Shown here: one piece after another, positions 1 through 64,000 of the stretch | Layout of the letters: every line of letters starts with the position of its first letter | Numbering within the stretch: position 1 is the first letter of the stretch | Assembly: GCF_021021475.1 (NCBI RefSeq) | Contig: NZ_JAINWL010000003.1 | Span: 124,001 to 188,000, forward strand | Length of the DNA: 64,000 nucleotides | DNA from: Citromicrobium bathyomarinum | GTDB lineage: Bacteria; Pseudomonadota; Alphaproteobacteria; Sphingomonadales; Sphingomonadaceae | Direction of reading: 5' to 3' | Program-made: the position numbers and the translations under genes | Notes under the pieces: generated by a model | What the model saw: only the letters and a program-made list of their open reading frames with translations | Database searches by the model: none | Told to the model about the DNA's origin: nothing

Positions 1-332
1 AGCGTGCCGTCGCGATTGCCCGCCGCCGGGTGCACGACCATGCCCGCAGGCTTGTCGACCACGATCAGATGTTCGTCCTCGTACGCGACGACCAGCGGGA
101 TGTCCTGCGGCTCCGCCTCCAGCGGGGTGGGGGCGGGCAGGGCGATGGTGAAGGGCGTTCCCGCCGCAACCTTGGCGGAAGGCGATGTCGCGCGCTTGCC
201 GCCCACGCTCACCTGCCCATCCGCGATCAGCCCCTTGATCCGCTCCCGCGAAAGATCGGTGGCGTCGGCCAGCGCCTTGTCGAGACGGGTGGGGGCGGGG
301 ATGGTGCCGGTGAGGGTTTCGGGTGTGGACAC
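1..332 (-). CDS. RluA/RluD-family 23S rRNA pseudouridine synthase, N-terminal part (cut by window edge)
   Basis: This is the N-terminal ~110 residues of a pseudouridine synthase that would isomerise uridines in large-subunit rRNA. An S4-like RNA-binding segment is visible first (TRLDKALADATDLSRERIKGL, then DGQVSVGGKRA). It is followed by the start of the catalytic domain (IPLVVAYEDEHLIVVDKPAG, MVVHPAAGN), which is typical of the RluA/C/D branch. The catalytic HRLD aspartate lies beyond the window edge. An in-frame TAG sits just upstream, so the start must be GTG at 332 (or CTG at 335); GTG was chosen. The VVDKPAGMVVHPAAGN block resembles RluD more than RluC. The gene runs divergently from the JAMM peptidase, with REP-like palindromes between them. 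Confidence 0.85.
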   Translation of the reverse strand, partial: MSTPETLTGTIPAPTRLDKALADATDLSRERIKGLIADGQVSVGGKRATSPSAKVAAGTPFTIALPAPTPLEAEPQDIPLVVAYEDEHLIVVDKPAGMVVHPAAGNRDGT

Positions 333-352
333 CAGCGCCCCCTAGCTCATTT

Positions 353-428
353 CGTCACCCCCGCGAAGGCGGGGGCCCCGCTAACCCTGCGCATATCGAC
401 ACAAGCGGGATTCCCGCCTTCGCGGGAA
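353..428. repeat. Pair of inverted REP-like palindromes
   Basis: Two short hairpins lie in opposite orientation. The first has a 7-bp stem CCCCCGC/GCGGGGG with a GAAG loop at 358-375. The second has a 7-bp stem TTCCCGC/GCGGGAA with a CTTC loop at 411-428. The reverse complement of the second matches the first at most positions, so they form an inverted doublet separated by about 35 nt. This arrangement is typical of REP/BIME-type dispersed elements in intergenic space. It lies between divergent genes, so it may also affect both promoters. The assignment to a repeat family is inference; no second doublet occurs in the window. Confidence 0.7.
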
Positions 429-446
429 AGACTGTATTGGGGCAAG

Positions 447-836
447 GTGATCATCCAACGCCAGTGCCTCGACCACCTCCTCGCAGCTGCGAGCGATGCC
501 CATCCGCACGAATGCTGCGGGCTGTTGCTAGGCGAAGGCACGACGATCACGCACGCCCAACCCACCGCCAATGTCCACCCCGATCCATCGCGCCATTTCG
601 AGATCGATCCGCACGCGCTGATCGCCGCGCACAAGGCTGCGCGGGGCGCAGGGCCGCAGGTGATCGGCTATTATCACTCGCACCCCACGGGCGATCCGAC
701 CCCGTCCGCCACCGACCGTGCCAGCGCCGCGCATGACGGGCGGGTCTGGGCGATCGTCGCGGGCCGCGAAGTCCGCTTTTTCAGGGATGGGGAAGAGGGA
801 TTCGTGGCGCTTTCCTACGCAGTCGCACCGCGCTAG
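447..836 (+). CDS. JAMM/MPN (Mov34) metallopeptidase, standalone
   Basis: This is a 129-residue protein consisting only of a JAMM zinc isopeptidase domain. The active-site set is complete and correctly spaced: Glu22 (HPHECCGLLLGE), His77 and His79 (YYHSHPTGDPTPSATD), Ser87 and Asp90. Family members cleave isopeptide or C-terminal extensions on ubiquitin-like sulfur carriers, or act as deubiquitinase-like enzymes; the substrate here is unknown. The frame stays open upstream through the palindromes, but similarity begins at IIQRQCLDH, so GTG at 447 is the chosen start. No sulfur-carrier or ThiF/E1-like gene is adjacent. A short reading frame and the 42-bp leader element follow before chpT. Confidence 0.8.
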   Translation: MIIQRQCLDHLLAAASDAHPHECCGLLLGEGTTITHAQPTANVHPDPSRHFEIDPHALIAAHKAARGAGPQVIGYYHSHPTGDPTPSATDRASAAHDGRVWAIVAGREVRFFRDGEEGFVALSYAVAPR

Positions 837-846
837 GCAGGCGGCG

Positions 847-969
847 ATGACCAATCGCGCACCCACCGATCCGACGCCGCTCTTTTCACCCGTGAAACAG
901 GGCAGGTTTTCTCTCCCTGGACTGTGTGTCAGGTGTGTCAGGGCAATGCATGCGGGAGGCCGGGGATGA
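847..969 (+). CDS. Candidate upstream ORF (40 aa) carrying the PGLCVRCVR motif, coupled to chpT
   Basis: This 40-codon frame starts at ATG 847, about 10 nt after the JAMM stop codon, and ends in TGA 967-969. That stop overlaps the chpT start as ATGA. Its C-terminal half contains RFSLPGLCVRCVR, encoded by the 42-bp element also present at two other loci. A very similar ending (SFSPPGLCVRCVR) occurs in a second small frame before queE, which also ends in an ATGA overlap. Translation is not proven, and the ribosome binding site (AGGCGG) is weak. It could be a leader peptide that couples translation, or the frame may be an accident of a nucleotide-level element. Confidence 0.35.
   Translation: MTNRAPTDPTPLFSPVKQGRFSLPGLCVRCVRAMHAGGRG
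901..942 (+). repeat. 42-bp leader element, copy 1 (upstream of chpT)
   Basis: The element runs from GGCAGGTTTTC through CCTGGACTG and ends in a perfect 9-bp tandem repeat, TGTGTCAGG twice. The last 24 bases are identical in all three copies in the window; the 5' part (GGC..GTTTTC or GGCAGTTTTTC) is similar. This copy ends 23 nt before the chpT ATG and points the same way as the gene. It may be an RNA leader, a protein-binding direct repeat, or coding sequence for a small peptide. Confidence 0.75.
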
Positions 970-1646
970 GCGGTATCGACGAAACCGATCCGCTGCTGCT
1001 CGCCAGCCAGCTGTGTTCGCGCCTGTGCCACGACATGCTCAGCCCCGTAGGCGCGCTGACCAACGGGCTGGAGCTGCTCGCGGACGAGAAAGACCCGCAG
1101 ATGCGCCAGCGCTGTTTCGAGCTGCTGGAGCAGAGCGCGCGGACCAGCGCGGCCAAGCTCAAGTTCTTCCGCCTCGCCTTCGGGGCGGCGGGCGGGTTCG
1201 GCGAACAGGTGTCGATCGATGAACCCAAGGCGGTGATCGAGACGCTGGCCGCCGATGCCAAGCGGGTCGAGCTCAACTGGGCGATCGAGGCGGCGAGCGT
1301 GTCGAAATCCGCGGCCAAGGTGATGCTGAACCTCGCGAATATCGGGCTGGACGCGCTGGTGCGCGGCGGCACGCTGGATGTGGGCATCGAAGTCCGCGAC
1401 GACGCGACCGAGATCGTGGTGCGCGCGGCGGGCCCCAAGATCGCGTTCGATCCGGTGATCGGCGACGCGCTGGGCGGCCGGATGGACCCGGCCGAGCTGA
1501 CCGGGCGCACCGCGCCTGCACATCTGCTGGCGATGCTGGCCGACAAGGAGGGCGGGCTGATCCAGACACATGCCGAGGTAGGCACGCTGCTGATGGGCGC
1601 GACGCTTCCCAATGGGGGCTCCAATACTCCGGCGTATGCGGGATGA
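966..1646 (+). CDS. chpT: Histidine phosphotransferase ChpT
   Basis: This 226-residue protein is related to Caulobacter ChpT, which passes phosphate from the hybrid kinase CckA to CtrA and CpdR in cell-cycle control. The phosphoacceptor is His22 in LCHDMLSPVGALTNGLELL, within a four-helix dimerisation region. A degenerate HATPase-like C-terminal region follows (SKSAAKVMLNLANIGLDALVRGG). The ATG at 966 was chosen over an ATG at 924, because 924 lies inside the repeated 42-bp element and family similarity begins at the later codon. A GGGAGG ribosome binding site precedes 966. The gene overlaps the following amidase by ATGA and is preceded by a candidate leader ORF ending in an ATGA overlap. Confidence 0.85.
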   Translation: MSGIDETDPLLLASQLCSRLCHDMLSPVGALTNGLELLADEKDPQMRQRCFELLEQSARTSAAKLKFFRLAFGAAGGFGEQVSIDEPKAVIETLAADAKRVELNWAIEAASVSKSAAKVMLNLANIGLDALVRGGTLDVGIEVRDDATEIVVRAAGPKIAFDPVIGDALGGRMDPAELTGRTAPAHLLAMLADKEGGLIQTHAEVGTLLMGATLPNGGSNTPAYAG

Positions 1647-2377
1647 GCGGGGCGGAGCACGACGAGGGGGGGATGGACGAACTGGTCCATGCCGAGCGGC
1701 TCTCGCCCAATTACGACGAGCGTAATGCGCCCGTCTCGATGGTCGTGCTCCACTATACCGAGATGGAAGGTGCGGACGCCGCGATCGAGCGGCTGACCGA
1801 CCCGGAGGCCAAGGTTTCCGCGCACTACATCATCAGCGAAGCGGGCGAGGTGACCCGGCTGGTGCCCGAGGAGAAGCGCGCATGGCACGCGGGCGTCTCC
1901 TACTGGCGGGGCGAGACCGATGTGAACACGGTCAGCGTCGGGATCGAGCTCGATCATCCGGGCCACGCCTATGGCTACCGCGAATTCGCCGATGCGCAGA
2001 TCGCCGCGCTGGTGCCCCTACTGGCGCGGATCGTGGAGCGTTACGACATCCCTCGCGCCAATGTAGTCGGCCATTCGGACGTTGCTCCGCAGCGCAAGAC
2101 CGACCCCGGCGAGCTGTTCCCGTGGGCGCGGATTGCGAAGCTGGGCCTGTGCCTGCCGCGCCCGACCAAGCTGGAGCTGGGCGATCCGTTCGACAATGAC
2201 GGTGCCTTCTACCTCGCGCTGGAGCGGTTCGGTTACGACATCAGCGACGGGCGCAAGGTGGTCGAGGCGTTCCAGCGGCGCTGGCGGCCCGAACTGATCG
2301 ACGGCGTGATCGACGGCGAGATCCGCGCGATCCTGTTCCAGCTGCTGCTCGACCGCGACCGCGGGCTGGCGCGCTAG
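1643..2377 (+). CDS. N-acetylmuramoyl-L-alanine amidase (AmpD-like, amidase_2)
   Basis: This 244-residue zinc amidase is of the AmpD/AmiD type, which cleaves the bond between MurNAc and L-Ala in cell-wall fragments. Likely zinc ligands are His37 (MVVLHYTE), His144 (VVGHSDVAPQRKTDPG) and Asp154; Glu102 lies in the SVGIELDHPG strand. The C-terminal 80 residues resemble the peptidoglycan-binding tail of AmiD proteins (DPFDNDGAFYLALERFGYD). No signal peptide is visible, so cytoplasmic muropeptide recycling is likely. The start ATG overlaps the chpT stop by ATGA, indicating translational coupling with a cell-cycle phosphorelay gene. Confidence 0.85.
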   Translation: MSGAEHDEGGMDELVHAERLSPNYDERNAPVSMVVLHYTEMEGADAAIERLTDPEAKVSAHYIISEAGEVTRLVPEEKRAWHAGVSYWRGETDVNTVSVGIELDHPGHAYGYREFADAQIAALVPLLARIVERYDIPRANVVGHSDVAPQRKTDPGELFPWARIAKLGLCLPRPTKLELGDPFDNDGAFYLALERFGYDISDGRKVVEAFQRRWRPELIDGVIDGEIRAILFQLLLDRDRGLAR

Positions 2378-2424
2378 TCAGGCGCTGTGGTCTATCTATT
2401 CGCGATTTGAGCGCTATATCGGCC

Positions 2425-2806
<382 letters not shown>

Positions 2807-2821
2807 ACTCCTGCTCCGGCG

Positions 2822-4144
2822 CTATTCGCGCCCGACGCTGGTGTACTCGAACCCTGCCTCGCGCATGTCGGAAGGCTTGTAGATGTTGCGCAGGTCGACC
2901 AACACGGGGGCCTTGGCGAGCTGCTTGACCCGGTTGAGGTCGAGCGCGCGGAACACGTTCCACTCGGTCACGATGACGACCGCATCGGCACCCTCGATCG
3001 CGGCGTAGGGATCGTCCTTCATCTCGACCTCGGGCATCAGCGGGCGGGCCTGCTCCATGCCTTCCGGATCGTAGGCGGCGACGGAGACACCGGCGTCGAC
3101 CAGCGCCTGGGCAACGCCGATCGCAGGGGAATCGCGCATGTCGTCGGTATTGGGCTTGAAGGTCAGACCCAGCATCGCGACCCGCTTGCCTCGCGCGGCG
3201 TCGAGGCCTCCAAGTGCGTCGATCACCTTGCGGCCCATCGCGCGCTTGCGGGTGTCGTTGACCTTCACCACCGCCTCGACGATCCGCACCGGGCTCTCGT
3301 AATCCTCGGCGGTCTTGAGCAGCGCGAGCGTATCCTTGGGGAAGCACGAGCCGCCGTAGCCGGGCCCGGCGTGAAGGAACTTGGAGCCGATCCGGTTGTC
3401 CATCCCGATCCCGCGGGCAACGTCCTGCACGTTCGCGCCGACCTTCTCGCACAGGTCGGAGATCTCGTTGATGAAGGTGATCTTGGTCGCGAGGAAGGCG
3501 TTGGCGGCGTACTTGATCAGCTCGCTGGTGCGCCGCCCGACGAACAGGATCGGCGATTCGTTGAGGAACAGCGGGCGATACACTTCGTGCATCACCTCGC
3601 GCCCGAAATCGTCCTCGGCCCCGATGACGATGCGGTCGGGCCGCTTGAAATCGCCGATCGCGGCACCTTCGCGCAGGAATTCGGGGTTGGAGACCACCGC
3701 CACCTTCAGCCCGCGCTCGGTCACGGCGGGGCTCTGCGAGAGGATCCGTTCGACCTCGTCGCCGGTCCCCACGGGAACGGTCGACTTGGTCACCACGACC
3801 GCGTCGTTGGTCAGCGATTCGCCAATCTCGCGCGCGACGGCGTAGACGAAGGAGAGGTCCGCATGGCCATCGCCCCGGCGGCTGGGCGTGCCGACCGCGA
3901 TGAAGATCGCGCCCGCACCGGCAATGCCTTCGGCCAGATCGGTGGTGAAGGACAGGCGGCCCGCCTTCGCATTCTTGTCGACCAGATCGTCCAGGCCCGG
4001 CTCGTAGATCGGCATGATGCCTTCGCGCAGCCGCTGGATCTTGTCCTCGTCCTTGTCGATGCAGACCACGTCATGGCCGAAATCGGCAAAGCAGGCACCC
4101 GAGACCAGGCCGACATAGCCCGAGCCGACCATTGCGATTTTCAT
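2822..4144 (-). CDS. ugd: UDP-glucose 6-dehydrogenase
   Basis: This 440-residue protein oxidises UDP-glucose to UDP-glucuronate with two NAD+, feeding exopolysaccharide and glycolipid synthesis. The N-terminal Rossmann motif is VGSGYVG (residues 6-12). The catalytic cysteine is near residue 266 in HAGPGYGGSCFPKDT, and the C-terminal UDP-binding domain (GLTFKPNTDDMRDSP) is intact. The length matches the family. It lies 3 nt downstream of the phosphatase gene on the same strand, so the two are probably one operon. A GDP-mannose dehydrogenase is the alternative within this superfamily, but the motif wording fits Ugd better. Confidence 0.92.
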   Translation of the reverse strand: MKIAMVGSGYVGLVSGACFADFGHDVVCIDKDEDKIQRLREGIMPIYEPGLDDLVDKNAKAGRLSFTTDLAEGIAGAGAIFIAVGTPSRRGDGHADLSFVYAVAREIGESLTNDAVVVTKSTVPVGTGDEVERILSQSPAVTERGLKVAVVSNPEFLREGAAIGDFKRPDRIVIGAEDDFGREVMHEVYRPLFLNESPILFVGRRTSELIKYAANAFLATKITFINEISDLCEKVGANVQDVARGIGMDNRIGSKFLHAGPGYGGSCFPKDTLALLKTAEDYESPVRIVEAVVKVNDTRKRAMGRKVIDALGGLDAARGKRVAMLGLTFKPNTDDMRDSPAIGVAQALVDAGVSVAAYDPEGMEQARPLMPEVEMKDDPYAAIEGADAVVIVTEWNVFRALDLNRVKQLAKAPVLVDLRNIYKPSDMREAGFEYTSVGRE

Positions 4145-4147
4145 GGC

Positions 4148-4945
4148 TTAATCATCCCATTGTTCGATCGCGATATCTCCGTCGCGATCGACTGCCTGAA
4201 TATAGCGGCGCGTTTCACCGTCCAGCACCAGCGCCGTCAGGCGCCCGTAGCGGAAAGCACCGGTGTCGATGCCGATGCGGTTGGGCCGCTGTTCGACATC
4301 TTCGAAGATCGTGTGCCCGTGGACGATGACTTTTTCGAACGGTTCGCCGTGCGCGAGAAAGCGTTCGCGAATCCACAGCAGATCCTTGCGCTTCTGGTCG
4401 TCCAGCGCCTGTTTCGGATTAACCCCTGCGTGGACGAAGGCGTAATCGCCCGCGACGATGATTTCTTCGAAGCTGGCCAGAAAATCGCGATGTTTCTTCG
4501 GCACAAGCGTGTGGAGACGCTTGCGCAGCTGGTCGACTTCCAGATCGTTGTACTCGGATTTGGAGATCCCGTAGCTCAGGATCGTCTCGCGCCCGCCATG
4601 CTTGAGGAAGTGCTTGAGCACCTCGCGATCCTCGAAGCTTTCGAGAAACATTTCCTCGTGATTGCCCGCCAGATAGCGGACCTTGCGCCGTTTGCCCCAA
4701 GCCCGAGCGGTGTCGATCACCTGCGCGCTGCCGGGCCCCCGGTCGACCAGATCGCCCAGCAGAACCACCGTGGTCTTCGCCTCGGGTGCCTGGGCATCGT
4801 CTGCCTCGATCGCTTCGATCAGCGCTTCGAACAGCCGATCGCACCCGTGGATGTCGCCAATCGCGTAGAAGCGCTCGCCCGGAGGCGTAGAGGCGCTGGG
4901 GGCCGCTGGCGCTTTGCGAAAGAGGGTACGAAGGGGGTTTAGCAT
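4148..4945 (-). CDS. PPP-family metallophosphatase (serine/threonine phosphatase or ApaH-like)
   Basis: This 265-residue calcineurin-like phosphoesterase has the full two-metal motif set: GDIHG (30-34), GDLVDRG (64-70), GNHE (94-97), a distal FVHAG and the final HGHT. These enzymes remove phosphate from Ser/Thr/Tyr proteins or cleave dinucleoside polyphosphates; the sequence does not decide which. There is no signal peptide, although the first 20 residues are basic and Ala/Pro-rich. Its stop codon is 3 nt before the ugd start, and both genes read leftward, which suggests a link between phosphatase activity and UDP-glucuronate supply. Confidence 0.85.
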   Translation of the reverse strand: MLNPLRTLFRKAPAAPSASTPPGERFYAIGDIHGCDRLFEALIEAIEADDAQAPEAKTTVVLLGDLVDRGPGSAQVIDTARAWGKRRKVRYLAGNHEEMFLESFEDREVLKHFLKHGGRETILSYGISKSEYNDLEVDQLRKRLHTLVPKKHRDFLASFEEIIVAGDYAFVHAGVNPKQALDDQKRKDLLWIRERFLAHGEPFEKVIVHGHTIFEDVEQRPNRIGIDTGAFRYGRLTALVLDGETRRYIQAVDRDGDIAIEQWDD

Positions 4946-5049
4946 CGCTTTATCGGTAATGGTGAACGCGATCGCGAGCGCGCGCCTTGTGCCGTGCCCG
5001 GATGGGCCGCGAGATAGGCCCTAGCCGCTGCGACCGCAAGCGCTGCCGG

Positions 5050-6279
5050 TCAGGGCTTTGCCTGACGCGCCTCCTCGTAGACCTTCGCCTCTTCGGGGTG
5101 CTGCGTGGTCAGGCGCAGCGCGACATAGCCGATAATCGCCGAGATAATCGAACCCAGCAGGATGCCGATCTTCGCCTCATCGACCAGCAGCTGCGAATTG
5201 CCGAAGGCCAGCCCGCTGATGAACAACGACATGGTGAAGCCGATCCCCGTGAGGATCGTGACCCCCCATATCTCCATCCAGTTGGCGTTTTCGGGTTTCT
5301 TCGCGATGCCCAGCTTCACCGACAGGAACACGATGGTGAAAATGCCCAGCTGCTTGCCGAGGAACAGGCCGGTCGCGATCGCAAGCGGGAGGGGCGCGAA
5401 AATCTGTTCGACCGTCATATCGAGGATGTGGACCCCGGCATTGGCGAAACCGAAAATGGGCACCACCAGATAGGCGCTCCACGGCGCGAGTGCATGCTCG
5501 GCCTTCTCCAGCATCGAATGGCCATCGACCTTGCGCATCGGAATGGTCAGCGCGGCCAGCACGCCCGCGATGGTCGCGTGAACGCCGGAGAACAGGACGG
5601 CCAGCCACAGCGCGATCGCGCCGAGAAGGAACGGCCAGAAGCTCTTCACCCCAAAGCGGTTCATGCCGACCAGCGCGCCGAAGACGACGAACGAAATCGC
5701 CAGCCACATGACGTCCAGATGGGCGGTATAGAACACCGCGATGACCAGCACCGCGCCGATATCGTCGACGATCGCGACGGTCAGCAGGAACAGGCGCAGC
5801 GAGGCGGGGACGCGGCTGCCGAGCAGGCCGAGAACACCCATAGCGAAAGCAATGTCGGTCGCCGCCGGAATCGCCCAGCCGCGGATCAGCTCCGGATTGC
5901 TGCCCGCGATGCTGACGAAAATCAGGGCCGGCACCGCCATCCCCGCGCCTGCGGAGATGATCGGCAAGGTCCGCTTGTCCGCACTGGAGAGCTCGCCCGC
6001 GATCAGTTCGCGCTTCACTTCCAGTCCGACGACGAAGAAGAAGATGACCATCAGGCCATCATTGATCCACAGGTGCAAATCGTTGAGGTAGAAGACCTCT
6101 TTGGGCCACCAATAGGTGTAGAGCAGGTCGTGGTAATCTTCCGCCAGAGGCGAGTTCGCCACCACCAGCGCCGCCGCAGCGACCAGGATTAGCAGCACGC
6201 CCGCCGAGGCATCGCTGACGAAGAGTGCGCGCACCGGAGCGATGGCACGGCGGATCGGTTTGCGGATCGGTTCGAGCAT
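5050..6279 (-). CDS. nhaA: Na+/H+ antiporter NhaA
   Basis: This inner-membrane antiporter of 409 residues exchanges protons for sodium at alkaline pH. It has about twelve hydrophobic segments and the paired aspartates of the ion site in LTVAIVDDIGAVLVI. Other family signatures are FFFVVGLEVKREL, AIPAATDIAFAMGVLGLLG, and the C-terminal TILTGIGFTMSLFISGLAF. The ATG at 6279 (MLEPIRKP) was chosen; a TTG six codons upstream is possible but has no better ribosome site. A charged tail ends the protein. It is divergent from the glycosyltransferase gene across 89 nt that should hold both promoters. Confidence 0.93.
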   Translation of the reverse strand: MLEPIRKPIRRAIAPVRALFVSDASAGVLLILVAAAALVVANSPLAEDYHDLLYTYWWPKEVFYLNDLHLWINDGLMVIFFFVVGLEVKRELIAGELSSADKRTLPIISAGAGMAVPALIFVSIAGSNPELIRGWAIPAATDIAFAMGVLGLLGSRVPASLRLFLLTVAIVDDIGAVLVIAVFYTAHLDVMWLAISFVVFGALVGMNRFGVKSFWPFLLGAIALWLAVLFSGVHATIAGVLAALTIPMRKVDGHSMLEKAEHALAPWSAYLVVPIFGFANAGVHILDMTVEQIFAPLPLAIATGLFLGKQLGIFTIVFLSVKLGIAKKPENANWMEIWGVTILTGIGFTMSLFISGLAFGNSQLLVDEAKIGILLGSIISAIIGYVALRLTTQHPEEAKVYEEARQAKP

Positions 6280-6368
6280 GGGGCCCCTTTTTCTCAATCT
6301 TTCGCGCGTTGCAAGGCCCCGAACGCTTCGATAGGTTGCTACCTGAGGGCAAGGGGGGACCGGGCAGC

Positions 6369-7766
6369 ATGCTAGCGGCGGAACTAACGCCAGTCGACTG
6401 GCTCGTCCTGCTCCAGCACGAACTGCTTCTGTTCGCGAGCCTTTTCTTTCTTCTCGGTACTCTCGATGAGCTCGCGATCGACGCGCTCTATCTGGTCGGA
6501 CGCGTGCGCGGGCGTATTTGCACGCCCCGGATCGATCGATCTGCTGTCGAAGGGCGCGCGATTGCCGGGCCGGCCGCAGCGATCATCCCTGCCTGGCACG
6601 AAGACGACGTGATCGGCGCGACGATGCGGCACCTGCTGGATGCATGGCCGCAGGCTCAGCTGCGCCTCTACATTGGCTGCTATGCCAATGATCCGGCAAC
6701 CATCGGGGCGGCAACGCGGGCCGCGCGGGGCCAGTCGCGGGTGCGCATTGTGGTCCATTCGGCACGCGGTCCGACGACCAAGGCGGACTGCATGAACCGC
6801 CTCTATCGCGCGATCGAGGAGGACGAACGGCGCGAGGGGATGCGCTTCCGGATGGTGGTGATCCATGATGCGGAGGACATGGTCGACCCTGCCGCCCTGC
6901 CGCTACTCGATGCGGGGCTGGCAAAAGCCGAACTGCTGCAATTGCCCGTGTTGCCGATGCGCCAGCGCCGGTCGCGCTGGGTATCGGGCCACTACATCGA
7001 CGAGTTTGCCGAGGCGCATGCCAAGGCGATGGTGGTGCGCGACTGGCTGCGCGCAGGCTTTCCCTCGGCAGGCGTGGGCTGTGCGGTCTCGCGCGAGCGG
7101 CTTGCCCTGCTCGACGTCCAGAGTGGGTGCAGCGGACCGTTCGACGCTAGTAGCCTGACCGAGGATTACGAACTGGGGCTCAAGATCGCGGAAGCTGGCG
7201 GCAGGACGAAGTTCGTTCGGGTACGCGGAGATGACGGGCGGTTGATCGCCACGCGTGCCTTCTTCCCTCGCACGCTCGAGACCGCGGTCCGGCAGAAGAC
7301 CCGCTGGGTATGCGGCATCGCGCTGCAGGGGTGGGATCGGATGGGCTGGAGTGGGCGGCCGCTCGACGGCTGGATGCGGCTTCGCGACCGCCGCGGGCCG
7401 CTCTCGGCGCTGGTGCTGTTCGTCGCCTATGTGCTCGTCTTCCTGACCGGTGGGCTGGCAATCGCCCACCAGCTGGGGCTGGCGCGCGCGCCGGTCGTCA
7501 CCCCCGCAACCAAGGCGCTGCTGATCGCCAACGCGGCAAGCCTTGGCTGGCGGGCGGCGTGCCGCGCGCTGTTCACCGCGCGCGAGTACGGGCCAAGGGA
7601 GGGCATGCGCGCGGTTTTGCGCATTCCCTTGAGCAACATCATCGCGATCATGGCTGCGCGCCGTGCGGTCGCTCAATATGTGTTCAGCCTGCTGGGCGGG
7701 ACCCTGCGGTGGGACAAGACCGAGCATCGCGAACATCCTGCGGTCTCGCAGGAGATGCTGGCATGA
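6369..7766 (+). CDS. NfrB-like inner-membrane glycosyltransferase (GT2)
   Basis: This 465-residue membrane glycosyltransferase is of the phage N4 receptor NfrB family, processive synthases that make and thread a surface glycan. An N-terminal membrane segment spans about 13-30. The GT-A core follows, with AIIPAWHEDDVIG, the PTTKADCMNRLY block, a DxD-like HDAED (166-170), TEDYELG (264-270) and QKTRW (309-313). Two or more membrane helices follow near 340-440. The c-di-GMP-binding MshEN-type extension of E. coli NfrB is absent. The ATG at 6369 is chosen because similarity starts there. The stop overlaps the next gene by ATGA. Confidence 0.8.
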   Translation: MLAAELTPVDWLVLLQHELLLFASLFFLLGTLDELAIDALYLVGRVRGRICTPRIDRSAVEGRAIAGPAAAIIPAWHEDDVIGATMRHLLDAWPQAQLRLYIGCYANDPATIGAATRAARGQSRVRIVVHSARGPTTKADCMNRLYRAIEEDERREGMRFRMVVIHDAEDMVDPAALPLLDAGLAKAELLQLPVLPMRQRRSRWVSGHYIDEFAEAHAKAMVVRDWLRAGFPSAGVGCAVSRERLALLDVQSGCSGPFDASSLTEDYELGLKIAEAGGRTKFVRVRGDDGRLIATRAFFPRTLETAVRQKTRWVCGIALQGWDRMGWSGRPLDGWMRLRDRRGPLSALVLFVAYVLVFLTGGLAIAHQLGLARAPVVTPATKALLIANAASLGWRAACRALFTAREYGPREGMRAVLRIPLSNIIAIMAARRAVAQYVFSLLGGTLRWDKTEHREHPAVSQEMLA

Positions 7767-8902
7767 TCGGGTCGGGCCGCAGGGGAGGGCGCCCGCTGAT
7801 GGCGATGTTCGCCATCCTCGCAGCGTGGGTCGGCGTTCGCGCCTCGTTCTGGGAGATACCCTTCGCTTTGCCACCGCCCGGTGGACTGTTCGCCAAAGCC
7901 CGGACAGATGCGTTGGAGGAGGCACCCGGTTCGGACCCCGATGGGGTTTCGCAGGCCGATACGTTGCAGCAATTGCATGCCGAACTGGTGGGAACACGCG
8001 GAGATGCCGTTGCCTCCGGCAGTGCTGTCCAAGGCAGCGAGGGAGGCGTTTCGCTGGCCATTGTGGCCCATACTCCCGCGGCTGCGCAGCTTGCCCGATC
8101 GAACCTCTCTGCCAATCACCAGTTGCTCTATGCCGCCGCCTTCGGGTTGGTGCCGCCCTATGATCGCCTTGCGATGGTCTCGCCCGAACAGCGGAGAGGG
8201 TGGATACAGGCCTCGGTCCCACACCCCCGATCGCGGTCTGCGCAGGTGGATCGCTGGTCCGCCGATGCGTGGCTGCTGGTCCGCCAGGGAGGGGCCGGCC
8301 CGCGATTGGCGAGTGTCAATCCCGCAAGCTACGGCAGCGACCAGATCGGTGCAGTGGCGCGTTACTCGCTTGTCCCGGGCTCTGCGCTGCAGCCGACGGC
8401 CTATGCCCGCGCCAGCAAGGCGCTGGTCCCCGGTGGCGAGAGCGAGGCGGCGGCAGGCGTCAGTATCGGTCTTGCACGAAACGTCCCGCTGCGCGTGCAT
8501 GGCGAGCTGCGGGTGACCAACCGCCCCGGCGGTACCCAGGTGCGCCCCGCCGCCTATGTCGTAACCGGGCTCCCGCGCAGTCAGGTCGGGCCAGTGCTAG
8601 AGGCGGAAGGCTATCTTCAGGCTGGCTACGTGGGTGGCGACTACGCCACCGGCTTCGTCGATGGCAGGGTCACGCTGCAAGCACCCGTGATTCGCAGCGA
8701 GAGGGGGCAGGTGGCGATCGGTGGCGGCGCATGGGGCGGGGCGCAGCGCGGTGCCACCCGGCTTGATCTCGGCCCGACGGCGAGTGCAACCCTGACCACC
8801 GGGAGGACGACCCTCCGCGGCTCGGTAGACTACCGGTTGAGGGTCGCAGGCGATGCGTTGCCGGGCGATGGACTTGCGGTGACGCTGGCGGCATCCTTTT
8901 AG
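7763..8902 (+). CDS. Exported partner of the NfrB-like glycosyltransferase (NfrA C-terminal-like)
   Basis: This 379-residue protein has a hydrophobic N-terminal segment (PLMAMFAILAAWVGVRASFW). A low-complexity linker follows, then a C-terminal half rich in alternating beta segments: VARYSLVPGSALQPTAYARA, VPLRVHGELRVTNRPGG and EGYLQAGYVGGDYATGFVDG. The protein ends in Phe, as outer-membrane barrels do. The C-terminal half resembles the outer-membrane domain of the phage N4 adsorption protein NfrA. The start overlaps the glycosyltransferase stop by ATGA. The likely role is secretion or outer-membrane passage of the glycan; this is inferred from context and weak similarity. The TPR repeats of full NfrA are missing. 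Confidence 0.6.
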   Translation: MIGSGRRGGRPLMAMFAILAAWVGVRASFWEIPFALPPPGGLFAKARTDALEEAPGSDPDGVSQADTLQQLHAELVGTRGDAVASGSAVQGSEGGVSLAIVAHTPAAAQLARSNLSANHQLLYAAAFGLVPPYDRLAMVSPEQRRGWIQASVPHPRSRSAQVDRWSADAWLLVRQGGAGPRLASVNPASYGSDQIGAVARYSLVPGSALQPTAYARASKALVPGGESEAAAGVSIGLARNVPLRVHGELRVTNRPGGTQVRPAAYVVTGLPRSQVGPVLEAEGYLQAGYVGGDYATGFVDGRVTLQAPVIRSERGQVAIGGGAWGGAQRGATRLDLGPTASATLTTGRTTLRGSVDYRLRVAGDALPGDGLAVTLAASF

Positions 8903-8966
8903 TACCGAATTTAGCCGAGGGACGCTTTATTCGCAGGGGCGAAAGGACTACGGCTCGACCCCGAAA

Positions 8967-9881
8967 ATGGATGTCTATCTTCCCATCGCTAATCTCTCGG
9001 TCAACGGGCTGGTCATCGTCGCGCTCGGCGCGCTGACGGGGATCTTGTCGGGCCTGTTCGGGGTCGGCGGCGGGTTCCTGACCACGCCGCTGCTGATTTT
9101 CTACGGCATACCGCCGACCGTTGCCGCCGCATCCGCCGCAACCCAGGTGACCGGGGCCAGCGTTTCCGGGGTGCTCGCGCACAACCGGCGCGGCGGGGTC
9201 GATTACCGAATGGGCGGCGTGCTGGTGGTGGGCGGCATCTTCGGCGCGCTGATCGGTGCCGCCCTGTTCAGCTTCTTCCAGTCGATCGGTCAGATCGATG
9301 TGGTCATCAACATCCTCTACGTCTTCATGCTTGGCTCGATCGGTGCGCTGATGATGCGCGAGGCGCTGGCTGCGCTGAACATCCGCCAGTCCAAGGGCCT
9401 CAAACGTGCGGCCAAGCGGCGCCACCACCCGCTGGTCGCCGCGCTGCCCTATCGCTGGCGGTTCTATCGCTCGGGCCTGTATATCTCTCCGCTCGCGCCG
9501 CTGATTCTGGGCACCGGCGTGGGCATCCTGACCATGCTTATGGGCGTTGGCGGTGGCTTCATGCTGGTGCCGGCGATGCTCTATATCCTCGGGATGAGCG
9601 GCAAGGTCGTGGTCGGCACCTCGCTGTTCAACATCCTGTTCGTGACCATGGCATCGACCATGACTCATGCGCTGACGACCAAGGCGGTCGACCTCGTGCT
9701 GGCGGCGCTGCTGCTGGTCGGCTCCGTCCTCGGCGCGCAGTTCGGCACAAGGATCGCGTTGAAGCTGAAACCAGACTGGCTGCGTCTTGCGCTGGCGACG
9801 ATCGTGCTGCTGGTCGCGCTGAGGATGCTGTTCGGTCTCAGCATCCAGCCGGACGAGGTGTATTCGGTGGTCAATCTGTGA
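8967..9881 (+). CDS. TauE/SafE family sulfite/organosulfonate exporter-like permease
   Basis: This 304-residue membrane protein has two homologous halves, each beginning with a glycine-rich motif: GILSGLFGVGGGFLTTPLL at about 30-47 and GILTMLMGVGGGFMLVPAM at about 189-207. That duplication is the hallmark of the TauE/SafE (DUF81) family, which moves sulfite, sulfonates or similar anions. Around eight membrane helices are apparent. The gene is immediately followed, with an overlapping stop/start (GTGA), by a TIGR02186-type protein. This pairing recurs in alphaproteobacteria and suggests that the two work together. The true substrate is not determined. Confidence 0.85.
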   Translation: MDVYLPIANLSVNGLVIVALGALTGILSGLFGVGGGFLTTPLLIFYGIPPTVAAASAATQVTGASVSGVLAHNRRGGVDYRMGGVLVVGGIFGALIGAALFSFFQSIGQIDVVINILYVFMLGSIGALMMREALAALNIRQSKGLKRAAKRRHHPLVAALPYRWRFYRSGLYISPLAPLILGTGVGILTMLMGVGGGFMLVPAMLYILGMSGKVVVGTSLFNILFVTMASTMTHALTTKAVDLVLAALLLVGSVLGAQFGTRIALKLKPDWLRLALATIVLLVALRMLFGLSIQPDEVYSVVNL

Positions 9882-10654
9882 CCATGACCGCGCCCTGGCG
9901 TTTCGCCTTTGCGATCGTGTGCCTGTTCGCGCTGTGCGGCCAGAGCAATGGTTCGCCCGACCCGGTGCTGGTGCCCGAAGTGTCGCAAAGGGAAGTCCAG
10001 GTGCGACAAGGCTTTACCGGCACTGACCTGCTGCTGTTCGGCGCTGTGATCGACCCCACGGGCCGCGAGAAGGACTTCGACGTGATCGTGGTGCTGAAGG
10101 GGCCGAGCCAGTCGATCCGCCTGCGTGAGAAACGCCAGATCGGCGGCATCTGGATGAATGCGGAAAGCACCGCGTTCCGCTCCGCCCCCAGCTATTTCGC
10201 AGTCGCATCCAGCCGCCCGATCGACCAGATCGTGGATGAGAAGACTGCGGCGATCTTCGAGTTCGGGACGGAGTTCATCCAGCTCAGCCCGGCCGGATCG
10301 ATTGATCCCGAAGAGCAGGCGCGCTTTCGCGCCGGACTGGTCGACCTGAGGGAGCGGCAGGGCCTCTATCGCACGATCGAGGATGGCGTGCAGGTGCGCG
10401 AAGGCGTGCTGTATCAGGCACGGATCGGCCTGCCGTCCAATGTCCAGACCGGGCAGTACACTGCGGAAACCTTCGCAGTGCGCGACGGGCGCGTGCTCGC
10501 CAGCGCGGTGGCCGAGGTATCGGTGCGCAAGGTCGGGTTCGAGCGGTTTGTGGAGGTCTTCGCCGACCGCGAACCGCTGTTCTACGGCCTCGTCGCGATC
10601 GCGCTTTCGCTGTTCATGGGCTGGCTTGCAGGGCGCCTGTTCAACAGGTCGTAA
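9878..10654 (+). CDS. TIGR02186-type membrane-anchored exported protein
   Basis: This 258-residue protein has a cleavable signal or N-terminal helix (WRFAFAIVCLFALCGQSNGS), an extracytoplasmic beta-rich region (VSQREVQVRQGFTGTDLLLFGAVID, VIVVLKGPSQ) and a C-terminal membrane helix (LFYGLVAIALSLFMGWLAGRLF). This layout matches a conserved alphaproteobacterial family regularly placed beside TauE/SafE permeases. Its biochemical role is unknown; an accessory subunit of the permease is a reasonable guess. GTG at 9878 overlaps the permease stop; ATG at 9884 is an equally possible start two codons later. Confidence 0.75.
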   Translation: MTMTAPWRFAFAIVCLFALCGQSNGSPDPVLVPEVSQREVQVRQGFTGTDLLLFGAVIDPTGREKDFDVIVVLKGPSQSIRLREKRQIGGIWMNAESTAFRSAPSYFAVASSRPIDQIVDEKTAAIFEFGTEFIQLSPAGSIDPEEQARFRAGLVDLRERQGLYRTIEDGVQVREGVLYQARIGLPSNVQTGQYTAETFAVRDGRVLASAVAEVSVRKVGFERFVEVFADREPLFYGLVAIALSLFMGWLAGRLFNRS

Positions 10655-10756
10655 TCCTCTTCCCGATGATTTTGACCGGTTTTTAACCCTGGCGCGGTTA
10701 CCGCAAGCGCTGGTTCCAAGCGGACGGAGCCACGCAAAAAGGGCGGGAAATTCACG

Positions 10757-12448
10757 ATGACGGATCTCGGGGGGCTTGGTTTCAGGGGGCGTGCAGATCT
10801 CTCTGCGCCGGTCGACCACGACGATACCGTTCGTGCGCCGGTGGCCAACAACGCGCTTCAACCGATGGGTGTGGTCCTCGACGTATCGGGCGCGGGCGCG
10901 ATCGTCGCGCTCGATCCAGAACGGCTTTCCGAATGCGCGCAGGACACCGATCCCGCGATCATCGCCTCGGGCCAGGTCGGCAGCCAGGTGAAAATTCGCG
11001 CGGGCGAGAACTGGCTGCTCGCCACCATTCGCAGCCAGCGCCGCGACCGGCGCGGTACCGGCGGGATCATTGCCGAGATCGACTTTCTCGGCGAAGGCCG
11101 GGAAGAGAAGCTGACCGGGCGGATCCACGGCTTCCGTCGTGGCATCACGCGCTATCCGGTGCCGGGCGGGATGGTATTTCCCGCCAGCACCAGCGATCTG
11201 CGGCACATTTTCGCGAGCGATGGACGCTCCTATATCGAAGTGGGCACGGTGTTTCCCACGCGCGACATCCGCGCCGGGCTCTATATCGACACGCTGCTGG
11301 GCAAGCACTTCGCGCTGCTGGGTTCGACGGGCACGGGCAAGTCGACCGCCACCGCGCTGATCCTGCACCGCATCTGCGAAGCGGCGCCGCAGGGCCATGT
11401 CATCATGGTCGATCCGCACGGCGAATATGCGAGCGCGTTCAAGGAGAACGGCGCGACGCTGGATGTGAGCAACCTCAAGATGCCGTACTGGCTGATGAAC
11501 TTCGAGGAGCACTGCGAAATCCTGCTCACCAGTCGCGGGAACGAGCGGCAGGGGGATGCGGACATCCTCGCCAAGTGCCTGCTCGCCGCGCGGCTCAAGA
11601 ACCGGATAGCGGAGGACCTCGGCAAGATCACCGTCGATTCCCCGGTGCCCTACATGCTCTCGGACCTCAGCGCCGCGCTCAACAAGGAGATGGGCGAGCT
11701 CGAGAAGGCTTCGGGCACCGCGCCCTACATGCGGATCAAGGCCAAGCTGGACGAGGTGAAGTCCGATCCGCGCTACCGCTTCCTGTTCTCCGGCATGCTG
11801 GTCGGCGACACGATGGCGGAGTTCCTCTCGCGCATCTTCCGCCTGCCGACCGATGGCAAGCCGATCTGCGTGATCGACGTGTCCGGCGTGCCGTCGGACA
11901 TCACCAGCACTGTGGTCGCGGTGCTCAGCCGGCTGGTGTTCGACTATGCCGTATGGGCGCGCGAGGAGCGCACCCGCCCGATCCTGCTGGTGTGCGAAGA
12001 GGCGCACCGGTATGTGCCCAACGAGAAGAACTTCGACAATTCCTCGGTCGGCAAGGTGCTCAGCCGGATCGCCAAGGAAGGGCGCAAGTACGGCGTCGCG
12101 CTGGGCCTGATCACACAGCGCCCGTCGGACCTGGCCGAGGGCGTGCTGTCGCAATGCGGCACCATCATCTCCATGCGGCTCAACAACGAGCGCGACCAGG
12201 CCTTCGTCAAGGCCGCGATGCCCGAAGGGGCGCGCGGCTTCCTCGATGCGATCCCCGCGTTGCGCAACCGCGAGTGCATCATCTGCGGCGAGGGCGTGAC
12301 AATCCCCATCCGCGCCGCGTTCGACACGCTGGAAGAGCACCGCCGCCCCGCCTCCGAAGACCCCAGCTTCAGCGCGCTGTGGAGCGAATCCGGCGGCGAG
12401 GAAGAGGCGATCGAGCGGGTCGTGCGCCGCTGGAGATCGCACGCGTAA
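10757..12448 (+). CDS. HerA-like ATPase (DUF87/VirB4-like)
   Basis: This 563-residue cytoplasmic P-loop ATPase is of the HerA/FtsK superfamily. An N-terminal HAS-type beta-barrel (about 35-140) precedes the motor domain. The Walker A motif is GSTGTGKS at 189-196, and the acidic Walker B segment RPILLVCEEAHRY is near 407-419. A sensor-like region (GLITQRPSDLAEGVLSQCGT) follows, and the ending IIGEG-like strand (ECIICGEGVTIPIRA) is typical. Archaeal HerA pumps DNA with the NurA nuclease in end resection; no nurA is adjacent. A 102-nt gap separates it from the TIGR02186 gene on the same strand. DNA repair or translocation is likely but inferred. Confidence 0.8.
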   Translation: MTDLGGLGFRGRADLSAPVDHDDTVRAPVANNALQPMGVVLDVSGAGAIVALDPERLSECAQDTDPAIIASGQVGSQVKIRAGENWLLATIRSQRRDRRGTGGIIAEIDFLGEGREEKLTGRIHGFRRGITRYPVPGGMVFPASTSDLRHIFASDGRSYIEVGTVFPTRDIRAGLYIDTLLGKHFALLGSTGTGKSTATALILHRICEAAPQGHVIMVDPHGEYASAFKENGATLDVSNLKMPYWLMNFEEHCEILLTSRGNERQGDADILAKCLLAARLKNRIAEDLGKITVDSPVPYMLSDLSAALNKEMGELEKASGTAPYMRIKAKLDEVKSDPRYRFLFSGMLVGDTMAEFLSRIFRLPTDGKPICVIDVSGVPSDITSTVVAVLSRLVFDYAVWAREERTRPILLVCEEAHRYVPNEKNFDNSSVGKVLSRIAKEGRKYGVALGLITQRPSDLAEGVLSQCGTIISMRLNNERDQAFVKAAMPEGARGFLDAIPALRNRECIICGEGVTIPIRAAFDTLEEHRRPASEDPSFSALWSESGGEEEAIERVVRRWRSHA

Positions 12449-12496
12449 CTCTTGGGGTTCGCTGGCGCGAACCGGTCGGCGGTCTGCACCGACAGG

Positions 12497-13231
12497 CTAG
12501 GTTCCTCTCGTATCGCCGAACAGATGGATATGCAGCCGGTCGGACAGGCGGTAGCCGTGTTCGAGGCAACGCGGCACCAGCCATTCCTGCCGCGCACGCA
12601 AGGTCGCGCCATCGGTGCCTTCCGCCATCACGAACACGCGGCCACGCGGCAGGGCATTGGCCCGCACGACCTCGCGCACCTCGTCCACATCGGCAGGTTC
12701 TGCGACCACGAACTTGAAGAACGCGCGCCCGTCGCTGGCGTATCGGCGCAGCACCGCGGGCACGATCGCCAGTGCGCGGGCATTGCCCGAATGGGTGAGC
12801 TTGGGGCTGATATTGAACTGGTCGACCCACACTTCGAGCTTGGGCGGGGGGAAGGCGGTGCCGTTGGTCTCTATCTCCACCGTCACGTCGGGCAGCAGCG
12901 CGAGCAGCTGCGCCAGCGCGGGGGCCTGCAACATCGGCTCGCCCCCGGTCACCACCAGCCGCCGCTGGCCCAGCGCCGCGATCCGCGCGGCGACATCCTC
13001 CACCTCCAGCGTCACCTGATTGGCCTTGCGATCGAAGGTCTGGCCCGAGCGATGCGGCCGCTCGTCACCCGCAAAGTGCCAGGTATAGGCGGTATCGCAC
13101 CACACGCAGGCAAGGTTGCAGCGCGACAGGCGCACGAAGGCGGTCGGCTCGCCCGCGCTCGGCCCTTCACCCTGTACCGAGGCGAAGATCTCCGGCCCGC
13201 CGGTGTCGTCGGTGGCTAGGACGAGGCTCAT
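12497..13231 (-). CDS. queE: 7-carboxy-7-deazaguanine synthase (radical SAM)
   Basis: This 244-residue radical SAM enzyme of queuosine and 7-deazapurine synthesis converts 6-carboxytetrahydropterin to 7-carboxy-7-deazaguanine. The [4Fe-4S]-binding cysteines are Cys38, Cys42 and Cys45 in SRCNLACVWCDTAYTW (CX3CX2C). EIFASVQGEGPSAGEPTAFVRL and VVTGGEPMLQ are further family signatures. The ATG at 13231 (MSLVLATDDT) is chosen. An ATG at 13264 would begin inside the repeated 42-bp element and add the non-conserved MCQVCQEPYSA. The start overlaps, as ATGA, the stop of a 37-codon frame carrying the same element. No other que gene lies nearby. Confidence 0.88.
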   Translation of the reverse strand: MSLVLATDDTGGPEIFASVQGEGPSAGEPTAFVRLSRCNLACVWCDTAYTWHFAGDERPHRSGQTFDRKANQVTLEVEDVAARIAALGQRRLVVTGGEPMLQAPALAQLLALLPDVTVEIETNGTAFPPPKLEVWVDQFNISPKLTHSGNARALAIVPAVLRRYASDGRAFFKFVVAEPADVDEVREVVRANALPRGRVFVMAEGTDGATLRARQEWLVPRCLEHGYRLSDRLHIHLFGDTRGT

Positions 13232-13341
13232 CGCGCTGTAGGGTTCCTGACACACCTGACACACAGTCCAGGGGGTGAAAAACTGCCCCCGTTGCGGGCG
13301 TGTGCAACACGGATGCCGGTGGTGGTGGGAAGGGCGATCAT
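13228..13341 (-). CDS. Candidate upstream ORF (37 aa) carrying the PGLCVRCVR motif, coupled to queE
   Basis: This 37-codon frame begins at ATG 13341 and ends with TGA at 13228-13230, overlapping the queE start as ATGA. Its C-terminal part (SFSPPGLCVRCVR, then NPTAR) matches that of the frame before chpT, although the N-terminal parts do not match. The common part is encoded by the 42-bp element. The shared architecture of size, motif position and ATGA overlap at two unrelated genes favours function. Translation is unproven and no strong ribosome binding site precedes it. Confidence 0.35.
   Translation of the reverse strand: MIALPTTTGIRVAHARNGGSFSPPGLCVRCVRNPTAR
13246..13287 (-). repeat. 42-bp leader element, copy 2 (upstream of queE)
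   Basis: On the minus strand this reads GGCAGTTTTTC, then CCCCCTGGACTG, then TGTGTCAGG twice. The last 24 bases are identical to copies 1 and 3. It ends 14 nt before the queE ATG and points toward the gene. It falls inside the candidate leader ORF 13228-13341. Confidence 0.75.
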
Positions 13342-13420
13342 CACTCGGTCTTGCCAGAAATCAGGGCAGTAGGAAATCGCGCGGCAGTCGGTGGGGTACA
13401 GATGCCGCCCGCCCGCGCAA

Positions 13421-14236
13421 TCAGTCCCATTGGGCGGGGTCCAGCGCGAGCAGCCTTGCCAGCTGCTCGTACAGCGCGGGCATCTGGTCGCGCATCGCGA
13501 GAGGTCGCTCGAAGAAGGTGACGATCGCTTCGGCGAAAAACTCCTGATGGCTGGTCGCGCCATAGGGGTCGATCAGAGTGGATTGGCCGTTCTCGACCCG
13601 CCGGACCTGATCCTGAAAGGCGTCGAGCATGGCCTTTTCCCAACCCGCATAGGCCTGCCCCTTGCGCAGCAGCGGGATGCCGTTGGTGTGGCCCGAGAGC
13701 CCGTCGAGCTGGTGCGCGAATTCGTGGATCACGACATTGTGCCCGTCTTCGGCGTCGAGCCCGCCCTGCAGCGCATGGTCCCACGCCAGGATTACCGGGC
13801 CACGGGCCCAGCTTTCACCCAGCGTCGCGTGGCTGTTCTCGTGGACGAACTGGCCGTCGTGCGTGTTGCGGTTGGTGAGGAAGGCCGACGGATAGATCAG
13901 CACGTTTCTGAGCGTATCGTACCAGACCGGGCTGTTGACGATCAGCAGGCACGCCTGCGCCGCGATGGACAGCCGCATGTCGTCACTGACTTCGAGCCCG
14001 TTCTGGCCGCGAAAGGTGATCTGGTCGAGGAAGAGGTTGATCTTCCCCTCCAGCGCGGCCCGTGTGGGTTCGGGCAGGCGACGCACAAGCGGCACCAGCC
14101 TCTCGACCGTCGCACGCTGCTCCGCCGAGAGCGCGGACGCCAGCAACGCCCTGCGTTTGCGCCGCTTAGCGTAGCCTCGGTAAAGCGCGAAAGCGGCACC
14201 GAGCAGCGCAATGCCAAGAATGATCCAGGGCGTCAT
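13421..14236 (-). CDS. mtfA: Zinc-dependent peptidase, MtfA family (M90)
   Basis: This 271-residue protein has an N-terminal membrane helix (TPWIILGIALLGAAFALYRGY) followed by a peptidase domain. The zinc motif is HEFAHQLD at 171-178, and the downstream glutamate of the gluzincin type is in HQEFFAEAIVTFFE near 235. MtfA in E. coli binds the regulator Mlc and has aminopeptidase activity. The sphingomonad versions are of similar length, but here the region is anchored by the N-terminal helix. The MtfA partner Mlc is not encoded here, so the biological role is uncertain. It is followed by 90 nt of non-coding sequence and the queE leader. Confidence 0.82.
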   Translation of the reverse strand: MTPWIILGIALLGAAFALYRGYAKRRKRRALLASALSAEQRATVERLVPLVRRLPEPTRAALEGKINLFLDQITFRGQNGLEVSDDMRLSIAAQACLLIVNSPVWYDTLRNVLIYPSAFLTNRNTHDGQFVHENSHATLGESWARGPVILAWDHALQGGLDAEDGHNVVIHEFAHQLDGLSGHTNGIPLLRKGQAYAGWEKAMLDAFQDQVRRVENGQSTLIDPYGATSHQEFFAEAIVTFFERPLAMRDQMPALYEQLARLLALDPAQWD

Positions 14237-14288
14237 TGGGCAGAAGTAGGATCGCTCTCACGGTTTTCGTAGAGGGCGATCCTCCGGC

Positions 14289-17093
14289 TTACCCCAGCCG
14301 TGCCAGCGCCGCGCGCAGGCGGTCGATCTCGCTGGCGTGGAACGCGGCGTCCGCCTTCGCCTTCTCGACCGCTTCGGGCTTGGCCTTTTCGACGAAGGAG
14401 GGGTTGGAAAGCCGCTTGTCGAGCGATCCGAACTCCTTCTGGCTGGCCTCCATCGCCTTGGTCAGACGGGCTTTTTCGGCTTCGATGTCGATCACGCCAA
14501 AGAGCTCAATGTTGGCGCTAAAACCTTCCGCCTCAATTCCGATAGCACCCTTTTTTGCGCGATGGGATTGGAGACGCTCGTTTGTTCCAGGCGCCAAACG
14601 GTCTTCCACTGAAAACGTCTCTACTCGAGCAATCCTCTTAATTTTCGAGATATTTGGCTCATAAAAGCGGTTCACCCTTGGATCGGTGTAGAAGACACTC
14701 ATGATGGGAACTGCACTCGCCGGTACGCCTACAGTCGATCTAGCAGACCTAATAGTTTTGATGAGATCGATGACCCAATCGATCTCAGCCTTTGCATCGC
14801 CATCCACCTCGGCCTGCGGATCGGGCCACTTGGCAACCACCAGCTCGTAGGGGCGCTTGCCGCCCTGGAACTCGGCCTGCGCATGCCACAGCTCTTCGGT
14901 GACGAAGGGCATGAAGGGGTGCAGCATGACCAGGATCTGGTCGATCGCCCAGCCTGCCACGGCGCGGGTTTCCTGCGCGGGCGGGCTGTCCGCATCCGCG
15001 CCATCGGCGGCGAAGACCGGCTTGATCAGCTCCAGATACCAATCGCAGAAGCGGTCCCACACGAAGTGGTAGATCGCGTTGGCGGCGGCGTCGAAGCGCA
15101 GGTCGGCCAGCGCCTTCTCGATCGTCGCCTTGGTCTCGATCACCTCGCCGATGATCCACGAATTGACCGCGAGGCGGGCGTCGGGCGCAGCGATGCTCTG
15201 CGAGGCGCCGATGCCGTTGGTCTGGCAGTAGCGGACCGCGTTCCACAGCTTGGTGGCGAAGTTGCGATATCCCTCGACCCGCTTCTCATCCATCTTGATG
15301 TCGCGGCCCTGGCTTTCCATCGCCGCCATGAAGAAGCGCAGCGCATCCGCGCCGTACTGGTCGATCAGGATCAGCGGATCGACCACGTTGCCCTTCGACT
15401 TGCTCATCTTGGAGCCGTCGGCGGCGCGGACCAGACCGTGCAGGTACAGCTTTTCCCACGGCTTGCTGCCGGTGTTGAAATAGCCCGCCATGAGCATCCG
15501 CGCGTCCCAGAAGAACAGGATGTCGAACCCGCTGACGAGCAGGTTGTTGGGGTAGTGCTTTTCGAGCAGGTCGGTCTTTTCCGGCCAGCCGAGCGTGGCG
15601 AAGGGCCACAGGGCGGAAGAGAACCACGTGTCGAGGACGTCGTCGTCCTGCACCAGAGCAACGCCCGGCCCGGCGAGGCTCTGCGCCGCGTCGGCATCCT
15701 CGGCCACGATCACGCGGCCATCATCGGCGTACCATGCCGGAATCCGGTGCCCCCACCAAAGCTGGCGGCTCACGCACCACGGCTGGATGTTTTCCATCCA
15801 GTTGAAGAAGGTCTTTTCCCAGGTCTTGGGGACGATCTCGACCTCGCCCGAGCGCACCGCCTCGATCGGCTTCACCGCGAGCTTTTCGGCGTCGACATAC
15901 CACTGGTCGGTCAGCCACGGCTCGATCACCACGCCGCCGCGATCCCCGAAAGGCGTCGCGATCTGGCGCGGTTCGGCGTCGTGCTCGACCTCTTCGCCCT
16001 TCTTGGTCTTGGCGACGTGCGGGATCAGGTAGCCGTCGGCCTTGAGCCGCGCGACCACTGCTTCGCGCGCGCCGTTGATTTCATCGCGGCGGAAGCGGTG
16101 CAGGCCGATGAATTCTTCCGGCACCAGCCCGTCGGCGGTCTGCACGACATCGCCGTTTTCATCGAGCATGTTGAGCATCTCGGCGGGCTTGAACCCGGCG
16201 CGCTTGCCGACCTCGAAATCGTTGAAGTCGTGGCCAGGGGTGATCTTCACCGCGCCCGAACCCAGCTCAGGGTCCGCATGCTCGTCCGCCACGATCGGGA
16301 TGCGGCGGCCGGTGATCGGCAGGATCACGTGCTTGCCGACGACGCTCTTGTAGCGTTCGTCGGTCGGGTGGACCGCCACGGCCATATCGGCGAGCATCGT
16401 TTCGGGGCGGGTGGTGGCGACTTCGATGTAATCGCGCCCGTCGGCCAGGGTCACGCCGTCTTCCAGCGGGTAGCGGAAGTGCCAGAAGCTGCCGGCGATC
16501 GTCTGCTGCTCGACCTCGAGGTCAGAGATCGCGGTCTTGAGCTTCGGGTCCCAGTTCACCAGCCGCTTGTCGCGGTAGATCAGCCCGTCGTTATAGAGGT
16601 CGACGAAAACCTTGGTGACGGCCTTGCTGAAGTGCTCGTCCATCGTGAATTGTTCACGCGACCAGTCCATCGAACAGCCAAGGCGCCGCAGCTGGCCGGT
16701 AATGGCCCCGCCGCTCTCCGCCTTCCAGTCCCACACCTTCTGGATGAAGTCCTCGCGGCTGTAGTTGGTGCGCTTGTCCTGCTTCGCCTCAAGCTGACGC
16801 TCGACCACCATCTGCGTGGCGATCCCTGCGTGGTCCATGCCCACGACCCACAGCGCATCCTTGCCGCGCAGCCGTTCGTAACGGACCACGATGTCCTGCA
16901 AGGTATTGTCCAGCGCGTGGCCGATATGCAGGCTGCCGGTGACGTTGGGCGGCGGGTTGACGATGGTGAAGGGTTCCGCGTCCGGGCGTTCGGGCCGGAA
17001 GCAGCCATTCTGTTCCCAATGCGCGTACCAGCGCGCTTCGATGTCGGCGGGGTCGAAAGTGGTGGAAAGCGTGTTCGTCATGGTGTGTGCCAT
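14289..17093 (-). CDS. valS: Valyl-tRNA synthetase, with an AT-rich atypical patch near the C-terminus
   Basis: This 934-residue class I synthetase charges tRNA-Val and edits threonine. The HIGH motif is at 56-59 ([13 protein letters not shown]) and the KMSKS motif near 561-565 ([11 protein letters not shown]); a CP1 editing domain lies between. The C-terminal coiled-coil arm ([22 protein letters not shown]) is present. Between about 14500 and 14790 the codon use changes sharply. The row 14641-14700 has 26 of 60 G+C, against 42 of 60 in 14821-14880. The reading frame is intact through the patch, so the protein is probably functional. ATG 17093 and ATG 17081 are both possible starts; neither has a clear ribosome site. 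Confidence 0.95.
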
Positions 17094-17163
17094 AAGCAGC
17101 GTAACATGCGATTGTCACCACACGGCTTGTGATCAAAACGCTTTGCCCGCATAGCGTTGCCCG

Positions 17164-18276
17164 ATGGCGACCGAGGCGGACTATACTCTGGACAAGGGGG
17201 ATGGGGGGCGCACGGTCCTGCGGCTCAAAGGCCCGTACCTGCTGTCCACCATCGCCAATGTCGACCGCGGCCTGCGCAAGCTGGACGATGATATCGACGT
17301 GATCGACCTTGCCGAGGTGAGCGAGATCGACACGGTCGGTGCCTGGTTCGCCTGCACGCTGGCGCGCAATCACTCCGCCTCGATCGAAAATGCCAGCGAA
17401 CGGGCCGACCGCCTGCTGACTGCGGTGGGCGAGAGCGCCAACAGCACCGATATCTCCGCCCCGCGGCTGCCGCTGCTGACGCGCGCGCCCGAAGCAATGG
17501 GCGAAAAAGTGTTCGAAGCCGGGCACGGGATCGTCCGCGTGGTCGGCTTTTTCGGGCAGATACTGGCGGGCGTTGCCTCGCTGATTCGCCACCCGCGCCG
17601 GTTCCGCCATCGCGCGATGGTCCACCAGTTCGAATCGGTCGGGGTCAACGCGCTGCCGATCATCGGCTTGATGAGCTTCCTGATCGGGATCGTCATCGCG
17701 CAGCAGGGCGCGGTGCAGCTGCAGGCCTTCGGGGCCGAGGCGCTGACGGTGAACCTGGTCGGCCGAATCACCTTGCGCGAACTGGGCGTGCTGATGACCG
17801 CAATCATGGTCGCGGGCCGATCCGGATCCGCCTTCGCGGCGCAGATCGGCACGATGAAACTGACCGAAGAGATCGACGCGATGCGCACGATCGGCATCTC
17901 GCCGGTCGAGGTGCTGGTGATCCCGCGGCTGGTCGCCTGCGTGTTCATGATGATCCTGCTGGGCTTCTATGCCTCGTGCATGGCGATCATCGGCGGCGCG
18001 GTGGTGTCCGACGTGATGCTGGGCATTCCCTTCTGGACCTTCCTGATGCGCATCCACGAGGTCGTGCCGGCCCACGATGTGTGGGTGGGGATGATCAAGG
18101 CGCCGGTCTTCGGCCTGATCGTCGGCATGTCGGGCTGCTATCAGGGGATGCAGGTGCGCGGCAATTCCGAGGAAGTCGGGCTGCGCACGACCAAGGCGGT
18201 GGTCCAGGCGATCTTCACGGTCATCGTGCTCGACGCATTCTTTGCGGTGTTCTTCACCGGGATCGGCTGGGGATGA
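17164..18276 (+). CDS. mlaE: MlaE-type ABC transporter permease with N-terminal STAS domain
   Basis: This 370-residue permease belongs to the MlaFEDB-like phospholipid transport system between inner and outer membranes. Residues 1 to about 100 form a STAS-like domain (LKGPYLLSTIANVDRGLRKL, IDLAEVSEIDTVGAWF), a role played by the separate MlaB subunit in E. coli. The permease core follows from about 130, with QFESVGVNALPIIGLMSFLIG, VAGRSGSAFAAQIGTMKLTEEIDAM and GMQVRGNSEEVGLRTTKAVV, all family signatures. The stop overlaps the mlaF start as ATGA. The 70 nt upstream separate it from divergent valS and must hold both promoters. Confidence 0.9.
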   Translation: MATEADYTLDKGDGGRTVLRLKGPYLLSTIANVDRGLRKLDDDIDVIDLAEVSEIDTVGAWFACTLARNHSASIENASERADRLLTAVGESANSTDISAPRLPLLTRAPEAMGEKVFEAGHGIVRVVGFFGQILAGVASLIRHPRRFRHRAMVHQFESVGVNALPIIGLMSFLIGIVIAQQGAVQLQAFGAEALTVNLVGRITLRELGVLMTAIMVAGRSGSAFAAQIGTMKLTEEIDAMRTIGISPVEVLVIPRLVACVFMMILLGFYASCMAIIGGAVVSDVMLGIPFWTFLMRIHEVVPAHDVWVGMIKAPVFGLIVGMSGCYQGMQVRGNSEEVGLRTTKAVVQAIFTVIVLDAFFAVFFTGIGWG

Positions 18277-19109
18277 ACACTATCGTCAACGAGATTTTCG
18301 GCGAGGAAAAGCCTGAGCGGCACGAGCGGTTTCAGGGCGAGTACCCTGTGCGCGTGCGCGGGTTGGTCAATTCCTTCGGTGATCAGGTGATCCACGAAGA
18401 CCTCGATCTGGATGTGAAGCGCGGGGAGATTCTCGGCGTGGTCGGCGGGTCGGGCACGGGCAAGTCCGTGCTGATGCGCTCGATCATCGGCCTCCAGCAG
18501 CCCGACGATGGGCACATCGAGGTCTTCGGCCAGTCGATGACCGACGCCGAACCGGACGAGGCGCTGGGCGTACGCAACCGCTGGGGCGTATTGTTCCAGG
18601 GTGGGGCACTGTTCTCCACCCTGACCGTGGGCGAGAACGTGGAAGTGCCGATCACGCAGTTCTACCCCGACCTCGACGCGGAGATCGCCCGCGAGATCGC
18701 GCGCTACAAGGTCGTCATGTCGGGGCTGCCCGAGGAAGCGACCTCCAAGTTCCCGTCAGAACTTTCCGGCGGGATGAAGAAGCGCGCCGGGCTCGCCCGC
18801 GCGCTCGCGATCGATCCGGAACTGCTGTTTCTGGACGAACCGACCGCCGGGCTCGATCCGATCGGCGCCTCGGCCTTCGACGAGCTGCTGCGCGGGCTGA
18901 AGGAAACGCTGGGGCTGACCGTGTTCCTGATTACCCACGACCTCGATACACTGTTCGCGATCTGCGACCGGGTGGCGGTGCTGGCCGACAAGAAGGTGAT
19001 TGCGGTGGGCACGATCCCCGAACTTCTGGAAATGGACCATCCCTGGATTCAGGAATACTTCAACGGCCCGCGCGGGCGTGCGGCGCAGGGGAAGCCGGTG
19101 GATGGTTAG
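18273..19109 (+). CDS. mlaF: MlaF-type ABC transporter ATPase
   Basis: This 278-residue ATPase subunit is the partner of the upstream permease. It has Walker A GGSGTGKS at 58-65, the signature LSGGMKKR near 164-171, and Walker B LLFLDEPTAGLDP near 183. The switch histidine is in FLITHDLDTLF. The LSGGMKKRAGLARA wording and the length are typical of MlaF/Ttg2A. The start is set by the ATGA overlap with mlaE; a longer open frame upstream is only a shadow of mlaE. A C-terminal extension (HPWIQEYFNGPRGRAA) is the region that binds the STAS domain in E. coli. Confidence 0.93.
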   Translation: MNTIVNEIFGEEKPERHERFQGEYPVRVRGLVNSFGDQVIHEDLDLDVKRGEILGVVGGSGTGKSVLMRSIIGLQQPDDGHIEVFGQSMTDAEPDEALGVRNRWGVLFQGGALFSTLTVGENVEVPITQFYPDLDAEIAREIARYKVVMSGLPEEATSKFPSELSGGMKKRAGLARALAIDPELLFLDEPTAGLDPIGASAFDELLRGLKETLGLTVFLITHDLDTLFAICDRVAVLADKKVIAVGTIPELLEMDHPWIQEYFNGPRGRAAQGKPVDG

Positions 19110-19151
19110 CGCGATGGACAAGCCCGTCCATTCGCGGGCATAGGGACGCAC

Positions 19152-20105
19152 ATGGAAACAAGAGCCAACCATGTCTGGGTGGGTGCGGTGACGCTCCTCT
19201 TGCTCGCCGCGCTCGCGCTGTTCATCGTGTGGATCGCGGGACTGGGCGAGAACGACCGCAAGGAATACGACATCTTCTTCAAGCAGTCGGTCGCCGGGCT
19301 TGCCAATGGCAGCTCGGTCTCCTTCGCCGGGGTGCCGGTGGGGCAGGTGCGCGACATCTCGCTGTGGGAGACCGATCCCGAATTCGTCCGCGTGCGCATC
19401 GCGGTAAAGCCCGAAGTGCCCGTGCTGGTCGGCACCACCGCCACCGTGCAGAGCTCTTTCACCGGGGTTTCGACCATCCTGCTCGACGGCGCGCGCAAGG
19501 GCCGCCCGCCGATCACCTGCGAAACCACCGCGTGCCCCGAAGGCGCGCCGGTGATTCCGCCCAAGGCCGGCGGGTTCGGCGAAATCCTCGCCAATGCGCC
19601 GCTGCTGCTGGAGCGCCTGTCGACTCTGACCGAGCGGCTGACCATGCTGCTGTCGGACGACAACCAGCGCGAACTTTCGGGCATCCTGCGCAACACCAAC
19701 CGGGTGACTGCGGATGTCGCGGACGCCACGCCGCAGCTTAAGGGCGCGCTTGCCGAGATGCAGATCACCCTTCGCGAGGCGAGCGAAGCGCTCGATTCCT
19801 TCGAACGGACGACCAATTCGGCGAACGAACTGCTCAACAACGAGGGCGAATCGCTGGCCAAGGAGCTGCGCGGGACGCTGCAGAAAGCCAATCAGGCGGC
19901 CGACACGCTCAACCAGACGCTCGAACAGGCGCAGCCTGCGGTCCGCTCGCTCAACGAAAAGACCCTGCCGAGTGCGAATGCCACGCTGGAAGACCTGCAG
20001 GCGACCAGCCGTTCGCTGCGCAGCCTGACCCAGCGGATCGAGGACAAGGGCGCTTCCGACCTGATCAACTCGCCCAAGCTGCCCGATTACGAACCGGAGG
20101 ATTGA
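19152..20105 (+). CDS. mlaD: MlaD-type MCE-domain lipid-binding protein
   Basis: This 317-residue protein has an N-terminal membrane anchor (WVGAVTLLLLAALALFIVWIAG, about 10-30) and one MCE domain at about 38-120 (FFKQSVAGLANGSSVSFAGVPVGQV, VQSSFTGVSTILLDG). A long predicted coiled-coil or helical tail (about 150-310) follows, rich in NELLNNEGESLAKELRGTLQ-like heptads. MCE proteins carry lipid across the periplasm, and the tail may form a needle. The gene follows mlaF by 42 nt, with a stop overlapping the following lipoprotein frame. Its role as the periplasmic subunit of this transporter is clear from context. Confidence 0.9.
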   Translation: METRANHVWVGAVTLLLLAALALFIVWIAGLGENDRKEYDIFFKQSVAGLANGSSVSFAGVPVGQVRDISLWETDPEFVRVRIAVKPEVPVLVGTTATVQSSFTGVSTILLDGARKGRPPITCETTACPEGAPVIPPKAGGFGEILANAPLLLERLSTLTERLTMLLSDDNQRELSGILRNTNRVTADVADATPQLKGALAEMQITLREASEALDSFERTTNSANELLNNEGESLAKELRGTLQKANQAADTLNQTLEQAQPAVRSLNEKTLPSANATLEDLQATSRSLRSLTQRIEDKGASDLINSPKLPDYEPED

Positions 20106-20110
20106 TCGAC

Positions 20111-20719
20111 GTGCCCGCAACCCGCATGCCTCGCATGGCCAGCCTGCGCCTTTCGATCATGGCCACCGCCGCGCTCGCGCTGGGCGGCTGCATAAGCTTC
20201 GGCGAAGATCCGCCGCCCGCGCTGCTCACCCTGACGCCGTCGGTCCAGATCGCCGAGGGCGCCGGGCCGGGAGGCGAGGCGAGCGGCGTGCTGACCGTGC
20301 GCCAGCCGGAGGTGCCGGGCAGCCTTTCCGTCACCCGTGTGCCGGTGCAGGTCGATCCCTCGACCATCGCCTATCTGAAGGATGCGGTGTGGGTCGACCG
20401 GCCCAGCAAGCTGTTCCAGAACCTGCTCGTCACCACGATCCGTGAGCGGACCGGGCGGCTGGTGCTGGACGATGTCGAGAGCCGCGCCGCGTCGGACAGC
20501 GTGCTGCGCGGAACCCTGCGCGAATTCGGCTATGATGCGCGCAGTGGCGCGGTCGTCGTCACCTACGACGCGATCCGCGAGAATGGCGGGAAACTGCAGA
20601 CCCGCCGCTTCACCTCGCGCGTGCCCGGTATTCCCGCAGAGGCTTCGCCGGTCGGCGTTGCGCTGAACGATGCGGCAAACCAGGTCGCGATCGACGTGGC
20701 CGACTGGATCGGTCGCTAA
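20111..20719 (+). CDS. ABC-type transport auxiliary lipoprotein (PqiC/MlaD-partner type)
   Basis: This 202-residue outer-membrane lipoprotein has a lipobox ALALGGC with Cys27. The mature part has the fold signature of the transport-auxiliary lipoprotein family (VTRVPVQVDPSTIAYLKDAVWVDRPSKLFQNLLVTTI) and a C-terminal domain resembling PqiC. Such proteins form an outer-membrane receptor for MCE lipid transporters. The start is uncertain. TTG at 20102 overlaps the mlaD stop but leaves no room for a ribosome site. GTG at 20111 has GGAGG 10 nt upstream and was chosen; ATG at 20126 is also possible. It ends the four-gene lipid transport operon. Confidence 0.82.
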   Translation: MPATRMPRMASLRLSIMATAALALGGCISFGEDPPPALLTLTPSVQIAEGAGPGGEASGVLTVRQPEVPGSLSVTRVPVQVDPSTIAYLKDAVWVDRPSKLFQNLLVTTIRERTGRLVLDDVESRAASDSVLRGTLREFGYDARSGAVVVTYDAIRENGGKLQTRRFTSRVPGIPAEASPVGVALNDAANQVAIDVADWIGR

Positions 20720-20768
20720 GCTACAGTCTGCCCGCAGGCATCCACGCTATCCCGGCAGGGAAGCGCGC

Positions 20769-21470
20769 CTAGTCCTCTGCGCGAGCCGCGCGCGCGAAGG
20801 CCAGCGCCTTGGTGAACTCGGCTTCGCGTTCGTTGCGGCGCGACAGCGCCTCTTCGTCGAAGCCCCAGCGTTCTGCCTGCCAGTCCTGTTCGAGGTTGGC
20901 CGCGCCCCATAGCGCCTGCGGGTCTGCATCCTCGTCCAGCCCGGCGAGCGCGATGCACAGCGATGCGGCCAGCGATGCGGCAATGTCCAGTCCGACCAGC
21001 GCGAAGGCGTTCTCCGTTTCCAGACGGCTGCGGATCGCAGCAAGGCTCTGCTCTGCCTGAGGGCGGTGGAGGATGCCGTGGGTGCGGGTCAGCTGGATGC
21101 CCAGATCGGCCTCGATCCTCCCGACGATCGGCTCCCACACCTCGGCCTGCCGGTGCGCGATCGCCTCGTCAGGCTCCGCCCGGTAACACAGCGTGTCGCC
21201 ATCGGCGAAGCCTAGCAGGCGGGTGATGATCGGTTCGGGTGCTGCGCGCGCGGTGTCGATCGCGCGGTCGGCCAGATCGCGCAGCGGCAGGTCTTCGGGG
21301 GCGAACTCCTCGCCCGCTGCGGCCCATTCGGCGCGCAGAAGCTCGCCCAGTGCGCGGGTCGGCACCACCTGCGGCGCACCGCCGCGCGTCTTTACCGCGC
21401 GTTCGTCCAGCCAGACCTGCCAGCCGCCATCGACTGCGCGCAGCGTCGCCTCTTTCCAGAATCGCTTCAC
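20769..21470 (-). CDS. ATP12-type F1 ATP synthase assembly chaperone
   Basis: This 233-residue protein belongs to the ATP12 family, which holds the F1 alpha subunit during assembly of ATP synthase; it is common in alphaproteobacteria and mitochondria. Diagnostic segments are MKRFWKEATLRAVDGGWQVWLD, the conserved DTLCYRAEPDEAIAHRQAEVWEPI, and the C-terminal LEQDWQAERWGFDEEALSRR. It overlaps the following small membrane protein by four bases (20769-21470 versus 21467-21709). The first of five leftward genes with overlapping ends lies upstream, so it is the last gene of an operon. Confidence 0.88.
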   Translation of the reverse strand: MKRFWKEATLRAVDGGWQVWLDERAVKTRGGAPQVVPTRALGELLRAEWAAAGEEFAPEDLPLRDLADRAIDTARAAPEPIITRLLGFADGDTLCYRAEPDEAIAHRQAEVWEPIVGRIEADLGIQLTRTHGILHRPQAEQSLAAIRSRLETENAFALVGLDIAASLAASLCIALAGLDEDADPQALWGAANLEQDWQAERWGFDEEALSRRNEREAEFTKALAFARAARAED

Positions 21471-21709
21471 GGCTTCTGCCGCTTCCAGTGCTTGGCGAGC
21501 AGGACGGGCACGATGAAGAACAGCAGCGGCCCGGCGACGAACAGGATCGGGCCGAATGCGCCGCCCTCGATCCGGTCCGCGACCATCATCGCGCCGGTGA
21601 AGGTGACGAAGATGCCCGCTAGGCGGATGAATTGCAGCAGCCAGTAGCGGCGCGCGGCGCGCTCCTGGCCAGCATGGTCGGGCGCATGTTCGGGAATCTT
21701 ATCGGGCAA
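21467..21709 (-). CDS. Small two-helix membrane protein of unknown function
   Basis: This 80-residue protein has a charged N-terminus (MPDKIPEHAPDHAGQERAARR), then two membrane helices: QFIRLAGIFVTFTGAMMVADRI and GAFGPILFVAGPLLFFIVPVLL. It ends in a basic tail (KHWKRQKP). I do not recognise the family. The gene overlaps the HAD phosphatase by 11 bases and the ATP12 chaperone by 4, so it is translated as part of that operon. Similar small proteins sit next to ATP12 genes in related genomes by my recollection, but this is not shown by the sequence. Confidence 0.7.
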   Translation of the reverse strand: MPDKIPEHAPDHAGQERAARRYWLLQFIRLAGIFVTFTGAMMVADRIEGGAFGPILFVAGPLLFFIVPVLLAKHWKRQKP

Positions 21710-22358
21710 GGATCAACTCCGTCAGCTGGCTGGGCGCATCGGCCACCGAGACCGCACCTGCGCGCAGCAGCTCGGCAGGCTCGTGGTAGCCCCAGGCGAC
21801 GCCGATCGGCGCTACGCCAGCGCATTTCGCCATGTCGATATCGAAGGAGGTGTCGCCGATCATCACCGCATCGCTCGCCTGCGCACCGCATTCGACCAGC
21901 GCCGCCTCCAGCATCGCGGGATGCGGCTTGGACGGGTGGCGATCGGCGGTCTGGAGGCTCTCGAACAGGTCGGACAGGTCGTTGGCGGCGAGGGTGGCGA
22001 TCAACCCGCGATCCGATTTGCCGGTCGCGACCGCAAGGCTCCAGCCCGCATCGCGCAAGGTGTGCAGCGTCTCGCGAATGCCGGGGTAGAGCGGTTCGCG
22101 CAGGGCACCGCTTTCCCGCGTCGCGCGAAAGCTGGCCTTGTAGGCCTCGACCACTTCCAGCGTCGTTTCGTGCTCCGCCTCGGGGACCAGCTGGCGCACC
22201 GCCTGCAGCAGGCTGAGGCCGACGATCCGCCGCACCGCGTTGCGATTCGGTTGCGGCAGGCCGACCTCGGCAAAAGCAACCTCCATCGAATCGCACACCG
22301 CCGCCTGCCCGTCGACCAGCGTGCCGTCGCAATCGAACACCGCGAGCCGCACGCTCAT
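21699..22358 (-). CDS. HAD-family hydrolase, phosphoglycolate phosphatase-like
   Basis: This 219-residue HAD phosphatase has motif I DCDGTL (residues 9-13, nucleophile Asp9) and a helical cap from about 18 to 80. Motif II is in VATGKSD, motif III lysine in KPHP, and motif IV in VMIGDTSFDIDMA. The pattern is that of Gph-like subfamily I enzymes acting on small sugar phosphates; the substrate is not known. The start overlaps the preceding PaiB-like gene by four bases. It sits in a compact leftward operon from the RluC-like synthase to the ATP12 chaperone, whose order shows no common pathway. Confidence 0.87.
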   Translation of the reverse strand: MSVRLAVFDCDGTLVDGQAAVCDSMEVAFAEVGLPQPNRNAVRRIVGLSLLQAVRQLVPEAEHETTLEVVEAYKASFRATRESGALREPLYPGIRETLHTLRDAGWSLAVATGKSDRGLIATLAANDLSDLFESLQTADRHPSKPHPAMLEAALVECGAQASDAVMIGDTSFDIDMAKCAGVAPIGVAWGYHEPAELLRAGAVSVADAPSQLTELILAR

Positions 22359-22954
22359 GCGCCGAGGCTCCGCATCAGCGCGGCGAGGGCGGGCCTGCCG
22401 GCGGCTTCCTGTCCATCGGCAATCCGCGCGCGTTCTTCGGGGCTCTTCTTCTGCGACAGCTTGAGGGTGGGGCGCCAGGCCTGCACCTCCATCTCGAACC
22501 CGGCGATGCCCCGGAACTGCTGGCCCCAGGTCGCCTCGCTCGATTCCTCCGCCCGCCAGGCTTCGCCCTCGATCCGCGCCTCGTGCTTGGCGATCGCAGC
22601 GTGCAGGAAGGCTTCCAGCCCCTCATCCGCCATCCGGCGCACGCGGCCTTCCAGCTCCAGCGCGACGTAGTCCCATGTAGGCACCGTATCGCGGTTGTCG
22701 TACCAGCGGGGGGAGACGTAGGCGTCCGGGCCGTTCAGAGTGATCAGCGCGGTCGCGCCGTCGAGATGGCGGGTCAGCGCATTGCCGCGTGCGAGGTGGA
22801 ACTGCACCGCGCCGTCTCCGGTCGAAAGCAGCGGGGTATGCGCCACGCGCGGGCCGTCGGGCGTGGTCAGGAACACCATCCCGAAGCCGATCTGGTCGAT
22901 CAGCGTTTCGAACAGCTGGCGATCATCGGACCGGAACAGCGGGTTGGGGTGCAT
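22355..22954 (-). CDS. PaiB-type FMN-binding protein
   Basis: This 199-residue split-barrel flavin protein matches the PaiB family (FMN-binding negative transcriptional regulators). Diagnostic stretches are MHPNPLFRSDDRQLFETLIDQIGFGMVFL, HFHLARGN-like (VQFHLARGNALTRHLDG), FNGPDAYVSPRWY-like (LNGPDAYVSPRWYDNRDTVPTWDY) and the final MEVQAWRPTLKLSQKKSPEER. The family name comes from Bacillus PaiB, which represses sporulation and protease genes; direct DNA binding is doubtful in many members. The ATG at 22954 overlaps the RluC-like stop as ATGA. An oxidoreductase role is possible. Confidence 0.85.
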   Translation of the reverse strand: MHPNPLFRSDDRQLFETLIDQIGFGMVFLTTPDGPRVAHTPLLSTGDGAVQFHLARGNALTRHLDGATALITLNGPDAYVSPRWYDNRDTVPTWDYVALELEGRVRRMADEGLEAFLHAAIAKHEARIEGEAWRAEESSEATWGQQFRGIAGFEMEVQAWRPTLKLSQKKSPEERARIADGQEAAGRPALAALMRSLGA

Positions 22955-24120
22955 CAGCGCTTGCCCCCACCTTTGCCCTTCGGCTTGGCGCGCGCCTTGC
23001 TCTTGGCGGTCGCCTTGGAGACGGTGCGCGAGCGGCGTTCGCCCCGGCGCGCCTTGCGGTACTGCTTGGCGTGCTGCTTCGCGTCCTGCTTCTTCTCCGC
23101 CTTGGTCTTGGGCGGGGCCTCTTCGCGCAAGGGGTCCGCATCGCTCAGCGACAGGTCGAAGCCCATCTGCTCCATCGTCGCGGCGAAGTGCTCGGGCAGT
23201 TCGGCGGTGACGTCCAGCTGGCCGCCGCCGGGCTGGCTGATGATCAGGCGGCGCGCATGCAGGTGCATCTTGCGGCTGACGGAGCCGGTCAGGAAGGCTT
23301 CCTGACCGCCATACTTGCCGTCGCCTACGATCGGGTGGCCCATCGCCGCGCAATGCACGCGCAGCTGGTGGGTGCGGCCGGTGAGCGGTTCGAGTTCGAG
23401 CCAGGCGGCGCGGTTGCCCGCCCGCTCGACCACGCGGTAGCGGGTCTTGGCGGGCTGGCCGCCTTCCGTGTCGACATGCATCTTCTCGCCGCCGGTACCG
23501 GGTTGTTTGGCGAGCGGTGCGTCGATCTCGCCGACATGCTGCTCGGGCACGCCGACCACCAGCGCCCAGTACACCTTCTTGGCGCTGCGCCCGGCGAACC
23601 GCTTGCTGAACGCCGCCGCGCTCCCGGGCGTGCGCGCGATCAGCAGAACGCCCGAGGTATCCTTGTCCAGCCGGTGGACCAGCCGTGGGCGCGGCTCGTC
23701 GCCTTCCACAAAGGCGTCGAGCAGGCCGTCGACATGGCTGAAGGTCTTGCTGCCGCCCTGCGTTGCAAGACCGGGCGGCTTGTTGAGCACGATCGCGTTC
23801 GGCGTCTCCTTGATCACCATCGCGCGCGTCTGCGCTTTCTGGTCCTCGGTCAGCTCGCGGCGGCGGGGTGGGGCCTTGGCGCGCGCCGGATTGCCCGGCG
23901 GTATGCGCAGGACTTGGCCCGTTGTGAGCCGGTCGTCGGGCTTTGCCCGCGCGCCGTCGACCCGGATCTGCCCGGTCCGCGCCCAGCGCGCGACGGTGGC
24001 GAAGCCGACTTCGGGCAGGTGACGCTTGAACCAGCGGTCCAGCCGCACGCCCTCGTCATCTTCGGCCACGGTGTATTGCCGGACCTCTCCCTTTTCGGGG
24101 CGTTTTTCATTTTCCGGCAT
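22954..24120 (-). CDS. RluC-like 23S rRNA pseudouridine synthase
   Basis: This 388-residue pseudouridine synthase has an N-terminal S4 RNA-binding domain (about 24-75) and the catalytic signature HRLDKDTSG with Asp152. GRTHQLRVHCAAMGHPIVGD follows downstream. A strongly basic C-terminal tail of about 60 residues (AEKKQDAKQHAKQYRKARRGE, then Ser/Lys/Gly repeats) exceeds the usual family length and probably binds RNA. RluC modifies positions 955, 2504 and 2580 in E. coli; the exact site here is not known. It is the first gene of a leftward operon and lies 3 nt after the fluoride channel gene. Confidence 0.88.
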   Translation of the reverse strand: MPENEKRPEKGEVRQYTVAEDDEGVRLDRWFKRHLPEVGFATVARWARTGQIRVDGARAKPDDRLTTGQVLRIPPGNPARAKAPPRRRELTEDQKAQTRAMVIKETPNAIVLNKPPGLATQGGSKTFSHVDGLLDAFVEGDEPRPRLVHRLDKDTSGVLLIARTPGSAAAFSKRFAGRSAKKVYWALVVGVPEQHVGEIDAPLAKQPGTGGEKMHVDTEGGQPAKTRYRVVERAGNRAAWLELEPLTGRTHQLRVHCAAMGHPIVGDGKYGGQEAFLTGSVSRKMHLHARRLIISQPGGGQLDVTAELPEHFAATMEQMGFDLSLSDADPLREEAPPKTKAEKKQDAKQHAKQYRKARRGERRSRTVSKATAKSKARAKPKGKGGGKR

Positions 24121-24123
24121 TGA

Positions 24124-24534
24124 TCAGAACACTCGTGTGATGGTGAGGCCGCAAACCAGCGCGGCGATCGACAGGACGACCGAGGCAGCGATGTATAGCA
24201 GCGCGATGCCCAGCTGGCCGTCCTCGATCAGCAGCCAGGTTTCCAGGCTGAAGGAGGAAAATGTGGTGAACCCGCCGAGCAGGCCGACGCCCAGCATCAG
24301 CCGGGCAGGCTCTTCGAAATCGCCGCCCAGTCCGCGTGCGAGGCACCCGACCAGCAGCCCCATGCCGAGCCCACCGATGCCATTGGCAGCAAAAGTGGGC
24401 CAGGGGAAGCCACCGACTGGCTGGATCGAGAGCAGCGCGGTCATTGCGCGGCCCAGCTGGTAGCGCAGCAGTGCGCCCATTCCGCCGCCGAATGCGACGC
24501 ATAAAGAGGCTGTGATGGGGGAAAGACTGGTCAT
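24124..24534 (-). CDS. crcB: Fluoride exporter FluC/CrcB
   Basis: This 136-residue channel protein has four membrane helices. The signature GGFTTFSSFS is at 87-96, and the conserved FPWPTFAANGIGGLGMG near 43-59 carries the Asn of the pore. It forms a dual-topology dimer that expels fluoride from the cytoplasm. A longer open frame to 24696 encodes non-family sequence; ATG 24534 was chosen where similarity begins. The upstream 224 nt were searched by eye for a fluoride riboswitch and none was recognised. The stop lies 3 nt before the RluC-like start, so the two may be co-transcribed. Confidence 0.88.
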   Translation of the reverse strand: MTSLSPITASLCVAFGGGMGALLRYQLGRAMTALLSIQPVGGFPWPTFAANGIGGLGMGLLVGCLARGLGGDFEEPARLMLGVGLLGGFTTFSSFSLETWLLIEDGQLGIALLYIAASVVLSIAALVCGLTITRVF

Positions 24535-24615
24535 TTTCGCGTGCAACCCTATCTTTGCGCGAGCCCCGCGCCAAGCGGGCACGCGCATGGCAGCGCAAAT
24601 GAAACGCGCAGATGC

Positions 24616-24652
24616 TTGCGCGATGGGCGCATTTTGGCTATGTAGCGCCCAT
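24616..24652 (+). promoter_or_regulatory. Candidate rpsU promoter with flanking 8-bp inverted repeat
   Basis: A TTGCGC hexamer at 24616-24621 is separated by 17 nt from TATGTA at 24639-24644, a reasonable sigma-70-like spacing. A perfect inverted repeat (ATGGGCGC at 24623-24630 and GCGCCCAT at 24645-24652) brackets the -10 with a 14-nt spacer. It may be an operator over the promoter or a hairpin in the leader. The transcription start is not known; rpsU begins at 24759. Confidence 0.35.
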
Positions 24653-24758
24653 TGAAGCTGGCCGCTTCGGCGTTGCCGGCCTCTTCCATGTGACAATTCC
24701 GGGCTTTTCGTGCTTCGGCGCGAATCGCAGGGCTATGAACTGAAAGGCGTTTCTTTTT

Positions 24759-24962
24759 ATGCAAATCATCGTTCGCGATAACAATGTCGACCAAGCGCTG
24801 CGGGCACTCAAGAAGAAGCTGCAGCGTGAAGGCGTCTATCGCGAGATGAAGCTGCGCCGCCACTACGAAAAGCCGAGCGAAAAGCGCGCCCGTGAAAAGG
24901 CTGCCGCCGTTCGCCGCGCTCGCAAGCTCGAGCGCAAGCGCGCAGAGCGCGACGGCCGCTAG
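24759..24962 (+). CDS. rpsU: 30S ribosomal protein S21
   Basis: This 67-residue basic protein of the small ribosomal subunit has all the conserved features of S21: [19 protein letters not shown] and [19 protein letters not shown], then a Lys/Arg-rich tail ([20 protein letters not shown]). The length fits alphaproteobacterial S21 proteins. It stands alone, with its own candidate promoter upstream, and is followed by a 162-nt gap to the FKBP gene. S21 helps base pairing between the 16S 3' end and mRNA. A weak AAGGCG ribosome site precedes the start. Confidence 0.96.
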
Positions 24963-25124
24963 GCCCGGTGGGTGCTCTGCATCCGTGCAGCGTGCCCGCC
25001 CACAGCATTGAACGCCCAGCCTTGAACTGGTGAACGGCTTGCGCCAGATGGGCGCGAGCCGTTTGGCGTTTGTGCGCGCCATTCATCCAGTATTGCTTCA
25101 AACAGCCTTCCAGGATCCGACCAG

Positions 25125-25733
25125 ATGACAGAAATTACGCGCGTCCCCCTCCGCCCGATTGCGAAGGGCTCGCTCGCCAAGCTGTGGATCGGCGTCATCG
25201 TCGCAGTCGCCCTGGCGGTGCTGCTCGCGTGGAGCCTTTCGCCCAAGGGTGTCGAGCTGACCGTGGTCCAGCCGGGCACCGGCCCCAGCCCGAGCGAGGA
25301 CGACGTGATTTTCGTCAACTATGTCGGCCGCCTCGACGATGGCACCGTGTTCGACGAATCGCGCCCGCTGCCGCTGCCCCCGCAGGCGCAGGGCATCTTC
25401 CCCGAAGGCAACCCGCTGCCGCTGGGCAACATGATCCCCGGCTTCACCGAAGGCGCGAAGCAGATGCAGAAGGGCGGCAAGTACGAACTGCACATCCCCG
25501 CCGACCAGGGCTACGGCGCAGAGCCGCCCGCTGGCGCACCGATCCCGCCCAACGCCGATCTGACCTTCGATGTCGAACTGATCGATTTCATGAGCCGCGA
25601 GGAATTCGACCGGCGCGTGGCGATGATCACCGCGCTGATGCAGCAGCAGGGCGCGATGCCGGGCATGGCCCCGGGCGACCTGCCGCCGCCCGACGCCGCG
25701 CCGATGCCGGAAGGGGCTGCCCCGCCGCAATAA
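25125..25733 (+). CDS. Membrane-anchored FKBP-type peptidyl-prolyl isomerase
   Basis: This 202-residue protein has an N-terminal anchor helix (LWIGVIVAVALAVLLAWSLS, about 21-40) and one FKBP domain from about 43 to 152. Signature parts are VIFVNYVGRLDDGTVFDES, GNMIPGFTEGAKQMQKGGKYEL and IPPNADLTFDVELIDF. A proline- and methionine-rich tail (QQQGAMPGMAPGDLPPPDAAP) follows. It catalyses cis-trans isomerisation of prolyl bonds in the periplasm and may act as a chaperone. The domain is FKBP/FkpA-like without the dimerisation helices. It lies between rpsU and the DUF4153 gene. Confidence 0.9.
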   Translation: MTEITRVPLRPIAKGSLAKLWIGVIVAVALAVLLAWSLSPKGVELTVVQPGTGPSPSEDDVIFVNYVGRLDDGTVFDESRPLPLPPQAQGIFPEGNPLPLGNMIPGFTEGAKQMQKGGKYELHIPADQGYGAEPPAGAPIPPNADLTFDVELIDFMSREEFDRRVAMITALMQQQGAMPGMAPGDLPPPDAAPMPEGAAPPQ

Positions 25734-25772
25734 GGCGCGTATAGACGCCGCTCCTTGATGGGGGAGCGGACC

Positions 25773-27467
25773 ATGGGTGACGACAAGACGATGGATGGTG
25801 GCGAGGCTGAGCCCGCCACCGCCCGCAACCGGGCCGAATCGCTGTGGCACCTGCGCCCCTGGCTGTTTGCAGGCCTGCTCGGCGTGGCAGGCCTCGCCAT
25901 CCATCTCCTGCTCCACCATGCGAACGACAGCGGCCCGCGCGTGGCGGGGGCCGCGTTCATCGCTTTCGCGTGTGGCGCCTTCGTCTTCACTGCCGAGCGT
26001 GGGCGATACCTTGCCCCTGCGATTTTCTCTCTCGTCACCGGCCTGATCGTCGGCGGGCTGACCTGGCGTGCGGTCGGCGCGGGCAATGATATCGCCGATG
26101 GCGGCTATGCCATCGCCGCCGGGGTATTCGCCTGCCTGCTCGCGGTGCCGCTGTTCCAGGCCGATTTCCTCCATCGCCGGATGCGGACCGATTACAAGGA
26201 CATCCACTATTTCGTGTGGACCGACGCCATCACCGGCGCGGGTGCACTCGCGTTCTTCCTGATCGCCTGGCTGCTGATCTGGCTGCTCGCATCGCTGTTC
26301 GATCTGGTGGGCATTCCCTTGCGCGATCTGGTGCAGCAGGACTGGTTCACCGCGACCTATGCCGGCCTCACGCTGGGTGCGGGGCTGGGCACGCTGCGCA
26401 ACCAGCTCAAGATCATCGGCACGCTGCAATCGGTCGTGCTGCTGGTGCTCTCCATCCTCGCACTCCCGCTCGCAGTGGCCATCGCCGTGTTCCTCGGCGC
26501 GGTGGTCGTCTCGGGGCCGAGCGTGCTGTGGAACGCCACCGACAGCGCGACCCCGGTGCTGCTCTCCATCGCGATTGGCGCCTACGTGCTCGCCAACGCG
26601 GTGCTGCGCGACCGGGATACGGACATGGTCGGCGGGCCGGTGCTCAAATGGTCGGGCTATGCGCTGGTACTCGGCGTCCTGCCGCTGACGGTGTTCGCCG
26701 CGATCTCCACCGGCGTGCGGATCGACCAGCACGGGCTTTCGCCCGAACGGCTGTGGGCGGTGTGTTCGCTGATCGTCGCGGTCGCCTTCGGGCTCGCCTA
26801 TTTCGTCGACGCGCTGGTGGGTGCGCGGGGAAGCTGGCGCGACCGGCTGCGGGCATCGAACCTGAAGCTGGGGCTGGGGACGGCTCTGTTCGCGCTGTTC
26901 CTTGCGCTGCCTGTCCTCAATTTCGGCGCGATCTCGACCAGCGACCAGCTCGCACGGCTGAAGAGCGGCGCGATTTCGGTGGAGGAGTTCGATTTCTCCG
27001 CGCTGCGCTGGGACTTCGGCGAGCCGGGACGAGAGGCGCTGGAGCGGCTCGCGAAGTCGGACAAGGTGGACGTCCGCGTGGCTGCAATCGAGGCGCGCGA
27101 CAGCGAAAGCCGCTATGCGGTGGAGGACCGTCCCGCCGGGCCGGCGGCGGTCGACTATCGCTTTGCCGACCCGCATTTGCGCGATTGGGTGGAGACGCAG
27201 ATCGAGGAGCAGCCCTGGCTCTGCCATCTCGAATGCGTGGCGATCGATCTCGGCGCGTATGGGAATGACCGCCGGGTTGCGCTGGTTTCGATCCAGGGCG
27301 TGCAGCAGCTCAGTTTCGGGGACGACGGCGTGCCCGATCCCCCGACCGCACCAGAACGCGCGATCGATCCCGAAACGCAGATCGGGGATGCCGACGTCGA
27401 GGTGCGCGAATATCGGGGGCGGCAGATCTATGTGGACGGTGTGCCGGTCGGCGAGCCTTTCGAGTAA
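25773..27467 (+). CDS. DUF4153 multi-spanning membrane protein
   Basis: This 564-residue membrane protein has about twelve hydrophobic segments. The N-terminal half includes GLLGVAGLAIHLLLHH, AGAAFIAFACGAFVF and LAFFLIAWLLIWLLASLFDL. The wording DRDTDMVGGPVLKWSGYALVLGVLPLTVFAAISTGVRI and HGLSPERLWA marks it as the DUF4153 family. The last 160 residues are soluble and acidic (SGAISVEEFDFSALRWDFGEPG), presumably extracytoplasmic. Function is unknown. The ATG at 25773 (MGDDKTM) was chosen because GGGAG sits 8 nt upstream; an earlier ATG at 25758 is possible. Confidence 0.78.
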   Translation: MGDDKTMDGGEAEPATARNRAESLWHLRPWLFAGLLGVAGLAIHLLLHHANDSGPRVAGAAFIAFACGAFVFTAERGRYLAPAIFSLVTGLIVGGLTWRAVGAGNDIADGGYAIAAGVFACLLAVPLFQADFLHRRMRTDYKDIHYFVWTDAITGAGALAFFLIAWLLIWLLASLFDLVGIPLRDLVQQDWFTATYAGLTLGAGLGTLRNQLKIIGTLQSVVLLVLSILALPLAVAIAVFLGAVVVSGPSVLWNATDSATPVLLSIAIGAYVLANAVLRDRDTDMVGGPVLKWSGYALVLGVLPLTVFAAISTGVRIDQHGLSPERLWAVCSLIVAVAFGLAYFVDALVGARGSWRDRLRASNLKLGLGTALFALFLALPVLNFGAISTSDQLARLKSGAISVEEFDFSALRWDFGEPGREALERLAKSDKVDVRVAAIEARDSESRYAVEDRPAGPAAVDYRFADPHLRDWVETQIEEQPWLCHLECVAIDLGAYGNDRRVALVSIQGVQQLSFGDDGVPDPPTAPERAIDPETQIGDADVEVREYRGRQIYVDGVPVGEPFE

Positions 27468-27511
27468 TCTGCCCGCTTGATGCTGCGGTGCGGCGCGGCT
27501 AACGCAGCTTC

Positions 27512-27814
27512 ATGTCAATCACCCGCGAAGAAGTGGCCAAGATCGCCAGCCTCGCGCGCATCCGGATGGATGACGCGGAGCTCGATCGCATGGTCCCCGA
27601 ACTCAACAATATCCTGGGCTGGGTCGAGCAGCTGGGCGAGGTCGATACCTCGTCGGTCGAGCCGATGACCGCCGTGATCCCGCAAGCCATGCGGCTGCGC
27701 GACGACGTGGTCGATGCCGATCCGCTGACCGCCGGTGGCCGGCGCGAGGATGTGCTCGCCAATGCGCCCGCGGCAGAGCACGGATTTTTCGGCGTGCCCA
27801 AGGTGATCGAGTAG
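27512..27814 (+). CDS. gatC: Asp/Glu-tRNA(Asn/Gln) amidotransferase subunit C
   Basis: This 100-residue GatC wraps around GatA and stabilises the complex that converts mischarged Glu-tRNA-Gln or Asp-tRNA-Asn into the correct aminoacyl-tRNA. The family signatures are present: [21 protein letters not shown] near the N-terminus, [20 protein letters not shown] in the middle and [16 protein letters not shown] near the end. The gene leads the order gatC-gatA-(extra gene)-gatB. A 127-nt gap to gatA holds an inverted dispersed repeat, unlike the tight spacing usual in this operon. Confidence 0.95.
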
Positions 27815-27834
27815 TCTCGGTCTCGGAAATTCCC

Positions 27835-27932
27835 GCTCGTGCTGAGCCGGGGCGCATAGCGCCGTCTCCGACTCCGAAGCGCGGGCATGGCCTGGACCGA
27901 TGGGTTCGCCCTTCGACAGGCTCAGGACGAAC
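27835..27932. repeat. Dispersed inverted repeat between gatC and gatA
   Basis: The left arm GCTCGTGCTGAGCC (27835-27848) matches the reverse complement of the right arm GGCTCAGGACGAAC (27919-27932) at 12 of 14 positions. The right arm is the end of the block GTTCGCCCTTCGACAGGCTC (from 27904). I recognise this CTTCGACAGGCTCAGGACGAA core as a repeat seen across many sphingomonad and other bacterial genomes. The right arm ends 9 nt before the gatA start, so it occupies the ribosome-site region. Confidence 0.7.
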
Positions 27933-27941
27933 GGATATTAA

Positions 27942-29426
27942 ATGAGCGAAGACCTTACCAATCTCGGCGTCAAAGCCATCCGTGACGGGGTCGCCGGCGG
28001 CGATTTCACCGCGCGCGAAGTGGCCGAAGCCTTCAACGCCAATGTCGCCGCCGCGAAGGACCTCAATGCCTTCATCGTCGCCACGCCTGAAAAGGCGCTC
28101 GAAGCCGCCGACGCGATCGACGCGAAGCGCGCCAAGGGCGAGGAGCTGGGCAAGATGGGCGGCGTGCCGATCGGCATGAAGGACCTGTTCTGCACCGACG
28201 GCGTGCAGACCACGGCCGCCAGCCACATCCTCGAAGGCTTCATGCCCCAGTACGAAAGCACCGTATCGGCCAACCTGTGGAAGGCGGGCGCGGGGATGCT
28301 GGGCAAGCTGAACCTCGACCAGTTCGCGATGGGTTCGTCGAACGAGACGAGCTATTTCGGCAACGTCCTCTCGCCGTGGAAGAAGGAAGGCAGCAATGCC
28401 GCGCTGATCCCCGGCGGGTCTTCGGGCGGCTCCTCCACCGCAGTCGCTGCCCGGCTAGCGCCGGCGGCGACCGGCACCGATACCGGCGGTTCGATCCGCC
28501 AGCCTGCCGCCGTCACCGGCATCACCGGCATCAAGCCAACCTACGGGCGCTGCTCGCGCTGGGGCGTGGTCGCCTTCGCGTCCAGCCTCGATCAGGCGGG
28601 GCCGATGGCGCGCGACGTCACCGATTGCGCGATTATGCTGGAGGCGATGGCCGGGTTCGACCCTAAGGATTCGACCAGCCTCGATATGCCCGTGCCCGAA
28701 TGGGAGAAGGGCCTGAACCCCGATCTCACCGGCAAGAAGGTCGGCATTCCGCGCGAATACCGCATGGAGGGGACCGACCAGGCGATTCTCGACAGCTGGG
28801 AGCGGGGCAAGGAATGGCTGCGCGATGCGGGCGCGGAGATCGTCGATATCTCGCTGCCGCACACCAAGTACGCGCTGCCCGCCTATTACATCATCGCCCC
28901 GGCAGAAGCCTCCTCCAACCTCGCGCGCTATGACGGTGTGCGCTATGGCCTGCGCGACCTGCCCGAAGGGGCTGGCCTGCAGGACATGTACGCGGCGACC
29001 CGCGCGGCGGGCTTCGGCGACGAGGTGAAGCGCCGCATCTTGATCGGCACCTATGTGCTCAGCGCAGGCTTCTACGACGCCTATTACACGCAGGCGCAGA
29101 AGATCCGCACGCTGGTGGCGCAGGACTTCGAGAAGGCATGGGGTGAGTGCGACCTGATCCTCGCCCCGACCACCCCCAACGCGGCCTTCCCGCTGGGCGG
29201 CTTCGATGGCGATCCACTGGCGATGTACCTGAACGACGTCTTCGCGGTGCCTGCCTCGCTGGCGGGCCTGCCCGCGATGAGCGTGCCCGCCATGCTCAAC
29301 GGCGACGGCCTGCCGCTGGGCCTTCAGATCGTCGGCAAGCCATTCGACGAGCAGGGCGTGCTCAACGCTGGGCTGGCGATCGAGCAGCGCAGCGGGTTCG
29401 ACGCGAAGCCGGAGAAGTGGTGGTGA
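27942..29426 (+). CDS. gatA: Asp/Glu-tRNA(Asn/Gln) amidotransferase subunit A
   Basis: This 494-residue amidase subunit releases ammonia from glutamine. The Ser-cisSer-Lys triad is visible: Lys in [14 protein letters not shown] near residue 77, and the amidase serines in [19 protein letters not shown] and [10 protein letters not shown] near 155-190. The full length agrees with the family. Its TGA overlaps GTG of a small AT-rich membrane gene, which separates it from gatB. It lacks a strong ribosome site because a dispersed repeat is placed directly upstream. Confidence 0.97.
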
Positions 29427-29752
29427 GCAGCAACTGGATTGGAGATGTAGCTGGTGCGATCAACACCGTTATGGGCGCTATTTTCGGCGCCTTTCTGGGA
29501 GTGATGTCTGCGCAAGTTGCGTTTGAGCAGTCTGGCATCGACGTTGTAATTGCTTGCGGGTTTCTCACAGTTTCTATAATTTTCATTCAGGTCGTTATGA
29601 AATGGCCTATTGAGAAAGCTGGATGGAAATATTTGCTGCCAGTCATCGGTTTCTTGTTTTTTGCTTTTTTGCCGAATCAAATGTTGAACCACAGTTTTGG
29701 CGAAAATGCCGCAGGAAACATTGTTGCAATATTAATGATTTGGTTTTTTTAG
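29423..29752 (+). CDS. Small AT-rich four-helix membrane protein of unknown function inside gatCAB
   Basis: This 109-residue hydrophobic protein begins at GTG 29423, overlapping the gatA stop (GTGA); GTG 29420 is also in frame. Membrane segments are [62 protein letters not shown] and [11 protein letters not shown]. Base composition is unlike the neighbours: the row 29581-29640 has 24 of 60 G+C, whereas gatA and gatB are clearly GC-rich. I do not recognise the family. Composition and position suggest recent acquisition, while the stop-start overlap suggests co-translation with gatA. Confidence 0.6.
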
Positions 29753-29806
29753 CGGTTGGCGCTAATCGTTTGGTTGCGAGAACTAACTTACCGAATGGCC
29801 AGAAAC

Positions 29807-31306
29807 ATGACTAACTACCGCATCCAGGGCGCAACGGGCGAATGGGAGGTCGTGATCGGCCTCGAAGTTCACGCGCAGGTCACCTCCAACGCCAAGCTGT
29901 TCAGCGGCGCGTCGACCGAGTTCGGGGCCGAGCCCAATACGCAGGTCTCGCTTGTCGATGCCGCGATGCCGGGCATGTTGCCCGTGCCCAACCGCGAGTG
30001 CATCCGGCAGGCGGTGCGCACCGGGATGGCCATCGAAGCGCAGATCAACGCGTGGAGCCGGTTCGACCGCAAGAACTACTTCTACGCCGACCTGCCGCAG
30101 GGATATCAGATCAGCCAGCTCTACCACCCCATCGTGGGCGAGGGGCAGCTGCTGATCGAGGCGGACGAGAAGGCGGGCATTCCCGAGGACAAGGTCATCG
30201 GGATCGAGCGTATTCATGTGGAGCAGGACGCGGGCAAGCTGATGCACGATCAGCACCCGACGATGTCCTATGTCGATCTCAACCGCGTGGGCATCGCGCT
30301 GATGGAAATCGTCTCCAAGCCCGACATGACTTCGCCCGCCGAAGCGGGCGCTTACGTGCGCAAGCTCAGGTCGATCCTGCGCTATGTCGGCTCGTGCGAC
30401 GGCAACATGGAAGAAGGCTCGATGCGCGCGGACGTCAACGTTTCCGTGCGCAAGGTCGGCGATAGCGAGCTGGGCACGCGGACCGAGACGAAAAACGTGA
30501 ACAGCGTGCGCTTCGTGATGCAGGTCATCGAATACGAGGCGAACCGGCAGGTCGATGTGCTGGAAAGCGGCGGCACGGTCGACCAGGAAACACGCCTGTT
30601 CGATGTCGCCACCGGCACCACGCGCACCATGCGCAGCAAGGAAGATGCGCACGATTACCGCTACTTCCCCGATCCGGACCTGCTGCCGCTCGAACTCGAC
30701 GATGCCTTCCTCAGCGAATGCCGCGAGAGCCTGCCCGAGCTGCCCGACGCCAAGCGCGCGCGGTACGAAGGCGAGCTGGGCCTCACACCCTACAACGCGC
30801 GCGAGCTGACCGCCGAGGTCGAAACCTTCGGCCGCTTCGAAACGCTGCTCTCCGCCACCGCGGCGAAGATCGGCAAGCCCGAGAAGACGGTCGCCACGCA
30901 GGTCGCCAACTGGGCGCTGTCGGTCGCGCCGGGCGTGATGAAGTCGCTCGGCGAGGAAGCCGATCCTGCGCACGCCACCGCAGAGGCGCAGGCCAGCATC
31001 CTCGCGATGCAGGACAAGGGCGAGATTTCGGGCGGACAGGCCAAGGAAATCTACGAGATCGTCCTCAAGACCGGCCGCGACCCCGAAGAAATCGCCGATA
31101 GCGAAGGCCTCAAGCAGGTCAGCGACACCGGCGCGATCGAGGAAGCGATCGACGCGATCATTGCCGCCAACGAAGACAAGGTGGCGGAGTATCGCGGCGG
31201 GAAGGACAAGCTGTTCGGCTTCTTCGTCGGCCAGACGATGAAGGCGATGCAGGGCAAGGCCAACCCGGCGGTGGTCAACCAGATCTTGAAAGACAAGCTG
31301 GGGTGA
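29807..31306 (+). CDS. gatB: Asp/Glu-tRNA(Asn/Gln) amidotransferase subunit B
   Basis: This 499-residue kinase/transferase subunit phosphorylates the misacylated carboxylate and transfers ammonia delivered by GatA. Signatures are [20 protein letters not shown] near the start, [13 protein letters not shown]-like ([20 protein letters not shown]), [28 protein letters not shown] and a C-terminal tail domain with [17 protein letters not shown] 29807 (MTNYRIQG) was chosen; ATG 29795 in frame adds four residues. The 54 nt before it follow the AT-rich gene. The stop overlaps the next gene as GTGA. Confidence 0.97.
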
Positions 31307-32064
31307 GCTTCGCCATAGTCCGGCGATACTGGCTTCGCGCGCTGGTTGCGCTGGGGCTGGTGGCGCTGGGCTATCTATGGGGCCATGTCGCGGTCACCCG
31401 CGGCGTGTTTCCCTATCCGCAATATATCGATCTGAAGCTGGCGACGTTCGGGCCGGATGCCGATCCGCTTGCGCTTCAGGATAAGGAACGGCCCGCAAGT
31501 TACCGCGAACAGGTCGATTTCTTTGCAGCTGCGGCAACCCAGGCCGACATCGTGATGGTCGGCGACTCGATCCTCGGCCGGGTCCAGTGGCGCGACTGGC
31601 TGCCGGGGGTGGAGATCTCCAACCGCGCGATCCCCGGCGACTATGCCGCCTGGCTGCCCGATCGGCTGGATTCGGTGATCGCTGCAAGGGCGGATCGGGC
31701 GATCCTTCTGGTGGGCATCAACGATGCGGTCGCGGGGCGATCTGCCGAAACGATCCACCGCGATATCCTGACCACGGTTGCCGGGCTGGACGATGCGGGT
31801 ATCGCGGTCACCGTGCTCTCGCCCCTGCCATGCACCGCCTCTGCGGACTACTGCCTGGATGCCAACCGGACCATCGCCGCGCTCGACGCGATGCTGGCGA
31901 CAAACCCCGGCCCGAACGCACGCTTCGTCGATCTGCGCCCGGTTCTGGCTCCCGGTGGTGCCTTGCGCGAGGAATTCTCCGAGGATGGCACGCATCTCAA
32001 TCCGCGTGGGGTAGAGGCGCTGGTGCGTGCCTTGCCTGCGGATCTTCACAAGACTGCGAACTGA
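31303..32064 (+). CDS. SGNH/GDSL-family hydrolase, membrane-anchored
   Basis: This 253-residue SGNH-type esterase has an N-terminal helix ([22 protein letters not shown]). Catalytic features in order are GDSI with Ser89, GIND block (LLVGINDAV, 137-143), and the terminal Asp228-x-x-His231 in EDGTHLN. The preserved Ser, Asn and Asp/His suggest an active acyl hydrolase or acetylesterase on lipid or polysaccharide. The GTG start at 31303 overlaps the gatB stop. Substrate unknown. The gene may be transcribed with gatB but has no metabolic link to it. Confidence 0.8.
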
Positions 32065-32079
32065 GCGCGACAAGACAAG

Positions 32080-32550
32080 ATGACCTCCATCGTCCTCGTC
32101 AATCCGGAGATCGCCGGGAATACCGGCGCGGTCGGGCGAACCTGCGTGGCGCTCGACATGGAACTCGTGCTGATCCATCCGCTCGGCTTCACGATCACCG
32201 ATACTCGGCTTAAGCGGGCGGGGCTGGATTACTGGCAGCATATCCGGCTGGCCGAGTTTCGCAGCTGGGAGGCATTTTTGGAAGAGCGCAGCCCCCGCGC
32301 CGACCAGCTGTTCCTGTTCGAGGAATATGCCCCGCGCGATTTCTACCAGCCGGAATATCCGGCGGATGCCTATCTGGTGTTCGGGCGCGAGACCAAGGGG
32401 CTGCCGCCCGAGATCGTCGAGGCGCATCGCGAACAGATGGTCAGCCTGCCGATGAAGAGCGACAAGGTGCGCTCGCTCAATCTCGCCAACACGGTCGCCG
32501 CGGCGGCCTATCAGGCCATGCGCGGGCAGTTTACCGGGGCTGGTTCGTGA
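32080..32550 (+). CDS. trmL: tRNA (cytidine(34)-2'-O)-methyltransferase TrmL
   Basis: This 156-residue SPOUT methyltransferase methylates the wobble base of tRNA-Leu isoacceptors. The knot signatures are NPEIAGNTGAVGRTCVALDM, LVFGRETKGLPPEIVE and LPMKSDKVRSLNLANTVAAAAYQA. It is the short TrmL type, without the extra N-terminal domain of other TrmH proteins. It is convergent with the SH3-domain gene, and the last 20 nt of the two genes overlap (32531-32550). The 15-nt spacing after the SGNH gene suggests common transcription. Confidence 0.93.
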   Translation: MTSIVLVNPEIAGNTGAVGRTCVALDMELVLIHPLGFTITDTRLKRAGLDYWQHIRLAEFRSWEAFLEERSPRADQLFLFEEYAPRDFYQPEYPADAYLVFGRETKGLPPEIVEAHREQMVSLPMKSDKVRSLNLANTVAAAAYQAMRGQFTGAGS

Positions 32551-33310
32551 TCGTGTAGGTCGCGGTGCAGGTCCACGCGGCGTCGCCGGTGCCGGTTTCG
32601 CGGCAGCTCACCCGGTTGCCATCGGCGCGCTGGCCGACCGGTTTATCGTACTCGTTCTCAGCCTTCAGCGACATCCGCATCGACGCGACCACCTGGGTCG
32701 GCCCGGTCGCGCTCACCTGCACCGTGCGGCTTTGCGGGGCGTCATCCTCGCCCTCGTAGAGCTCATCGGAGTCCTGCGCACCGCTCGCATCGACATAACG
32801 GCTGGCGACCCAGCCGGTCAGGCAGTCGCCCGAATAGGCGCGGGGGCTGCCGACCGAGTTCTCCAGCCCGCAGCGGTCGTTCGCGGGCAGGGTGCCATCG
32901 CTCAGATACACGATCCCGAACCAGCCGCCCTGCCGGTCGCACAGGTAGAAGGGCGCGTCATCGCCCAGTTCGTCGATCATGGTTGCATCGGCGCTGGGTG
33001 CTTCGCGCACGGCGAGGAAATCGTCAGCCCCGCGGGGCAGATTGGCGACCCGACCGATCCGTTGGCACGCGCTCGCGTGCGGGCCGTCGCGCCCGATCCT
33101 GACCGCGAGTGCGGGCGGGGCCGTGGCCTCCGCCTCCGCCTCCGGGGTTTCCACCGCGTATGGATCCTGCGAGGAAATAATCGCGCTGTCGGTGGGCGCA
33201 GGTTCGGGCTCGCTGTCGGGCGAGCTGCGCTGACCGAGCAGGAAGGCGACCGCGCCGACCAGCAGCACGACCAGCGCGATCAGCACGGCCCTTGTTCTAT
33301 TGATCTGCAT
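32531..33310 (-). CDS. SH3-type membrane-anchored protein of unknown function
   Basis: This 259-residue protein has an N-terminal helix (AVLIALVVLLVGAVAFLLG, about 8-27) and an acidic, low-complexity linker (SSPDSEPEPAPTDSAIISSQ). An SH3b-like stretch follows (GADDFLAVREAPSADATMIDEL, WFGIVYLSDG, DCLTGWVASRYVD) with several cysteines. A C-terminal part has further Cys residues (SCRETGTGDAAWTCTATYTI). Bacterial SH3 domains usually bind cell-wall peptides. Its role here is unknown. ATG 33310 (MQINRTRAV) was chosen over 33337. It runs into trmL convergently. Confidence 0.7.
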   Translation of the reverse strand: MQINRTRAVLIALVVLLVGAVAFLLGQRSSPDSEPEPAPTDSAIISSQDPYAVETPEAEAEATAPPALAVRIGRDGPHASACQRIGRVANLPRGADDFLAVREAPSADATMIDELGDDAPFYLCDRQGGWFGIVYLSDGTLPANDRCGLENSVGSPRAYSGDCLTGWVASRYVDASGAQDSDELYEGEDDAPQSRTVQVSATGPTQVVASMRMSLKAENEYDKPVGQRADGNRVSCRETGTGDAAWTCTATYTITNQPR

Positions 33311-33404
33311 CCGGCCCTCCGCGACACGACGCCGCATCGGCGGCGGCCCCTCGCGCCCTTCTAGCCACGAAATCGCGCCAACGGGAAGCCCCGGAAGGTG
33401 CCCG

Positions 33405-33444
33405 CAAAAAGGGCCCCGAACCCATCGGTCCGGAGCCCTTTTTA
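33405..33444. terminator. Bidirectional intrinsic terminator
   Basis: A GC-rich hairpin with arms at 33411-33422 and 33427-33438 has GGGC/GCCC at its base. It is flanked by AAAAA at 33406-33410 and TTTTT at 33439-33443, so it can terminate in both directions. It ends the leftward small gene 33464-33769. Confidence 0.8.
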
Positions 33445-33463
33445 TCTTCGCAAAAAGCGGGGC

Positions 33464-33769
33464 TTAGCCCTGCTTCTCGCCGGTCAGCGGCATGTCGCCG
33501 AAGGCGCCGGCGTTGACCTTGCCGGTCATCTGGTCGCCGTTGACGGTGGCTTCGCAGTTGAGCTCCATCGGCATCGGGACGGTCATGTCCATCTTCCACT
33601 TGAGCGTGTCGCCATCGATGGTGCCGTCCTTCACGTCCATCGAGCCCATTCCGCCGGCCATCGAGCCGGTGAAGGTGTTGCCATCATCGCCCGGGACGAC
33701 GGTGAAGGTGCCCTTCTGGTCGCCCATCGGGCTCTTGACGACGGTGTCATAGGTTCCGGCTACGGACAT
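33464..33769 (-). CDS. Small beta-rich protein of unknown function
   Basis: This 101-residue protein has alternating strands and glycine-rich turns (VAGTYDTVVKSPMGDQKGTFTVV, SMAGGMGSMDVKDGTIDGDTLKW, MTVPMPMELNCEATVNGDQMTGKV). It resembles the middle of small beta-barrel or lipocalin-like proteins. No signal peptide or membrane helix is present. It has a strong GAGGAG ribosome site 9 nt upstream of ATG 33769 and a clear terminator downstream, so it is a single-gene unit. The family is not recognised; a small-ligand or chaperone role cannot be argued from sequence. Confidence 0.8.
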   Translation of the reverse strand: MSVAGTYDTVVKSPMGDQKGTFTVVPGDDGNTFTGSMAGGMGSMDVKDGTIDGDTLKWKMDMTVPMPMELNCEATVNGDQMTGKVNAGAFGDMPLTGEKQG

Positions 33770-33839
33770 AAGCGTTACTCCTCTCACGTGTGTGGGTAGG
33801 ACGGGCCATCGCCCGTACCTACATTCATGTCAATAAACG

Positions 33840-36680
33840 TTACTCGACCTCGATGGTTTCCACCGGCAGGCCGAGCTGGTCGAGCTGCGGGCGGACCTTT
33901 TCGGCATCGCCGACCACGACCCACACGAAGCCATCGGGGTTGATCGCCTTGCGTGCCGCGGCATTGAGGCTTTCGGCCGTCTGCGCGCGATACTTGTCTG
34001 CGAGCGTTTCGTAGTAGTCCATCGGGCGATCGAGCATGACGTTGCGCTGCATCGCGCCGAGCACCGCGCCCGAAGTCTCGAACTGGCCGGGAAGCTGGCG
34101 GATCTCGTTGTTGACGTTCCGGGTCAGCTCTTCCTCGGTCACGCCGCGGGTGGTGACGAATTCATCGACCTCGCGGATCATCTCCGCCAGCGCATCGCCC
34201 GTGCGGTCGGCCTGAACCGGTGCCTGGATGAAATAGGCGACCGCGTTCTCGTCGAGCCGCGGTGCGCCGCGCACGCCATAGCTCCAGCCCTTGGTCTCGC
34301 GCAGGTTCATGTTGAGACGGGCGAGGAAGTTTCCGCCCAGCGCGTTGTTCGCGTTGGTCAGGTCGACGATCGACTCATCGCTCGAAGAGAACGGCGTGAT
34401 CTCGCCGCCGACGATGAAGCTCTGCGGCGAATTGGGCCGGTTCACCAGCACGACCCGCGCCGATTCGGGCGCCGTGGCGAGCGAGCTGAAGTCTTTCTCG
34501 CCCTTCGGCGTCGCCGGAGCGGACCAGTTGCCGAACGCTTCGGTAAGGTCGGGCATGACCTCATCCAGCGAAAGGTTGGAAACGACGAAGATCGTCGCGT
34601 TGTCCGGGCGCAGCCAGGTCTGCTTGAAGTTCACCAGATCGTCGCGGGTCAGCGCGCCGACCGACTCGACCGTGCCCGAGCCGCCATAGGGATTGTCTTT
34701 CCCGTAAACGAGCGGGGTGGCGACGTAGTAGGCCATGCCGCTGGGGCTCTTGAGCGCCTGCTGGATGCTGGTGACGGTCTGCGTGCGCACCCGCTCGAGC
34801 TCCTGCGGATCGAACGCGGGATTGCGCACCACATCGGCCAGCAGGTCGAGCGAGGGTTCGAGGTTGGCGCTCAGCGAAGAAAGCGTGAAGCTCGACCGGT
34901 CGACGCCGCCGCCGGTGCTGATGTTCGCACCGAGCCGCTCCTGCGCTTCGGCGAGTTCGCGCGAATTGAGGCTGGTGGTGCCTTCTTCCATCAGGCCCAG
35001 CGTCATGCCTTCGAGCCCGCGCTTGTCGAGCGGGTCTGCCGCAGAGCCGGCATCGAAGCTGATCGTTACGCGGGTGGCAGGCACCGCGTCGCGCTGCGCG
35101 TAATAGACCTTGATGCCGTTGGGCAGCGCGGCTTCGGTCACGTCAGGGAAGTCGAGCGCGGTGAGCTGGGAAATCTCGGGTGCCGGGCGGACCTTGGTCA
35201 CCGTGATTTCGCTGGCTGCGGGAGCTGCCTCTTCCGCCGCGTCGTCGGTTGCGACAACGCTGGCGGCTTCTTCATACTCGCCTTCGCGTTCGCCGGGTTC
35301 GAGCACCAGGGTCATTGCGGGGCGGGTCATCCACTTTTGCATCGCCGCCTTGACTTCACCCGGAGTCAGCGTGGCGAGAATGTTCATCTGACGCTCGAAG
35401 AAACCGGGATCGCCGGCAAGCACTTCGCCCTGCGCCAGCGTGACCGCCTTGCCGCCGAAGCCGCCGACCTGTTCGAGGCCGCGGATCGTGCCGGCGAGGT
35501 TCGAGGTCGCTGCACGGCGCACTTCGTCTTCGGTCGGCCCGTTTTCGATGAAGTCGGCGAGGATCTCGTTCAGGCGCTTCTCGACCACGGCGGGATCGAC
35601 GCCGGGCTTCACGGTCGCGCCGACGTCGAGGATGCCGACCCGCTGGAAGGCGTAGTTGCCCGCGTTGACGCTGATCGCGAGCTTTTCGTCACGGACCAGC
35701 GCATTGTCGAGCCGGCTGGAAGACAGCCCGCCGAGGATCTGCGCGCCGACGGACAGCGCGGTCAGATCGCGGTCCGTGATGCCGGGGACCGAATAGTACT
35801 TGTCGATGCTGGTCGCAGCGACCTGGTCCTTCATGACCTTGCGGATGTCCTGCTTGAGCACGGGGACATCGGCCTGCGCCGGATCATTGACCGGGCCGCG
35901 CGGGATCGCGCCGAAATACTTCTCCACCAGCGGCTTCGCTTCGGCGGCGGAAATGTCACCGGCGAGCACCAGGGTCGCGTTGTTGGGGCCGTAATTGTCG
36001 CGGAACCACTTCTGCACGGTGTCCAGCGTGGCAGCGTCGAGATCGGCCATCGAACCGATCACGTTGTGGTCGTAAGGGTGCCCTTCGGGGTAAAGAGCCT
36101 TGATGATTTCGTAGAACACCAGGCCGCCCGGCTGATTGTCGCCCTGACGCTTCTCGTTCTGGACGACGCCGCGCTGGTTATCGAGCTTTTCCTGGGTGAT
36201 CGCGCCCAGCAGGTAACCCATGCGGTCGCTTTCCAGCCACAGCGCACGGTCCAGCGCGCCGGTCGGCACGGTCTGGAAATAGTTGGTGCGGTCGAAATTG
36301 GTGGTGCCGTTATAATCGGTCGCGCCCATTTCCTGCAGGTACTGGAAATAGTCGTTGGGCGCGTTTTCCGACCCGTTGAACATCAGGTGTTCGAACAGGT
36401 GGGCAAAGCCGGTTTCGCCCTTGGGCTCGTCTTTCGATCCGACATTGTACCAAACCGCCACGCCGACGATCGGCGCCTTTCGGTCTTCGTGGACGATTAC
36501 GGTCAGCCCGTTGTCGAGTTCGAACTGGGTATAGGGAATCGCGACCTGATCGACCAGATCGTCGAGCGGGGCAGCCTCGGCGCTCTCGGCATCCTGCGCG
36601 AAGGCCGGAGTTGCGACCAGAGCGGGTGTGGCAAGCGCGACCGCAAGCGCGGTCAGGCTGGTCTTGGTGGTACGAAGCAT
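33840..36680 (-). CDS. Two-domain M16-family zinc protease (pitrilysin-like), exported
   Basis: This 946-residue protein has a signal peptide (MLRTTKTSLTALAVALATPA ... AFA|QD). The N-terminal M16 domain carries the active-site motif HLFEH at 94-98 and the downstream glutamate region in the DNQRGVVQNEKRQG block (near 170). A second M16-like half (from about 490) lacks the motif and is the usual inactive partner. The zinc peptidase likely degrades periplasmic or outer-membrane peptides. The 77-nt gap before the penicillin acylase gene and the same strand suggest a loose operon. ATG 36680 was chosen for its signal peptide. Confidence 0.9.
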   Translation of the reverse strand: MLRTTKTSLTALAVALATPALVATPAFAQDAESAEAAPLDDLVDQVAIPYTQFELDNGLTVIVHEDRKAPIVGVAVWYNVGSKDEPKGETGFAHLFEHLMFNGSENAPNDYFQYLQEMGATDYNGTTNFDRTNYFQTVPTGALDRALWLESDRMGYLLGAITQEKLDNQRGVVQNEKRQGDNQPGGLVFYEIIKALYPEGHPYDHNVIGSMADLDAATLDTVQKWFRDNYGPNNATLVLAGDISAAEAKPLVEKYFGAIPRGPVNDPAQADVPVLKQDIRKVMKDQVAATSIDKYYSVPGITDRDLTALSVGAQILGGLSSSRLDNALVRDEKLAISVNAGNYAFQRVGILDVGATVKPGVDPAVVEKRLNEILADFIENGPTEDEVRRAATSNLAGTIRGLEQVGGFGGKAVTLAQGEVLAGDPGFFERQMNILATLTPGEVKAAMQKWMTRPAMTLVLEPGEREGEYEEAASVVATDDAAEEAAPAASEITVTKVRPAPEISQLTALDFPDVTEAALPNGIKVYYAQRDAVPATRVTISFDAGSAADPLDKRGLEGMTLGLMEEGTTSLNSRELAEAQERLGANISTGGGVDRSSFTLSSLSANLEPSLDLLADVVRNPAFDPQELERVRTQTVTSIQQALKSPSGMAYYVATPLVYGKDNPYGGSGTVESVGALTRDDLVNFKQTWLRPDNATIFVVSNLSLDEVMPDLTEAFGNWSAPATPKGEKDFSSLATAPESARVVLVNRPNSPQSFIVGGEITPFSSSDESIVDLTNANNALGGNFLARLNMNLRETKGWSYGVRGAPRLDENAVAYFIQAPVQADRTGDALAEMIREVDEFVTTRGVTEEELTRNVNNEIRQLPGQFETSGAVLGAMQRNVMLDRPMDYYETLADKYRAQTAESLNAAARKAINPDGFVWVVVGDAEKVRPQLDQLGLPVETIEVE

Positions 36681-36757
36681 GTGTGTGTCCCCTAATTCGG
36701 AAAAAAGCAGTCTCGGCGAAATCAAAAGCCTGAAATCCGGTGGCTAAATAAGCACTT

Positions 36758-38986
36758 TCAGCGTTGGCTGGAAACCGTTTTGCGGCTGGTCGCGTGGGTC
36801 AAGGCGTCCTCCCGCCAGAAATGAACCGGTTTCAAGCGATGCTGGATGAACAGCGTTGCCTGATCGACGAAGTGCGGGCTGTCAGGCCGGGTGGTTGCCG
36901 CGCCGTAGGGCTGGATCGAGCGCGAGGTGACGCGCTGGCCCGGCAGCCATTCGACCCACTGGATGAAGCTGTCGCCATGCTTGACCGACAGCCGCCCGTC
37001 ATCATCGACGTTCCAGGTGGTCGAGGCGCGCAGCGTGTCCGATCCGCCGTCCAGCGGCAGATCGACATCGCCTTGCCGCAGACGCAGCAGTTCGCTCATC
37101 GGCGGGGTCAGGCTGCCGAAGTACTTGAGCAGGTGATCCTTCGAGTGGCGCAGTTCCTCCGCCGCATCGGGCCAGGGCGATTTCTGGTAGCTCGACGCCA
37201 TGAATTCGCGAACCATCAGCAGCGCGAGCGCATCCGCACGGCCGATATTGTCGGCGGTCAGATCCCATTCCAGCATCAGCCTGCGTGCCTCGGCCAGGTC
37301 GAGATGCTGCTTCGGATCGATGGCCCGAACGTCGTCCATCATCCGCTTGATATAGCCCGCATTCTCATACGCGGTGTCGTACTTGATCCGCATCAGCGTA
37401 TCGCTGTCGAGCCGGTCGGCCTCGCTCATCAGCTTCCATGCACGCAGTCCGCGATTGGTCATCTTGAGCTCGACCCCCATCAGCGGCGAGACGCTGTCGG
37501 GCGACAGATCGCTGCCCGGCCCGGCGGCGAGGAATGGGTTGTTGTTGGCGTTCATCAGCCAACCGCTCGCCGGATTGAGATATTGGGGCAGGGACGCGTA
37601 ATCGACCGTGTCCTGCCAGATCAGCGCGCTGTCGTCGCCGGGCAGCACCGTGCGCCAGTCCGGCCCGGCCTGCCGCTCCGGGATCGCGGCGTTGTAGACA
37701 TAGGCGATATTGCCCTCGGCATCGCCGTAGATGAAGTTGGTCGAGGGTATCTGCCCGCGCGACAGGATGCCGTACCACTCGTCATAGGTCTTCGCCTTGT
37801 TGAGCCGGTAATAGGCGTCGAGCTGGCCGATGCTGCCGATCCCGCCGTAACGGATGGCAAAGGCACCGTTGTCGTTCTTCACCACCGGCCCATGCACGCT
37901 GCGATAGACCGTGCGGCGGATTGGCAGGGTGAAGGGGCCCACGCGCACCGGCAGGGTGATGTCGGTCTCTTCCAGATCTCGCCACTTGCCGTCGAGGCGA
38001 TAGCGGGTGCCAGAGTCATCCAGCACCAGCTTGTAGATATCGATCATGTCGGGCGTGTTGACCGTGTTGGTCCAGCCCAGCGTTTCGTTATGGCCGAGGA
38101 AGGGGAAGGGGCTGCCCGGGAAGTTGGCACCGGCATAGTGCCATCCTTCATCGCTCTGGACGATCAGTTCGTACCACGCGACCCCGCCGCGCCAGGGCTG
38201 GTGCGAATTGGAGACCAGGATCGTGGGCCCGCCCGACTTCTCCGGCGCGACTGCGAAGGCGTTGGAGCCTGCGTATTCCGCATCCTCCCCCATCGGGATC
38301 GGTCCGGCATCGGTCGTCTTGCGCGGGGCCTGCGCAGCATCGTCCATGATCCGGGGCGCGTCGTCGATGGTCGAGGTGCCGCTCAGCGAAGGGCCGTATT
38401 CGGGTGGCAGCGGCTTGCCTTCGACCAGCGGGCCCAGATAGCGGTCGAGCCCGAAGAAGAACGGCTGGCGCAGCGCAAAGCCTGCGGCAATGTCGATCCC
38501 GTTGACCGGGAACAGCTTGCCCAGCTTGATCTCGCCCGGATGATCGCGCGCGTAATCGTTGAGGCCGACCGCATAGGCGTCCAGCAGCGCGCGCGTATCC
38601 GCGGGCAGCTTGGGCCACTCGCGCTCCGCCGTCTCGCGCGCGCCGGTCAGGTGGTAGGCGTAGTCGACCGCTGCGCCGTCCTGCCCCGCGATCGCGCCGT
38701 AGCGCCCGCGGCTCATCGCGACGACATCCTGCAGGGTCGTGAAATCGTCTTCGGCATGCGCGATGGCGACGCCATAGGCGACATCGGCATCGGTCGTGCC
38801 GTAGACATGCGGCACGCCGAACTCGTCGCGCACGATCTGGGCGGTGTAGGTCCGGTCGCTGTCGGGAGCATGGCCCTCGCGCGCGAAAAACGGCTCCCAC
38901 GTCATCAGCCCGATTGCCGCGATCAGCACGATCGCGAGCAGGGCCAGGCCGAGGCCCCCCAGTACCTTCTTCATCCCGAATCCCAT
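36758..38986 (-). CDS. Penicillin/acyl-homoserine-lactone acylase family (Ntn hydrolase), membrane-anchored
   Basis: This 742-residue Ntn-hydrolase proenzyme has an N-terminal helix (KKVLGGLGLALLAIVLIAAIG). The alpha chain is followed by an acidic spacer, and the autocatalytic cleavage site is before Ser241 (AG|SNAFAVAPEKSGG), giving the beta-chain nucleophile. The PFPFLGHNETLGWTNTVNTPD and YRSVHGPVV segments match acylases such as PvdQ/QuiP and penicillin G acylase. Acyl-homoserine lactone degradation is one possible role; beta-lactam or peptide amide cleavage is another. ATG 38974 is an alternative start. It stands divergent from clpB across 201 nt. Confidence 0.87.
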   Translation of the reverse strand: MGFGMKKVLGGLGLALLAIVLIAAIGLMTWEPFFAREGHAPDSDRTYTAQIVRDEFGVPHVYGTTDADVAYGVAIAHAEDDFTTLQDVVAMSRGRYGAIAGQDGAAVDYAYHLTGARETAEREWPKLPADTRALLDAYAVGLNDYARDHPGEIKLGKLFPVNGIDIAAGFALRQPFFFGLDRYLGPLVEGKPLPPEYGPSLSGTSTIDDAPRIMDDAAQAPRKTTDAGPIPMGEDAEYAGSNAFAVAPEKSGGPTILVSNSHQPWRGGVAWYELIVQSDEGWHYAGANFPGSPFPFLGHNETLGWTNTVNTPDMIDIYKLVLDDSGTRYRLDGKWRDLEETDITLPVRVGPFTLPIRRTVYRSVHGPVVKNDNGAFAIRYGGIGSIGQLDAYYRLNKAKTYDEWYGILSRGQIPSTNFIYGDAEGNIAYVYNAAIPERQAGPDWRTVLPGDDSALIWQDTVDYASLPQYLNPASGWLMNANNNPFLAAGPGSDLSPDSVSPLMGVELKMTNRGLRAWKLMSEADRLDSDTLMRIKYDTAYENAGYIKRMMDDVRAIDPKQHLDLAEARRLMLEWDLTADNIGRADALALLMVREFMASSYQKSPWPDAAEELRHSKDHLLKYFGSLTPPMSELLRLRQGDVDLPLDGGSDTLRASTTWNVDDDGRLSVKHGDSFIQWVEWLPGQRVTSRSIQPYGAATTRPDSPHFVDQATLFIQHRLKPVHFWREDALTHATSRKTVSSQR

Positions 38987-39130
38987 CTTCTTTTTTAATT
39001 ACTTGCTGCGGGACATGCGCGATTTCGATTGCATGTGGCAACCCTTCGCACCGGACTGTGCAGCCTCGTGTCGTTCGTCCCGCCGCGAGACCCCGAGGTC
39101 GATCGACTATGCAAAAATTTGCAAGAGACC

Positions 39131-39157
39131 CTTACGTGGCCGGATGGCAACACTATT
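39131..39157 (+). promoter_or_regulatory. Candidate heat-shock (RpoH-like) promoter of clpB
   Basis: CTTA at 39131-39134 and CTATTT at 39152-39157 are separated by 17 nt. This fits the alphaproteobacterial RpoH consensus (CTTG, 17 nt, CYTATTT-like) with one mismatch in the -35. The site lies 31 nt before the clpB ATG. A GCAAA/TTTGC inverted repeat (39111-39122) sits just upstream. Confidence 0.35.
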
Positions 39158-39187
39158 TCAGGGCGGCACGGAAAAAGGGGACCGCAC

Positions 39188-41767
39188 ATGAACCTCGAAA
39201 ACTTTACCGACCGCGCGAAAGGCTTTCTCCAGTCCGCGCAGACCACCGCCATCCGCCTGAACCACCAGCGCATCACGCCGCTGCACATTCTCAAGGTGCT
39301 GCTCGACGATAGCGAGGGGATGGCCGCAGGGCTGGTCCAGCGCGCGGGCGGCGATCCGGTGAAGGCCGAACAGCGCGTCGACGACGAACTGGGCCGCATC
39401 CCGGCGGTCAGCGGCAGCGGTGCACAGGCGAGCCCGGGGCTCGACAATGACTCGGTGCGCATGCTCGACCAGGCGCAGCAGATCGCGGAAAAGTCCGGCG
39501 ACAGCTTCGTCACCGTGGAGCGGCTGCTGGTCGCGCTGGCGCTCGCATCCAACAGCAAGGCGGGCAGCGTGCTCGCCGATGCGGGAGTCGATGCAAAGGC
39601 ACTGGAGCGCGCGATTGCCGACCTGCGCGGCGGGCGCACCGCCGACAGCGCCAATGCCGAACAGGCTTACGACGCGATGCAGAAATATGCCCGCGACCTG
39701 ACGCAGGCGGCGCGCGACGGCAAGCTCGATCCCGTCATCGGTCGCGACGAGGAAATCCGCCGCACGGTGCAGATCCTCGCCCGGCGGACCAAGAACAACC
39801 CCGCGCTGATCGGCGAACCCGGCACCGGCAAGACCGCGATCGCCGAAGGCCTCGCGCTGCGCATCGCCAATGGCGACGTGCCCGATAGCCTCAAGAACCG
39901 CACGCTCATGGCACTCGATATGGGATCGCTGATCGCGGGCGCGAAATATCGCGGCGAGTTCGAGGAACGGCTCAAGGCCGTGCTCGACGAGGTGAAGGGC
40001 TCCGACGGGCAGATCATCCTGTTCATCGACGAGATGCACACGCTGATCGGGGCAGGCGCCTCGGAAGGCAGCATGGATGCGTCCAACCTCCTGAAACCCG
40101 CGCTTTCGCGTGGCGAGCTGCACTGCATCGGCGCGACCACGCTCGATGAATACCAGAAATACGTCGAGAAGGACCCGGCGCTGCAACGCCGTTTCCAGCC
40201 GGTCTATATCGAGGAACCCAGCGTCGAGGATACGATCAGCATCCTGCGCGGGATCAAGGAAAAGTACGAGCTGCACCACGGCGTGCGGATCACCGACGGG
40301 GCGATCGTCGCCGCGGCGCAGCTTTCCAACCGCTACATCCAGAACCGCTTCATGCCCGACAAGGCGATCGACCTGATGGACGAGGCGGCGAGCCGTATCC
40401 GGATGGAGGTGGAGAGCAAGCCCGAGGAGATCGAAAATCTCGACCGGCGGATCATCCAGCTCAAGATCGAAGAGCAGGCGCTCGCCAAGGAAAGCGACGA
40501 TGCGAGTAAGGAGCGGCTGGAGCACCTGCGCGAAGACCTCGCCAATCTGGAACAGCGTTCGTCCGAACTGACCACTCGCTGGCAGGGAGAGCGTGACAAG
40601 ATCCATGCCGAAGCGCGGATCAAGGAAGATCTCGACGCGGCGCGGCTGGAGCTGGAGCAGGCGCAGCGCGCGGGCGACCTCGCCAAGGCGGGCGAGCTCC
40701 AATACGGGCGCATCCCAGAGCTTGAGAACAAGCTCAAGGAAGCCGAAGGCCACACTGCCAACGCGCTGCTGCGCGAGGAAGTGACCGAAGAGGATATCGC
40801 GGGCGTGGTCGCGCGCTGGACGGGCATCCCGGTCGACCGCATGCTTGAAGGCGAGCGCGACAAGCTGCTGAAGATGGAAGAAGTGCTGGGCAAGCGCGTG
40901 ATCGGGCAGGAGGCTGCGGTCGAGGCCGTGTCCAAGGCGGTGCGCCGCGCGCGCGCTGGGCTGAAGGACCCGGGCCGCCCGCTGGGCAGCTTCCTGTTCC
41001 TCGGCCCCACCGGCGTGGGCAAGACCGAGCTGACCAAGGCACTCGCCCAGTTCCTGTTCGACGACGACAACGCGATGGTCCGCATCGACATGAGCGAATT
41101 CATGGAGAAGCACGCGGTCGCGCGTCTGATCGGCGCACCTCCGGGCTATGTCGGCTATGAAGAAGGCGGCGTGCTGACCGAAAGCGTGCGGCGCAGGCCC
41201 TATCAGGTCGTGCTGTTCGACGAGGTCGAGAAGGCGCACTCCGACGTCTTCAACGTGCTGCTGCAGGTGCTCGACGATGGCCGCCTGACCGACGGGCAGG
41301 GCAGGGTGGTGGACTTCTCCAACACGCTGATCATCCTGACGTCGAACCTCGGCAGCCAGTACCTGTCGAACATGACCGACGATCAGCAGGTCAGCGATGT
41401 CGAGCCGCAGGTGATGGATGTGGTGCGCGGGCATTTCCGCCCCGAGTTCCTCAACCGGCTGGACGAGATCATCCTGTTCCACCGCCTGAGCATGGAAAAC
41501 ATGGCACCGATCGTCGAACTCCAGGTTGCGCGCGTCCAGAAACTGCTCGCCGACCGCAAGATCGAGCTCGAACTGACCGATGCGGCGAAGCGCTGGCTGG
41601 GCCGGGTCGGATATGATCCGGTCTATGGGGCGCGTCCGCTCAAGCGCGCGGTCCAGCGCTACGTACAGGACCCGCTCGCCGAGAGACTGCTGCAGGGTGA
41701 GATTCCCGACGGCAGCACGGTCAAGATCGACGAGGGCGATGGCGAACTGGCGATTTCAGTCGATTGA
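39188..41767 (+). CDS. clpB: ClpB disaggregase (HSP100 chaperone)
   Basis: This 859-residue ATP-dependent disaggregase works with DnaK to resolubilise aggregates after heat stress. The N-domain (1 to about 150) precedes AAA+ module 1 with Walker A GEPGTGKT near 208-215. The long coiled-coil M-domain (about 400-520, LRREELANLEQ-like) distinguishes ClpB from ClpA/C. AAA+ module 2 has Walker A GPTGVGKT near 605-612. ATG 39188 was chosen because the N-domain similarity ([19 protein letters not shown]) begins there. A candidate RpoH promoter lies upstream and a hairpin-regulated small gene downstream. Confidence 0.96.
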
Positions 41768-41850
41768 TTGCGCATTTCGTAAGCCTTCGTACCTGAGCGA
41801 CTTCCCCAAGGGATTGAGCCGCATCAAGGATGGCGCGCGCTGTCCATAGC

Positions 41851-41889
41851 CTCTCCTCCTGCCGGGCATTTCGTCCGGTGAGAGGAGAG
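41851..41889 (+). promoter_or_regulatory. Hairpin sequestering the ribosome binding site of the small Cys-rich gene
   Basis: CTCTCCTC at 41851-41858 pairs perfectly with GAGGAGAG at 41882-41889, the Shine-Dalgarno region of the gene starting at 41897. An inner CCGG/CCGG helix (41862-41865 with 41875-41878) extends the structure. This would block translation unless melted. Position after a heat-shock gene suggests a thermosensor or a regulated leader; both are inference. Confidence 0.5.
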
Positions 41890-41896
41890 CAATGTC

Positions 41897-42151
41897 ATGA
41901 CGTCACGATATGTGACCATGCTTCTGGTGATCGCGGGCTTCGCGCTCGCCCCGGCAAGTGTCCAGGCGTCTGATGACGACGACCGGCCGGGTGTCGCGAT
42001 CTCCCCCGGCCCGGGCTACTACGAGAGCTGCGACGAGTTCGACTGCTCTTGGGGCCAATGCGGCGACAATCACCGCCAATGCGACGACAATGGCTGTTCC
42101 GTGATCTTCAGCTATCCGCGCCGCTACGAGGTTGCGCCGGTGCGTGCCTAA
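41897..42151 (+). CDS. Small exported Cys-rich protein of unknown function
   Basis: This 84-residue precursor has a signal peptide (MTSRYVTMLLVIAGFALAPA, cleavage likely after SVQA at 24). The mature part is about 60 residues with an acidic start (SDDDDRPG) and five cysteines (45, 50, 55, 62, 67) spaced CX4CX4CX6CX4C. It is likely periplasmic or secreted and could bind metal or form disulfides. The family is not recognised. The ribosome site (GAGGAGAG) is strong but lies in a hairpin. A two-codon frame ATG-TCA-TGA at 41892-41900 overlaps the start. No gene follows on the plus strand before the terminator of the next receptor. Confidence 0.65.
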   Translation: MTSRYVTMLLVIAGFALAPASVQASDDDDRPGVAISPGPGYYESCDEFDCSWGQCGDNHRQCDDNGCSVIFSYPRRYEVAPVRA

Positions 42152-42205
42152 TCCCGCGTACATGAGCATCGTCGGACGCAGCGCCCGGCGATCCACTGCG
42201 GACAA

Positions 42206-42240
42206 CAAAAAAGGCCCCGGTTTCCCGGGGCCTTTCCTGT
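42206..42240 (-). terminator. Intrinsic terminator of the TonB-dependent receptor gene
   Basis: A perfect 11-bp stem pairs 42210-42220 (AAAGGCCCCGG) with 42225-42235 (CCGGGGCCTTT), with a TTTC loop. On the minus strand it is followed by a U-run from 42212-42207. It lies 18 nt after the receptor stop, and some T's on the other side allow weak use for the plus strand. Confidence 0.85.
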
Positions 42241-42257
42241 TTGTCTTGGTATCGCGT

Positions 42258-45200
42258 TTAGAAGTCGGCGCGGATACCGGCGTAGAAGTAACGACCGAAG
42301 GTGTCGTACGGATCGCCACCACCGGTGCCGAGCAGACCGAAGCCCGGCTTTTCGTCGAGCAGGTTGTCGACGCCGACGTAGAAGTTGAACGCATCGTCCA
42401 CATCCCAGTCGATCCGCGCATTGTGGTAGATCTTCATCGGGTAGGTCGGATCAGCGTACTGGTCGACGTTCGACGGGTCGAGCGTGGTGAGTTCGCCCGG
42501 GGTACAGGTGCCACCCGTGAAACCGGTCGAGCCCGAAGCGGGGCAACGGCCGATGTACGGGAAGGCGCTTTCGTATGCACCCTTGGTCATCTCGTCGATG
42601 AAGCGCATCGACCAGGTGAACTCGACATCGCCGATGTCGTAGCTCGCGCTGAACGAAGCTGCCCATTCCGGATCGCCCAGTTCGCCGCGGATGCGGTTGG
42701 GAACTTCGCCGTCGTCCGGGTTCTCGAAGAAGTCGAGCTTCAGGAGATGCGTCGCGATTGCACGAACCCGCAGGCGGTGATCGTTTTCGAACGTGTAGTT
42801 GTACTGCAGGTCGAAATCGATGCCTTCGGTTTCACGCGATGCGAAGTTGATCCCGCTCGACAGCAGCGCCGGGTCGTTGAACAGACCGGTCGTGGGGTCA
42901 CGCGAAATCGACACACAGTACGGGTTGTTGATCCCGTTCGCGTCGTTGTAGCAGTTGTTCAGGATCGTCTGCGCACCCAACGTCGCGATCTGATCTTCGA
43001 TCTCGATGTTGTAGTAGTCGACCGTGAAGCTCAGGCCCGGCACGAAGCGCGGCTGAAGCACCACACCGAGGGTGAGCGACTTGCCCTTTTCCTCGATCAG
43101 GTTCGGGTTGCCGCCCGAGGTGTAGGCAGTCGACGCCGACCGAGCCGTACAGTTCACGAACGGATCGCCGATGTCCAGCAGGGTGGGGTCAACCTGGCCG
43201 GCGCAAGCTGCTGCGATGGCCGGGGTGATCGTCGCGGGGACGCCGGCGGCGGCACAGTTGGCAGCACGGTTCGGGTTGTTGGTGATGTTCTGCGCATCGC
43301 AGGGGTCGGCCAGGAAGGCGAAGTTCTGCGAAGCGGGCGAGAACAGGTCGCTCTGGGTCGGAGCACGCACCGAGGTAGCGTATGCCGCACGGAACCGGAT
43401 GTCCGGGATCGGGGCGTAGATACCATTGATGTTGTAGGCCCAGACGGTGCCCGTGGCGGTGTTGTAGTCCGACACGCGCGCCGCACCCGAGATCGTCAGC
43501 TCATCCGCGAACGGAAGATCGGCGAGCAGCGGGATCGCGACTTCGGCGAAGCCTTCCAGAACTTCGAGCTTCGGCGGATCGAAGGTCGGGATCTGGTTGA
43601 GGAAGGTACCACCCGCCTGCACCAGCTCGTCGAACGCGCTGTAAGCGGTTTCGGTACGATACTCGGTGCCGAAAGCGAAGGCGATCGGGCCGCCCGGCAG
43701 TTCGAACAGCTGCGAGAGGTCGCCCGAGACGCTCGCCAGAATGTCGAACTCTTCGGCCTTTTCGTCGCGGGTCGTCGTGGTGTTCACGAAGTCCAGCGCG
43801 GCCTGGCTCGGCGCGCCGAAGCCGAACACGTTGATCGGCACACAGTCCGGACGGGTCACGGTGACCTGGTTCACGCGGCAGACGATCTCGCCCTGGGCGT
43901 TACGAGCAGCGTCGAGAGCCAGCAGGAAGCCGTCTTCGTTGCCGTCGAGGTCGAACAGCTTGAGGTTGTTCAGCGATTCGAGGTGCGATTCGAAGCGGCC
44001 ATAGTTGACCGAAACTTCGTACTGCCAGTCTTCGTTGAAGGTACCTTCGACGCCGGCAACGACGCGGTAGGTGTCACGGCTCTGGAATTCGCCGCGGCCA
44101 CCGAAGTCGACGTTGAAGCGCGAGATGGTGAACGGGGTGGCGTCACGGGTCGCGTTACAGAAACCGATCCCTGCCAGCGTGTTGAACGCCTGGTCGGTCA
44201 GGAACGGGTTGTCGCAGCGCAGGTTGGAGCCGCCGCCGAAGAAGCCCGGGATGGAACCCTGGAAGAAGCTCGGCTGGCCTTCCTGAATTGCGTCCACGTG
44301 GGCGTACTTGGCTTCGATGAAGGGCTGGAAGCCTTCGCTGAACTCGTAACGGGCCAGCAGGTTGACCGTGTAGCGTTCGAGGCCGGCAGCGAGCTGACCG
44401 GTGTTACGCAGGGTCGAACCTGCGCCGCCGATCACGTTGCTGGTGTACGAACCCAGCGCATCGCGCGGGCGCGAGCGGATGATCGAGCCGTCCGGCTGGA
44501 ACACGAGGATGCTGCGATCGCCGTACGCGCCAAGGAAGCCGCCATCGGAGATGTTGTTGTTGGTCACGCCGCACAGCGGAGCGGTATCGATGATGCCGTC
44601 GGTGCCGTTGGGCTCACCGCCGGTCGGTTCGACCGTGTTGTACTGGCAACGGCCGCTGAAAGCGCCGGTCAGTTCGTCGCGGTCGCGGAAGTAGAGCGGG
44701 TCGGCATTCGCATATTCGGCAGCGATCGCGATGTTACCGCGACCGTCGGCGAAGTTGGTGCCCCACACACCGGCGACGAACTGCGTCGCGCGATCACCGC
44801 GCTCCGAGATGCCGGCCTGGCCGCGCAGCGACAGACCGTCGTAGTCGCGCTTGAGGACGAAGTTGACGACACCGGCAACCGCGTCCGAACCGTAAATCGC
44901 GGAGTTACCACCGGTCACGACGTCGACACGCTCGAGCAGGTCGGTCGGGATGGTGTTCACGTCGACCAGGTAATCGCCGGGCAGGGCCGTGATGTGGCGA
45001 CGACCGTTGACGAGAACCAGCGTACGGCTGGTGCCGAGGCCGCGAAGGTCGAGCAGGTTGAGGCCTGCGGTACCGATGAAGCGGGTCGAGTTGCCCTGGC
45101 TGAAGGTGGTACGCAGCGACGGAAGGTCGTTCAGCGCGTCACCGAGCGAGATGTCGCCCTGATCGGTCAGTTCGCCGGCGGTGACCGAGGTCAGCGGCAC

Positions 45201-45452
45201 GGGCGAGGAAATGCTGGGGCGCGCAATGCGCGAACCGGTAACGACGATCATGCCTTCCGCAGGAACGGCGGCACTGGAATCGACGGGCTCGGACGTGTCG
45301 CACACGCCATTGTCGTTGGCATCGACGCAATCGGCTTCATCCGCGGTGGTGTCCTGCGCGAAGGCAGGCGCGCCGAAAGCAAGAGCCGCAACGCCGGCGG
45401 TCGCAAAAAGCGCCCCGCGACAACGTGCGACGGTGGAGTAACTGGTTTTCAT
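42258..45452 (-). CDS. TonB-dependent outer-membrane receptor 1
   Basis: This 1064-residue TonB-dependent receptor has a signal peptide (GALFATAGVAALAFGAPAFA). The plug begins near residue 66 with GMIVVTGSRIARPSISSPVP and continues through RGLGTSRTLVLVNGRRHI and ERVDVVTGGNSAIYGSDAVA. The C-terminal barrel ends in FYAGIRADF with terminal Phe. Unusually, the segment between signal and plug has DANDNGVCD within ADEADCVDANDNGVCDTSE, a Ca-loop-like acidic motif with cysteines. The substrate is unknown. ATG 45452 was chosen; an open frame upstream to 45629 is leader. It is related to the receptor at 46470. Confidence 0.9.
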   Translation of the reverse strand: MKTSYSTVARCRGALFATAGVAALAFGAPAFAQDTTADEADCVDANDNGVCDTSEPVDSSAAVPAEGMIVVTGSRIARPSISSPVPLTSVTAGELTDQGDISLGDALNDLPSLRTTFSQGNSTRFIGTAGLNLLDLRGLGTSRTLVLVNGRRHITALPGDYLVDVNTIPTDLLERVDVVTGGNSAIYGSDAVAGVVNFVLKRDYDGLSLRGQAGISERGDRATQFVAGVWGTNFADGRGNIAIAAEYANADPLYFRDRDELTGAFSGRCQYNTVEPTGGEPNGTDGIIDTAPLCGVTNNNISDGGFLGAYGDRSILVFQPDGSIIRSRPRDALGSYTSNVIGGAGSTLRNTGQLAAGLERYTVNLLARYEFSEGFQPFIEAKYAHVDAIQEGQPSFFQGSIPGFFGGGSNLRCDNPFLTDQAFNTLAGIGFCNATRDATPFTISRFNVDFGGRGEFQSRDTYRVVAGVEGTFNEDWQYEVSVNYGRFESHLESLNNLKLFDLDGNEDGFLLALDAARNAQGEIVCRVNQVTVTRPDCVPINVFGFGAPSQAALDFVNTTTTRDEKAEEFDILASVSGDLSQLFELPGGPIAFAFGTEYRTETAYSAFDELVQAGGTFLNQIPTFDPPKLEVLEGFAEVAIPLLADLPFADELTISGAARVSDYNTATGTVWAYNINGIYAPIPDIRFRAAYATSVRAPTQSDLFSPASQNFAFLADPCDAQNITNNPNRAANCAAAGVPATITPAIAAACAGQVDPTLLDIGDPFVNCTARSASTAYTSGGNPNLIEEKGKSLTLGVVLQPRFVPGLSFTVDYYNIEIEDQIATLGAQTILNNCYNDANGINNPYCVSISRDPTTGLFNDPALLSSGINFASRETEGIDFDLQYNYTFENDHRLRVRAIATHLLKLDFFENPDDGEVPNRIRGELGDPEWAASFSASYDIGDVEFTWSMRFIDEMTKGAYESAFPYIGRCPASGSTGFTGGTCTPGELTTLDPSNVDQYADPTYPMKIYHNARIDWDVDDAFNFYVGVDNLLDEKPGFGLLGTGGGDPYDTFGRYFYAGIRADF

Positions 45453-45609
45453 CTGATCTTTCCCCCAAGAAAGAGCCGGCTGCGACCCGGCGAAATGAGT
45501 TGCGCAAACTTCCAAAAGCAGGTGGCCCCGTTTTTGTGACTTTCGGCCATGCTGAAGGGCGTGCCCTGGCGCAATCGAAAAGCTTGAGCGTGAGAGGCTT
45601 TGTTGGTCC

Positions 45610-45629
45610 ATGTTGCACTTTCGCAACAT
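45610..45629. promoter_or_regulatory. Palindromic operator candidate upstream of receptor 1
   Basis: A perfect 7-bp inverted repeat ATGTTGC/GCAACAT with a six-base spacer lies 157 nt upstream of the receptor start, in the 271-nt gap before the next gene. It resembles a dimeric repressor site. Which regulator uses it is unknown; no regulator gene is nearby. Confidence 0.4.
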
Positions 45630-45723
45630 CGAGAAGTCGGCTCGGTGACACGACTTGCGAACGCACCGGTGACCGGCGCTTTTCGTCTGCCGGATCGTCA
45701 GTGCTGGCGCGCAGGCCGGATGG

Positions 45724-46248
45724 CTATTCGATCCGTACGCCCTTGACCCCGAGCTGGCCGTTCACACGAATGAAGAAGGAGCCGAGCGCAGCGCGCTTGA
45801 ACACGACGGCCTGACCGCTCTTGGGCGGATTGAAGCGCATCGGTGGGTTGGAAATCTGCCACACCGAGCCTTCCTCGGTCGTTATGAGGTAGCCGCTGCG
45901 GCCATAGGGGGCGACCCGGGTTATGGTGGTCTCCAGCAGGTCCATGTCTTCTTTGTCGTCGCTGCCGAACAGGCCCTTGGGAATCGTGAATCCGAACAGC
46001 TTGCGCTTTGTCTGGCGGACCTCCTCGCGGTCGACCAGGCGGACCTCGCCTTCCTCGCTCGCGGCGACCACTGCGCCGACCTCGCGGTCGTAGCAGGCGA
46101 GACGGGCGTCGGGCTCCTCGATCGAGCGACATGTTGCGAGCCGGTCGAGATAGCCGGGCGAATCATCCTGGGCGAGCGCCGGTGAGGCCAGGCCGACAAG
46201 GGCGATCGAGAGGGCCGCCGCGGGGAGGGAAATTTTCGGTCCGGTCAT
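45724..46248 (-). CDS. Exported protein of unknown function with CR-x-I-x4-DARLACYD motif
   Basis: This 174-residue precursor has a signal peptide (SLPAAALSIALVGLASPALA). The mature N-terminus has a two-cysteine motif (CRSIEEPDARLACYDREVG), seen in several exported proteins of proteobacteria. The remainder is a beta-rich domain (TTITRVAPYGRSGYLITTEEGSVWQISNPP, FKRAALGSFFIRVNGQLGVKGVRIE). The family is not named with confidence. ATG 46248 was chosen for the signal peptide. It is located between two receptors and points leftward like receptor 1, from which a 271-nt leader region separates it. Confidence 0.75.
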   Translation of the reverse strand: MTGPKISLPAAALSIALVGLASPALAQDDSPGYLDRLATCRSIEEPDARLACYDREVGAVVAASEEGEVRLVDREEVRQTKRKLFGFTIPKGLFGSDDKEDMDLLETTITRVAPYGRSGYLITTEEGSVWQISNPPMRFNPPKSGQAVVFKRAALGSFFIRVNGQLGVKGVRIE

Positions 46249-46469
46249 GGGTCTGCGAAAGCCTCTTCGTTTCGATTTCTGGGCGCTTGGTAGCACGGCG
46301 TGTCGTGTGCGAAACTGTCACCGAAAAGTCACAGGCGCATGCTCTCCGGGCCGGTTGGTACGCGGTCCTTATTGAAAGCGGGCGGTCCGGTGACCTAGAG
46401 CAGGCCCATCGGAAACAAGCTCCGAGAAATTTGTGCGCTCATTGGCGCATTCCTACGAAGGGGACTTCA

Positions 46470-49430
46470 ATGACCAACCGTTTTAACAAGGCGGCCTTGC
46501 TTGCTGGGACCGTGATGGCCGGCGCGGTGTTTGCCACGCCCGCCATGGCGCAAGGTACCCCGGACGAGCCCGCGCTCGAAACCGGTGCGTCCGAGCCCAA
46601 TGGCGAACTGATCGTCGTCACCGGTTCGCGCATCGCCCGTCGCGACCTCGAAACTGCGGCTCCGGTCGCGGTCGTGAACTCGGAAGAGTTCGAACTGTCG
46701 GGTTCGGTCAACGTCGAAAGCGTGATCAACACCCTGCCGCAGGTAGTGCCGGGCACGACCTCGTTCTCGAACAACCCGGGCGATGGCACCGCGACGCTGA
46801 ACCTTCGCGGTCTCGGCGCAACCCGCACGCTGGTGCTGGTCAATGGCCGTCGCTGGATGTTCTACAACACCGACCAGGTCGTCGACCTCAACACCATTCC
46901 GCAGTTCCTGCTTGAATCGGTCGACGTTGTGACCGGTGGTGCTTCGGCCGTTTACGGTTCGGACGCGATCGCCGGGGTCGTCAACTTCCGCCTCAAGGAT
47001 GTGCAGGGCGTCGAAGTCGGTGGCCAGTACTCGCTGACCGAGCGTGGCGACGGTGCGCGCTACGAAGTGCACGGTGCGATCGGCAGCGAATTCGCCGATG
47101 GCCGCGGTAGCGCCACGGTCTATGCCGAATACTACAAGCGCGATTCGATCTTCCAGGGCGACCGCGACTTCTCGAACTTCGCCCTCGGCGGTGAGACCGA
47201 CGGCGGCGACCTGCAGCAGTTCGGTTCCTCGACCCTGCCCAGCGGTGTGCTCCGCTACCTTGGCGGTGCGCAGGGCAACACCGGCCTTCCCGCCGGCACC
47301 GAATTTGGCGCTGCGGGCACCAACGGCTTCGGCACCGGCGTCGTCTTCGACCAGCCGCGTGACTTCCGTCGTCGTGCAGGCGATCTCTACAACTACGCTC
47401 CGGTGAACTACCTGCAGCTTCCGCAGGAACGTTACCTGCTCGGCGGCTATGCCGACTACGAGCTGGGCGGCGGTCACCGTGCCTACGCCGAAGTTTCCTA
47501 CGTCAACAACCAGGTCGAAGCCGCACTGGCAGCGACCCCGGTGACCGGCAACTTCAACGTCGATCTTGCAACCGTGCAGCCGTTCCTCGTGGCAGGCGAC
47601 TTCGCACAGCTGCAGGCGATCGACGCGGCGGAAACCGCACAGAACGCGACCGACGGCGTTGCCGACGATCCGGGTGTGGTGAACCTCTACGTGCAGCGTC
47701 GTGTCACCGAAACCGGCCTGCGCCAGAACCTCGACGAGCGTAACTCCTTCCGTATCCTCGGCGGGATCACCGGCCCGATCGGCGATTACCTGAACTACGA
47801 TGCCTACTACATGTATGCGCGTACTCGGAACGCCAACATCCAGCAGGGCAACATCTCGCGCTCGAACTTCCAGGCCGGGCTCGACGGCACGGGCACCCCG
47901 ATCAACATCTTCGGCCCCGGCACGCTGACGCCGGAAATGGTCGACTCGATCACCATCCAGGCCCAGAACGGCGATATTTCGTCGCTTCAGGTCGCAACGG
48001 CGGTGATCTCGGGTACGTTCGGCGACTTCGCCATCACCGAGGCATCCGATCCGGTCGGCTTCGCCATCGGTGGCGAATACCGCAAGGTTGCCGCGCAGTT
48101 CATTCCGGATACCGCGCTCGCTTCGGGTGACGTCATCGGCTTCAACGCCGGTGAGCCCACCAATGGCGATTACGATGTCCGCGAACTGTTCGCCGAAGTC
48201 GCGATCCCGGTCCGCTTCGGTACCGCAGCTCTCGATATCTCGGGTGCGGCGCGCTACTCCGACTATTCGAGCGGCACGATCGGTGGCGTTTGGACCTATG
48301 CCGGTGGCGTCGAATTCGCGCCGATCCCGGACATCAAGCTGCGTGCGCAGTATCAGCGTGCGGTTCGCGCTCCCAACGTGGGTGAACTGTTCGGTGGTCT
48401 GGCGATCGGCTTCCCGGGTGCGACCGACCCCTGTGCGGTTGCCGGTGCGCAGAACGATGCCACGCTCAACGCGCTGTGCATCGCGACCGGTGTTGCGCCG
48501 GGCAGCGTTGGTGACCCCAACATCCGTCCGGACACCCAGGTGCCCGCCACCTTCGGTGGTAACGCCGCTCTGGGCGAGGAAACCTCGGACAGCTACACCT
48601 TCGGTGTGGTGCTGCAGCCGCGGTTCATCCCGGGTCTCTCGATCACGGCCGACTACTTCAACTTCAAGATTGAAGACGCGATCGCGACCTTCGGTGGCGG
48701 CCTGAACAGCACCCTGAACCTGTGCTACAACGTCGTTCAGGACATCAACAGCGAGTACTGCCAGGTCATCGTCGGCACCCGTCAGGGCAACGGCGCGATC
48801 ACCACGGCGAACCCGCCGCTGTTGAACCAGGCGAACGTCGCGAAGCTCGAAGTGTCGGGCATCGACTTCCAGGTCGCTTACGGGACGAGCCTGCCGTTCT
48901 CGCTCTTCACCGACACCGGTGAGCAGCGTCTGCAGCTGTCCTTCCTCGGCACCTGGACCGAAAAGAGCGATCTGTACCCGGTGCAGGGCTTCGACACCGT
49001 CAACGAATGTGCGGGCCGCTTCGGCGCGACCTGTGGCGAACCGACGCCTGAGTTCAAGTGGACCAGCCGTGCCTCGTTCATCGATGGCCCGGTCACCACT
49101 TCGCTCCGCTGGCGTCATGTCGGTTCGGTCACCGATGACGATGACACGCTGGACTACACGCAGTTCAACGGGGTCGAGAAGATCGATGCCTACGACCTGC
49201 TGGACCTGACGTTCTCCTATGCGGCGAGCGAAGCGCTGACCCTGAGCGTGGGTGTGAACAACCTGTTCGACACGCTGCCGGGTACGCCTCTGTTCGATGC
49301 CAATGGTACCGTCACCAACCGTCCGAACAGCCTCCTGCTTGGCGACAACCAGGAACAGGCCAACACCTACCCGAGCACTTACGACGTGCTGGGCCGCGAC
49401 TTCTTCGTCAGCGCGATGATCAAGTTCTAG
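46470..49430 (+). CDS. TonB-dependent outer-membrane receptor 2
   Basis: This 986-residue TonB-dependent receptor has a signal peptide (ALLAGTVMAGAVFATPAMA). The plug starts with GELIVVTGSRIARRDLETAAPV (about 45-66) and contains LRGLGATRTLVLVNGRRWMF and ESVDVVTGGASAVYGSDAIA. The barrel ends in RDFFVSAMIKF with terminal Phe. It is clearly homologous to receptor 1 but lacks the acidic Cys-containing insert. GAAGGGG precedes ATG 46470. The 221-nt leader holds a TGCGC/GCGCA inverted repeat close to the start. A very strong terminator follows. Substrate unknown. Confidence 0.92.
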   Translation: MTNRFNKAALLAGTVMAGAVFATPAMAQGTPDEPALETGASEPNGELIVVTGSRIARRDLETAAPVAVVNSEEFELSGSVNVESVINTLPQVVPGTTSFSNNPGDGTATLNLRGLGATRTLVLVNGRRWMFYNTDQVVDLNTIPQFLLESVDVVTGGASAVYGSDAIAGVVNFRLKDVQGVEVGGQYSLTERGDGARYEVHGAIGSEFADGRGSATVYAEYYKRDSIFQGDRDFSNFALGGETDGGDLQQFGSSTLPSGVLRYLGGAQGNTGLPAGTEFGAAGTNGFGTGVVFDQPRDFRRRAGDLYNYAPVNYLQLPQERYLLGGYADYELGGGHRAYAEVSYVNNQVEAALAATPVTGNFNVDLATVQPFLVAGDFAQLQAIDAAETAQNATDGVADDPGVVNLYVQRRVTETGLRQNLDERNSFRILGGITGPIGDYLNYDAYYMYARTRNANIQQGNISRSNFQAGLDGTGTPINIFGPGTLTPEMVDSITIQAQNGDISSLQVATAVISGTFGDFAITEASDPVGFAIGGEYRKVAAQFIPDTALASGDVIGFNAGEPTNGDYDVRELFAEVAIPVRFGTAALDISGAARYSDYSSGTIGGVWTYAGGVEFAPIPDIKLRAQYQRAVRAPNVGELFGGLAIGFPGATDPCAVAGAQNDATLNALCIATGVAPGSVGDPNIRPDTQVPATFGGNAALGEETSDSYTFGVVLQPRFIPGLSITADYFNFKIEDAIATFGGGLNSTLNLCYNVVQDINSEYCQVIVGTRQGNGAITTANPPLLNQANVAKLEVSGIDFQVAYGTSLPFSLFTDTGEQRLQLSFLGTWTEKSDLYPVQGFDTVNECAGRFGATCGEPTPEFKWTSRASFIDGPVTTSLRWRHVGSVTDDDDTLDYTQFNGVEKIDAYDLLDLTFSYAASEALTLSVGVNNLFDTLPGTPLFDANGTVTNRPNSLLLGDNQEQANTYPSTYDVLGRDFFVSAMIKF

Positions 49431-49457
49431 TCACGCGCGGCGAAAGCCGAAAAAAGG

Positions 49458-49489
49458 CGGCGGGCTCTTCGGAGCCCGCCGTTTTTTTT
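49458..49489 (+). terminator. Strong intrinsic terminator of receptor 2
   Basis: A perfect 10-bp stem CGGCGGGCTC/GAGCCCGCCG with a TTCG tetraloop (49458-49481) is followed by eight T's (49482-49489). It ends the receptor transcript 28 nt after the stop. A 200-nt gap to the next stop (leftward methyltransferase) contains no other recognised feature. Confidence 0.93.
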
Positions 49490-49690
49490 GTGCAAGCGAT
49501 GGACGCAGGCAATCTTGCGGAGAGGGGATATGTCGCGCGATCGGATGGCTGCTCGGGGCGCAGGCGTCCTCTCGGGAAGAGTGCGGGAGCAGGTTTACCC
49601 GCTCGTCACGCCGCAGGCCGCGCTACGGACCCTCGGTTGATCCGAGAACTGCTGACCGTCTGGCCAGGGAAGCTTGCCGCGCGTCGGGCA

Positions 49691-50602
49691 TCAGGCGCGT
49701 TTGAGCGCGATCATCTCCGCAAAGACCCGACCGGCAGCATCGCTCAGCTCCTCGGTCTCGCTCACTGCGAGGCCGGCGGCGGCGAATGCGCCGAGGAAAC
49801 CGTCCCGCGCGTCGGCCGTCGCGCAGGCGGCCTCAAGCGAGGCGATCCGCGCCAACTCGTTGCGTGCCTGTGCCTCGATCCGGTCGAGCAGAGTGGCAAT
49901 CCCCGTCGCGGTATCGCCCGCCTGCGCGCCCATCAGCAGCGAGCGCCGCACGGCTTCGGGTATCTCCCAGGCGGCCGACTGGTCGCCATGCTTCGTCCGC
50001 CCTTGCTCGACGATTTCTGCGACCATCACGGTCGCATCGGGCCATGGCGGCGGCTCGTCATTGAGCGCTGCCTTGGTCTTGGCCATCAGGCTGATCTCAT
50101 CGACGACCCAGCGGATCTGTTCGGCGCGGGCGATGTTGTGCGACAGGATCGCGCCGTCGCCACGGTGGATCACCGTGCCCACCGCCGCATCTTCGCTGGC
50201 CACGCGGGCGATCTCCTGCGCCACTTGCGGCGTGTCGCCATATTCGATGCCGAACTGGCTGACGATTGCATCGAAGCTAGCGTCTGCGAAAGGAAGGTCT
50301 TCCATCGCGGTCGCCCGACGAAGATCGACGCCCGGCGGTGGTTGAGGCAGTTGCGGTGCCAGATCGATCCCGGTCAGCACCGCATCCGGGCGACCAGTGC
50401 CGATCCAGTGAAGCACGCGCGCATCCCCGGTCGCGAGATCGAGCACCCGCGCGCCCTGTGGCAGGCGCGAGCCGAAGGCGCGCCACGTCCGTTCCAGTGT
50501 TGCGAAAACCGATTGCCAGCGCGCGGGCAGGCACCCGGTGCTGCCATGCGGCCCCTGCTGTGCCCAGAATTCACTCCAGGCGTGATCCGTCGTCTGTCCC
50601 AT
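49691..50602 (-). CDS. Class I SAM-dependent methyltransferase
   Basis: This 303-residue methyltransferase has motif I VLDLATGDAR (residues 53-62), motif II VLTGIDLAPQLPQP (about 75) and a post-motif DASFDAIVSQFGIEYGD. It resembles methyltransferase-11 type small-molecule or lipid methylases. The C-terminal 150 residues form a helical cap of unknown role. The start overlaps the 3' end of the TPR/oxygenase gene by 32 nt, so it is the last gene of a three-gene leftward operon with two putative 2-oxoglutarate-dependent oxygenases. Substrate unknown. Confidence 0.78.
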   Translation of the reverse strand: MGQTTDHAWSEFWAQQGPHGSTGCLPARWQSVFATLERTWRAFGSRLPQGARVLDLATGDARVLHWIGTGRPDAVLTGIDLAPQLPQPPPGVDLRRATAMEDLPFADASFDAIVSQFGIEYGDTPQVAQEIARVASEDAAVGTVIHRGDGAILSHNIARAEQIRWVVDEISLMAKTKAALNDEPPPWPDATVMVAEIVEQGRTKHGDQSAAWEIPEAVRRSLLMGAQAGDTATGIATLLDRIEAQARNELARIASLEAACATADARDGFLGAFAAAGLAVSETEELSDAAGRVFAEMIALKRA

Positions 50603-52298
50603 CGCCCAAGCCCCCCCTGGCGATTACATCGAACGCGGTTGTCATCCGCGTTCCCGACCCGAATGCAGTTGTGCCATGATAAAGCGTGCTTGGGAACAGG
50701 GCGAGATGGCCTTCTTTGGGGGCGATCCGATGCAGCGGTGGCAGGTCGAGCCGCAGGTCGGGAGCAGGGCGACCCAGTTCGAGCGTGCCCTGCGAGCCGT
50801 CCTCATCCGGCGGCGGCAGCATCAGATACAGCGCCGACGAGAGGATGCCCTGCGGGTGGATATGCGGCGCATGGTGATCGCCGCCCGACCTCAATCTGAC
50901 CGACCAAGAACCGTTCAACCGCCATTCGCCAGAGCAATGGCGCAGCAGCGGATGGCTGGCATCGCGCTCAGGCAGGCTTTCGCGATAGGTACCCACGGTG
51001 GACAGGATCGCGCGCTTCAGATCGGCGAGGGCGGGTTCGGTCCGGTCGAACAGAATGCCCCGCGTCTGCGTGCCCCCGCGCAGCGACTGGCCGAGCGGGA
51101 AGGCCGAGCTATCGTGCAGCCGGCCGAGCAGTGCGATCGCGGGGGGCATGACCGCGTCGCCGTCGGCGAGGGGCAGCAACTGGACCAGTCCCTCCTGCTC
51201 GTGCAGCCAGGCGGCCTTTTCCGGATCAGTCACGCGCCACAGCAGGCCGGTCAGCGCCCATGCGCTGACGTCGAAAGGCGCAAATTCGCGCGCGCGGGCC
51301 AGCGCCGCCTCTGCGCCGGCCCAATCCGCCCTTCGCAGCGCGTGCCGCGCTTCATGCAGGGCGCGGTCTAGATTGTCCGTCGAGAGTGCCGCAGTCGCCC
51401 GCTCGGCCCGCTCGTCATCGCCCACCGCGCTCGCGTAAACCGCTTCGAGCAGCGCGAACTGCTCGATCCCGGGAAAGGCTGCGCGTGCCGCCGTCGCCCG
51501 CTCTCTGGCGGCGAGCGGCGCGCCCGCTGCGCCCAGCGCGGCGATATGCGCGATTGCGATATTGGGGTCGCCGGGCGCCTTGCGTGCCGCGTCCTCGAAA
51601 TGGCTGGCAAAATCGCTCTCGCCCGCGCCGAGGCGCAGCTGCGCCAGAAAATCGAGCCCAGGCTGCCATGACGGCGCCTGATCAGCGATCTGCTGCGCCA
51701 GCGCGCGCGCCTCCGCCGTGTGGCCGGTCGCGTCGAGCGCCTGCGCGCGGCTCAGCCACAGGTGCGGATCGCTTTGCTGGCTGCGCAGGGCGAGGTCGAT
51801 GCGCGCCAGTGCATCGCGCTCCGCCCGCTCCAGCGCGACCCGCGCGCGCCCCGCCAGCCCGCGCGGGTGATGGGCGTCGATCGTCAGGCACTGGTCGTAC
51901 CAACGCGCCGCCTGCGCCAGGTCGCCGGCCAGCCGCGCGGCATTGGCGCGGGTGGAGCAATAGCGGGCATCGCGGCGACCCGCGCTTTCGTGAGGGGCGA
52001 GCGCGGCAAGCGCGGCCTCGGGCGCATCGGCCTGGGTTTGCGCGATGGCCAGGTTGATCGCAAAGGGCAGGTGGCTTGGCGAGAGCCGGGCGGCAGCGGC
52101 GAAGCGCTCCGCCGCAAGCCCGTACTCGCCGCGCCGCATTGCGAAATTGCCCGCGCTGTCGTGCAGCGGCGCCTCGTTCGGGTGCTCGCCAAGGCCTTGC
52201 GTAATGATCCGCTCGGCCTCGTCCTTCGCGCCGCGCTGCTCCGCCGCAATCGCGCGCTGGTGCCACTCGCGCGGTGAGAGCGAAGGTGTGCCCGCCAT
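50571..52298 (-). CDS. TPR protein with C-terminal putative 2OG-Fe(II) oxygenase domain
   Basis: This 575-residue protein has TPR-like helical repeats through about 380 (ITQGLGEHPNEAPLHDSAGNF, EYGLAAERFAAAARLSPSHL, DLAQAARWYDQCLTIDAHHP). The C-terminal domain (about 420-560) is of the 2OG-FeII_Oxy_5 type: WSVRLRSGGDHHAPHIHPQG, then LYLMLPPP and LFPSTLYHGTTAF, with an RMTTAFDV arginine region. The HxH/H set may bind iron. These proteins recur in TonB receptor and halogenase clusters of sphingomonads. The start overlaps the next oxygenase by ATGA and the stop overlaps the methyltransferase. Confidence 0.8.
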   Translation of the reverse strand: MAGTPSLSPREWHQRAIAAEQRGAKDEAERIITQGLGEHPNEAPLHDSAGNFAMRRGEYGLAAERFAAAARLSPSHLPFAINLAIAQTQADAPEAALAALAPHESAGRRDARYCSTRANAARLAGDLAQAARWYDQCLTIDAHHPRGLAGRARVALERAERDALARIDLALRSQQSDPHLWLSRAQALDATGHTAEARALAQQIADQAPSWQPGLDFLAQLRLGAGESDFASHFEDAARKAPGDPNIAIAHIAALGAAGAPLAARERATAARAAFPGIEQFALLEAVYASAVGDDERAERATAALSTDNLDRALHEARHALRRADWAGAEAALARAREFAPFDVSAWALTGLLWRVTDPEKAAWLHEQEGLVQLLPLADGDAVMPPAIALLGRLHDSSAFPLGQSLRGGTQTRGILFDRTEPALADLKRAILSTVGTYRESLPERDASHPLLRHCSGEWRLNGSWSVRLRSGGDHHAPHIHPQGILSSALYLMLPPPDEDGSQGTLELGRPAPDLRLDLPPLHRIAPKEGHLALFPSTLYHGTTAFGSGTRMTTAFDVIARGGLGDGTDDGSRLE

Positions 52299-53044
52299 CA
52301 GCGGTCGCGGAACCAGCCGGTGATCGCCAGCCGCCCGGCGGGGGCGAAGGGGGGCACGAAGCTGACCAGATGGCTTTGCGGGACGGCGAACATGTTCAGT
52401 GCGTTGAAGCGCGGGCGAAAGCCTTCGATCACGTCGCCATCATCGTCGAGAAACAGCAGGTATCCGCCCCAGTCCGGGTGCCAGTCTTCGCGCGCGAAGT
52501 TGAGCACGTAGGCGACCTTCCAGCCTTCCGCGACATGGCTGTCGCTATGCCGCCCGAGGTAGTGCTGGGGCGCGAACATGGTCGCCTGCCCGTCGGCCTT
52601 GGCCAGCGTATCGAACCCGGTGATCTCGCGCACCAGCTCCATGAACGGGTCCGCGTTGATGTGTTCGAGCAGCAACTCGTGCGGGCCGCCCGGATTGAAG
52701 CCTTTCTGGAGCGCCTCGACCAGCGAGAACTGGGCATAGCGAAAGCCATAGTCGCCCCGTGCGGTCGCCTGCGCTGCCGCATTGGCCATTCTGTTGACCT
52801 GGTCCGCGCCCCCCGGGGCCATGATCTCCGCATTGGAAAAGCCGCGCGGCGGCGTGTCCGGGCTGTCGCCTGCGCGCACTGCCATGCCCCACGGCGTGCC
52901 CTTCATCAGGATGCTCTGGATCTCCTCCGCCGCTTCGCGCGTCAGCACGTCGCGCACCTGCACGCGGCCCGTCTGGGCAAAGCGTTTCGCCAGCGCGGCG
53001 CGGTCGAGGTCCGGGTTGATTTCGAAGAGTGTTCTGGTGGTCAT
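52298..53044 (-). CDS. 2OG-Fe(II) dioxygenase, prolyl-4-hydroxylase-like
   Basis: This 248-residue oxygenase has the double-stranded beta-helix core. The iron ligands are probably His and Asp in LGRHSDSHVAEGWKVAYVLNF and a distal His in VPQSHLVSF; Arg in GRLAITGWFRDR would bind 2-oxoglutarate. The N-terminal part (INPDLDRAALAKRFAQTGRVQV) matches the ofd1/P4H-type family. It hydroxylates a protein or peptide side chain, substrate unknown. The ATG at 53044 and a stop overlapping the TPR gene by ATGA make it the first gene of the operon. A longer open frame upstream is a shadow of the thiolase gene. Confidence 0.85.
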   Translation of the reverse strand: MTTRTLFEINPDLDRAALAKRFAQTGRVQVRDVLTREAAEEIQSILMKGTPWGMAVRAGDSPDTPPRGFSNAEIMAPGGADQVNRMANAAAQATARGDYGFRYAQFSLVEALQKGFNPGGPHELLLEHINADPFMELVREITGFDTLAKADGQATMFAPQHYLGRHSDSHVAEGWKVAYVLNFAREDWHPDWGGYLLFLDDDGDVIEGFRPRFNALNMFAVPQSHLVSFVPPFAPAGRLAITGWFRDR

Positions 53045-53167
53045 GACTGGGGGCAGGGCATAGGCCCATGCCCACCTGTGAGGCAAGCTAGGCGCGCGTA
53101 GCCATGCTTGACACCGCGCAGCCTGCCCGTCACTTCGGTTGCGAAACGAAACTTGGGAGAGTGACTT

Positions 53168-54340
53168 ATGGCGGATGCTTATATCGTCGATGCGGTGCGT
53201 ACCGCGGGTGGCAAGCGCGGCGGCAAGCTGGCGGATGTCCATCCGGTAGACCTTGCCGCGCAGACGCTGGATGCGCTGATCGAGCGTACGGGAATCGACC
53301 CCAAGGTGGTCGACGACGTGATCATGGGCTGCGTCAGCCAGGGCGGCCAGCAGGCGATGCAGGTCGGTCGCAACGCAGTGCTCGCGACCAAGCATCTGGG
53401 CGAGGGCACTCCGGCCGTTACGATCGACCGCCAGTGCGGCTCCAGCCAGCAGGCGATCCAGTTCGCCGCGCAGGCGGTGATGAGTGGGACGCAGGACGTT
53501 GTCATCGCCAGCGGCGTCGAAAGCATGACGCGGGTGCCGATGGGCTCGACCGCGATGTTCCACATGAAGGAAGGGCTGGGCAATTATAAGTCGCCCGGCC
53601 TGGAGAAGAAGTACCCCGGCATCCAGTGGAGCCAGTTCATGGGCGCCGAGATGGTCGCCGAAAAGCACGGCTTCTCCAAGGAAGAGATGGACCGCTTCGC
53701 GCTCGCCAGCCACGAGAAGGCGGCTGCGGCGACCAAGGCCGGCGCGTTCGACAAGGAAATCGTGCCGATCCCGATCGAGACGCCCGAAGGCTCCGAAATG
53801 CACACGGTGGACGAGGGCATCCGCTTCGACGCCACGCTGGAAGGGATCGCCGGGGTCAAGCTGCTGAGCCCCGACGGACGGATCACCGCTGCCTCCGCCA
53901 GCCAGATCTGCGACGGGTCGAGCGCGGCGCTGATCGTGTCCGAAGCAATGCTGAAGGAACACGGTCTGACGCCGCTGGCACGGATCGTCGATCTGACGGT
54001 GACCGCAGGCGACCCGGTCATCATGCTGGAAGAACCGCTGTTCGCGACCGACAAGGCGCTCAAGAAGGCGGGGCTCAGCATCAACGATATCGACCTTTAC
54101 GAGGTCAACGAAGCCTTCGCCCCGGTTCCGATGGCATGGCTCAAGCACACCGGTGCGGACCCGGACAAGCTCAACGTCAACGGCGGCGCGATTGCGCTGG
54201 GCCACCCGCTGGGTGCGAGCGGCACCAAGCTGATGGCCACGCTGATCCACGCGCTGCACGCGCGCGGCAAGAAGTACGGGCTGCAGACGATGTGCGAAGG
54301 CGGCGGCGTCGCCAACGTGACCATCGTCGAAGCGCTCTAA
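53168..54340 (+). CDS. Acetyl-CoA C-acyltransferase (thiolase)
   Basis: This 390-residue thiolase has the acyl-binding cysteine in TIDRQCGSSQQAIQF (about residue 93). The C-terminal catalytic pair is in NGGAIALGHPLGASGTKL (His near 347) and CEGGGVANVTIVEAL (Cys near 378). It catalyses thiolytic cleavage of 3-ketoacyl-CoA or the reverse condensation. Sequence alone does not separate beta-ketothiolase PhaA from degradative FadA types; the wording QVGRNAVLATKHLGEGTPA fits short-chain or degradative thiolases of alphaproteobacteria. It precedes an SDR dehydrogenase and a crotonase, making a likely acyl-CoA degradation operon. Confidence 0.9.
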   Translation: MADAYIVDAVRTAGGKRGGKLADVHPVDLAAQTLDALIERTGIDPKVVDDVIMGCVSQGGQQAMQVGRNAVLATKHLGEGTPAVTIDRQCGSSQQAIQFAAQAVMSGTQDVVIASGVESMTRVPMGSTAMFHMKEGLGNYKSPGLEKKYPGIQWSQFMGAEMVAEKHGFSKEEMDRFALASHEKAAAATKAGAFDKEIVPIPIETPEGSEMHTVDEGIRFDATLEGIAGVKLLSPDGRITAASASQICDGSSAALIVSEAMLKEHGLTPLARIVDLTVTAGDPVIMLEEPLFATDKALKKAGLSINDIDLYEVNEAFAPVPMAWLKHTGADPDKLNVNGGAIALGHPLGASGTKLMATLIHALHARGKKYGLQTMCEGGGVANVTIVEAL

Positions 54341-54364
54341 GACCCCCTAACCGGAGAGAGATTG

Positions 54365-55150
54365 ATGGAAATTTCCGCAAACACCCCTGCCGTCGTCACC
54401 GGTGGCGCATCCGGCCTCGGCCTCGCCACCGCGCGCGCCATCGCCGCCAAGGGCGCGAAGGTCGCGATCTTCGACATGAAGGAAGACGAAGGCCAGAAGG
54501 TCGCCGAAGAGCTCGGCGGCACCTTCTGCAAGGTCAACGTCACCAGCGAAGACGATGTCGCAGCTGCTTTCGCCAAGGCGCGTGAGGCACATGGGCAGGA
54601 GCGTATTCTGGTCAACTGCGCCGGCATCGGCAACGCGATCAAGACCGCCAGCCGCTCCAAGGAAGACGGCAGCATCAAGCATTTCCCGCTCGCCGCGTTC
54701 GACTTCGTGATCCAGGTCAATCTGGTCGGCACGTTCCGCTGCATCGCGCACTCGGCGGCCGGCATGCTGACGCTCGATCCGCTGAACGAGGATGGTGAGC
54801 GTGGCGCGATCGTTAACACTGCATCGGTTGCCGCCGAAGACGGCCAGATCGGCCAGGCGGCCTACTCGGCCTCCAAGGGCGGCGTCGTCGGCATGACCCT
54901 GCCGATCGCGCGCGACCTGATGGGCGAGGGCATCCGCGTGAACACGATCCTGCCCGGCATCTTCCACACCCCGCTGCTGATGGGCCTGCCGGAAAAGGCG
55001 ATCGAAGCGCTCAACGCCTCGGTCCCGTTCCCCAAGCGGCTCGGCAAGCCGGAAGAATACGCCAAGCTGGCGATGGTGATGCTGGAGAACACCTACTTCA
55101 ACGGCGAAGACGTGCGCCTCGACGGCGCGATCCGTATGGCGCCTCGCTAA
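54365..55150 (+). CDS. SDR-family 3-hydroxyacyl-CoA dehydrogenase type II-like
   Basis: This 261-residue classical short-chain dehydrogenase has the cofactor motif TGGASGLGLATA at about 14-25, NCAGIG near 90, and catalytic Ser/Tyr/Lys in NTASVAAEDGQIGQAAYSASKGG. FDMKEDEGQ shows NAD preference. It closely resembles human HSD17B10/HADH2 (IVNTASVAAxxGQxGQAAYSASK). It probably oxidises short or branched 3-hydroxyacyl-CoA. It begins 24 nt after thiolase and is followed by a large inverted repeat and the crotonase gene, consistent with a catabolic module. An in-frame TTG at 54362 was rejected for ATG 54365. Confidence 0.9.
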   Translation: MEISANTPAVVTGGASGLGLATARAIAAKGAKVAIFDMKEDEGQKVAEELGGTFCKVNVTSEDDVAAAFAKAREAHGQERILVNCAGIGNAIKTASRSKEDGSIKHFPLAAFDFVIQVNLVGTFRCIAHSAAGMLTLDPLNEDGERGAIVNTASVAAEDGQIGQAAYSASKGGVVGMTLPIARDLMGEGIRVNTILPGIFHTPLLMGLPEKAIEALNASVPFPKRLGKPEEYAKLAMVMLENTYFNGEDVRLDGAIRMAPR

Positions 55151-55155
55151 GCAAT

Positions 55156-55193
55156 ATCCTCCCCGTTTCTCCGTCAGGATGAATGGGGAGGAT
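55156..55193. other. Perfect inverted repeat after the SDR gene
   Basis: ATCCTCCCC at 55156-55164 pairs with GGGGAGGAT at 55185-55193, with a 20-nt loop, 5 nt after the SDR stop. No T-run follows, so it is not a standard terminator. It may be an attenuating or mRNA-stabilising hairpin. Confidence 0.4.
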
Positions 55194-55303
55194 CTGGCAC
55201 CCGTCTGCGGCCTTTCCTACCGGGCGGCGCCTGCTCTATCGCATGGGCATGTCGCGCGCCGCTGCCCCCTCTTCAGACGATCAATCGGGCACTGGACGGC
55301 ACC

Positions 55304-55345
55304 GGCCTGTTTTCTACCCCAGGACTGTGTGTCAGGTGTGTCAGG
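55304..55345 (+). repeat. 42-bp leader element, copy 3 (upstream of crotonase)
   Basis: This reads GGCCTGTTTTC, then CCCCAGGACTG, then TGTGTCAGG twice, ending 12 nt before the crotonase ATG. The last 24 bases match copies 1 and 2 except for one base before GGACTG. Here the conserved frame LFSTPGLCVRCVR has no ATG/GTG/TTG start after the SDR stop, and reads on in frame (EETR) into the crotonase itself without a stop. This differs from the ATGA arrangement of the other copies. Confidence 0.75.
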
Positions 55346-55357
55346 GAGGAGACCCGA

Positions 55358-56245
55358 ATGCCCGACTTCACCCAGATCAAGCTCGACATCGACGGCCCGA
55401 TTGCGACGATCACGCTCCATCGGCCCGAGAAGATGAATGCCTTCACGCACCAGATGCGTGACGAGATCATCGAGGCCATCGATATCACCGACGCGGACGA
55501 CGCAGTGCGCGCAGTGATCGTCACGGGCGATGGGGAGCGCGCCTTTTGCGCCGGGGCCGACCTGACGCCGCCGAAGAACCCGGATGGCACCGACAAGCAC
55601 GTGTTCTCCGACCCCACGACGGTCGACGACCTGTCCGACCCGATCGTGCGAGATGGCGGCGGGCAGCTCGTGCTGCGGCTGTTCAATTCGGAAAAGCCGC
55701 TGATCGGCGCGTGCAATGGCGTGGCGGTGGGCGTGGGTGCGACGATGCAGTTGCCCTTCGACATGCGGCTGTGTTCGGACAACGCACGCTTCGGCTTCGT
55801 CTTTGCCAAGCGCGGGATCACGCCGGAGGCCTGCTCCAGCTGGTTCCTTCCGCGTCTTGTCGGCATGTCGACCGCGCTCGAATGGTGCATGACGGGCCGC
55901 ATCTTCGACGCGCAGGAAGCGCTCAATGCGGGGCTGGTCCGGTCGGTCCATCCGCAGGGCGAGCTGATGGATGCCGCGCGCGCACTGGCGACCGAGATTG
56001 CCGAGAACGCCTCACCCATCTCGGTCGCGATGACCCGTGCGATGCTGTGGCGCCTCTCGGCGGAGGATCACCCGATGAAGGCGCACCGGATCGACAGCCG
56101 CTCGATCTACCGTCTCTCTCGCGGGGCCGACGCGAAGGAAGGCATTGCCAGCTTCCTCGAAAAGCGCCCGCCCGACTTCACCGGCAAGGTCAGCACCGAC
56201 ATGCCCGATTTCTATCCCTGGTGGCAGGAGCCCGAATATAAATGA
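55358..56245 (+). CDS. Enoyl-CoA hydratase/isomerase family protein
   Basis: This 295-residue crotonase has the oxyanion-hole segments AFCAGADLTPPKNPDG (about 63-78) and CNGVAVGVGATMQLPFDMRL (about 120-139), followed by the helical C-terminus. A conserved catalytic Glu in the second position is not certain in RGITPEACSSWFLPRLVG. It most likely hydrates enoyl-CoA or is a related isomerase. ATG 55358 has GAGGAG upstream. The stop overlaps MTA phosphorylase as ATGA. The repeated 42-bp element directly precedes its ribosome site. Confidence 0.9.
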   Translation: MPDFTQIKLDIDGPIATITLHRPEKMNAFTHQMRDEIIEAIDITDADDAVRAVIVTGDGERAFCAGADLTPPKNPDGTDKHVFSDPTTVDDLSDPIVRDGGGQLVLRLFNSEKPLIGACNGVAVGVGATMQLPFDMRLCSDNARFGFVFAKRGITPEACSSWFLPRLVGMSTALEWCMTGRIFDAQEALNAGLVRSVHPQGELMDAARALATEIAENASPISVAMTRAMLWRLSAEDHPMKAHRIDSRSIYRLSRGADAKEGIASFLEKRPPDFTGKVSTDMPDFYPWWQEPEYK

Positions 56246-57114
56246 GTGAAGCTTGGCATATCGGAGTCCTCGGCGGCTCGGGCCTCTACGAAGGGATCGA
56301 GCTGGAGAACCAGCAGCAGATCGACGTCTCCTCGCCCTTTGGCGAACCTTCCGGGCCGGTGACCACCGGCACGGTCGGCCACGTGCGGCTGACCTTCATG
56401 GCGCGGCACGGGGTGGGGCACGCGAAGTCGCCCGACACGGTCAACTATCGCGCGAATATCGACGTGATGAAGCGCTGCGGCGTGACCGACCTGATCGCGA
56501 TCAGCGCAATCGGCTCTCTGCGTGAGGAAATGGCACCGACGCACTTCGTGGGCGTCGACCAGTTCATCGACCGCACCAGCGGTCGCGCGAGCAGCTTCTT
56601 CGGGGAAGGGCTGGTGGCCCACGTCTCCTTGGCCGATCCGGTCTGCCCGCGGCTCGCCGCGCTGGTCGCCAATGCGGCGGAGTCCAGCGGATCGACCGTA
56701 CATCGCGGCGGGACCTACGTGGCGATGGAAGGCCCGCAATTCTCCACCCGCGCCGAAAGCCGGATGTATCGCGGCTGGGGCGGGGACGTGATCGGGATGA
56801 CCGGAATGCCCGAAGCGCGGCTCGCCCGCGAGGCGGAGCTGCCCTACGCGCTGATCGGCATGGTCACCGACTATGACAGTTGGCGCGATGAGGAGGCCGG
56901 GGTCGAGGCGTTCGATATCCTGTCGGTGCTCAAGGGAAATGCCGACCGCGCGCGCGCGATGCTCGACGAACTCGTTGCGACTCTGCCCGATACCCGCGCT
57001 CCAAGCCCGGTCGACACCGCGCTCGAACACGCGATCATCACCGCACCCGAAATGCGCGACAAAACGCTGATGGCAAAGCTGGACGCGATTGCCGGGCGGG
57101 TGCTCGGCGAATAG
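56242..57114 (+). CDS. mtnP: S-methyl-5'-thioadenosine phosphorylase
   Basis: This 290-residue purine nucleoside phosphorylase-family enzyme degrades MTA to adenine and 5-methylthioribose-1-phosphate in methionine salvage. Signatures are GVLGGSGLYEG near 9-17, TFMARHGVGHAKSPDTVNYRANI near 53-75, EGPQFSTRAESRMYR, and MTGMPEARLAREAELPYALIGMVTDYDSW. RHG and EGPQFSTRAES are typical of MTAP rather than plain PNP. Start overlaps the crotonase stop as ATGA, and the gene converges on tadC with 3 nt between stops. No other methionine-salvage gene is visible. Confidence 0.93.
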   Translation: MSEAWHIGVLGGSGLYEGIELENQQQIDVSSPFGEPSGPVTTGTVGHVRLTFMARHGVGHAKSPDTVNYRANIDVMKRCGVTDLIAISAIGSLREEMAPTHFVGVDQFIDRTSGRASSFFGEGLVAHVSLADPVCPRLAALVANAAESSGSTVHRGGTYVAMEGPQFSTRAESRMYRGWGGDVIGMTGMPEARLAREAELPYALIGMVTDYDSWRDEEAGVEAFDILSVLKGNADRARAMLDELVATLPDTRAPSPVDTALEHAIITAPEMRDKTLMAKLDAIAGRVLGE

Positions 57115-57117
57115 CGG

Positions 57118-58146
57118 CTACCCGCTGAACGCGTCGGCGATCGAGCAGCCTGCCGGGCCGAGAATGACGATGAACAGCGTCGGCAGGATGAAAAGGATCA
57201 GCGGCACGGTCATGATCGCGGGCAGGCGCGCGGCCTTCTCCTCGGCGCGCATCATCCGCTCGTTGCGGAATTCGGCCGAGAGGACGCGCAGCGCCGATGC
57301 CAGCGGGGTGCCGTAACGCTCGGTCTGGATCATGGTGGTGACCACGCCCTGCACCGCTTCCAGATCGACCCGGTAGGCGAGGTTGTCGAACGCCATCTTG
57401 CGGTTGTTGAGGAAGGAGAGTTCGATCGAGGTCAGGAGGAATTCGTCGCCCAGTTCGGGATAGGCGCGGCCCAGTTCCTTCGCCACGCGGGTGAAGGCGG
57501 AATCGATCGTCAGACCGGCCTCGGCGCAGATCACCAGCAGGTCGAGCGCGTCGGGCAGGCCCTTGCGGATCGCGTCGGTGCGCTTCTTGGCCTTGTTCGC
57601 GATGTAGAGTTCGGGCCCCTTGTAACCGATGAACACCGCGATCGAGAGCGCACCGAGCCGCTTGAAGCTGCCCCAGTCGGCGAACATGTCGGAGACGTAG
57701 AAGAGGTAGAATGCAATCAGGCCGAGCACGATCGGCAGCACCGCACGCGCGCCGATCACGTAGACCGCGTATTCCTTGTTGCGGATCCCTGCATGGGCGA
57801 GCTTTTGCTGCACCACCTCCAGCTGGCTCTGCTGCAGGACCTTGAAGTTGGCCAGCGTATCCTTGACCTTGTCGGTCTTCTGGGTCCGCCGGACCAGGCT
57901 TTTGCGCTTGCGCGCGGTTTCCCGCACGATCCCTGCCTTTAGCTCGTCGCGCCGCTCGTTGAGCGCCTTGATCCGCTTGGCCATCGGGTCGCGCACGGTC
58001 ACGGCGGCGTAGATCGCCAGCATGACCGCCATTGCTGCGATTCCGGCGAGCACGGTGGCGACCGCGATCACGTCCACACCCATCAGGGTCGGGTTTGCGG
58101 GCGCACCGAACAGGAAGCCGGCAGAAAGGGAAATTGCGCCGTTCAT
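57118..58146 (-). CDS. tadC: Tad pilus inner-membrane platform protein TadC
   Basis: This 342-residue type II secretion system F-family protein forms, with TadB, the membrane platform of the Flp/Tad pilus. A first helix near 25-48 (VIAVATVLAGIAAMAVMLAIY) precedes a coiled-coil region. The T2SF core is visible in LPDALDLLVICAEAGLTIDSAF and the ALRVLSAEFRNERMMRAEEKA region, with C-terminal helices. ATG 58146 overlaps the tadB stop as ATGA. It is the last gene of the pilus operon; TadD and other late components are not in the window. Confidence 0.92.
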   Translation of the reverse strand: MNGAISLSAGFLFGAPANPTLMGVDVIAVATVLAGIAAMAVMLAIYAAVTVRDPMAKRIKALNERRDELKAGIVRETARKRKSLVRRTQKTDKVKDTLANFKVLQQSQLEVVQQKLAHAGIRNKEYAVYVIGARAVLPIVLGLIAFYLFYVSDMFADWGSFKRLGALSIAVFIGYKGPELYIANKAKKRTDAIRKGLPDALDLLVICAEAGLTIDSAFTRVAKELGRAYPELGDEFLLTSIELSFLNNRKMAFDNLAYRVDLEAVQGVVTTMIQTERYGTPLASALRVLSAEFRNERMMRAEEKAARLPAIMTVPLILFILPTLFIVILGPAGCSIADAFSG

Positions 58147-59117
58147 CAGATCTCGAAGCTCACCATCTTGGACATGATGAAGACGCCTAGGCTCATCCAG
58201 ACCAGCCCCCCGATACCGGCGATCATCAGCCGTTCGTCGATAAAGAACGCGCCGAGATAGGAGGGATTGACCCACCAGATCATCGCGAACACCAGGAATG
58301 GGAGAGAGCCGACGATGTAGGCCGATGCCTTGGATTCAGAGCTCATCGCCTTGATCTTCAGCTTCATCTGCGCGCGCTTGCGCAGCACGTCGGAGAGGTT
58401 GGAGAGCGTTTCGGCAAGGTTGCCGCCGGTCTCCCGCTGGATCGCAAGAGCGATGACGAAGAAGTTGAATTCCGCGATGCCCAGCCGGTCGGCGCTTTCC
58501 TGCATCGCTTCTTCCATCGAACGGCCGATCTTGATCCGCTCGATAATGCCCTTGAACTCGATCCCGACCGGGCCGGGGATTTCCTGCGCGACCACCGCCA
58601 GCGTCTCCGTAACCGGCAGGCCCGACCGCAGGCCGCGAACCAGCAGGTCGATCGCATCGGGGAAACGTGCATTGAACTGGGCAGTACGCCGTTTCATGAA
58701 GAAGCCGACCGCCATGTGCGGCACGCCTGCGCCGATCAGCAGCCCGGCAATGGCGGAGAGCAGCGGCACGCCAGTCTGAGCGTAGACGATCAGGCCGATC
58801 ATCACCGCCAGGCCGATGCTGGCGTAGACATATTGCTTGACGGTCCAGCCCATGCCGGTGGCCTGCAGGCGCAGCGCGAGCGCCTGCGAGCGTGAGCCGT
58901 TGCCTGCTGCCTTCTGAATCTTCGGTTTGCGCGCGGCCAGCGCCTTCTTCATCTGGCTTTCGACGCGCGCATTGGCATCGTCGGTGTGGCGCGTGCGCAC
59001 ACCGCTGAGCCGACGCTGCAACTGCTTGCGGGTCGACGGACCGGCCAGCGCGGCGGCCACCAGGCCGATCGCGGCCAGAAAGCCCAGCGACAGAATGAAG
59101 AGCTGGATGACGTCCAT
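58146..59117 (-). CDS. tadB: Tad pilus inner-membrane platform protein TadB
   Basis: This 323-residue T2SF-domain protein has an N-terminal helix (LFILSLGFLAAIGLVAAALAG) and a basic cytoplasmic region ([20 protein letters not shown]). The T2SF domain is near 135-270: FPDAIDLLVRGLRSGLPVTETLAVV, GRSMEEAMQESADRLGIAEFNFFVIALAIQRETGGNLAETL. It works with TadC and the ATPase CpaF/TadA. In other loci cpaF lies directly upstream, but here cpaE is 59 nt upstream and no ATPase gene intervenes. Confidence 0.92.
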   Translation of the reverse strand: MDVIQLFILSLGFLAAIGLVAAALAGPSTRKQLQRRLSGVRTRHTDDANARVESQMKKALAARKPKIQKAAGNGSRSQALALRLQATGMGWTVKQYVYASIGLAVMIGLIVYAQTGVPLLSAIAGLLIGAGVPHMAVGFFMKRRTAQFNARFPDAIDLLVRGLRSGLPVTETLAVVAQEIPGPVGIEFKGIIERIKIGRSMEEAMQESADRLGIAEFNFFVIALAIQRETGGNLAETLSNLSDVLRKRAQMKLKIKAMSSESKASAYIVGSLPFLVFAMIWWVNPSYLGAFFIDERLMIAGIGGLVWMSLGVFIMSKMVSFEI

Positions 59118-59176
59118 GATGGCTTGCGTTCGTACGCGCGCGGGGCGTTACGCGACCTTTGCGGGCGCGCGTGCCC

Positions 59177-60484
59177 TTATGCGTCGACCTTCGCGGCTCC
59201 CTTTTTGGATTTTGCCTTGGGCTTGCCCTTCGACGAGGACAGCAGGTTCTTGAGGTCGATCGAGCCAAGCAGCGATTTCTTGTCGGTCGATGCGCCGGTA
59301 TCGATCTCTTCATCGCTCGCGGTGAGGATGCGGTCCGCGACGGTGCGAAGCTGCGCGGTGACCTTGCTCGATTTGTTCGCTTCCACGAAAGCCTGGCCCA
59401 ATTTGGCGGCGGTGGTCGCCGCCTTCGGGTCGTAGGGGATGACGAAATCGACCTTGCGCTCGACCGACGCTTCGTAATCACCACGGGTGATTTCGCTCAG
59501 GCCGTTCTGCACCCTGTTGGCGAGAAGCAGCGGCTGTGCGTGGGGTGCGTGCGTTTTCAGCCAGCTGAGAATGCGGATCGTGTCGCGCGCCGATGCGAGC
59601 GTGAATTCGCACACCAGCGCAACAACGTTCACATCCGCCAGCAGCTGGGGGAAGTTGATCAGCATGTTGCGCGGCATATCGATCACCGTCATTTCGAACG
59701 CCTGCCGGAATTCCTCTTCCAGCTGCACGAAACCCGCGCCGTCGGTCATCAACGGCGAATTGATCGGCGCTTCCGCAGACAGAACGGACAGATTGTCGTT
59801 CGCACGGATCATCGCGCGTTCGATGAACAGGCCGTCGATCCGACCGGGATTGTCGATCGCGTCGGTCAGCCCGCGACCCGGCTCGAGGTCGAGCGTGAGG
59901 GCGCCGGTGCCGAAGTGCACATCGAGATCGAGCATCGCGGTCGGCAGCTTGTGCTCGTCGCTGAACAGCCATGCGAGCGAGGTTGCGACGGTTGAGGCGC
60001 CAGAGCCGCCGCGCGTGCCCACGACCGCAGTCGAGATATGCCGACGAGCGGCCTGCGCATCGACGGCTTTGGGCGCGGAGAAGACCGCCTGCGCTTCGTT
60101 GAGCGCATCGCGCACCTGGCCCGAGGCGAGCGGCTTCAGAAGATAATCGTGAATCCCGCTGGCGATCAGATCGCGATACAGACGCACGTCGTTGACCTGG
60201 CCCACGGCGATCACGACGGTCCCCGGTTCGCACACTTCGGCGAGCGCGTTGATATCGGTCAGCGGGTCGCTGCATTCGGAAAGATCGACCACCAGGATAT
60301 TGGGGCTGGCCGCAACCGCGAGCGACTGGATCGCGTTGCGCAGGCCACCCTTGGCGCATTTTTCGGGCGCCCAGCCCAGTTCGGCGACGACCGGGCGCAG
60401 CGTATCGATTGCGGTGTCGTCGCACAGGAAGGCGGCGAAGGGATCGCGATTGCCTGACATGCCTGAATTCCACGGAGCGTTCAT
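59177..60484 (-). CDS. cpaE: Pilus assembly ATPase-like protein CpaE (TadZ)
   Basis: This 435-residue localisation factor has a receiver-like N-terminal domain (to about 130) and a MinD/ParA-like ATPase domain. Its P-loop is deviant: VVGTRGGSGASTVATSLAW at about 155-173, with Ala in place of the usual Lys, as in Caulobacter CpaE. Further MinD-like motifs are MLDLDVHFGTGALTLDLEPG and MTVIDMPRNM. A basic Ser/Lys-rich tail ends the protein. CpaE directs pilus assembly to the pole. It is followed by tadB without a cpaF gene. Confidence 0.92.
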   Translation of the reverse strand: MNAPWNSGMSGNRDPFAAFLCDDTAIDTLRPVVAELGWAPEKCAKGGLRNAIQSLAVAASPNILVVDLSECSDPLTDINALAEVCEPGTVVIAVGQVNDVRLYRDLIASGIHDYLLKPLASGQVRDALNEAQAVFSAPKAVDAQAARRHISTAVVGTRGGSGASTVATSLAWLFSDEHKLPTAMLDLDVHFGTGALTLDLEPGRGLTDAIDNPGRIDGLFIERAMIRANDNLSVLSAEAPINSPLMTDGAGFVQLEEEFRQAFEMTVIDMPRNMLINFPQLLADVNVVALVCEFTLASARDTIRILSWLKTHAPHAQPLLLANRVQNGLSEITRGDYEASVERKVDFVIPYDPKAATTAAKLGQAFVEANKSSKVTAQLRTVADRILTASDEEIDTGASTDKKSLLGSIDLKNLLSSSKGKPKAKSKKGAAKVDA

Positions 60485-60511
60485 CGTGTGTCCTCGTTCA
60501 ATCGCTGTGGC

Positions 60512-61156
60512 TCAGTCCGGGCTGCCCGAACCCGTTGCGGGCGCGCTGCTCGCGGACGGCGAGCCGCCGCTGCGGTAGGCCTCTATCGCCCGGTTCGAGC
60601 CGTTGACGCTGGAGCCGCCCCTGCTGGACTGTCCCCGCACGAGGTCTTCCGGATTGGCGACCATCGCCGCGTAGTTGCTGTTGGTGGCGCAGCCGTAATT
60701 GCGGCTGGTCGCATTGGCGAAATTGCCATCGCCATCGTCGGTCCAGTTGGGGCAGGTCGGCACGGTGGCGACCGAGCGGGTGACGATCACCCGGGTGCGT
60801 CCGGGCTCGACGAAGCCCTCGGTCACCGGGGCCTGATCGCTCAGGAGCAGGCCGTAACGTTCGACGATTCCTGCGACCGCCGCGATCGTCGCCGGGCTGG
60901 CGGTGTCCGCCTCGACCGCGACGCGATCGCCGTAATCCAGATCGAGCGCCTCGAACCAGCCCGCCAGGCGGCGCTGTTCGGGGATCGGCAACCCGCCCGG
61001 GCCTGCGGCCACGTCGAGCGTGTAATGCGTGCGCTCCACCACCGGCTGGTTGAGGCTGTAGAGGCTGCGGTTGAAATCGGGTGCGGCGCATCCGCCAAGG
61101 CCCAGCACGAGGGCCGAGGTGAGCATGGCGGCGGCAAGACGGGCGTTGCGTTTCAT
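60512..61156 (-). CDS. cpaD: Pilus assembly lipoprotein CpaD
   Basis: This 214-residue outer-membrane lipoprotein has a lipobox VLGLGGCAAP with Cys23. The mature domain resembles CpaD (Tad pilotin-like): THYTLDVAAGPGGLPIPEQRR, RLAGWFEALDLDYGDRVAVE, and PNWTDDGDGNFANATSRNYGCATNSNYAAMVANPEDLVRG, which carries two cysteines. It assists the CpaC secretin. ATG 61156 was chosen over 61174 because it starts the signal peptide. The C-terminus is Ser/Gly/Pro-rich. Spacing to cpaC is 14 nt and to cpaE 27 nt, so the operon is tight. Confidence 0.9.
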   Translation of the reverse strand: MKRNARLAAAMLTSALVLGLGGCAAPDFNRSLYSLNQPVVERTHYTLDVAAGPGGLPIPEQRRLAGWFEALDLDYGDRVAVEADTASPATIAAVAGIVERYGLLLSDQAPVTEGFVEPGRTRVIVTRSVATVPTCPNWTDDGDGNFANATSRNYGCATNSNYAAMVANPEDLVRGQSSRGGSSVNGSNRAIEAYRSGGSPSASSAPATGSGSPD

Positions 61157-61170
61157 GGTCACTGGTCCTC

Positions 61171-62763
61171 TCAATCGTTCAGGCTGAAGCCCGGCGCGGC
61201 AGACGCACTGCGCTGCCGCTTGCGCGGCTTTTCGGCGCGCTGCGGACCGGGCTGCTGCCCTTGCGAGATCTGCGGCCCGCGTGACTGCCGGTCGCTGGTG
61301 GTGGGGCCGGGGCGATCGGGCACGCCGCCCTGCGGGACGGTTTCCTTGAAGCCCAGCTGGCTGAGCGTGTCGGGGCTGTTGTAGCCATCGGTCGGCAGGC
61401 GGATGTCGTTGCCGTCGACCGGCTTCACCAGATAGGGGGTGATGACGATGACCAGTTCGGTCTCGCCCTTGCGGAAGCTGTTGGAGCGGAACAGGTTGCC
61501 CAGGATCGGAACGTCGCCCAGGCCCGGCGCCTTGTCGATCGTGCTCTGGGAATTGTTGGTCATCAGCCCGGCGATCATGAAGCTCTGGCCCGAACCAAGT
61601 TCGACCGTGGTCGATGCGCGGCGGGTGATCAGCGCGGGGATCTGCACCCCGTCGAGCGAGACCGCGCCTTGCGACGACAGCTCGCTGACTTCGGGCGACA
61701 CGCGGATCGAGATGCGGCCATTGGCCAGCACCGTGGGCGTGTAGGTCAGCTTGACGCCGTAGTTGCGATATTCAACCGAGGTCGCGCCGAGCCCCTGGCT
61801 GATCGGGATCGGGAATTCGCCGCCAGCCAGAAAATCTGCGGTTTCGCCCGACAGCGCGGTCAGGTTGGGTTGCGAGAGCGTGCTGACGAGGCCGTTGGTC
61901 TCGGCAAGGTCGAGCGCTGCAGCGAGGTCCATACCGAACAGGCTGCCCAGCCCCGCGATGGTGGCTCCGGTGCCGTTGCCGGTGATGACGGTAGAGCCGT
62001 CGCTACCGCCGGTCACACCGACGCCGACGGGGCCGCCGGGGGTGTATTGCGGCGCAAAGTTGCGCCCGCGGGTGACCCCGAACTGGAAGCCGTTGGTGGC
62101 ATCCGAGCTGAGCAGGTTGGCCCCGATCGCGCGGACCAGCGAACGGCTGACCTCTGCGAAGCGGACCTGAAGGTTGACCTGCAACGGGGTAGCCGTGGTC
62201 AGCCGGGCGATCACATTGGTCTCATCGCCCAGGAAGGCAGAAACCAGACGCTCCGCCTCGGCTGCATCTTCCGGGTTGGCGACCGTGCCGGTCAGCAGCA
62301 CGGTGTTGCTGCCCATCGTGGCGACGGAGATCTTCGCCTGCGGCATTGCGAGCGCAAGCATCTGGTCGAGGCTGCCGATATTGGAGCCGACCCGCACGTT
62401 GGCGGCCCAGATCACATCGCCCGCAGCGTTGCTGGCGTAGACGGTGGTCTCACCGCCCGACTTGCCGAACAGGTAGAGCTGGCGCTGCGACTTGACCTGA
62501 ATGTCCGCAATCGAATCATTGGCGATGAACACATCCGCCATCGATCCGGGCACGTTGATCAGCTCGCCTTTGCCGATCGACAGGACGATGTCCTGCGTCG
62601 GGCGGACGACGGATTGTGCGTCGGCCATCGTCGGGACGATCGAAAGCGGTGCGGCGCACAGCGCGGCACCGAGCAGCATGGGCCGCAGCCGAGGCCGCGC
62701 CCGTTTGCCTGCGGGGCGCGATGCAGTGCTTGTGGTGGCGTTCATTATGCTTGCCTTTTCCAT
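61171..62763 (-). CDS. cpaC: Pilus secretin CpaC (RcpA)
   Basis: This 530-residue outer-membrane secretin forms the channel for the Flp pilus. It has a signal-like N-terminus with a long basic lead (residues 1 to about 49, AAPLSIVPTMADAQ). The N0 domain and BON-type repeat (LSIGKGELINVPGSMADVFIAN, AKISVATMGSNTVLLTGTVANPE) are followed by the secretin core near 260-440. That core carries the C-terminal signature VPILGNLFRSNSFRKGETELVIVITPYLVKPV. A proline- and Gln-rich tail of about 60 residues ends it. It is 2 nt from cpaB on the same strand. Confidence 0.93.
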   Translation of the reverse strand: MEKASIMNATTSTASRPAGKRARPRLRPMLLGAALCAAPLSIVPTMADAQSVVRPTQDIVLSIGKGELINVPGSMADVFIANDSIADIQVKSQRQLYLFGKSGGETTVYASNAAGDVIWAANVRVGSNIGSLDQMLALAMPQAKISVATMGSNTVLLTGTVANPEDAAEAERLVSAFLGDETNVIARLTTATPLQVNLQVRFAEVSRSLVRAIGANLLSSDATNGFQFGVTRGRNFAPQYTPGGPVGVGVTGGSDGSTVITGNGTGATIAGLGSLFGMDLAAALDLAETNGLVSTLSQPNLTALSGETADFLAGGEFPIPISQGLGATSVEYRNYGVKLTYTPTVLANGRISIRVSPEVSELSSQGAVSLDGVQIPALITRRASTTVELGSGQSFMIAGLMTNNSQSTIDKAPGLGDVPILGNLFRSNSFRKGETELVIVITPYLVKPVDGNDIRLPTDGYNSPDTLSQLGFKETVPQGGVPDRPGPTTSDRQSRGPQISQGQQPGPQRAEKPRKRQRSASAAPGFSLND

Positions 62764-62765
62764 GA

Positions 62766-63827
62766 TCAGTCCCGCCTGAGCTGGCTGGTCTGCGCGGTAT
62801 CCGTCTTGACCGTGCCGGTCTTGCCGGCGGGCACGGCGGTGCTTTCCTGGCCGCGCATCACGCGCACGACGGGTCCGCTGAAAACGGGCGGTCCGACGGG
62901 AGTGCCATCGGGCACGGCAACCGGCCCGGCAGCGACCTGCGGGGCAGATCCACCGTTGTTCTGCGGTTGCGGAACGCGCCGCTCAAAGCGCGAGACGTCG
63001 GCGCCGGTGACGAAAGAGGCGCCCGTGTCGCTGGGCATGTTGCGTGCACGGGCGAGCAGGCGCGCTTCTTCTTCGGGTGTCGCATCGTCGGGGATGGCGA
63101 TGTCACCCGAAGCCAGCGCACGCTCCAGATCTGTGCTGTTGTCCGCGATCGAGCGCAGCGAGAGGCTGAGCGTGCCGACGGTCTGCGCGACCGCGATCTT
63201 TTCGGCGATCTTGGGAGTCACCTCCAGAGTGACGGTGCTGAAGCCGTTGACCACCGTCTGGCCGTCCACGGTGTTCTGCGAGGTCGACTGGTCGGTCGCG
63301 AGTACGCGCAGATTGCGCAAAATGGTTTCGGTGGCTTTCACGCCTTCGGTCTCGTGGGTCATCATCAGATCGACCCGGTCGCCGGGGAAGACGAAGCCTG
63401 CGACACTGGTCTGGGCGTTCACCGGCACGGTGATTGCGCGCATGCCGGGGCCAAGCGCTGCGGCCAGGAAGCCGCGATCGCCCGGCGCGACCAGCGCGCC
63501 CTGGGTGACCGGTTCGCCGGCGGTGATCTGGTAGCGTACCACGGTGCCCAGCAGTTTGGACACGTCGGCCTCGCCGTCGATGAAATAGGCGTCGCGGACC
63601 AGTTCCTGGGGCCAGGCCTGATAGCTGATCGCATCCTGAGTGATGATCGTGCCGACCGGCAGGCTGCGCTGGGCGACCAGCACGCGCGGGCCCGTCGGCT
63701 CCACCGGGCCGGTTGCCGCAGCCACTTCCGGGGCGGACGCGCCGGCAAACATGCTGCGCGCGATGAACGCTGTGCCCGCTGCGATGACCAGTGCCGCCAG
63801 CAGCAGAACCAGCTTCTTCCTATCCAT
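62766..63827 (-). CDS. cpaB: Pilus assembly protein CpaB
   Basis: This 353-residue periplasmic protein has an N-terminal helix (KLVLLLAALVIAAGTAFIARSM). An SAF domain (about 47-120, RSLPVGTIITQDAISYQAWP, ... YQITAGEPVTQGALV) and an RcpC/CpaB core (RAITVPVNAQTSVAGFVFPGDRVDLMM) follow. The C-terminal part is Pro/Gly-rich. It contacts the secretin and is the first gene of this pilus operon within the window. ATG 63827 starts the helix. The 137 nt upstream hold no other recognised gene except a likely partial one at the edge. Confidence 0.92.
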   Translation of the reverse strand: MDRKKLVLLLAALVIAAGTAFIARSMFAGASAPEVAAATGPVEPTGPRVLVAQRSLPVGTIITQDAISYQAWPQELVRDAYFIDGEADVSKLLGTVVRYQITAGEPVTQGALVAPGDRGFLAAALGPGMRAITVPVNAQTSVAGFVFPGDRVDLMMTHETEGVKATETILRNLRVLATDQSTSQNTVDGQTVVNGFSTVTLEVTPKIAEKIAVAQTVGTLSLSLRSIADNSTDLERALASGDIAIPDDATPEEEARLLARARNMPSDTGASFVTGADVSRFERRVPQPQNNGGSAPQVAAGPVAVPDGTPVGPPVFSGPVVRVMRGQESTAVPAGKTGTVKTDTAQTSQLRRD

Positions 63828-63964
63828 GACTTAAAAGTCCCCCAGATCGAACATATCCACGCCGAAGGGCGGGATGGCTCGCTTGACTAAGCGACAACTG
63901 GTTAAAATGGAGTTCATTGAACTTCTCGCGCTTTGCTGCGGCATTGCGGGCAGAGCCTGCATCT

Positions 63965-64000
63965 TCAGGCGGTTAGGCCGATCGCTGCACCGGCAGCGGG
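63965..64000 (-). CDS. Partial C-terminus of an unidentified gene upstream of cpaB
   Basis: On the minus strand the edge reads in one frame as PAAGAAIGLTA followed by TGA at 63965-63967, about 137 nt before cpaB. From gene order in similar loci this would be a prepilin peptidase (CpaA) or pilin, but eleven residues are too few to identify it or even to prove that the frame is coding. Confidence 0.25.
   Translation of the reverse strand, partial: PAAGAAIGLTA

Follow-up and report, generated by a model that had tools for sequence, protein, structure and literature searches.

What kind of signal recurs, letter for letter, just upstream of three unrelated genes within 64,000 nucleotides of the Citromicrobium bathyomarinum genome, and what might read it? 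The initial annotation of this stretch (the window, meaning the whole 64,000-nucleotide sequence analyzed) had described three copies of a short element with identical 3' ends, each pointing toward the start of a chpT, queE or crotonase gene from 12 to 23 nt away. Both statements hold: the 24-base core GGACTGTGTGTCAGGTGTGTCAGG, which is GGACTG followed by two units of TGTGTCAGG, is exact at all three places, and the gaps from core to predicted start are 23 nt for the chpT-like gene, 14 nt for the queE-like gene and 12 nt for the crotonase gene. The mean number of core matches with up to three mismatches was 0.00 in 100 dinucleotide shuffles, and the unit TGTGTCAGG occurs six times in the window, every time within one of the three cores, against 0.19 expected. 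What had been called a looser TTTTC region upstream is indeed T rich but not loose, as the T-run of each window copy ends 9 nt before GGAC. The promoter-like motif TTTCCTAC lies upstream of each copy on the same strand, 99 to 101 nt from the core. The features in question, in window positions, are the following.

811-835, plus strand: putative promoter-like motif (a sequence motif) of copy 1, TTTCCTAC at 811-818 and CTA at 833-835 as its -10-like part
847-969, plus strand: short upstream ORF of copy 1, 40 aa, ATG 34 nt past the start of TCCTA, running through the core, its stop and the chpT start overlapping as ATGA
907-910, plus strand: T-run of copy 1, ending 9 nt ahead of GGAC, a position fixed in 185 copies
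919-942, plus strand: core copy 1, exact GGACTGTGTGTCAGGTGTGTCAGG
966-1646, plus strand: chpT-like gene downstream of copy 1 (Pfam HPTransfase, E 8e-29; NCBIfam ChpT models below curated cut-off)
12497-13231, minus strand: queE-like gene downstream of copy 2 (Pfam Radical_SAM; NCBIfam QueE model below curated cut-off)
13228-13341, minus strand: short upstream ORF of copy 2, 37 aa, its stop and the queE start overlapping as ATGA
13246-13269, minus strand: core copy 2, exact GGACTGTGTGTCAGGTGTGTCAGG
13278-13282, minus strand: T-run of copy 2
13369-13376, minus strand: promoter-like motif of copy 2, TTTCCTAC, with no clear -10 behind it
55213-55220, plus strand: promoter-like motif of copy 3, TTTCCTAC
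55249-55461, plus strand: 70-aa ORF that may be the upstream ORF of copy 3, sharing 104 nt with the crotonase gene in a different frame, weaker than those of copies 1 and 2
55310-55313, plus strand: T-run of copy 3
55322-55345, plus strand: core copy 3, exact GGACTGTGTGTCAGGTGTGTCAGG
55358-56245, plus strand: enoyl-CoA hydratase (crotonase) gene downstream of copy 3 (Pfam ECH_1, E 6e-57; NF006109 above cut-off)

Elsewhere in the window, a bacterial RNase P RNA (class A) at 2428-2808 on the plus strand is the sole Rfam match (303.5 bits), and the only TTTCCTAC without an element, at 47494-47501 on the plus strand, has surroundings that look coding.

A search of the 3,204,272-base genome with the 21-mer CTGTGTGTCAGGTGTGTCAGG, allowing up to three mismatches, returned 23 and 20 matches on the two strands against 0 for the reversed control, upholding the earlier judgment that the recurrence is not due to chance. 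These 43 matches occupy 41 places, because a third repeat is present at two of them; some copies have three tandem TGTGTCAGG units and one has four (L009, L018; G003:C26:254016-254051). Genes and starts were taken from our own codon-usage caller rather than a standard annotator, with other genomes called by the codon usage of this one. By these calls, which assign 89% of the window to genes, none of the 41 copies overlaps a gene by more than 15 nt, and the next gene lies between -5 and 92 nt past the core. The leader role before start codons that had been proposed, and the same-strand bias expected of a genome-wide tabulation, were borne out in part: there are dozens of copies, none of them in a predicted gene, and 25 of the 41 precede a sense gene, with its predicted start 12 to 92 nt past the core (12 to 38 nt in 15 of the 25), but the other 16 face the 3' end of a convergent gene, -5 to 56 nt past the core, so that the element is not only an mRNA leader. 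A better unifying feature is a place downstream of the promoter-like motif [T/G]TCCTA[C/A], found for 37 copies, or just behind a co-directional gene, from which the remaining four (L002, L004, L006, L029) are 15 to 40 nt away. The copies thus placed probably sit on a transcribed strand, transcription itself being something that we infer. By their Pfam matches the sense genes have unrelated core functions; they include what we take to be ybeY and genes for an amidohydrolase, a pyridine nucleotide-disulphide oxidoreductase, an M20 peptidase and a release factor, and presumably also ruvA, purA, a pterin-binding enzyme gene, moaC, an sdhB-like and an rsmB/F-like gene, trpA and others. The convergent neighbors include an FtsK-type gene, phosphoglucose isomerase and a gene of the uracil-DNA glycosylase family.

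The element follows the pattern GGAC[AT][GC]TGTxxCAnnTGTxxCA, in which xx is GT in this genome. In a sample scan of named genomes (115 matches and 80 titles listed), xx was equal in both repeats in 101 of the 115 matches, where 1/16 would be expected by chance, and the equal words among the matches listed were GT (40), TC (38), AA (10), GA (6), CT (5) and CG (2). The 80 titles listed belong mostly to Erythrobacter, Citromicrobium, Alteriqipengyuania, Aurantiacibacter, Altererythrobacter, Tsuneonella and their kin, with a few unrelated ones. The TGTGTCAGG dimer had 28 to 42 matches in this genome and in seven of eight same-genus genomes, 0 in the eighth (G004), and a single mismatched match in one of 21 other genomes compared. 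G004 has TGTTCCATGTGTTCCATC at the same place in its trpA leader and 22 such TC-word copies in its genome, and the TC word was found in none of the other same-genus genomes. At its loci L132 and L134-L154 the TC word often runs on into CCTGTAGGA, a sequence containing the inverse complement of TCCTACA from the promoter motif. A TC-word relative (locus L308) has a copy at 3647, without promoter motif, and 336 nt downstream of it a CtrA gene (above the cut-off of the NCBIfam CtrA equivalog), and a chpT-like gene lies downstream of a window copy; the known CtrA motif differs from the element.

Within a genome the uniformity of the word appears strong but not complete. Among the matches listed, Erythrobacter sp. 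EC-HK427 has AA/AT three times and AA/AA twice and one Altererythrobacter MAG has GT/CC twice, and there are single word exceptions in G033, G081, G111 and G120. The earlier supposition that the element may be common in its family is apt for the architecture, which is present in part of the family, but not for the word, which differs between genomes: the strict generalized pattern GGACWNTGTNNCANNTGTNNCA matched 22 of 149 family genomes (reversed control 0), and in a sample of the order, with W and S fixed, matches came from 4 of 35 genomes inside the family, our own included, and from 0 of 83 outside, with one hit for the reversed control. A phage origin was considered and rejected, the 43 hits on viral contigs (equal xx in 6 of 43, 3 distinct sequences) being taken as chance.

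At trpA and queE, the place and layout of the element are kept while the word changes, and orthologous positions are conserved at prfA, trpA, queE and other genes. The next-gene clusters that recur with different words include those that we take to be ruvA, queE, pyrC-like, lpd-like, purA, chpT, trpA and a moaC-containing one. When queE leaders from 29 genomes were read by eye, 10 had the strict element (GT in 4, TC in 3, GA in 2, CT in 1), 4 had TGGTCCA-like or mixed words at the same place (G012, G144, G134, G084), 7 had an inverted-plus-direct GGTGACAnnTGTCACC form (clear in G138, G052 and G149; loose in G033, G115, G121 and G122) and 8 had no form of it. These leaders suggest that at least some of the 127 family genomes (of 149) that lack a strict match may use other words. 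Both G134 and G052 have AA words elsewhere in the genome, so one genome can use more than one word kind. In several genera the position of the element before queE is taken by a third kind of word, TGGTCCAnnCGGTCCA, pure or mixed (L403, L407, L410, L412), and this includes a genome that has AA words elsewhere. At prfA, the element of the other GT-word genomes is replaced in G008 by a long GGGTGACAC/GTGTCACCC palindrome.

Intergenic copies that are nearly identical and number in the dozens, with a word mostly uniform within a genome and different between genomes as in concerted evolution, could also come from a mobile or homogenizing repeat (REP/MITE-like) spreading near gene ends. However, orthologous genes keep the element across genera, and locus-specific variants are inherited, such as TCAGC at trpA in 8 of 8 GT-word orthologs. 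Moreover, in the 255 nt upstream of the copies of this genome, the promoter-like and boxA-like motifs were the only shared words to stand out. A mobile repeat appears already disfavored by these patterns, and we hold it to be very improbable. A word that is rewritten while the layout is kept suggests an uncharacterized trans-acting reader; the recurrent downstream gene clusters of two or more offered no obvious candidate for such a factor.

The anatomy of the units was compared over a set of copies from this and related genomes, of which 201 were kept after unequal-xx matches without promoter motif, duplicates and edge cases had been dropped, then 196 and then 185 nonredundant copies, 151 with the promoter-like motif and 34 without. 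In the 37 motif-bearing copies of our own genome, TCCTA lies 76 to 147 nt from GGAC, and CTA follows TCCTA[C/A] in 23 of them, after 14 nt in 18 and after 15 nt in 5. A promoter pattern with a 13-nt gap, which gave 0 matches against 24 in the reversed control, was discarded because its spacing was wrong, the real CTA gap being 14 to 15 nt. The rRNA leader region of this genome has TTTGACC upstream of CCTAGAT; if this pair is the rRNA promoter, the -35-like motif of the units would be distinct from the one used there. A co-directional gene precedes, within 60 nt, 12 of the 34 copies without the motif versus 0 of the 151 with it (7 of the 151 have no left gene called), and the 22 others of the 34 have neither the exact motif nor a called co-directional gene end within 60 nt, though 6 of these 22 have a motif with one mismatch.

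Between motif and element there are two main designs, a short upstream ORF (uORF) or a boxA-like site: among the 151 motif-bearing copies, 28 have boxA, 110 an ATG without boxA and 13 neither. The ATG falls 22 to 45 nt after TCCTA in 110 of the 123 copies without boxA, compared with 23 of 123 for a control window at 46 to 69 nt, and its most frequent place is at 33 to 36 nt (79 of 110), so that the uORF would be near-leaderless if the motif is a promoter. The uORF runs past the element in 90 of 110, and in 5 of 19 uORF copies of this genome its stop and the predicted start of the main gene share the letters ATGA, with a one-nt overlap in 2. Such placement and the several stop-start overlaps speak for attenuation by a leader peptide, an option raised in the initial annotation, in which a ribosome would read Cys-Val-Arg or similar codons of the uORF (...GLCVRCVR). 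The frame in which the repeats are crossed, however, is spread over 45, 35 and 30 of the 110 uORFs, the words change regardless of codons, the 28 boxA-bearing copies have another design, and 16 of the 41 own copies face no sense gene. The CVRCVR peptide code, attractive in copies 1 and 2, was therefore rejected for its unfixed frame, and leader-peptide attenuation, now disfavored, strikes us as scarcely credible. Across the genus, the trpA leaders (L102-L109, L111) have a seemingly similar N-terminal part of the uORF, and its end and its frame through the element vary.

The boxA design consists of GCTCTTT and then a sequence like CAAATCGTC. The core G[CT]TCTTT that marks these 28 copies is also found in rRNA leaders, and the units are similar to sequences in the rRNA leaders here and in G120 (GGTTCTTTGACATTGTTG, GGCTCTTTGAAATTGTTG). 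For boxA, the site of the Nus factor complex, the section of PMC5725501 concerned with it gives the consensus GYTCTTTAANA, which the GCTCTTT core fits, but most units of this genome follow the core with C or G in place of A, and the site recurs here across many short units, the majority of which face convergent genes. The ratio of convergent to sense neighbors is 24:3 for boxA copies versus 12:95 for uORF copies without boxA (Fisher P 1.3e-14, omitting the 13 copies with neither design and 4 without a next gene). We read boxA and uORF as two ways in which Rho may be kept off the leader. Nine loci with boxA units, searched against Rfam, matched only a tRNA. There is also a second kind of unit, between convergent genes, with TTTCCTAC or TGTCCTAC, boxA, a longer stretch and the GGGTGACAC/GTGTCACCC palindrome (L189, L196 and L197 in our own genome; L206 and L216 in G008).

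Immediately before the element, the 185 copies have T at -12, -11, -10 and -9 relative to GGAC in 65, 84, 90 and 82% of cases, with C at 68 to 78% from -5 to -2 and G enriched from -22 to -13. A run of at least three T is present in 167 of 185 copies versus 41, 88 and 47 in three upstream control windows, and a run of at least four in 128 versus 5, 21 and 22. From the last T to the first TGT (at +6) there are about 14 nt. The search pattern itself imposed GGAC, [AT], [GC], TGT and CA, but not xx, the spacer, the T-run or the C-run. This geometry bears on the possibility that the element is an ordinary transcription factor operator for the upstream TTTCCTAC promoter, or serves polymerase recruitment, without effect on elongation. 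The repeats do resemble a transcription factor site, unrelated genes could share the element as a regulon, and the second kind of element has inverted symmetry. Yet the distance from TCCTA to GGAC varies over 76 to 147 nt while that from T-run to element is fixed, the four own copies just behind genes (L002, L004, L006, L029) have no promoter-like motif, and the uORF or boxA between motif and site would go unexplained; we consider an operator of this kind improbable.

In folding tests, hairpins had, relative to shuffles, z scores of -0.32 ± 0.09 and -0.53 ± 0.09 (controls -0.12, -0.04 and -0.18) and end-anchored hairpins were found in 142 of 185 copies versus 119.6 in shuffles, with the element alone not more stable than shuffles. 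Relative to chimeras of different copies, both hairpins had z -0.15 ± 0.09, no significant excess, and the chimera test of the upstream stretch against the T-run plus element gave z -0.17 ± 0.08 (controls -0.07). An RNA hairpin with a U-rich loop and a terminator hairpin are both less favored, having a small excess over shuffles and no significant excess over other-copy chimeras. No Rfam family of known structured cis-regulatory RNA matched the element in the window or at the nine boxA-unit loci. Taken from these comparisons, a structured RNA does not appear clearly supported, and a linear signal appears better supported than a folded one.

The main rival to a DNA roadblock is a factor that binds RNA. 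A single-stranded RNA-binding protein or an sRNA might act on UGUxxCAnnUGUxxCA in 5' leaders and 3' UTRs to control translation or decay, with the standalone boxA units as titrating sponge RNAs. Such a site would suit the place of most copies downstream of a promoter-like motif or co-directional gene, the boxA units with the same element that mostly face no sense gene (24 of 27), the closeness of the predicted start (12 to 38 nt) to 15 of the 25 sense copies of this genome, and an element no more structured than shuffles. But the search of both genome strands with the 21-mer, at up to three mismatches, found only the elements and thus no RNA with such extended complementarity there, the complement of the repeat's 7-mer occurs once per rrn stretch, in a position that a GT-word and a TC-word genome have in common, and so is not linked to the code, the fixed T-run and C-run would have no role, and RNA copies of the palindromes that some relatives have in this position would be double-stranded. 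We regard an RNA-level site as unlikely on balance. Pairing with rRNA or RNase P RNA was tried and rejected: the tested complements were absent from 16S (two genomes) and RNase P RNA, with part of 23S covered for this genome, and TGACACA is found once per rrn stretch, just before 16S, at a position shared by a GT-word and a TC-word genome.

The reading that we favor, to which we give a probability of roughly 0.45, is that each copy is a putative site of a sequence-specific DNA-binding factor that would halt RNA polymerase past the promoter, forming a roadblock attenuator or terminator with genome-dependent specificity. Polymerase would start at the TTTCCTAC/TGTCCTAC promoter, and translation of the uORF or the boxA site would protect the polymerase of the early transcript from Rho until it meets the factor bound on the TGTxxCA repeats. 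Its active center would then be on the T-run about 14 bp upstream, where a weak hybrid would favor release; with the factor absent or inactive, it would read through into the sense gene (25 of 41) or, antisense, into the convergent gene (16 of 41). Among the roles suggested at the outset, a protein-binding site seems to fit best, since turnover of the word with a conserved layout points to a trans-acting reader. A DNA roadblock is favored by the orientation of the copies with presumed transcription, by a T-run whose distance from the repeats is constant at about 14 bp and by the apparent need to keep Rho away, and the inverted-plus-direct GGTGACAnnTGTCACCTTTGTCACC-type repeat at the same queE place in some relatives gives the site the look of a DNA operator.

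Other observations weigh against a roadblock. Orientation and word turnover would be accounted for just as well by an RNA-binding factor or a short antisense RNA, the 9-nt period of the repeats does not correspond to a helical turn, and boxA units that face convergent genes would have no obvious purpose in a pure attenuator. As 22 of the 34 motif-less copies have no called co-directional gene end within 60 nt, not every copy is shown to be transcribed, and CTA stands behind the motif in only 23 of 37. The hairpin z scores of -0.32 and -0.53 against shuffles, with the chimera z of -0.17 ± 0.08, leave room for an RNA element, some genomes mix words, and the strict pattern is present in only 22 of 149 family genomes.

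In behavior, the closest known system would be the stoperators of cluster A mycobacteriophages, the L5/Bxb1 repressor sites. As described in the pertinent parts of PMC6550527 and PMC9283540, these are asymmetric sites, tens per genome, many in short intergenic spaces and oriented with transcription, whose motif differs between related genomes together with repressor specificity. The 41 asymmetric sites found here are likewise oriented with presumed transcription and have a genome-specific motif, but they lie on a bacterial chromosome beside housekeeping genes, are longer (about 22 bp plus the T-run) with direct repeats, and mostly have their own promoter-like motif and uORF or boxA, and their cognate repressor is only postulated. 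In geometry, the closest would be the eukaryotic Pol I roadblock terminators (Reb1/Nsi1/TTF1), at which, according to the portion of PMC12366685 devoted to them, a T-rich stretch where polymerase pauses lies 15 bp upstream of the protein on the DNA, close to the about 14 bp here. That system belongs to another polymerase and another domain of life and needs an RNA hairpin, whereas no clearly coevolving hairpin was found here. Membership in either class is not claimed. In bacteria, DNA-bound PurR, CcpA, CodY, LacI and others stop elongating RNA polymerase, as outlined in the passages of the review PMC10310618 on such roadblocks. By analogy, we propose the same act of a DNA-bound protein stopping polymerase. 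The bacterial roadblocks known to us serve defined regulators, and we know of none whose word is specific to the genome over dozens of leaders of housekeeping genes. No description of the element was found in Rfam or in the literature searched, and an exact-string search for three word strings found no paper, the literature in both cases lying mostly outside subscription journals.

More tentatively, and at clearly less than even odds, we propose that the family may possess an elongation-control system spanning the chromosome, in which a rapidly evolving factor would act on dozens of leader units (queE, trpA, purA, ruvA and others) and on convergent boxA units, with the word rewritten in concert at most sites as lineages diverge. 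If this is true, a group of environmental bacteria would control core genes through a stop sign that stands past the promoter and is written in a lineage-private code, and the presence of a translated ORF or a boxA in such short leaders would be explained. Nature would also have provided an experiment on how a regulator shifts specificity along with dozens of its sites, something that is hard to follow with only a handful of sites.
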